From a virus: 24,113 nucleotides of DNA. The stretch lies in IMG/VR virus record IMGVR_UViG_3300032331_002042, positions 1 to 24,113 of that record, one strand, 5' to 3'. The notes beneath the pieces were generated by a model that saw only the letters and a list, made by a program, of their open reading frames with translations, made no database searches and had not been told where the DNA came from. Both the position numbers and the translations under genes were made by a program. Shown here piece by piece: positions 1 through 24,113 of this stretch (within the stretch, counting starts at the first letter, position 1; every line of letters begins with the position of its first letter).

Positions 1-1320
1 GGCAAGGTAGCGTACTTTCAACTGGGTGGCAGCACTTATGTGAATCTGTTGCCTGAGATCATGCCCATACTTGAGAAGTTTGACTATGATGTTGAGCTGG
101 ACGACCAACGGGACTACTCAAACACATTCAACTTTGAACAAGTGACTGAAACAAGTTTTGAACACGTGAAGTGGCCCAAAACACATCCAGCCGCAGGTGA
201 ACCCATTATGTTGCGTGACTATCAAGTGGGGATTGTCAACAACTTTCTGGCCAATCCACAATGCATACAAGAAGTGGCCACAGGTGCAGGCAAGACCATT
301 ATGACAGCAGCCTTGAGCAATGCTGTGGCACCGTATGGACGCTCAATCGTTATTGTGCCCAACAAGAGCTTGGTCACACAGACCGAAGCAGACTACAAGA
401 ACATGCAACAAGATGTTGGTGTGTACTTTGGTGACAGAAAAGAATACGGACGCACCCACACCATTTGCACATGGCAGAGCCTGAACAATCTCTTGAAAAA
501 CACCAAGGCCGGAGTAGGTGACTGCACCATAGGTGAGTTCCTGGAAGATGTGGTGTGTGTTATTGTGGACGAAGTACACATGGCCAAAGCAGATGCACTC
601 AAAACCTTGCTTACAGGTGTAATGGCTAGAGTGCCAATTCGCTGGGGGTTGACAGGAACTGTGCCCAAAGAGAAGTTTGAAAGCCAAGCACTACTGGTCA
701 GCCTTGGACCTGTGATTGGCAAGCTCAGTGCCAGCGAATTACAACAACAAGGTGTATTAGCCAACTGCCATGTCAACATCGTGCAACTGATTGATCATGT
801 GGAGTACAAAGACTATCAGAGCGAACTCAAGTACTTGTTGGAAGAGTCCGGACGACTAGACACCATGGCTGATCTTGTGCGTCAAGTAAACGAAACAGGC
901 AACACTCTTGTGTTGGTAGACCGTACCGAGTGCGGCAGGCAATTGGTTGCAAGACTGGGGGAAAAGGCAGTGTTTGTTTCGGGAGCAACCAAAGGAACAA
1001 AAAGGCAAGCAGAATATGATGAAGTGGCTGATGCAACCGATAAAATTATTGTGGCAACTTATGGCGTGGCTGCCGTGGGTATTAATATTCCTAGGATTTT
1101 TAATCTTGTGCTTGTTGAACCTGGCAAGAGTTTTGTGCGTGTCATCCAGTCAATTGGTCGTGGCATACGCAAAGCAGAAGACAAAGATCATGTTCAAATC
1201 TGGGACGTGACATCAACTTGTAAATTTGCCAAGCGGCACTTGACCAAGCGCAAACAGTTCTATAAAGAAGCCAACTATCCATTCACACAAGAAAAACTGG
1301 ATTGGATGAAAATAGGTTGA
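1..1320 (+). CDS. uvsW: UvsW-like DNA/RNA helicase, 5' partial
   Basis: The reading frame is open from base 1, so the true start lies left of the window; a GTG at 40 is internal. In T4, UvsW is a superfamily 2 helicase that unwinds R-loops and branched DNA, drives branch migration and helps switch the phage from origin-dependent to recombination-dependent replication. Visible motifs, in order: a Q-motif-like RDYQ segment near 217-228, Walker A ATGAGKT (277-297), a DEVH form of the DEAH box (568-579), a GLTGT motif III (near 646-660), and motif VI QSIGRGIR (1147-1170). About 439 residues are present against roughly 500 in T4, so only a short N-terminal part is missing. The next gene starts 33 bp downstream from its own promoter. 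Identification as an SF2 helicase is firm; UvsW in particular rests on the T4-like context and overall resemblance. Confidence 0.85.
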   Translation, partial: GKVAYFQLGGSTYVNLLPEIMPILEKFDYDVELDDQRDYSNTFNFEQVTETSFEHVKWPKTHPAAGEPIMLRDYQVGIVNNFLANPQCIQEVATGAGKTIMTAALSNAVAPYGRSIVIVPNKSLVTQTEADYKNMQQDVGVYFGDRKEYGRTHTICTWQSLNNLLKNTKAGVGDCTIGEFLEDVVCVIVDEVHMAKADALKTLLTGVMARVPIRWGLTGTVPKEKFESQALLVSLGPVIGKLSASELQQQGVLANCHVNIVQLIDHVEYKDYQSELKYLLEESGRLDTMADLVRQVNETGNTLVLVDRTECGRQLVARLGEKAVFVSGATKGTKRQAEYDEVADATDKIIVATYGVAAVGINIPRIFNLVLVEPGKSFVRVIQSIGRGIRKAEDKDHVQIWDVTSTCKFAKRHLTKRKQFYKEANYPFTQEKLDWMKIG

Positions 1321-1345
1321 CTTTTGTCTCAAAACTCTGTATTAT
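1317..1345 (+). promoter_or_regulatory. Sigma70-like promoter of the aminotransferase gene
   Basis: TTGACT (1317-1322) and TATTAT (1340-1345) are separated by 17 bp, close to the sigma70 consensus. The -35 box overlaps the uvsW stop codon. Normal spacing to +1 puts the transcript start at about 1352-1354, on the ATG of the next gene, so the mRNA would be leaderless. No Shine-Dalgarno sequence is visible, which agrees with that reading. A TATAAACA at 1343-1350 is one base from the T4 late consensus, so a late promoter is a weaker alternative. Confidence 0.5.
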
Positions 1346-1353
1346 AAACACTA

Positions 1354-2214
1354 ATGAAAATATCACACGACCCTTTACACATTCCCGAAGTTATCAACTA
1401 CATTGATACCTTGTTCCCTAAAATCAATTATCAAGAGTTGGTTGCATTGACCAACAAGGATTTGGATCTTGCCTGGCGTGCCTGGCTGCTTAATTCACCT
1501 CATCATCGGATATCAGGACTGGAAAAATTTCAGTACTCGGCGTTTTGTCCAGGAACAACAGATGTGTTTGGTGAATTTATATCACGCTACCCTGATCGAC
1601 GTGTGCGTGTGAGCCGCAGTGATTTTGTGTTGACGCCAATACTTGCACGAGCATATGATCGTGAACTGGTGTTTCTTGAAGATGATGTGTTGGACGAGCT
1701 TGATTGTGTGATAGCCAGTGTGCCATTTTCAGGCAATGGAACCATGATGCCTGGTTGGAACAACTTGCTGGATCAAGCTGATGAACTTAGGGTACCTGTG
1801 TTTATTGATGCTGCCTACTTTGGCATCAGTCATGACTTGCACTATCCACTTGATCGACCGTGCATAACTGACTTTGCGGTTAGCCTGAGTAAAAATCTAG
1901 CAGGTAACCCCTTGCGCCTGGGCATACGATTCACCAAAGACAACATTGATGATGGTGTGACTGCTGGCTTGCTGGGCAGTGACATTTTTGACAGACTGGG
2001 TGCTTACCTGAGTATTCAGTTGTTGCAAAAGTATCCGCATGCTTGGTTGATTGATCGACTGATGCCCATCAGCCAACAGGTGTGCGAACAGCTACAGTTG
2101 ACTCCTACCAAAACAGTGACCATTGGCATTGGTGGTGATGAGTATCGAGAAGATTTTTTAAGAGGAGACTTTGTTCGTGTTTGTATCACGCAAGAAATTT
2201 CTTCAAGATCTTGA
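1354..2214 (+). CDS. Fold-type-I PLP-dependent aminotransferase-like protein
   Basis: This 286-residue protein keeps the core landmarks of class I aminotransferases (aspartate aminotransferase fold). There is a PFSGNG turn (residues 124-129) where the family has its Asn-Pro-x-Gly loop. FIDAAYFG follows, with D152 (binds the PLP pyridine nitrogen) and Y155. SLSKNLAG carries the expected Schiff-base lysine K180, followed by RLG with R188 (PLP phosphate). RVCIT near residue 275 sits where the substrate-carboxylate arginine lies. It is about 100 residues shorter than typical family members (about 390), mostly at the N terminus, so the substrate pocket may be rebuilt or the dimer arrangement altered. 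The gene overlaps the following oxygenase gene, suggesting co-expression. Fold assignment is good; the substrate cannot be read from sequence. Confidence 0.7.
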   Translation: MKISHDPLHIPEVINYIDTLFPKINYQELVALTNKDLDLAWRAWLLNSPHHRISGLEKFQYSAFCPGTTDVFGEFISRYPDRRVRVSRSDFVLTPILARAYDRELVFLEDDVLDELDCVIASVPFSGNGTMMPGWNNLLDQADELRVPVFIDAAYFGISHDLHYPLDRPCITDFAVSLSKNLAGNPLRLGIRFTKDNIDDGVTAGLLGSDIFDRLGAYLSIQLLQKYPHAWLIDRLMPISQQVCEQLQLTPTKTVTIGIGGDEYREDFLRGDFVRVCITQEISSRS

Positions 2215-2815
2215 AGCAGTAGACTACATCAAATACAGCAACATCTCGGCTGATTGGTACACCATAGTCAAAGCCAGTGAACAGGCAGTGGTGGCCAATC
2301 CCACGCACTGGTGCTCTTTGGTTATAGATAAAAAAACGTTTGACTCATGGGACACACTGGGTGATGAATACATTGAGAGCATGCGCCAACATCGTGAATG
2401 GGGCTACACTCCTGAAAACACACGTTCGTGGGAAACCACCAGTACCAAACCACAAGTGATCATGTCATGGGAACAGGCCATAACTGATCAACTGCCATTG
2501 TTGCCTGGCGCCACCAGTAGACCCACCATGCAACAACCCGGCAATATCATGCCTTGGCACATGGATAGATTCTTTTACTTTAGACGCAATCATCCCCAAG
2601 GCGAACATGTTATTAGATTTTTAATCTTTATGAAAGACTGGGAAACAGGCCACATGCTACAAGCTGGCAACAGTATTTTGAGTCATTGGTCTGCAGGTGA
2701 TGTCATAGTATGGCATCCCAATAGATGGCACTTGTCTTTGAACGCAGGGTTCTCGGATAAATGGACCACAAATGTCACTGGCATTTTGAAAGAAGAAATA
2801 TGGATACAAAAATAA
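2177..2815 (+). CDS. 2OG-Fe(II) oxygenase-like protein
   Basis: Numbered from the upstream TTG at 2171, the protein has 214 residues. It shows a likely iron triad H130-x-D132 (in MPWHMDRFF) and H187 (in NRWHLSLNAG). K197 lies ten residues after the distal histidine, where 2-oxoglutarate-binding Arg/Lys is usually found. Such enzymes hydroxylate proteins, nucleic acids or small molecules using 2-oxoglutarate, O2 and Fe(II), and T4-like cyanophages often carry several. I prefer the GTG at 2177 because AGGAG (2163-2167) lies 9 bases before it; the TTG at 2171 has only a 3-base spacer. The gene overlaps the end of the aminotransferase gene in another frame. The substrate is unknown, and a cupin-type non-catalytic protein remains possible. 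Confidence 0.6.
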   Translation: MFVSRKKFLQDLEAVDYIKYSNISADWYTIVKASEQAVVANPTHWCSLVIDKKTFDSWDTLGDEYIESMRQHREWGYTPENTRSWETTSTKPQVIMSWEQAITDQLPLLPGATSRPTMQQPGNIMPWHMDRFFYFRRNHPQGEHVIRFLIFMKDWETGHMLQAGNSILSHWSAGDVIVWHPNRWHLSLNAGFSDKWTTNVTGILKEEIWIQK

Positions 2816-2816
2816 A

Positions 2817-3320
2817 ATGAGAATACTAACACTGGACCAAAACCGAGCATACGATTTAGATCACTTGCCTGAAGAAGTAGATGACATGCGATTTGCCATA
2901 CTGGACAATTCAAACCCACAAGAGCCAGACTATCACTTCATTCCACTAATCTTTTTAGAGAGCTTTAATGCACCTGCCTTGGTACTACGCATTGGAACCA
3001 ACACCATCAAGATGCCCATGGACTGGCAGGTGCTCATTGGTGAATCTGAAATAGGTGACTTGGAAGTGTTGCCCTTGACATCCATAAATGACCGTGGCTT
3101 TAGAGTATTTCAGTTCAACCCACTCACAAGTTTCAGACCCAGTTTTCCAGATATTGAAATCTTAGACGTGTATCACGAAGTGGCCTGGTATGCCCCCAAG
3201 CTCAAAAATGGACAGTTACTGGCTGTGCCCTTGAGCGATGATCCAGATCCTGACTGTGTGTACTTTGTGAAAGACGTCAGTCGCAACTGTGAGATAGTAG
3301 ACTACAACAAATCATGGTGA
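2817..3320 (+). CDS. Hypothetical protein, 167 aa
   Basis: ATG one base after the oxygenase stop, so it is almost certainly translated from the same transcript. The protein is acidic and soluble-looking, with no signal peptide or membrane segment and no catalytic motif I recognise. Notable stretches are MPMDWQVLIGESEIGDL in the middle and AWYAPKLKNGQLLAVPLSDD near the C terminus, which look like alternating beta strands. I have an impression of similar proteins in marine and freshwater T4-like phages but no named family, so no function is assigned. Confidence 0.75.
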   Translation: MRILTLDQNRAYDLDHLPEEVDDMRFAILDNSNPQEPDYHFIPLIFLESFNAPALVLRIGTNTIKMPMDWQVLIGESEIGDLEVLPLTSINDRGFRVFQFNPLTSFRPSFPDIEILDVYHEVAWYAPKLKNGQLLAVPLSDDPDPDCVYFVKDVSRNCEIVDYNKSW

Positions 3321-3323
3321 TAT

Positions 3324-3470
3324 ATGGCATATACCGAACCTCAAATATTTGAAATAATCAATCGTTTGGCCAAGATCTATTTGGAAAGTTATCCAGAAGA
3401 TCAGGCGGGACTAGAAAGATTCCTACGCTGGGCACACACTCAATATGGCTACAAGTATGGGAACTCTTAA
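3324..3470 (+). CDS. Small hypothetical protein, 48 aa
   Basis: A short frame starting 3 bases after the preceding stop (ATG 3324, TAA 3468-3470). The product begins MAYTEPQIFEIINRLAK, is predicted helical, and has aromatic residues and charges spread like a folded small protein. It fills the only gap between two clear genes and overlaps the start of the next gene by 14-26 bp, as is common in this genome. No function is recognised. A non-coding gap is the alternative, but the tight packing argues for a gene. Confidence 0.55.
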   Translation: MAYTEPQIFEIINRLAKIYLESYPEDQAGLERFLRWAHTQYGYKYGNS

Positions 3471-3756
3471 ACCAGGTGCCACTCTCATCTACGAACGTGT
3501 GGGCAATCAAGTGTATGCTCGTGAATCGGGTGCTGATCCCAGCACCAGACAACTCATAGGCTACGGATACGATCCTGTGACTGGTCATCACATTGATTAC
3601 GACAAGAGAACATCAGATGGCAGGCCCTTGGTTGATCATATTCAGGAAGACAAGATGTGGGGCGATATTCGGCGCCTGGCCCGGACCAATCCGGCTTTAC
3701 AAGACGCCTTGGAACGTGCTATAATGATATACAAACTAATCAAAGTGGACAAGTGA
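3457..3756 (+). CDS. Hypothetical protein, about 99 aa
   Basis: Begins MGTLKPGATLIYERVG; an in-frame ATG at 3445 would add MATS in front, and neither start has a clear Shine-Dalgarno sequence. A DPVTGHHIDYD segment is followed by a helical C terminus (ALQDALERAIMIYKLIK). The stop overlaps the GTG of the next gene (GTGA), which implies translational coupling to the probable clamp-loader subunit. It looks like a conserved small phage protein but I cannot name a family or role. Confidence 0.7.
   Translation: MGTLKPGATLIYERVGNQVYARESGADPSTRQLIGYGYDPVTGHHIDYDKRTSDGRPLVDHIQEDKMWGDIRRLARTNPALQDALERAIMIYKLIKVDK
3696..3725 (+). promoter_or_regulatory. Possible internal sigma70-like promoter before gp62
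   Basis: TTTACA (3696-3701) and a perfect TATAAT (3720-3725) are 18 bp apart, inside the 3' end of the preceding gene and about 28 bp before the GTG at 3753. The -10 match is exact and the -35 differs from consensus at one position. It lies in coding sequence, so chance is possible; it could boost the downstream gene. Confidence 0.3.
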
Positions 3757-4205
3757 GCGACAAACTAAACATTGCCAATGAGATGCGACAACTGGATCGC
3801 AAGAACAGAAACTTCTATCGCGATCTCACAGATGAAGAACGCAAGAAGTTTTCAAACTACCTCATGATTCGCTGGGCGTCATGTGTAGAGGGTTCGCGGG
3901 ACTTGCAAGAGTTTTATTTGATCTCCACCAACGAACGCTTGAACAAACACTTTTTCAATATTAACAAACACCCTGAACTGCAATGGTTGTGTGCCACAGC
4001 AGTGAGTCCAGACATGGGCACACCCAGACACAACTGGATCTCGCCCAAGAAGAAAGAAACCGGCGCAGGAGCAAGTGCCGTCAAAAAACAACTGGCAGAG
4101 TTATTTCCCACCTACAAAGAAGATGAATTAGCCATGCTGGCCTCAATGACCACAAAGAAAGAACTTGATCAATACATCCGAGACCATGGCCGAGACACTA
4201 AGTGA
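3753..4205 (+). CDS. 62: Probable clamp-loader small subunit (gp62-like)
   Basis: GTG start at 3753, in a GTGA overlap with the previous stop; the same frame is open further left, but that extension merely reads through the preceding gene. The product is about 150 residues, helical, with an FSNYLMIRWASC segment, a central LNKHFFNINKHPELQWL segment and a C-terminal helical region ending near DQYIRDHG. The layout resembles T4 gp62 (187 aa), which with gp44 loads the gp45 sliding clamp. This is recognition by pattern and context, not by catalytic motif, since gp62 has none. The gene before it is not a gp44-like ATPase, so the T4 order 45-44-62 is not kept here. Confidence 0.5.
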   Translation: MSDKLNIANEMRQLDRKNRNFYRDLTDEERKKFSNYLMIRWASCVEGSRDLQEFYLISTNERLNKHFFNINKHPELQWLCATAVSPDMGTPRHNWISPKKKETGAGASAVKKQLAELFPTYKEDELAMLASMTTKKELDQYIRDHGRDTK

Positions 4206-4875
4206 ACTCACTTGCGGCTACTGCAAGAAAACATTTCGTCGTGCAGAAAGTCTCGTGGTGCATCTGTGTGAGCCCAAACGCCGCAGATCAGAACGTGCAG
4301 AGCGTGGTGTTGAACTGGGCTTTCAATCCTACTTGAGATTTTATGAGATTGTGCAAGGTTCAGCTAGGCTCAAAACATTTGATGACTTTGCAGACTCACC
4401 GTACTACCGAGCCTTTGTAAAGTTTGGTAGATACTGTGTGGCCACTCGGGCCATCAATCCCAGACAGTTCACTGAGTGGTTGCTGAAACACAACAAAAAG
4501 ATTGACAACTGGGGCAGTGACAAAATCTACACTGAATACTTGCTGGACTATTTGAAAGTGGAAGCAGTGGCAGATGCATTGGCACGAGCAGTGGAGTTTG
4601 GCATAGACTGGAGTGAAAAACATTCAGCACCGCCACATGATTGCCTGCGTTACGGCAGTACACATGCCATGTGTCATGCCATCACAACCGGACGCATCAG
4701 TCCTTGGGTGATATACAACTGTGAGTCAGGACAGAAGTTTCTGGGTGAACTCACTGCTGACCAGGTCAGCATGATATGGCCTTACATAGATAGTGATGTG
4801 TGGCAAAAAAAATTCGCAGACTATACCGCAGACACAGAATACGCTAGAGAAATATTGAAACAAGCAGGATGGTAA
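4186..4875 (+). CDS. Zinc-finger-like hypothetical protein
   Basis: I use the ATG at 4186 because the product then begins just before the finger (MAETLSELTCGYCKKTF); an in-frame ATG at 4165 adds seven residues. The N terminus has C-x2-C, then H and C about 15 residues later (CGYCKKTFRRAESLVVHLC), a C2HC-type zinc knuckle followed by a basic patch, which suggests nucleic-acid or protein binding. The remaining 190 residues are helical with many aromatic residues and no recognised enzyme motif. It overlaps the gp62-like gene by 20 bp. T4 has the translational repressor gene regA at this place, but the length and sequence do not match RegA. Confidence 0.65.
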   Translation: MAETLSELTCGYCKKTFRRAESLVVHLCEPKRRRSERAERGVELGFQSYLRFYEIVQGSARLKTFDDFADSPYYRAFVKFGRYCVATRAINPRQFTEWLLKHNKKIDNWGSDKIYTEYLLDYLKVEAVADALARAVEFGIDWSEKHSAPPHDCLRYGSTHAMCHAITTGRISPWVIYNCESGQKFLGELTADQVSMIWPYIDSDVWQKKFADYTADTEYAREILKQAGW

Positions 4876-4876
4876 C

Positions 4877-5230
4877 ATGATAGGACACATTAGTCAAACT
4901 GGAAAATACATTGCAGTCACCGGCGGTGCTGGTAGTAATTATATCAACAACAGTAATTACATGGGGGTTGGACAATTACAATACAACACCAGCAATCAAC
5001 GATTAGAACTGTACAACGGCACCAGTTGGCAACCAATTAATCTGGGTCAGTACTATGTTGGACTGACTCCTGATGCTGAACTTTTGCTTGACTGGGTGAG
5101 TAAACGGCGTGATGAAGAAGTAGAAGCTCGACGCCTGGCTGAAGATTATCCTGCTGTGGCAGATGCTTTGGGTGCTGTTCGAGAAGCTGAACAACAATTG
5201 AAAACCATTGTGGCGCTGTGTAGAACATGA
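4877..5230 (+). CDS. Small protein with fibre-type N terminus and helical C terminus, 117 aa
   Basis: ATG one base after the previous stop. The first half is Gly/Asn-rich and contains GQLQYNTSNQRLELYNGTSW, a motif type common in phage fibre and head-fibre proteins (a beta hairpin ending in a tryptophan). The second half is a charged helix, roughly residues 65-117 (DEEVEARRLAEDYPAV and so on), able to form a coiled coil. It may be a small virion decoration or an attachment adaptor. The stop overlaps the start of the next gene (ATGA). Function is inferred only from composition. Confidence 0.6.
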   Translation: MIGHISQTGKYIAVTGGAGSNYINNSNYMGVGQLQYNTSNQRLELYNGTSWQPINLGQYYVGLTPDAELLLDWVSKRRDEEVEARRLAEDYPAVADALGAVREAEQQLKTIVALCRT

Positions 5231-5787
5231 GCGCAGACATTGACATTGATGTCCCGGATCGTAGTCGAATACTAGAACTGATTCGGCACACACCTGCTAG
5301 GCAAGTTGTGGATGGCAAGGTGCGTCGACACAATTCGGGTATCTACATCACAGACATTCCCCAAGATCCCGAACACGGCTGTGCAGCCATAGACTATGAA
5401 ACTGCAGAACAGCGTGGCTACTTCAAAATTGACTTGTTGAACATGAGTGTGTACCAGTTGATCCAGGATCCTGCACACTACGAAGCCATGTTGTCAGCCG
5501 TACCTCCATGGTCGAGGCTGTGGACTGATCGACCCTGGGCCAGTCAGTTGGTACACGTGGGCAATTATTTGGATTTGTTGGCCACAATGCAACCTGACTC
5601 CATACCCAGGATGGCTGCATTTATTAGCATAATTAGACCAGGCAAAGCATATTTGCAGAGAAAGCCCTGGGATCAAGTGTTTGCAGAAGTGTGGGACGGG
5701 GACGAATCGCGTGGGTATACGTTCAAGCGTAGCCACTCAATTTCCTATGCAGCCTTGGTGGCGTTACATATGAATCTTTTGAACTAA
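5227..5787 (+). CDS. Miniature DNA polymerase III alpha (DnaE)-like protein
   Basis: This 186-residue protein lines up, motif by motif and in order, with the catalytic core of C-family DNA polymerases. ADIDID (residues 3-8) matches the PD-x-D-x-D palm motif; D4 and D6 correspond to catalytic D401 and D403 of E. coli. RHNSG (34-38) matches the RHAGG loop. GYFKIDLLNM (64-73) matches GLVKFDFLGL, with D69 at the third catalytic aspartate (D555). IIRPGK (135-140) matches the fingers motif with RPG, and FKRSHSISYAAL (166-177) matches the NKSHAAAYAL motif. The PHP, beta-binding, OB and tau-binding regions are absent; the family norm is about 1,160 residues. It is coupled to the preceding gene by an ATGA overlap. 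It may be a working minimal palm, a regulator, or a non-catalytic relic that is still maintained. Confidence 0.7.
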   Translation: MSADIDIDVPDRSRILELIRHTPARQVVDGKVRRHNSGIYITDIPQDPEHGCAAIDYETAEQRGYFKIDLLNMSVYQLIQDPAHYEAMLSAVPPWSRLWTDRPWASQLVHVGNYLDLLATMQPDSIPRMAAFISIIRPGKAYLQRKPWDQVFAEVWDGDESRGYTFKRSHSISYAALVALHMNLLN

Positions 5788-6165
5788 TTAGTCTATTCTT
5801 CTCACCAAAGTGATGCTCTTTCTTTTGCTCTTTTTGCGAGCAATGTCTATTAGACTGCATACAGGGCCATGTAAGATTTCTAGATCTTTGTTTGAAAACG
5901 TCCTCAAAGTAAACTTGAATCGGTCCCAGTCACTGCGCAGGAATATATTGATGGGTATGCTACGATTGCTCTCCCACCACCAAGTGTTGGCCAATTCCAA
6001 GAATTCCAGCTTGTCTTGTTGTGTGAGCACAGCACCAAAGTCGTAGATGGTTGTGACTGCATCGTCTCTGTTCTGAACTACTCCAATATATTCATTGCTG
6101 GCGTACACGCACAGAGTTATAAAGGGGTATTTTTCAGCCAGTTTTTCAAAGATATTGTTACCCAT
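5788..6165 (-). CDS. Conserved-looking phage protein of unknown function, 125 aa
   Basis: A minus-strand gene whose stop abuts the stop of the DnaE-like gene. The product begins MGNNIFEKLAEKYPFITLCVYA and contains LELANTWWWESNRSIPINIFL and LEILHGPVCSLIDIARKKSKRKS. It is dense in aromatic residues with a basic C-terminal tail. I recall very similar proteins in environmental T4-like phages, always uncharacterised. There is no membrane segment or catalytic motif. The basic tail could bind nucleic acid. Its start codon lies inside the late promoter of the divergent gene at 6186, so strong late transcription there could affect its own expression. Confidence 0.75.
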   Translation of the reverse strand: MGNNIFEKLAEKYPFITLCVYASNEYIGVVQNRDDAVTTIYDFGAVLTQQDKLEFLELANTWWWESNRSIPINIFLRSDWDRFKFTLRTFSNKDLEILHGPVCSLIDIARKKSKRKSITLVRRID

Positions 6166-6170
6166 AAATA
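6163..6170 (+). promoter_or_regulatory. T4-type late promoter box
   Basis: CATAAATA, one base from the T4 late consensus TATAAATA, 15 bp before the ATG at 6186. GAGGA at 6177-6181 serves as Shine-Dalgarno. The first three bases are also the complement of the minus-strand gene's start codon. Confidence 0.55.
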
Positions 6171-6185
6171 CGTATCGAGGATCCT

Positions 6186-7265
6186 ATGTATTCAACCACC
6201 ATTTACTTATATCAACAAATTATTCGAGTATTATTGATTGATACCAGTGGTGGATATTTCACAGCGAGGTATGACCCAGTGTACGCAAAACAATTAACTG
6301 TCAACAAAGGTGTAGACAACGTCTTACTTTTTGAATTCATCAACCAAGATGAAAAACCTGTAAACATCACAGGCAGCACATTTCGATTTAGAATGCTGAA
6401 CCAAACTGGCGATAGACTCTTAATCGAAAAAGACATGACTATACTCAGCGCCAGTTTGGGTCGAGTAAAAGTTGTGCTGGACACAGCAGACACCATGGAA
6501 ATACTAGCACAGCCCGGCAGCTACAGCATTGAACGCACACAAGGAGACTATGTGCAGGCAGCATTTGTCAACGACAACGCCGGTGCTAGAGGCGATTGCA
6601 ACATTGTGGACTCAGTATTGCCACAATTCATTGCCAGCCAACCTGTCACTATTCCCACTATAAATGGCAAGAATTCCTGGCCACAACCTGGACCACAGAG
6701 CTGGCCAGACTGGGCACTGAATCCACAGCCGCTGAGCACTCATTATCTCACCGAATACTACTCAAGTTACATCAACACAACTGGTGCCAGCTTGACCACA
6801 ATCAAGTATGATCTTGTGCATTTTACCGGCACAATCAAAGCTCAGGCCGCACAGGATTATGAAGCACTGTGGGTAGATGTAACTGAAAGTCGAGAATTTT
6901 TTGATGAAACTGGTACCTTTTATTTGAACGTGGTGGGGTTTCATCCACTGATACGTTTGGGTATCAACAACAGCCAAGGTTATGGTGCCAGTGCCACTGC
7001 CACAGTAGTTGACGGTGTTGTGACTGGAGTATCAGTTACCAATGCGGGCACTGGCTATATGGCTGCACCTTGTGTTCAGTTGCTGGGCAACGGTGCTGGT
7101 GCCACAGCCGTTGGTGCACCGTTTGTTGGTCCAAGTGGCATTGGACAAATCACTGTGACCGATGGCGGATCGGGCTACTTGCCCTTGAACTTTGGCGGCA
7201 CTGAAGCACAGGCTGTGACTGTGCTGATCACCACTGGCTACGTTACCAATATTCTTTATCGTTAA
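6186..7265 (+). CDS. Tail fibre / baseplate-type structural protein
   Basis: A 359-residue protein with ATG preceded by GAGGA and a late-type promoter. After a hydrophobic start, residues about 35-120 (VNKGVDNVLLFEFINQD, then VNITGSTFRFRML) resemble the N-terminal beta domain of phage baseplate upper proteins (BppU type). The C-terminal third holds two copies of a glycine-rich motif ending in GTGY and GSGY (VTNAGTGYMAAP and VTDGGSGYLP, about 7035-7185), a repeat known from phage fibre-type proteins. No enzyme motif is seen. It is likely a late virion component near the tail tip. BppU relationship is inference from pattern. Confidence 0.6.
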   Translation: MYSTTIYLYQQIIRVLLIDTSGGYFTARYDPVYAKQLTVNKGVDNVLLFEFINQDEKPVNITGSTFRFRMLNQTGDRLLIEKDMTILSASLGRVKVVLDTADTMEILAQPGSYSIERTQGDYVQAAFVNDNAGARGDCNIVDSVLPQFIASQPVTIPTINGKNSWPQPGPQSWPDWALNPQPLSTHYLTEYYSSYINTTGASLTTIKYDLVHFTGTIKAQAAQDYEALWVDVTESREFFDETGTFYLNVVGFHPLIRLGINNSQGYGASATATVVDGVVTGVSVTNAGTGYMAAPCVQLLGNGAGATAVGAPFVGPSGIGQITVTDGGSGYLPLNFGGTEAQAVTVLITTGYVTNILYR

Positions 7266-7266
7266 C

Positions 7267-7281
7267 TGTTGCTTTGCAACA
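7267..7281 (+). other. Short perfect hairpin between structural gene and primase promoter
   Basis: TGTTGC and GCAACA form a 6-bp stem around a TTT loop, directly after the stop codon at 7263-7265. It has no T-run, so it is not a standard terminator. It overlaps the -35 box of the primase promoter and could be an operator or mRNA-end structure. Confidence 0.35.
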
Positions 7282-7297
7282 CAAACTCTGCTATACT
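7269..7297 (+). promoter_or_regulatory. Sigma70-like promoter for primase-helicase
   Basis: TTGCTT (7269-7274) and TATACT (7292-7297) are 17 bp apart. The -10 box ends six bases before the ATG at 7304, so transcription should begin at or next to that ATG, giving a leaderless mRNA. No Shine-Dalgarno sequence could fit. Confidence 0.5.
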
Positions 7298-7303
7298 GTA
7301 TAG

Positions 7304-8293
7304 ATGCTTGACATCCTTGCTTATCTACCTGCAAAAAAGAAACAGACACCTAGTGGTTGGTTGAGTTTCAATGCAGTGTGTTGTCAGCACAACGGATCAA
7401 CACAGGACCGGCGAGGACGTGGCGGACTCAAAGCCAGTGATCAGGGCTGGAGTTATCACTGTTTCAATTGCTCATACACAGCCAGTTTTATATTAGGACG
7501 CAATGTAAGTTATAAAGCACGAAAGCTCTTGGGTTGGATGGGTGTGCCAGAAGTAGAAATAGAGATGTTGAATCTTGAAAGTCTGCGTCACAAAAACATA
7601 CATGGTATACTCAGCGAACGGCAGCAAGTTTGGAATGCCATTAGCGATATCAAATTTGAAGAGTTTGATGAGTTGCCACCGTTTGCAGAATTGGTCACAC
7701 CTGAACTACAATCTCAATGGGACTACTTGCGTTCAAGAAAGGTACCCGCGGACTTTCCTGTGCTCACAGCCGCACAAAATGATGGTGTCCACTGGACTCG
7801 TCCACAGGTCATCATACCATTTACCTACAACAACGTCATGGTGGGTTGGACTGCCAGAATGTTGGATGGAAAACAGCCCAAGTTCATCAGCCATACACAA
7901 CCTGGTTATGTGTTTGGCACTGACCTACAGCATGGCGATTGGCAACATGTGATTGTGACAGAAGGCATATTTGATGCACTCAGCATTGGCGGACTTGCTG
8001 TGATGCACAACACCATAAGTGATCTACAAGCAAGACTGATACGCAGCCTGGGACGAGATATAATTGTAGTACCAGATCAAGATCAGGCAGGTGTTGCCTT
8101 GATTGACCGTGCTGTGGAACTGGGCTGGGCAGTGAGCATACCTGACTGGCCCGAGGGATGTAAAGACGTCAATGATGCAGTAATACAATTAGGCCAACTT
8201 GGAGCCTTGCTAACTATAATGCAATCACGAGAGACCAGTAAAATCAAAATTGAGTTAAGGAAAAAAGCACTTGTTAAAAGAATACGGACTTGA
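7304..8293 (+). CDS. 61: DnaG-type DNA primase (gp61-like)
   Basis: Makes RNA primers for lagging-strand synthesis together with the adjacent gp41-type helicase. An N-terminal zinc-ribbon has C26-x2-H29 and C53-x2-C56 (HCFNC). The TOPRIM domain follows: the glutamate motif VIVTEGIFDAL with E220, then IIVVPDQDQAG with D258 and D260, which bind the catalytic metal. KDVNDAV (287-293) is the usual last TOPRIM-region motif. The length (329 aa) fits T4 gp61 (342 aa). The ATG at 7304 lies right after a sigma70-type -10 box, suggesting leaderless translation. The 3' end overlaps the helicase start by 23 bp, as expected for partners of one primosome. Confidence 0.9.
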   Translation: MLDILAYLPAKKKQTPSGWLSFNAVCCQHNGSTQDRRGRGGLKASDQGWSYHCFNCSYTASFILGRNVSYKARKLLGWMGVPEVEIEMLNLESLRHKNIHGILSERQQVWNAISDIKFEEFDELPPFAELVTPELQSQWDYLRSRKVPADFPVLTAAQNDGVHWTRPQVIIPFTYNNVMVGWTARMLDGKQPKFISHTQPGYVFGTDLQHGDWQHVIVTEGIFDALSIGGLAVMHNTISDLQARLIRSLGRDIIVVPDQDQAGVALIDRAVELGWAVSIPDWPEGCKDVNDAVIQLGQLGALLTIMQSRETSKIKIELRKKALVKRIRT

Positions 8294-9689
8294 CGTTCAA
8301 AGATTATTTTTAGAAATGATGTTGGAAGATGCACAGAGCTATGTGCGTGTGCAGAACATCTACAACCCGCAGAACTTTGACAAAAGTTTACGAGCCGCGG
8401 CCGAGTTCATCAAAGAACACTCAGACAAGCACAAGACTCTGCCAGACCGCATGCAGATCAGTGCAACCACAGGCATCAAACTACAAGCAGTGCCTGATCT
8501 AAACGAAGGTCACTTTGACTGGTTCATGGGCGAGTTTGAACAGTTTACCAAGCGCCAAGAACTGGAACGTGCTATTTTAAAAGCCGCAGACATGCTGGAA
8601 AAGGGCGACTTTGAACCTGTGGAGAAACTGATCAAAGATGCTGTACAGATCAGTTTGACCAAGGACATGGGCACAGACTACTTTAGTGATCCTAAGGCAC
8701 GTATTGAAAAGTATTTCAACTCAGGCGGACAAGTGTCGACAGGCTGGCCACAACTGGATCGACTGCTGTATGGTGGCTTCAGTAGAGGTGAACTCAACAT
8801 CTTTGCCGGCGGATCCGGATCGGGCAAAAGTCTTGTGATGATGAACATTGCGCTGAATTGGTTGCAACAAGGACTCAGTGGCGTGTACATCACACTGGAA
8901 CTGAGTGAAGAACTCACAAGTTTGCGAACTGATGCTATGTTGACCAACATGAGCACCAAGGACATTCGCAAGGATATTGACACCACAGAACTCAAGGTCA
9001 AACTGGTGGCCAAAAAGTCGGGCAACTATCAAGTCAAAGGCCTGCCAGCACAAAGCAACATCAACGACATACGTGCGTACCTGAAAGAGTATCAAATTCA
9101 AACAGGTAAACGAGTAGACTTTGTGATGATTGACTATTTGGACTTGCTGATGCCTGTCTCTGCAAAAGTTTCGCCCAATGACTTGTTTGTGAAAGACAAA
9201 TACGTGTCGGAAGAACTGCGTAACTTGGCCAAAGAACTTGGGTTCCTAATGGTCACAGCGAGTCAGTTGAATCGATCGGCTGTGGAAGAAATTGAATTTG
9301 ATCACAGCCATATTTCAGGTGGTATATCTAAAATCAACACAGCAGACAATGTGTTTGGTATCTTTACTTCACGTGCCATGAAAGAGCGTGGCAAATATCA
9401 GATACAATGTATGAAGTCTCGAAGCTCGACCGGCGTTGGTCAAAAGATTGATTTGGAGTACAACATTGAAACAATGCGCATTACTGATGAAGGCGGAGAA
9501 GATGGAGACACTTATTCGAAGAAACCATCTGTATCCATCATGGACTCAATCAAGGCCCGCAGTCAAGTTAGCCCGGCTAGTGATGACGCAAACAGCCCTC
9601 CGTGGGACAGTGCGGAGCCTGTCAAAGTCACAGCAGACGTTCAAAGTGCCAAACTAAAACAACTGCTGGGCAAGATCAAAACTGGTTAA
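8271..9689 (+). CDS. 41: Replicative DNA helicase (gp41/DnaB family)
   Basis: A hexameric 5'-3' helicase that opens the fork and binds the primase. The 472-residue product has a helical N-terminal domain (about 1-130) and a RecA-type core: Walker A GGSGSGKS (180-187), an E-containing ITLELS segment (207-212), Walker B VDFVMIDYLDLL with D288, and the SQLNR motif (331-335). The last 60 residues are a low-complexity acidic/serine-rich tail ending in KLKQLLGKIKTG. Length matches T4 gp41 (475 aa). It starts with TTG at 8271, preceded by TAAGGA at 8255-8260, inside the primase gene. The stop codon is shared palindromically with the convergent tail-fibre gene. Confidence 0.9.
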   Translation: MLKEYGLDVQRLFLEMMLEDAQSYVRVQNIYNPQNFDKSLRAAAEFIKEHSDKHKTLPDRMQISATTGIKLQAVPDLNEGHFDWFMGEFEQFTKRQELERAILKAADMLEKGDFEPVEKLIKDAVQISLTKDMGTDYFSDPKARIEKYFNSGGQVSTGWPQLDRLLYGGFSRGELNIFAGGSGSGKSLVMMNIALNWLQQGLSGVYITLELSEELTSLRTDAMLTNMSTKDIRKDIDTTELKVKLVAKKSGNYQVKGLPAQSNINDIRAYLKEYQIQTGKRVDFVMIDYLDLLMPVSAKVSPNDLFVKDKYVSEELRNLAKELGFLMVTASQLNRSAVEEIEFDHSHISGGISKINTADNVFGIFTSRAMKERGKYQIQCMKSRSSTGVGQKIDLEYNIETMRITDEGGEDGDTYSKKPSVSIMDSIKARSQVSPASDDANSPPWDSAEPVKVTADVQSAKLKQLLGKIKTG

Positions 9690-10987
9690 GTCGCTGTGGT
9701 CACAGCAGTCCAAGTGGTTGAACCATTGGTGTTGACATACATTCTAGTACTGGTTGAGCTACCGTCTGTACGCAAATACAATGAGCCTTGAGCCGCACTC
9801 AATGTTGGTGCACCAGATCCAAAGAATACCCCAAGATTGGCAGTGCTTGAGAATTTGTAACCTGCTCCGGCTGTGCCACCTGCGGGAACAGCAGTGCCTG
9901 ACAGTATAGTAGCTGCACCCACAGCAGACACCACAGCCCCAGACAATACGTTGCCTCCGGTGATGTTTGCGCTTGCGCTGACTGAAGCTGCTGAAATCGC
10001 AGCGCCGGTGATCAAGTTGCCACCAGTGACATTGCCAGTTACGCTGACTGTGGTGCCTGTGTGCAATGTAGCATTGACGTTGGCGCCACCCAGGATGTTG
10101 CCACCTGAAATATTGCCAGTGCCGCTGATGACACCTGAGCCAAACAGCACGTTGCCACCTGTGATATTGCCTGACACCAAAACTGTGGTACCTGTGTGTA
10201 TTGTAGAATTGACGTTGGCAGTGATTACATTTCCACCAGTGATGTTGCCTGTTGCCGAAATCAAGCCTGCAGTTTTAACATTGCCACCTACCACGTTGCC
10301 TGTGGCAGTCACACTGTTCACAGTGATATCAGTCAATGTAACATTGCCAAAAATGTCTCCGCTCACAGTCAAATTTCCGTTCATGGTCACATCGTTTGTG
10401 AAGTAACTCAGTGGACGGTTGTAGTCAAACAAGGTGATTGTGGTGCCTTGATCGTAAGTGAGGAAACCAAATTCGTATGTGCCAGCGGCTGCAAATGTGA
10501 TCACGTTTGTACTATAACCTTGCACACCGGTTGTGCCCAGGCTGACGTTTGCGGGCAAAGTCAATGTGCGATTGGCAGTATCCACTGTGATTATCAGACG
10601 TATGATGCCCACGCTACCAGCAGCGGGCCATGTGGCGGTGGTAAAGCTCACTGTGATGTTGCCGCCCATCACAATGGTTTGAACAGGTCCTGCACTGCAA
10701 TCCACAGTGATAGCACCTGAAGTATTGGCAATCTGGACCAGGGTGCCAGAGAACCCTTGGATTCGAGCATTGTAGATCAGGTTATTGCCCATGTTGTTGT
10801 CCAGGGTAGTGCCAGTTAATGCAGCCTTGAAGACTCCTTTTGATTGCAGTTCGTCTAGTTCAGTTTCTGCATATTGAAAATTTGTTTTGATTGCTGTAAA
10901 ATTGTCACGCATGCCCTGTGTGTTGTTGGGCACGCCAGCAATGGGGTAATTGCCATCTATGGTAGCGGGGTTGATCTGACTGGTCAT
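9686..10987 (-). CDS. Repeat-rich tail fibre protein
   Basis: A 433-residue late protein on the minus strand. The N terminus (INPATIDGNYPIAGVPNNTQ, then MRDNFTAIKTNF and a short heptad-like helix) is a virion-attachment type that I recall from T4-like phages of marine and freshwater bacteria. Residues about 229-349 carry six copies of a GN(I/V)(T/S/V)GGN motif, consistent with a beta-structured trimeric shaft. The C-terminal tip (SLYLRTDGS and STTWTAV) is a common fibre-end signature. An AAGGAA Shine-Dalgarno (complement of 10993-10998) and a late-type promoter box precede the ATG. The gene is isolated on its strand and is likely to vary with host range. Confidence 0.75.
   Translation of the reverse strand: MTSQINPATIDGNYPIAGVPNNTQGMRDNFTAIKTNFQYAETELDELQSKGVFKAALTGTTLDNNMGNNLIYNARIQGFSGTLVQIANTSGAITVDCSAGPVQTIVMGGNITVSFTTATWPAAGSVGIIRLIITVDTANRTLTLPANVSLGTTGVQGYSTNVITFAAAGTYEFGFLTYDQGTTITLFDYNRPLSYFTNDVTMNGNLTVSGDIFGNVTLTDITVNSVTATGNVVGGNVKTAGLISATGNITGGNVITANVNSTIHTGTTVLVSGNITGGNVLFGSGVISGTGNISGGNILGGANVNATLHTGTTVSVTGNVTGGNLITGAAISAASVSASANITGGNVLSGAVVSAVGAATILSGTAVPAGGTAGAGYKFSSTANLGVFFGSGAPTLSAAQGSLYLRTDGSSTSTRMYVNTNGSTTWTAVTTAT
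9941..10303 (-). repeat. Six degenerate GN-x-x-GGN coding repeats in the tail fibre
   Basis: The motif recurs at residues 230, 247, 273, 291, 318 and 340, at spacings of 17 to 27 residues. Two copies share a longer HTGTTV unit just upstream. DNA identity between copies is high enough (CCACC and GTTGCC words recur on the + strand) to allow slippage or recombination between units. Confidence 0.7.
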
Positions 10988-11006
10988 ACTGTTTCCTTGT
11001 ATTAGA

Positions 11007-11014
11007 TATTTATT
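11007..11014 (-). promoter_or_regulatory. Late promoter box of the tail fibre gene
   Basis: On the minus strand this reads AATAAATA, one mismatch from TATAAATA, 19 bases upstream of the ATG complement at 10985-10987. It is back-to-back with a + strand late box 14 bp away. Confidence 0.45.
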
Positions 11015-11028
11015 GCAACAGCGTTTCC

Positions 11029-11036
11029 GCTAAATA
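11029..11036 (+). promoter_or_regulatory. Late promoter box of the 11057 gene
   Basis: GCTAAATA, the same eight bases found before the genes at 15727 and 20244, 20 bp before the ATG at 11057. Confidence 0.45.
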
Positions 11037-11056
11037 ATCCAAAGGCCCGTGAACAA

Positions 11057-11305
11057 ATGCAAAAGAAAACACGCAGCATCTTAGAAGAGCTAGACAGTTT
11101 GTACATAGAACGTGATCGTAGAGCGATCATTGAAACTCGTGCCAGCAACATCATAGAGTCTGCCATTAGATTGCTGGAACAAATAGAAGCTGAATACCCA
11201 GCTGACCAAGCAGAAAACTTGCAACGCAAATTGCTCAATGCTATTAGACATAGAGACACCGGCAAATTTGAACGCTCAGTTAGGAGAACCAATGCAGATC
11301 TTTGA
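11057..11305 (+). CDS. Small helical hypothetical protein, 82 aa
   Basis: A highly charged, almost wholly helical protein (MQKKTRSILEELDSLYIERD and onward) with heptad-like spacing, likely a coiled coil or helical bundle. It is preceded by a late-type box; an AAAGG at 11041-11045 is a distant Shine-Dalgarno candidate. It overlaps the next gene's start by 14 bp. It could be a chaperone or a small structural protein; no family is recognised. Confidence 0.7.
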   Translation: MQKKTRSILEELDSLYIERDRRAIIETRASNIIESAIRLLEQIEAEYPADQAENLQRKLLNAIRHRDTGKFERSVRRTNADL

Positions 11306-12083
11306 AATTACCAACAAAAAACTAGATGAAGTCAACTGGGGTGCATTTGCCAAAGGAGTTGGTAGCCAACTGGCTCGGAATGTCAAATCAGACTTGGGCA
11401 TTCAATCAGCAGATAACAAGGTCAGTGGTGTGGCAGCTCAAAACTCAGCCACAGCAGCCACTGCCAACGTGGTTAAACAACAGTCACAAGCACAGCAACA
11501 ATTATGGAGTAAGACCCTACAAACCATGACTGCGGCTGCTTCCCAAGCAGGTACTGCACAGATTGACCCACAGGCTTTGGCCACCAATTTCAACAAACAA
11601 CTTCAAGGCATGATAAAACCACACGGACTCACAGCCAGTATAAAACCCATGAATGGCGTACCTGTACCGCAAGTTGATGATTTCACAGATCAAATTGATC
11701 CTGAAATGTTGGATGCACACACCAAGGCACAAGTGGCTCAAACAGTGCAACAAATCAATCAGTCAATTGCTAGTATTCTTGCCGCGCCTCCCAATGCCAA
11801 AGCTGCTGACTTGGCCAATAACTGGATGGGACTGGCGCAAGGTGTTGCTGATGCAGCCTCAATGACCACGTTTCATGCCAACCCTGCTGCCAGAACGTCT
11901 GCTGGTAACAACAGATCAATTGCTCCAGCAGACCAAGCAGTGGTCGATGCTCTGGGAGTTGATGATGCTGGCATGCAAAATTTTGCTCGCATGGCTCAGG
12001 CCAGCGGCAAACCAATAAAACCAACTGGAAACCCCACAGTAGACGGATTCCTACGTGCTGCAGGAGTCAGGTTCTCAGCATGA
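11292..12083 (+). CDS. Ala/Gln-rich hypothetical protein, 263 aa
   Basis: Start chosen at the ATG at 11292 because TAGGAG lies just upstream at 11281-11286; the frame is open further left only through the previous gene. The protein starts MQIFEITNKKLDEVNWG and is very rich in Ala, Gln, Asn and Thr through the middle (for example TAATANVVKQQSQAQQQLW), as in virion-associated or injected phage proteins. It has no transmembrane segment or catalytic motif. The stop overlaps the next start (ATGA), so it is translationally coupled to the nucleotidyltransferase-like protein. Role unknown. Confidence 0.65.
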   Translation: MQIFEITNKKLDEVNWGAFAKGVGSQLARNVKSDLGIQSADNKVSGVAAQNSATAATANVVKQQSQAQQQLWSKTLQTMTAAASQAGTAQIDPQALATNFNKQLQGMIKPHGLTASIKPMNGVPVPQVDDFTDQIDPEMLDAHTKAQVAQTVQQINQSIASILAAPPNAKAADLANNWMGLAQGVADAASMTTFHANPAARTSAGNNRSIAPADQAVVDALGVDDAGMQNFARMAQASGKPIKPTGNPTVDGFLRAAGVRFSA

Positions 12084-14035
12084 AAAGTCTACGCACTCTC
12101 TTGGAAGGTGGCAATGTATTCAAAGATGCTGAAGGTCAGCCACTCACAGGTCGTATCAATCAAAGCGATGTGCCTGCCACAGTGGCCTGGATTGAACAAC
12201 TCACAGGCTTGGAATTTCCGCGTGATCGTTGGTTAGGATCAACCGGCCGAGCACCCACGTCAGGTGACATGGATCTGGCTGTAGACACTGGTGAAATGAC
12301 CAAGGACCAATTGGCAGCCCGACTCATGCAGTGGATTACCAGTCACAAATTGCCACCTGCAGAATGGATCAAAAAGGGTGGCGAAGTACACTTGCGCACA
12401 CCCATACAAGGGCGTCCTGAACTGGGCTATGTGCAAACAGACTTCATGTTCTTTCCCAACTTGGACTGGGGCACATTCTTTTATTCAGGTGGTGAAGACT
12501 CTGCCTACAAAGGCATGAACCGTAATGTGCTGATGTCAAGCATTGCCAAACAACTGGGACTCAAGGTGGGTGCCAATGGCATGTTCAGTCGTGCTACCAA
12601 TCAACTGGTCAATGGCGGCATGGATCCTGACTATGTGGCACAGGCATTGCTGGGTCGTGGGCGTACAAGAAAAGATCTCAAAAATGTAGAAAGCATTTTT
12701 GCTGCCTTGGCCAAAGACAAGGACAAAGAAGCCAAGGTCAAAGACTTTCGTGAATATTTGACCAAAGAAGGCCTGCAACAACCTGATGCAGTAAAAGAAG
12801 ATACAGACACTTACTTCCTGGCCCGCCTGCGTGATAGAATTGTAAACCAAGGCATGCAACCCTTGGTAGAAGCAGAGCCAAACAATCCCTACCGCGTTTA
12901 TGATTCTGAAGATTATAGACACATAGTTTATGAAACTGAAGAACCTGGTGTTGGCGGCAAGGCCAAAGGCATTGAGCACTTGGAAGATTATGTGTTTCGT
13001 AACGGATTGCCGGGTGTTACCAAAGCATTAGAAATTGTTCAAGCGGCAGCAGAGTCTCCGGCCAAGACCACCACTGTAAAGTGGGATGGAAAACCTGCTG
13101 TGATATTTGGCCGCAAGCCTGATACTGGAGAGTTTGTGCTCACAGATGGCTCAGGATTTGAAGCCAAAGGCTATGACGGCCTGGCCACCAGTCCCCGCAT
13201 GATGGCTGACATACAGCGCAACCGTTCAGGTGCTAGAGATGAACTGATTCAACTGTATGCCACATTGTGGCCCATGTTGGAAGCAGCCACTCCCAGCAAC
13301 TTCCGTGGCTATGTCAAAGGTGACTTGTTGTACATGACCACTCCACCGCTGGAAGCTGGCAACTATGTGTTCAAACCCAACACGGTGCAGTATCGTATTC
13401 CTGCAAAAACTTCCCTAGGCCGGCGCATTGGCGACAGCACCACAGGTATTGCCATGCACTCCATGTACGCAGATGCAGGTGATGCCCGTCAGCCACTCAG
13501 CGGTGTGCGTTTCAATGATGTGCCTGGCCTGTTGCTGATTGAACCCATTGGTGGCAAAGAAATTGTGCCCGATGCTGGCCTGATCAAGCAAATCAAATCT
13601 GTGGCCAACAGTGGGGATGGCCGTGCCATTGCCACTTTGTTTAATCCTGCAGAATTACGAGCACAGCAGATCACAGACTTGGCAAAATTGTGCGTGGACT
13701 ATATCAACTACAGAATCAAACAGCCCAGTGGCAGCTTTGACAACCTGTTGCCAGGGTTTGGTGACTGGCTACAGACCAAGGTCACACCCAAGAAATTCAA
13801 CAACATTGTGGAATATCTAAACAGTCCGGCCAGCAACTCAGGTGCACTATCGGCAGCATTTACTTTGTTCTTGCTATTGCATGACTTGAAACTGGACATA
13901 CTGCGCCAGCTGGATTTGAAGGATCCTGGGCACGAGGGCTGGGTAATGGCCACTCCTGCAGGCTATGCCAAAGCAGTAAATAGATTTGACTTTACAGCAA
14001 GAAATGCGGCACAAAATAATCCGCAACAGGCATGA
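12080..14035 (+). CDS. Pol-beta-type nucleotidyltransferase fused to a KxDG (ligase-like) domain
   Basis: A 651-residue protein with two separable parts. Residues about 45-130 have the nucleotidyltransferase signature: LGSTGRAPTSGDMDLAVD gives G53-S54, then D63-x-D65, with a third acidic residue D121 in YVQTDFMFF. Residues about 290-500 resemble a domain seen in many T4-like phages (I recall it as DUF6267): KGIEHLEDYVFRNGL, then VKWDGKPAVIFG with K334-x-D336-G337. That is the motif I pattern of covalent nucleotidyltransferases (DNA/RNA ligases, capping enzymes). FRGYVKGDLLYM (408-419) may be motif III, and LLIEPIGGKEIV (485-496) may be motif IV. If both domains are active it could adenylylate or join nucleic acid ends. 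It is coupled to the preceding gene by ATGA. Polβ-type reading 0.6, ligase-like reading 0.45. Confidence 0.6.
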   Translation: MKSLRTLLEGGNVFKDAEGQPLTGRINQSDVPATVAWIEQLTGLEFPRDRWLGSTGRAPTSGDMDLAVDTGEMTKDQLAARLMQWITSHKLPPAEWIKKGGEVHLRTPIQGRPELGYVQTDFMFFPNLDWGTFFYSGGEDSAYKGMNRNVLMSSIAKQLGLKVGANGMFSRATNQLVNGGMDPDYVAQALLGRGRTRKDLKNVESIFAALAKDKDKEAKVKDFREYLTKEGLQQPDAVKEDTDTYFLARLRDRIVNQGMQPLVEAEPNNPYRVYDSEDYRHIVYETEEPGVGGKAKGIEHLEDYVFRNGLPGVTKALEIVQAAAESPAKTTTVKWDGKPAVIFGRKPDTGEFVLTDGSGFEAKGYDGLATSPRMMADIQRNRSGARDELIQLYATLWPMLEAATPSNFRGYVKGDLLYMTTPPLEAGNYVFKPNTVQYRIPAKTSLGRRIGDSTTGIAMHSMYADAGDARQPLSGVRFNDVPGLLLIEPIGGKEIVPDAGLIKQIKSVANSGDGRAIATLFNPAELRAQQITDLAKLCVDYINYRIKQPSGSFDNLLPGFGDWLQTKVTPKKFNNIVEYLNSPASNSGALSAAFTLFLLLHDLKLDILRQLDLKDPGHEGWVMATPAGYAKAVNRFDFTARNAAQNNPQQA

Positions 14036-14048
14036 TTTTTACCGATTG

Positions 14049-14056
14049 TATAAATA
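14049..14056 (+). promoter_or_regulatory. Perfect T4-type late promoter
   Basis: TATAAATA, an exact match to the T4 late consensus read by gp55-type sigma factors, 43 bp before the ATG at 14100. It lies in the 64-bp gap after the previous stop. It is the best late box in the window. Confidence 0.7.
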
Positions 14057-14099
14057 AAAGCAGGTCCATAGTGACCACTTAACCTAAAGGAAATTTATC

Positions 14100-14507
14100 A
14101 TGGCAATTTTTACAAAAGTAAATGGAACTACACAACCAGTATTTGCACTGGACGTTGCTAACGGCAGTATCTCTGGAACAGCCAACGTTGCAGCCCAAGG
14201 CCCAGTACAAGTTGCTGGTCCAAAACTGGACTTCTTCACACTCACAGCCAACGCTGCCCTTACCAATGCTGGTAACGTCAACGGCTACTTGAACAATGTG
14301 TTGCAAGCAATCCAACAAACTGGTACTATCGCAATCTATCAAGCCGGCGCAACTGCTGGTACAATCAGTTTGGCTATCTACCCAACTGGTGCTTACACTA
14401 CTGCTACTTTGGTTACTGCTGCTCAAACAGCCAACGCCACAGGCGGCTTGAACATTGGTATCCCAACTGGCAACGTCAGCGCAACAGCCAGTTTCACTAA
14501 CCTGTAA
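14100..14507 (+). CDS. Small, probably abundant virion protein, 135 aa
   Basis: The gene is framed by a perfect late promoter, the best ribosome-binding site in the window (AAAGGA at 14086-14091, 8-base spacer) and a strong terminator, which together signal high, independent late expression. The protein (MAIFTKVNGTTQPVFALD) is rich in Ala, Thr, Gly and Asn, with alternating beta-type strands and a short helix near LNNVLQAIQQTG. It lacks Cys and has no enzyme motif. Its codons favour a few forms (GCT, ACT, AAC), also fitting high expression. A head decoration or tail-surface protein is the most likely role; this is inference. Confidence 0.7.
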   Translation: MAIFTKVNGTTQPVFALDVANGSISGTANVAAQGPVQVAGPKLDFFTLTANAALTNAGNVNGYLNNVLQAIQQTGTIAIYQAGATAGTISLAIYPTGAYTTATLVTAAQTANATGGLNIGIPTGNVSATASFTNL

Positions 14508-14525
14508 TCAGTTTAGTTCCAACAC

Positions 14526-14552
14526 AACCCCGGACGTAAAAAATCCGGGGTT
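14526..14552 (+). terminator. Rho-independent terminator
   Basis: A 9-bp perfect stem (AACCCCGGA with TCCGGGGTT) around a 9-base loop, followed by a T-rich tail (TTTCCTTTT, overlapping the end of the stem). It stands 18 bp after the stop of the abundant virion gene and is the only classical terminator I see in the window. Confidence 0.85.
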
Positions 14553-14562
14553 TCCTTTTGGC

Positions 14563-14570
14563 ATTAAATA
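14563..14570 (+). promoter_or_regulatory. Late-type promoter box after the terminator
   Basis: ATTAAATA, two mismatches from TATAAATA, placed between the terminator and the next gene, where a promoter is needed. It lies only 8 bp before the ATG at 14579, so the leader would be very short or absent. Confidence 0.35.
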
Positions 14571-14578
14571 TGCACATA

Positions 14579-15013
14579 ATGAGAGTCTTGTGCCATACCC
14601 TTTTTGACTGTACTTTTACTGGTGTCACAGGACATTTTAGAGAAAGCCAGTTGCCACTGACTACCAAGACAGGACTAGTATTGCAAACACAAGCTGATTG
14701 GAATCGTGCTAGAAATCAACATCGCAACTGGGAGAGTCTAGTGCAAGTGATAAGTTTACGTACCCAACCCATGAACATGACACGTCCAGTCAAACGTGCC
14801 ACTAAGTGGTATTTTGAATTTGATGTTGAATCTGAAGGTGTGCTAGGCAGTGGGTTTGACAGTGGCGACTTGGATGGACTTATAGGTGACTGTGAAGGTG
14901 TGCCCATGGTAACTGGGCTGGATGAGTCTGAAGCGATAACAGCAACCTTGCATGCACAGGGTGCCAATCAGAATATTTGGTTTACCTCCATAAATACATC
15001 AACGGAGACCTAA
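14579..15013 (+). CDS. Hypothetical protein, 144 aa
   Basis: I place the start at the ATG at 14579 (MRVLCHTLFDCTFTGVTGHF); in-frame ATG 14570 and TTG 14558 are alternatives, but 14558 lies in the terminator tail. The protein has NRARNQHRNWESLVQVISLRTQP and an acidic, Gly-rich C-terminal part (ESEGVLGSGFDSGDLDGLIG). I have an impression of similar proteins in T4-like cyanophages without known function. No Shine-Dalgarno sequence is obvious. Late expression is implied by its neighbours. Confidence 0.65.
   Translation: MRVLCHTLFDCTFTGVTGHFRESQLPLTTKTGLVLQTQADWNRARNQHRNWESLVQVISLRTQPMNMTRPVKRATKWYFEFDVESEGVLGSGFDSGDLDGLIGDCEGVPMVTGLDESEAITATLHAQGANQNIWFTSINTSTET
14989..14996 (+). promoter_or_regulatory. 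Late promoter box of the 15015 gene
   Basis: CATAAATA, one mismatch from the T4 late consensus and identical to the box at 6163, 18 bp before the ATG at 15015. It lies inside the end of the previous gene. Confidence 0.5.
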
Positions 15014-15014
15014 C

Positions 15015-15281
15015 ATGGTTGATACCACAGATATTGAAAAGAAAAGCCTTGAAGCCCACGTTGAATTGTGTGCCGAACGATACCGCATGCTGGAACTCAA
15101 AATAGAAACAGTGGAACAAGAAGTTGGCGAAGTCAAACACATGGTCACTGAAGTGCATGGCATTGTGCGCCAAATGGGCGAAAAACGCAATGACCAACTG
15201 ATTGCCTGGGGCATAGGCATCATTGGCGTGCTGCTGGGCATTGTGGGGTGGCTCACAGCTCATTACATCAAAACACTATGA
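15015..15281 (+). CDS. Coiled-coil protein with C-terminal membrane segment (holin- or XhlA-like)
   Basis: An 88-residue protein. Residues about 5-60 form a charged helix with heptad-like spacing (ELCAERYRMLELKIETVEQE). Residues about 63-85 form one hydrophobic helix (LIAWGIGIIGVLLGIVGWL) ending in a short tail. This layout matches XhlA-type proteins of phage lysis cassettes and other small phage membrane proteins. GGAG at 15004-15007 is the Shine-Dalgarno sequence and a late box lies upstream, fitting late lysis. No endolysin is next to it in this window, so the lysis role is only a possibility. The stop overlaps the next start (ATGA). Confidence 0.65.
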   Translation: MVDTTDIEKKSLEAHVELCAERYRMLELKIETVEQEVGEVKHMVTEVHGIVRQMGEKRNDQLIAWGIGIIGVLLGIVGWLTAHYIKTL

Positions 15282-15730
15282 CTCGTGATCAAAAATTAGA
15301 ACGCTTTGCCGAGCGTGAACTCAAACGTGTGTACACTGAATTGATCATTGATGACGAGAACGGTGGTTATGTTGCGTTTGGACGCTATCACTTGCGCCCT
15401 GAGTCTGCTGGCTTTGCAGTGTATCACAGTGATGATCTTGTGAGCACGTTCAGCAGTAAAAAAACAGCCATGTCATGGTGTGTGGCAGATCACTTGCAAC
15501 AGTACCGACTGGCACAAAATATTCGCATACTAGACAACAAAAAACAAACACTCACTGCTGACATCCACTGTAGACGTGGACAAGCAGATGGTAGTACCCG
15601 CCCTGAATTCCGTGAAATGGTGCGCACCAAACTTGCACCCAAAATTGAGAACCTAACATTGCTGAATCAAGAACTTGAAAAATGTTTAAATTCGGCTAAA
15701 TATCTACAACTAAGAGGATTTGCCAAATGA
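15278..15730 (+). CDS. Hypothetical protein, 150 aa
   Basis: Start at the ATG at 15278, in an ATGA overlap with the membrane protein gene. The product (MTRDQKLERFAEREL) has a compact alpha/beta first half containing GGYVAFGRYHLRP, SSKKTAMSWCVADHL in the middle, and a long helical C terminus. No known family or catalytic motif is seen. Its stop overlaps the next start (ATGA at 15727), so three genes here are translationally linked. Confidence 0.7.
   Translation: MTRDQKLERFAERELKRVYTELIIDDENGGYVAFGRYHLRPESAGFAVYHSDDLVSTFSSKKTAMSWCVADHLQQYRLAQNIRILDNKKQTLTADIHCRRGQADGSTRPEFREMVRTKLAPKIENLTLLNQELEKCLNSAKYLQLRGFAK
15695..15702 (+). promoter_or_regulatory. Late promoter box of the 15727 gene
   Basis: GCTAAATA, identical to the boxes at 11029 and 20212, 24 bp before the ATG at 15727. 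An AGAGGA Shine-Dalgarno follows at 15713-15718. Confidence 0.5.
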
Positions 15731-16635
15731 AATTAACCGAACTGGCCACACCAAAAAAGAGCCACCAGGCGGCCAAAGTATTTGAAAGCTACTTTGGCAC
15801 CAAAATGCCTGTGGGTCAACTCACAGCTCGCCAAGCTCAAACCATGCTGAACAAAGTTCGCGGCGCACTTGCCGAACATCAGCGTAGCACCACACGCCAT
15901 ACCAGTGAGCGCAACCCTGCTTATTTGAAACTGGTGATGATGGAACAGGCACTGGCACATCGTGTGAGTGAAGAAGCCATTCCAGTTGCTCCAACCACAC
16001 AAGCCAAACCAGGGCAACCAGCACCAGGACAAAAACCCACAGTGGATATCAAAGATCCAAAGTTGGCTGCTGCATTGAAGAAAAGCCAATCTGGACAAAA
16101 TCTCACACCTGACGAACAAAAACTTGTTGCCGGCCAAGCATTGATGACTGCCGAGAGTCGTTTGCGTAGAGCATATCGCACACTGAAAGAATCAGAAGTT
16201 CAACAAGCACAGGTTGTGTTGGCTGCACAAGACATGGTAGACAAAATGCAATCAATGTTGGAAGACACCACAGAGATGCAATTCAAAGAACTGCCTGCAC
16301 TGGTAGACAGTATTCGCAATCAAATTGGTATTGAACAAGCCACACAATTCAATGGTGATGTCACTGCGGCATTGCAAGGACTTGTGCAAAATCTTCAAGG
16401 TGCCAAACAGCAATTGGAAACAGCACTGGGTGTTGTGACTGGTCAACCTGCTCCACTTGACACCAGCATGGCTGCCAGTGGCATGCCAGGTGCAGTTCCT
16501 CCAGTGGCTGGCGCCGATGCTGGTGCCGAAATAGGCGCTGATCTAGGTGCCGAAATGGGTGCTGACCTAGGCGCCGAAATGGGCGCTGAAGAACCGGTAT
16601 CTCCCAAGGCAGCACTGGGCCGAGCACGTAGATAA
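15727..16635 (+). CDS. Helical Gln/Ala-rich protein with GAxx-repeat tail, 302 aa
   Basis: Preceded by a late box and a good Shine-Dalgarno sequence. The N terminus (MKLTELATPKKSHQAAKVFESYFG) leads into a helical region. A Pro/Gln-rich linker (AKPGQPAPGQKPT, near residues 98-110) follows, then a long helical section (about 135-245). The C-terminal tail (residues 262-288) repeats GA(D/E)x. The mixture of long helices and disordered linkers fits a scaffold, core or virion-assembly protein, but I recognise no family. The next gene starts on the last base of its stop codon. Confidence 0.65.
   Translation: MKLTELATPKKSHQAAKVFESYFGTKMPVGQLTARQAQTMLNKVRGALAEHQRSTTRHTSERNPAYLKLVMMEQALAHRVSEEAIPVAPTTQAKPGQPAPGQKPTVDIKDPKLAAALKKSQSGQNLTPDEQKLVAGQALMTAESRLRRAYRTLKESEVQQAQVVLAAQDMVDKMQSMLEDTTEMQFKELPALVDSIRNQIGIEQATQFNGDVTAALQGLVQNLQGAKQQLETALGVVTGQPAPLDTSMAASGMPGAVPPVAGADAGAEIGADLGAEMGADLGAEMGAEEPVSPKAALGRARR
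16510..16590 (+). repeat. 12-bp tandem repeat coding GA(D/E)x
   Basis: Nearly seven units of a 12-bp word coding Gly-Ala-Asp/Glu-(Ala/Ile/Leu/Met). Third codon positions vary between copies (ggc/ggt, gcc/gct), so the array is not brand new. Confidence 0.8.
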
Positions 16636-16991
16636 TGAGAATCGACGAAGTCGAAAATTCAAGTTCACTAGATCCAAACAAACTGATGGGTCTGGTGAAT
16701 TTTCTTTCTGGCCGTGCCGATGATCAAAATGCACAAAAACAAATCAGTACTGGTGCATTTATTTCCGCTGCTAGAAGTTTGGGATTTCCAGTTACTGAAA
16801 AAAACATTGTGGGAGTTGTAAGCACACCTCCCTTGGACTCGGTTTTGGAACCCATAGATCCACAAAATCCCACAGTGATCAAATACAAAGGTGCCGGTGA
16901 ACCTGGCCCAACTCAAATGCCAGTAAACAAAGCACAAGACATTGTGGCCGCCTCGGCCAAATCCGCTATGCAACGCGGAATGAACAAGTAA
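16635..16991 (+). CDS. Hypothetical protein, 118 aa
   Basis: ATG shares its first base with the previous stop. The product (MRIDEVENSSSLDPNKLMGL) begins with a helical segment (NFLSGRADDQNAQKQISTGA). A Pro-rich, likely extended middle follows (TPPLDSVLEPIDPQNPTVI), then an Ala-rich helix. Small size, composition and coupling to the preceding gene suggest an accessory in the same assembly step. No family is recognised. Confidence 0.65.
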   Translation: MRIDEVENSSSLDPNKLMGLVNFLSGRADDQNAQKQISTGAFISAARSLGFPVTEKNIVGVVSTPPLDSVLEPIDPQNPTVIKYKGAGEPGPTQMPVNKAQDIVAASAKSAMQRGMNK

Positions 16992-17001
16992 CCATTCCCT
17001 G

Positions 17002-17030
17002 TTGACATCAAGTAGTAAATACGCTATAAT
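17002..17030 (+). promoter_or_regulatory. Perfect consensus sigma70 promoter of the isc operon
   Basis: TTGACA (17002-17007), exactly 17 bp, TATAAT (17025-17030): an exact match to the consensus. A Shine-Dalgarno AAGGA (17036-17040) and the iscU ATG at 17048 follow. The spacer contains AGTAAATA (17014-17021), sharing the TAAATA core of the late boxes, so late use as well is possible. Confidence 0.85.
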
Positions 17031-17047
17031 CAGCGAAGGAATATCAC

Positions 17048-17425
17048 ATGGCTTATTCAGAAAAAGTAATTGATCATTATGAAAATCCACGTAACGTGGG
17101 CAAGTTTGAAATTGATGACACCATTGGTACAGGCATGGTGGGAGCACCTGCATGTGGCGATGTGATGAAATTGCAGATCAAAGTTGAAGATGGAATTATA
17201 ACAGATGCTAGGTTCAAAACATACGGATGCGGAAGTGCGATTGCCTCATCCTCTCTTGTTACCGAGTGGGTTAAAGGACGAACGCTTGACCAGGCCGCAG
17301 CTCTTAAAAATTCAGAGATTGCTCAGGAACTCGCACTGCCACCAGTCAAGATTCATTGTTCTATTCTTGCTGAAGATGCTATACGAGCAGCCGTAGAAGA
17401 CTATCGTAAAAAACATGCCGTATGA
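17048..17425 (+). CDS. iscU: IscU Fe-S cluster scaffold protein
   Basis: Scaffold on which cysteine desulfurase (IscS, presumably the host's) builds [2Fe-2S] clusters before transfer. The 125-residue product keeps every key residue: C36 and D38 in GAPACGD, C61 in YGCGSAIASSS, and C104 in KIHCSILAED. It also has LPPVK (97-101), the motif bound by the HscA chaperone. The sequence is very close, from memory, to cellular beta/gammaproteobacterial IscU, pointing to acquisition from such a host and retention under strong selection. It starts an operon from a perfect sigma70 promoter and overlaps the radical SAM gene by ATGA. No desulfurase, HscA/HscB or ferredoxin gene is present nearby, so it must work with host partners. 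Confidence 0.96.
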   Translation: MAYSEKVIDHYENPRNVGKFEIDDTIGTGMVGAPACGDVMKLQIKVEDGIITDARFKTYGCGSAIASSSLVTEWVKGRTLDQAAALKNSEIAQELALPPVKIHCSILAEDAIRAAVEDYRKKHAV

Positions 17426-19185
17426 GTTTGTACAATGTGTCTGATGGTTCTGCCAGCTCTGAACTGAGCAAGCATGACAGCAATGCTGTTACCGTTCCAG
17501 TTGACCAAAAATTTAGAATTTTATTTTATCATGCTGGATTTGCCAAAGATGGTTGGATCTACACAGCAGCTTTGCAATTAAAAACACACATTGACTTGAA
17601 CTATCCAGAACTGGCCGACCAACTGGAATGGTTAGTTCCACTGCAGATGAGAGTCAGTGACGATAAATTGTTGGAACATGTTCAACAAACTCGGGCTGAC
17701 GTGTTGTGCACCGGACACTATGTGTGGAATCATGAATTTATAATTGATCAATTGGCAGCAGTTAAATCAAGATTGCCTGCCCATCTAAAAGTCATCAGTG
17801 GTGGGCCCAGTATCAATATCAATATTGAATCAGATTTTTTTGATCGTTATCCCTATATTGATTTTGCAGTGTATGGAGCCGGCGAACAGGCCTTTGCAGA
17901 CATCATGACTCATTTGGTTTTGCATCGACCCTTGATAACCATGACTGCCAGCAACTGTGGATGGAAGCATCGTGAAACTGGTAAGACTGTGGTGGCACCA
18001 CACAAATATGTCAAAATGATACAGACCAGTCCGTTTTTGCACAATCAAAAATTGTTCACCGCCATGGTAAAAAACTTGGTAAAACTAGGCACAACTCAGC
18101 TACAGTTGGGCTACACAGTCACTCGCGGATGCCCTTACAAGTGTACATTTTGTGACTGGAACAGTGGGTTTGATACCAAGGTCACACGCAGAAAAGGCAG
18201 CTATCGAGAAGAGATTGATTTGTTTCAGCGGCTGAAGATTCGCACCATCATGTGGTCAGATGCCAATTTTGGACAGTACGATGAGGATGTAGAAATCGCC
18301 GAGTACATGGCACACAAAAATATCAATGAAGATGCTGGTTTTACTATTATGTCTGGCAACTTTAGTAAGTTAAAAAAAGCCACCAATTTAAAAATATTTC
18401 ACATCATGATAGCCAGTCGACTGGTCAAGAATTTATTGGCACTGTCAATACAAGATACCAATCAGCAAGTGCTGGAAAATATCAACCGACCCGATGTGGG
18501 TTGGGAAGTACATGCTGGCATGGTTGATGAGTTGTATGTGGCCTGGCCTCACCTGGTGATAGCAGCTCAATTGATTTATGGCTTGCCTGGGCAAACCACA
18601 GACTCGTGGCGCCAAACTCTAGCACAGATAACTGGTAAAAACCTGCTGCCTCAAATTTACACCAATGTGCCACTGCCGGCCAGTCCGGCCATGTATGATT
18701 CTGAGTATCAGGCCAAGTGGCAGTTTGAATATGCACCTGGCCTCAAAATGGGAGATTTTGCCCAAACCAGTTACCGCGATCTCATACCAAAACAGTGTGT
18801 GAGTTTTGATCAATGGAACATGGTTGAAATGCACACCTTGTCCTGTGTGTATTCAGGCCTGGCATTGATAAAAATTTATGTTTGGAAACAATTTGATATT
18901 GTGCTGGACATTGATGTCATAGCAGATGCATTTGCTACTGAATCCTGGTATCAAGATTTACAACAACAATTGTATCGCAATTGGACTCAAAATCAAAATT
19001 ATTTTTACGTGATACAGGATACCCAATTTACTGAGCCTTTGCATTTTGGATTCCATTTAGCCACCAGCAAAGATCTTTTCCAATATGTGTACCAACATTT
19101 GTCAACAGAATTACAACATGAATTTGATAAAGACGATGTACAAGCTGATTTGACTGACTGGTGTTACAAATTGGTTGCATCATGA
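17422..19185 (+). CDS. B12-binding-type radical SAM protein
   Basis: A 587-residue protein in which residues about 30-165 resemble a cobalamin-binding Rossmann domain (VISGGPS at 124-130, YGAGE at 151-155). It lacks the DxHxxG histidine motif, as do many radical SAM members of this group. The radical SAM core follows with RGCPYKCTFCD, where C237, C241 and C244 bind the [4Fe-4S] cluster that cleaves S-adenosylmethionine, and a later IYGLPGQT segment (385-392). The last 170 residues are unlike anything I know. Such enzymes do methylations, ring closures or other radical chemistry on nucleic acids, lipids or peptides; the substrate is open. It sits between iscU and iscA with ATGA overlaps on both sides, which suggests that the flanking genes supply its cluster. 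Confidence 0.85.
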   Translation: MSLYNVSDGSASSELSKHDSNAVTVPVDQKFRILFYHAGFAKDGWIYTAALQLKTHIDLNYPELADQLEWLVPLQMRVSDDKLLEHVQQTRADVLCTGHYVWNHEFIIDQLAAVKSRLPAHLKVISGGPSININIESDFFDRYPYIDFAVYGAGEQAFADIMTHLVLHRPLITMTASNCGWKHRETGKTVVAPHKYVKMIQTSPFLHNQKLFTAMVKNLVKLGTTQLQLGYTVTRGCPYKCTFCDWNSGFDTKVTRRKGSYREEIDLFQRLKIRTIMWSDANFGQYDEDVEIAEYMAHKNINEDAGFTIMSGNFSKLKKATNLKIFHIMIASRLVKNLLALSIQDTNQQVLENINRPDVGWEVHAGMVDELYVAWPHLVIAAQLIYGLPGQTTDSWRQTLAQITGKNLLPQIYTNVPLPASPAMYDSEYQAKWQFEYAPGLKMGDFAQTSYRDLIPKQCVSFDQWNMVEMHTLSCVYSGLALIKIYVWKQFDIVLDIDVIADAFATESWYQDLQQQLYRNWTQNQNYFYVIQDTQFTEPLHFGFHLATSKDLFQYVYQHLSTELQHEFDKDDVQADLTDWCYKLVAS

Positions 19186-19505
19186 TTACATTGACTGATC
19201 TTGCACGAACAAAAATACAAAAATTGGTCCAAACCAAAGGCTATGCTGGCATCCGCCTGGGTGTTAAAACTACAGGTTGCTCTGGCTTGGCTTATGTGTT
19301 AGAATATGTCAAAGAGTACACGCCAGACGACAGCACCATAAACTATGCACAAAATGATTTTTGTGTGATAGTGGACAAAAAACACGATGTGTACCTGCGT
19401 GGAATGCAAGTAGACTATGTACGGCAAGGACTTAACGAAGGCTTTGAATTCACCAACCCCAATGAACGTGACCGCTGCGGTTGCGGAGAAAGTTTTAGAG
19501 TTTAA
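19182..19505 (+). CDS. iscA: IscA/ErpA-type Fe-S carrier protein
   Basis: An A-type carrier of 107 residues that accepts clusters from IscU and passes them to target enzymes. Start at the ATG at 19182, in an ATGA overlap with the radical SAM stop. The three ligand cysteines are present: one in TTGCSGLAYVLEY, and two in the C-terminal CGCGESF. IscA/HesB-like genes are known in T4-like cyanophages. Being next to IscU and a radical SAM enzyme is more specific than the usual lone phage copy. The subgroup (IscA, SufA or ErpA) cannot be decided by eye. Confidence 0.93.
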   Translation: MITLTDLARTKIQKLVQTKGYAGIRLGVKTTGCSGLAYVLEYVKEYTPDDSTINYAQNDFCVIVDKKHDVYLRGMQVDYVRQGLNEGFEFTNPNERDRCGCGESFRV

Positions 19506-19507
19506 CA

Positions 19508-20224
19508 TTGTACAATCCAAAATTTAACTATCAGCCCATTCCCCGGGAAAATGTCAACGGACGCAGATTGTATGCCACACCTGATGGCAACCGACTACCG
19601 TCAGTGACCACAATCTTGGACGCTACCAAAAGTGAGGAAAGCAAACGAGCCTTGCAGAACTGGCGAGCCAGAGTGGGTGCAGAGGCGGCACAGGCCATCA
19701 CAACAGAAGCAGCCAACCGTGGCACACGTATGCACACCTATCTTGAGCAGTATGTTCGAGATGGTGCCATCAAAGACCGTGGCACAAATCCGTTTTCTTG
19801 GGCAAGCCATGCCATGGCACACAAGGTGATTGAACATGGATTAAAAAATGTGACGGAGTTCTGGGGCATTGAAGTTCCACTGTATTTCCCTAAAGTATAT
19901 GCAGGTACCACAGACGGTGCGGGCATACACTTGAACGAAGAAGCTATTTTAGACTACAAACAAACCAACAAGCCCAAAAAGCGCGAGTGGATCGATGATT
20001 ATTTTGTGCAACTCTGCGCCTATGCAGAAGCACATAACGAACTACATGGCACTAAAATCAAAAAAGGCGTAGTTTTAATGTGTGTCAAACCCACACTAGA
20101 TGAACAAATGAACATGATCACCCCACCTGAATATCAGGAATTTGTACTGGAAGGTCGGGAGTTTGAAAAGTACCGGGACTTGTGGTGGAAAAAGGTCGAA
20201 CAGTATTACTTGCTAAATATGTGA
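19508..20224 (+). CDS. PD-(D/E)XK family exonuclease-like protein
   Basis: A 238-residue protein with the Cas4/RecB-type nuclease pattern: H76-x3-E80 (in RMHTYLEQ), D136 in GTTDGAG, D149-x-K151 in ILDYKQT, and a Q168-x3-Y172 motif. LPSVTTIL near the N terminus is common in the phage branch of the family. Only two cysteines are present, so it has no Cas4-style Fe-S cluster, even though it follows the Fe-S operon by 2 bp. TTG at 19508 is the only sensible start; its Shine-Dalgarno is poor, so it is probably coupled to iscA. Likely roles are recombination-linked end processing or host DNA degradation. Confidence 0.75.
   Translation: MYNPKFNYQPIPRENVNGRRLYATPDGNRLPSVTTILDATKSEESKRALQNWRARVGAEAAQAITTEAANRGTRMHTYLEQYVRDGAIKDRGTNPFSWASHAMAHKVIEHGLKNVTEFWGIEVPLYFPKVYAGTTDGAGIHLNEEAILDYKQTNKPKKREWIDDYFVQLCAYAEAHNELHGTKIKKGVVLMCVKPTLDEQMNMITPPEYQEFVLEGREFEKYRDLWWKKVEQYYLLNM
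20212..20219 (+). promoter_or_regulatory. Late promoter box of the tailspike gene
   Basis: GCTAAATA, identical to boxes at 11029 and 15695, 24 bp before the GTG at 20244, inside the end of the nuclease gene. AAGGAA at 20231-20236 is the Shine-Dalgarno sequence. Confidence 0.5.
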
Positions 20225-20243
20225 TACCCGAAGGAATCACACT

Positions 20244-21989
20244 GTGGCAATCGTACAAGTATCAAGAATCACCACTCGCAAGGGCTTAATAGAAGACCTA
20301 CCACAACCCCTGGCCGGCGCCGAACTGGGCTGGGCCACCGATGAACGCAGACTGTTCATTGGCAATGGCACCTTGGAAGACGGTGCGCCTGTAGTGGGCA
20401 ACACTGAAGTTCTTACAGAATTTTCAGACATATTGGGTTTTGCAACACAATACACCTACCAAGGTGCGGCAGGTGGATACACGGTTCAAACTGGGCCCAC
20501 TTCCAGTGCCCCAGTAAGTCAGAGTTTACAAAGCCGATTAGACAGCTACGCCATTGTCACAGACTTTGGTGCCACAGGTGATGGCATAACTGACGACACA
20601 GCAGCCATAAACCGAGCATTAGAACAATTATTTTGTGTTCAAAACAATGCACAAATTAGACGCAGTTTGTTTTTTCCAGCAGGCAACTACATAGTTACAG
20701 ACACTATAGAAATTCCACCCTACGCCAAACTCTATGGCGAAGGAGCCAACAGCTCAATTATTAATTTTACTGTGCAGGCCTGGGCGGCCAGCACCAGTTA
20801 CGCTGCTGGAGTACTGGTATACTATTCACCCACTTCTTCTTATTATCGCAGCCAGGCTGTGGTGCCTGCCACCAACATTGCAATCTCAAACACTGCCTAT
20901 TGGGCACTTGAGTCACTGCCAGACTATGTTGCTAGAACAGTAGACAGCCAACAACAAATTGGTGTAAACATTGGTACCAATGGCGCGGCCCCGCCACAAA
21001 ATATTGAAATATCAAGCATGGCATTTGTGACTGATCAACTTCATGATGCAATATTGATACAAGCAGCTCAAGATTGTTCTTTTGACAGCGTGAGTATCGA
21101 AGGTCCATTGACCACTGCAGATCTAAACACCTTGACTGACGACATTGCGGCCATTCGTTGGAGCAGTACTGCAGGAATTGTGACCAAGAACATATCTTTA
21201 ACCAACTGCCTATTCGGCGGATTCACATATGGCACTGCCACAGAACAACAGATACAAGCTGTTACCATCAGCAACAGCAGATTTGACACATTGTATCAGG
21301 GTGTTTATCTAGGAGGTGTCGCACCTGTAAACGGTGGCCCAACTGGGTTTAGACTCATGCACAACAGTTTTGACAACATATACGTTGAAGGTGTGGTGAT
21401 CAATGGTGTGAGTTTGAATGCCACAGGTTACAACATATTTTATGATGTGGGCAATCACTTTCAAGGTGTTGCATCGCCAGCCAGTTCAATCATATCAATT
21501 GATGCTGACAACAACATCAGTGTTGGAGACATGTTTCAACGCAGTACAGCACAGAGCACACTCTATCCCAGAATTTACTTGTACAACGCTTCCACCAGTA
21601 CAGTACCTGCCAGTATTGGTGTAGACTCAGCTGCTCAAGTTCAGTTGGGCAGTTACATAAGAGAAACTGGTGTGACTGCAACTTTGACTGCTGGCGCTAC
21701 CAACGCCACACTGTTTACAGAAAATTCCACAGTGATCAAGGCATTCTCAATGAACTATACCATAGTTCGAGAAACATCAGTTCGCACTGGTACAATGATC
21801 ATTGTGAATGATGCTGACGATTCAGCAGGTGATGGATTTTCATGGACTGATGACTATGTTCAAAACTCTGATCCAGATGTCACACTGAATGTTACAGACG
21901 CAGGATCAACCATCACAGTGCAGTACACCAGTAGTGGTACTCGTGGCACAGGAAAGATTTATTACAGTCTCACACACCTGGGTGTATAA
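20244..21989 (+). CDS. Pectate-lyase-fold tailspike / tail fibre protein
   Basis: A 581-residue late protein starting with GTG. The N terminus (VSRITTRKGLIEDLPQPLAG and GWATDERRLFIGNG) is a virion-attachment domain widespread in phage fibres. DFGATGDGITDDTAAI (107-122) is the classical start of a Pectate_lyase_3 right-handed beta-helix, followed by FPAGNYIVTDTIEIPPYAKLYGEG. A long run of beta-helix rungs follows to about residue 460, and a beta-rich C-terminal domain after that. The protein probably binds, and may cut, host surface polysaccharide; no catalytic residues can be assigned by eye. It is the third fibre-type gene of the window, placed among metabolic genes. Confidence 0.85.
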   Translation: MAIVQVSRITTRKGLIEDLPQPLAGAELGWATDERRLFIGNGTLEDGAPVVGNTEVLTEFSDILGFATQYTYQGAAGGYTVQTGPTSSAPVSQSLQSRLDSYAIVTDFGATGDGITDDTAAINRALEQLFCVQNNAQIRRSLFFPAGNYIVTDTIEIPPYAKLYGEGANSSIINFTVQAWAASTSYAAGVLVYYSPTSSYYRSQAVVPATNIAISNTAYWALESLPDYVARTVDSQQQIGVNIGTNGAAPPQNIEISSMAFVTDQLHDAILIQAAQDCSFDSVSIEGPLTTADLNTLTDDIAAIRWSSTAGIVTKNISLTNCLFGGFTYGTATEQQIQAVTISNSRFDTLYQGVYLGGVAPVNGGPTGFRLMHNSFDNIYVEGVVINGVSLNATGYNIFYDVGNHFQGVASPASSIISIDADNNISVGDMFQRSTAQSTLYPRIYLYNASTSTVPASIGVDSAAQVQLGSYIRETGVTATLTAGATNATLFTENSTVIKAFSMNYTIVRETSVRTGTMIIVNDADDSAGDGFSWTDDYVQNSDPDVTLNVTDAGSTITVQYTSSGTRGTGKIYYSLTHLGV

Positions 21990-21996
21990 CTAGTTG

Positions 21997-22422
21997 ATGT
22001 GGCCCCGTAGTTTTGCCGAAAGGCTTGAGTCTTGGAATCTTCTAAGACAACGTTGTGCAGAGCTTGATATCGAATCTGCTGTGATTGAAATCAATCAATG
22101 GTGGTTCCAAACTCCCTGGTGTGCATATCATTTGCACTGGGATGATCAAGCAGACTGGCCTGATCCCTGGCAGTTATTGAGCGACGACCAGTATTGTCCG
22201 CTTGCACGAGGACTGGGAATCCTGTATACTATAACAATGCTGGATCGTGAAGATCTGCAGGATGTCTGCATGATTGAACATGTTAGCGACAATTTAGTCC
22301 TAGTGGAGTCGGGGAAATATATATTGAATTGGGATCCAGATCAAGTGTTAAATATCAGTCTGGGCACAACAAAACCCAGACGGCGTGTCAGTCAAGAACA
22401 AATAAAACAAAAAATTCGTTAG
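21997..22422 (+). CDS. Conserved-looking hypothetical protein, about 141 aa
   Basis: ATG at 21997, directly after an in-frame TTG at 21994. The protein has WWFQTPWCAYHLHWDDQADW, a Trp-rich and acidic segment, then LARGLGILYTITMLDRED and VESGKYILNWDPDQVLNIS. I have seen close relatives in environmental T4-like phages, again without function. The stop lies 6 bp before nrdA, so the two are probably co-transcribed and a role in nucleotide metabolism is conceivable. No catalytic motif is recognised. Confidence 0.7.
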   Translation: MWPRSFAERLESWNLLRQRCAELDIESAVIEINQWWFQTPWCAYHLHWDDQADWPDPWQLLSDDQYCPLARGLGILYTITMLDREDLQDVCMIEHVSDNLVLVESGKYILNWDPDQVLNISLGTTKPRRRVSQEQIKQKIR

Positions 22423-22428
22423 GATGAG

Positions 22429-24113
22429 ATGAAAAGCATTACAGTTGTAAAGCGTAGTGGCCGTCGTGAGCCATTGCAAATCGAAAAATGGCAAGCACAG
22501 GTGGCCAAGGTGTGTGCCGGAATAGCTGACGTAAGTCAGAGCATGATAGAAATCAAAGCACAGTTGCACTTTTATGATGGTATTACCACCAAAGAAATCG
22601 ACGGTATTACCCTACGTGCCATTGTGGATTTGATTGATGTGGAGTCAAACCCAGATGTGGGGCACACCAATTATCAGTATGTGGCAGGCAAGCAAAGATT
22701 ATCAATGCTACGTAAAGATGTCTACGGTTCATACGATCCTCCACACTTGTATGACATTGTGAAGACCAATGTGGCCACTGGTTTGTACACTCCTGAGTTA
22801 CTGGAATGGTACACCGAAGACGACTGGAACCGCATGAACGACATGATTGATCATGCCAAAGATGAATCATACAGTTATGCCGCAGTGGAGCAGTTGATTG
22901 AAAAATATCTAGTAAAGAATCGTAGCACAGGACAAATATATGAGACTCCGCAAGTTAGATACATGGTGGCAGCGGCCACGGTGTTTCACACAGAAGAGCC
23001 TAACACGGCCAGGATGCGTTACATAAAGGAATATTACAATGCGGCTAGTGACGGACTTTTTACTTTGGCCACGCCGGTGTTGGCAGGCCTTGGTACTCCT
23101 ACTAAACAGTTTAGTAGTTGCGTACTTATTAGGTCGGATGATGATTTGGACAGTATTTTCGCGTCCGGAGAAATGATGGCCAAGTATGCCAGCAAACGTG
23201 CTGGCATAGGCCTGGAGATAGGTCGCTTGCGTCCATTGGGCAGTCCCATCCGTGGTGGTGAAATCATGCACACAGGCATGATTCCTTTTTTGAAAAAGTG
23301 GTTTGGTGATTTACGTAGTTGTAGTCAAGGAGGTATTCGCAATGCAAGTGCTACTGTTTTCTATCCTATTTGGCACCTTCAGTTTGATGATCTTATTGTG
23401 CTTAAAAATAACCAAGGTACAGAAGAAACCCGAGTCAGACACATGGATTACGGTGTGGTCCTTTCGGCGTTTTTCTGGAGACGTTTCAAGAACAAGGAAA
23501 ACATAACATTCTTTGACCCCAACCAAGTGCCTGACCTGTACGAAGCCTTTTATCAAAACACTGTACTGTTTGAAGAACTTTATGTAAAATACGAAAAAGA
23601 CAGCACCTTGCGTAAGAAAACAATGAGTGCAGAAGAAGTGTTTAGGTCAGGCATTTTGAAAGAACGCACTGACACCGGACGCATTTATCTTGTGTTTATT
23701 GACAATGTCATGAACCAAGGTCCTTTTGATCCTGAATATCATACCATTTACCAGAGTAACCTTTGCTGTGAAATACTTCTTCCTACTAAACCCTTTAAAC
23801 GTCTGGATGACCGTGATGGTCGTATTGCTCTTTGCACACTTGGCTCAATCAACTGGGGTGCGTTCCGTAATCCAGAAGACATGCGTCGGGCTTGTCGCAT
23901 ACTTCAGCGTAGCCTGTGTAACATTCTTGACTATCAAGACTTTCTCTCCATCCAGTCTCAACTCTCCAACGACGAGATCCAGCCCTTGGGCATTGGAATC
24001 ACCAACCTGGCCTACTGGCACGCCAAACGCAGCCTCAAATACGGAGAACGAGACGCCTTGGCTGAAGTCAAGACGTGGATGGAACATCAAGCCTACTACT
24101 TGACCGAAGCCAC
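22429..24113 (+). CDS. nrdA: Class Ia ribonucleotide reductase alpha subunit, 3' partial
   Basis: Reduces ribonucleoside diphosphates to deoxy forms, feeding phage replication; it needs an NrdB partner, which must lie elsewhere. The frame is open from the ATG at 22429 (AGGA Shine-Dalgarno at 22421-22424) to the right edge, about 561 residues. It starts with an ATP-cone-like segment (ITVVKRSGRREPLQIEKW). It keeps the three catalytic cysteines: C231 (KQFSSC, E. coli C225), C446 in NLCCE (with N444 and E448; E. coli C439) and C469 in ALCTLGS (E. coli C462). The C446-C469 distance is 23 residues, as between C439 and C462 in E. coli. The C-terminal redox-shuttle cysteines are beyond the window. 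Codon use becomes C-ending and GC-richer after about 23930. Confidence 0.95.
   Translation, partial: MKSITVVKRSGRREPLQIEKWQAQVAKVCAGIADVSQSMIEIKAQLHFYDGITTKEIDGITLRAIVDLIDVESNPDVGHTNYQYVAGKQRLSMLRKDVYGSYDPPHLYDIVKTNVATGLYTPELLEWYTEDDWNRMNDMIDHAKDESYSYAAVEQLIEKYLVKNRSTGQIYETPQVRYMVAAATVFHTEEPNTARMRYIKEYYNAASDGLFTLATPVLAGLGTPTKQFSSCVLIRSDDDLDSIFASGEMMAKYASKRAGIGLEIGRLRPLGSPIRGGEIMHTGMIPFLKKWFGDLRSCSQGGIRNASATVFYPIWHLQFDDLIVLKNNQGTEETRVRHMDYGVVLSAFFWRRFKNKENITFFDPNQVPDLYEAFYQNTVLFEELYVKYEKDSTLRKKTMSAEEVFRSGILKERTDTGRIYLVFIDNVMNQGPFDPEYHTIYQSNLCCEILLPTKPFKRLDDRDGRIALCTLGSINWGAFRNPEDMRRACRILQRSLCNILDYQDFLSIQSQLSNDEIQPLGIGITNLAYWHAKRSLKYGERDALAEVKTWMEHQAYYLTEA

Follow-up and report, generated by a model that had tools for sequence, protein, structure and literature searches.

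A split, minimal form of the DNA polymerase III (Pol III) alpha subunit has already been described in the RaK2-type (group 2.2) jumbo phages by Iyer et al. 2021 (PMC7824862, section 3.4.1), who found that it accompanies a family B polymerase and that it consists of two units encoded by distant genes, the N-terminal one binding NTP and the C-terminal one binding metal and template. We identified these units with the families phrog_11127 (N-unit, here the N-half) and phrog_11778 (C-unit, here the C-half). The paper on phage CBB reports a truncated alpha of 172 aa, which is the N-half (PMC5259590), an alpha subunit is listed in the Atu_ph07 paper (PMC6102473), and a recent record of phage Phosso names the C-half ‘DnaE-like DNA polymerase III alpha’. 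A search of the literature found no experiment or biochemical test of the split polymerase. The bacterial DnaE and PolC enzymes (PDB 2hnh, 2hpi/3e0d, 5lew and 3f2b) share with the C-half the fold of palm and fingers, the catalytic aspartates and the RPG and KSH motifs, and with its partner the GRGSS motif. However, they are single chains of about 1000 aa or more with PHP, thumb, HhH/clamp-binding, OB and tau parts, whereas the phage enzyme is made of two chains, of about 170 and 186 aa, without any of these. The family B polymerase of the T4 gp43 type belongs to an unrelated family, yet it occurs in the same genomes as the split halves and is the expected main replicase.

We analyzed a 24,113-nucleotide stretch of viral DNA, hereafter the window (IMG/VR record IMGVR_UViG_3300032331_002042), in which an original prediction had singled out one open reading frame as a miniature DnaE-like polymerase. 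The frame has the position and length that had been given for it (Table 1) and is a genuine conserved gene. Relatives were found in 63 isolate phage records and in at least 594 IMG/VR stretches, and purifying selection on the C-half is strong (median dN/dS of 0.09 in comparisons with 64 close relatives). The window C-half and its close relatives (78–94% identity) form an uncultured group that is 26–42% identical to the isolate phages. Because Iyer et al. 2021 had already described the split enzyme, the window protein is a further member of it, differing only in its uncultured lineage; what is added here to that description is the cut site, the residue invariance and the co-occurrence counts. 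For the same reason, a C-family core in a T4-like phage is not the surprise that the original prediction took it for.

Table 1. Features of the window, with positions counted from its first nucleotide.
Feature	Position	Strand	Remarks
UvsW-like helicase, start of cassette	40..1320	+	family match and synteny
Small upstream gene, overlapping the C-half start by ATGA	4877..5230	+	virion protein annotation in the RaK2/GAP32 counterpart
C-terminal half of split minimal C-family (Pol III alpha) polymerase	5227..5787	+	186 aa, ATG start, phrog_11778
D4-I-D6-I-D8 codons	5236..5250	+	in alignment D4 and D6 fall on D401 and D403, the catalytic pair of E. coli alpha (PDFDVD)
H35-x-x-G38 (DnaE: H-x-x-G-V-V-I)	5329..5340	+	invariant; aligns with HAAGVVI of bacterial DnaE
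K67-x-D69 with the third catalytic aspartate (DnaE: KFDFL; D555 of E. coli)	5425..5433	+	invariant; hhalign to DnaE VKFDFLG
R137-P138-G-K140, reduced fingers	5635..5646	+	R, P and K invariant; aligns with DnaE RPG
F166-K-R-S-H170-x-x-x-Y174, reduced fingers	5722..5748	+	aligns with FNKSHAxxY of DnaE
Small convergent gene directly downstream of the C-half	5788..6165	-	phrog_11637
DnaG-type (Toprim) primase, conserved replication cassette	7304..8293	+	family match and synteny
DnaB-like (T4 gp41-type) replicative helicase	8271..9689	+	family match and synteny
NifU_N/IscU scaffold	17048-17425		
B12-binding radical SAM protein	17422-19185		
IscA-type Fe-S protein	19161-19505		

The T4-like replication neighborhood that had been proposed around the gene was borne out; the cassette includes a primase and two helicases. 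The order uvsW, small genes, C-half, convergent small gene, structural gene, primase and DnaB-like helicase is common to RaK2, GAP32, PA5oct, Phosso and Atu_ph07, and the window's phrog_11778 unit sits at a conserved replication locus syntenic with these and other phages; elsewhere the order is kept more loosely. Relatives likewise carry a small gene just upstream of the C-half, and nearly all of them have a small convergent gene adjoining it.

Single-sequence searches of Pfam and the PDB with the C-half returned nothing useful. On the other hand, PHROG 11778 (‘DNA polymerase’) matched its residues 3–185 with E=3e-50, and hhalign against full-length bacterial DnaE gave E=4e-5 over a span that includes H-x-x-G, K-x-D and RPG. 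A profile built from eight C-half relatives matched the DnaE chains of the PDB weakly (E 0.04–0.1), and in a profile alignment D4-I-D6-I-D8 fell on PDIDID of M. tuberculosis DnaE1. The top PDB profile match, a tRNA hydroxylase (E=0.017), was absent from the structure matches and was rejected. The AlphaFold2 model of the C-half (pLDDT 93.9, pTM 0.82) was aligned by VIA-align over its full length to fifteen DnaE/PolC entries, with Z 6.0–9.5 over 178–185 residues and rmsd 3.1–4.3; the best unrelated chain reached Z 3.2. The score was 9.5 for Taq alpha 460–833 and for PolC 970–1291, and 7.9 for E. coli alpha 399–776. The model thus matches the palm and fingers fold of the C-family, for the part of the palm that the C-half holds, and family and structure searches gave no link of the window protein to T4 gp43. 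The 186-aa protein is a homolog of the polymerase core of the C-family (DnaE/PolC).

Conservation was examined in 105 C-half representatives that are less than 90% identical to one another. Residues D4, D6, D8, H35, G38, P45, K67, D69, L71, I136, R137, P138, K140 and H170 were invariant in 105/105, and in F166-K-R-S-H170-x-x-x-Y174 the F, K and Y were each kept in at least 98%. The sampling relied partly on peptide patterns that hold two of the motifs and is biased to that extent; relatives from isolate phages collected by tblastn, free of any pattern, agree on the conserved residues. All motifs that the original prediction had named are present (ADIDIDV with D4 and D6, R34-H35-x-x-G38, K67-x-D69-x-L71, RPG at 137–139 and KRSHxxxY), and the phrog_11778 match, the hundreds of relatives and the invariant residues place them beyond chance. 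Two checks that it had proposed, the comparison of the predicted fold with DnaE/PolC and the survey of D4, D6 and D69 in relatives, gave results in favor of its assignment of the protein to the C-family.

The 186-aa protein lacks the GRGS nucleotide-binding motif, which in relatives is invariant in a separate protein, the N-half, and conserved there as strictly as the three aspartates of the C-half. This indicates that the window protein is half of a C-family core and not the whole. A search of nine related genomes with PF07733 and phrog_405 revealed a separate second ORF of about 170–180 aa that matches the segment of DnaE just before D-x-D and ends in GVGRGSSVASY...YDLDxxEFL(K/R) followed by the stop. 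It corresponds to phrog_11127, in which 65/65 members match PF07733. Comparison of the N-half by hhalign gave E=2e-5, and its profile aligns with residues 380–455 of Taq alpha, 335–407 of M. tuberculosis DnaE1 and 321–393 of E. coli alpha (sequence index). Its AF2 model (pLDDT 88.4) gave Z 11.6 to M. tuberculosis DnaE1 307–413, the best unrelated chain reaching 2.2, and also aligned with E. coli alpha 279–393, Taq 295–455 and PolC 825–965. The C-half model starts at E. coli 399, Taq 460, M. tuberculosis 418 and PolC 970, and the two ranges abut in every DnaE/PolC chain with a gap of 4–6 residues. These complementary ranges place the cut within the short linker that joins ‘ERFLN’ to ‘PDFDID’, which reads ERFLNPERVSMPDFDID in a bacterial DnaE. 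The cut leaves the nucleotide-binding loop in the N-half protein and all metal ligands in the C-half protein. The window protein begins right at D-x-D because, in relatives, the part of the palm that comes before it and contains GRGSS has its own gene elsewhere in the genome, and the self-contained miniature polymerase that had been put forward does not hold. Two further phage families of about 460 aa, phrog_13169 and phrog_7513, have their match to the N-half close to the C-terminus, a hint that a similar cut site may occur in other phage Pol III alphas.

The two halves occur together. BLAST detected the N-half in 60 of the 63 phage records with a C-half, and all 60 N-half records fall among these 63. 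The three exceptions are one 109-kb fragment and two sister Alishewanella phages; in the one sister that the profile search covered, a divergent N-half was recovered (E=4e-15). In large IMG/VR records searched with both profiles the C-half was present in 15/15 and the N-half in 13/15. Six of these 15 had been selected solely for their N-half, and the C-half was present in each of the six; the two without the N-half (221 and 262 kb, the usual size being 290–365 kb) may be incomplete. The distance between the halves ranged from about 11 to 256 kb in the records compared. The halves were never found in one ORF or in one locus of up to 20 kb, no operon joins them, and a search of 264 loci, together with three contigs binned with cellular genomes, showed no fused version; one of the three contigs carried an ordinary full-length DnaE. 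The C-half also appeared in contigs filed under Natrialbaceae and Pacearchaeota metagenome-assembled genomes (L295:1704-2237 and L296:10001-10519), which are probably mis-binned phage contigs. Neither an N-half nor a family B polymerase gene lies within the window. Near relatives G001 and G004, whose C-halves are 79 and 90% identical to that of the window, do have the N-half (in G001 at 83756-84268); the window phage's own copy is not visible because the record is only a 24-kb fragment. Both halves are also present in the E. coli phages Sharanji (on K-12 MG1655), 121Q and PBECO4; in RaK2 the C-half is YP_007007279 and the N-half YP_007007317.

The split enzyme is strongly reduced. The spacing from D-x-D to H-x-x-G falls from 112 residues in bacterial DnaE to 31 in the C-half, and that from RPG to F-x-K-S-H from about 109 to 29. 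With residues 493–574 taken as the thumb of Taq alpha, the first of these losses is the thumb. The index-finger segment of DnaE (YQEQ...AMGKK) is missing as well, and with both this segment and the thumb gone, activity is not guaranteed. The original prediction was right about the loss of the PHP, clamp-binding, OB and tau parts; its list omitted GRGSS, the first part of the palm and the thumb. A search for the PHP and HhH domains (PF02811, PF14579) was positive in control bacteria and negative in the genomes or contigs of 15 relatives, and a search for a third fragment with PHP, clamp-binding or finger domains found none, bar one 557-aa ORF in one contig (IMGVR_UViG_3300023174_005338, L299:5750-7423). 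There, an unsplit DnaE core without PHP, which has the GS motif, D-x-D, a longer segment after D-x-D and fingers, is encoded in addition to both split halves.

A family B polymerase (PF00136) was detected in 14 of the 15 relatives tested; G001 has one and the 213-kb contig G004 does not. Published annotations of RaK2 and CBB agree that a family B polymerase is present (CBB: PMC5259590). An epsilon-like proofreading partner was considered as well: PF00929 occurs in RaK2-type phages and was undetected in 8/9 uncultured relatives tested, so that such a partner is not obligate. In some relatives a DnaQ/epsilon-like exonuclease is encoded a few kilobases from the C-half (L289:5865-6458; NC_019526 109954-110460).

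We conclude, with a probability of roughly 0.85, that the window protein is the C-terminal half of a two-gene, phage-specific minimal Pol III alpha core whose halves most likely dock and would act as an accessory polymerase. The N-half (about 170 aa) would supply the first helices of the palm and, in GRGSS, the loop in which the incoming nucleotide is held, and the C-half would supply the metal-binding D4, D6 and D69, the remaining palm β-strands and the shortened fingers. Docking of the two would restore one Pol-β-type palm in trans. We infer that such an assembly, without clamp-binding, PHP, thumb, OB and tau parts of its own, would act as a short-range, low-processivity polymerase. Its accessory role is a guess, in which it might extend primers or repair gaps near the primase-helicase encoded beside the C-half, while bulk replication would be left to the family B gp43-like enzyme. 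A more specific proposal, that the halves form a working C-family polymerase of about 360 residues that extends primers between the phage primase and the family B replicase, a role likened to that of eukaryotic Pol α, is tentative and, in our estimate, rather doubtful. If it were true, the pair would be the smallest working C-family core that we know of, and one split by nature. Among jumbo phages the split minimal Pol III alpha is common, and its conservation is strict. If active, it would define a very small C-family polymerase core and give these phages a two-polymerase system; if inactive, the invariance of both half-sites would need explaining.

The alternative that survives best is that the split core no longer polymerizes and serves as a related nucleotidyltransferase, or as a nucleotide- or metal-binding regulator of the replisome, with primers or the family B polymerase as examples of what it might act on. 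The lost thumb, clamp-binding, OB and tau parts, the contracted RPG–KSH region, and the fact that these phages have both a primase and a polymerase of family B are all consistent with it. However, the C-family finger motifs (RP and FK-x-x-H...Y) are retained along with the metal ligands, and we regard this alternative as unlikely. It is much less probable still that the 186-aa protein functions without a partner, whether as a minimal polymerase or as a terminal transferase: it has the three catalytic aspartates and is predicted to fold confidently by itself, but the GRGSS loop and the first palm helices reside in the separate, co-occurring gene, whose GRGS is equally strictly conserved. The least probable reading, that the protein is a decoy or a host-factor-binding remnant without catalysis, as the original prediction had also suggested, would suit its small size and lost accessory domains, but the low dN/dS speaks against it, as do the active-site residues of the two halves, which are invariant in jumbo phages that infect many hosts, and the parts that would bind the host clamp and tau are the very ones missing.

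Two other regions of the window deserve mention. Between uvsW and the polymerase half (1354-2815) lie a PLP-dependent aminotransferase-like ORF, recognized by reading alone and without a Pfam match, and then a weakly PhyH-like dioxygenase; the isolate phages examined have no annotation of either type at the corresponding place. Further downstream, at 17048-19505, three adjacent iron-sulphur genes are encoded in this phage (Table 1).
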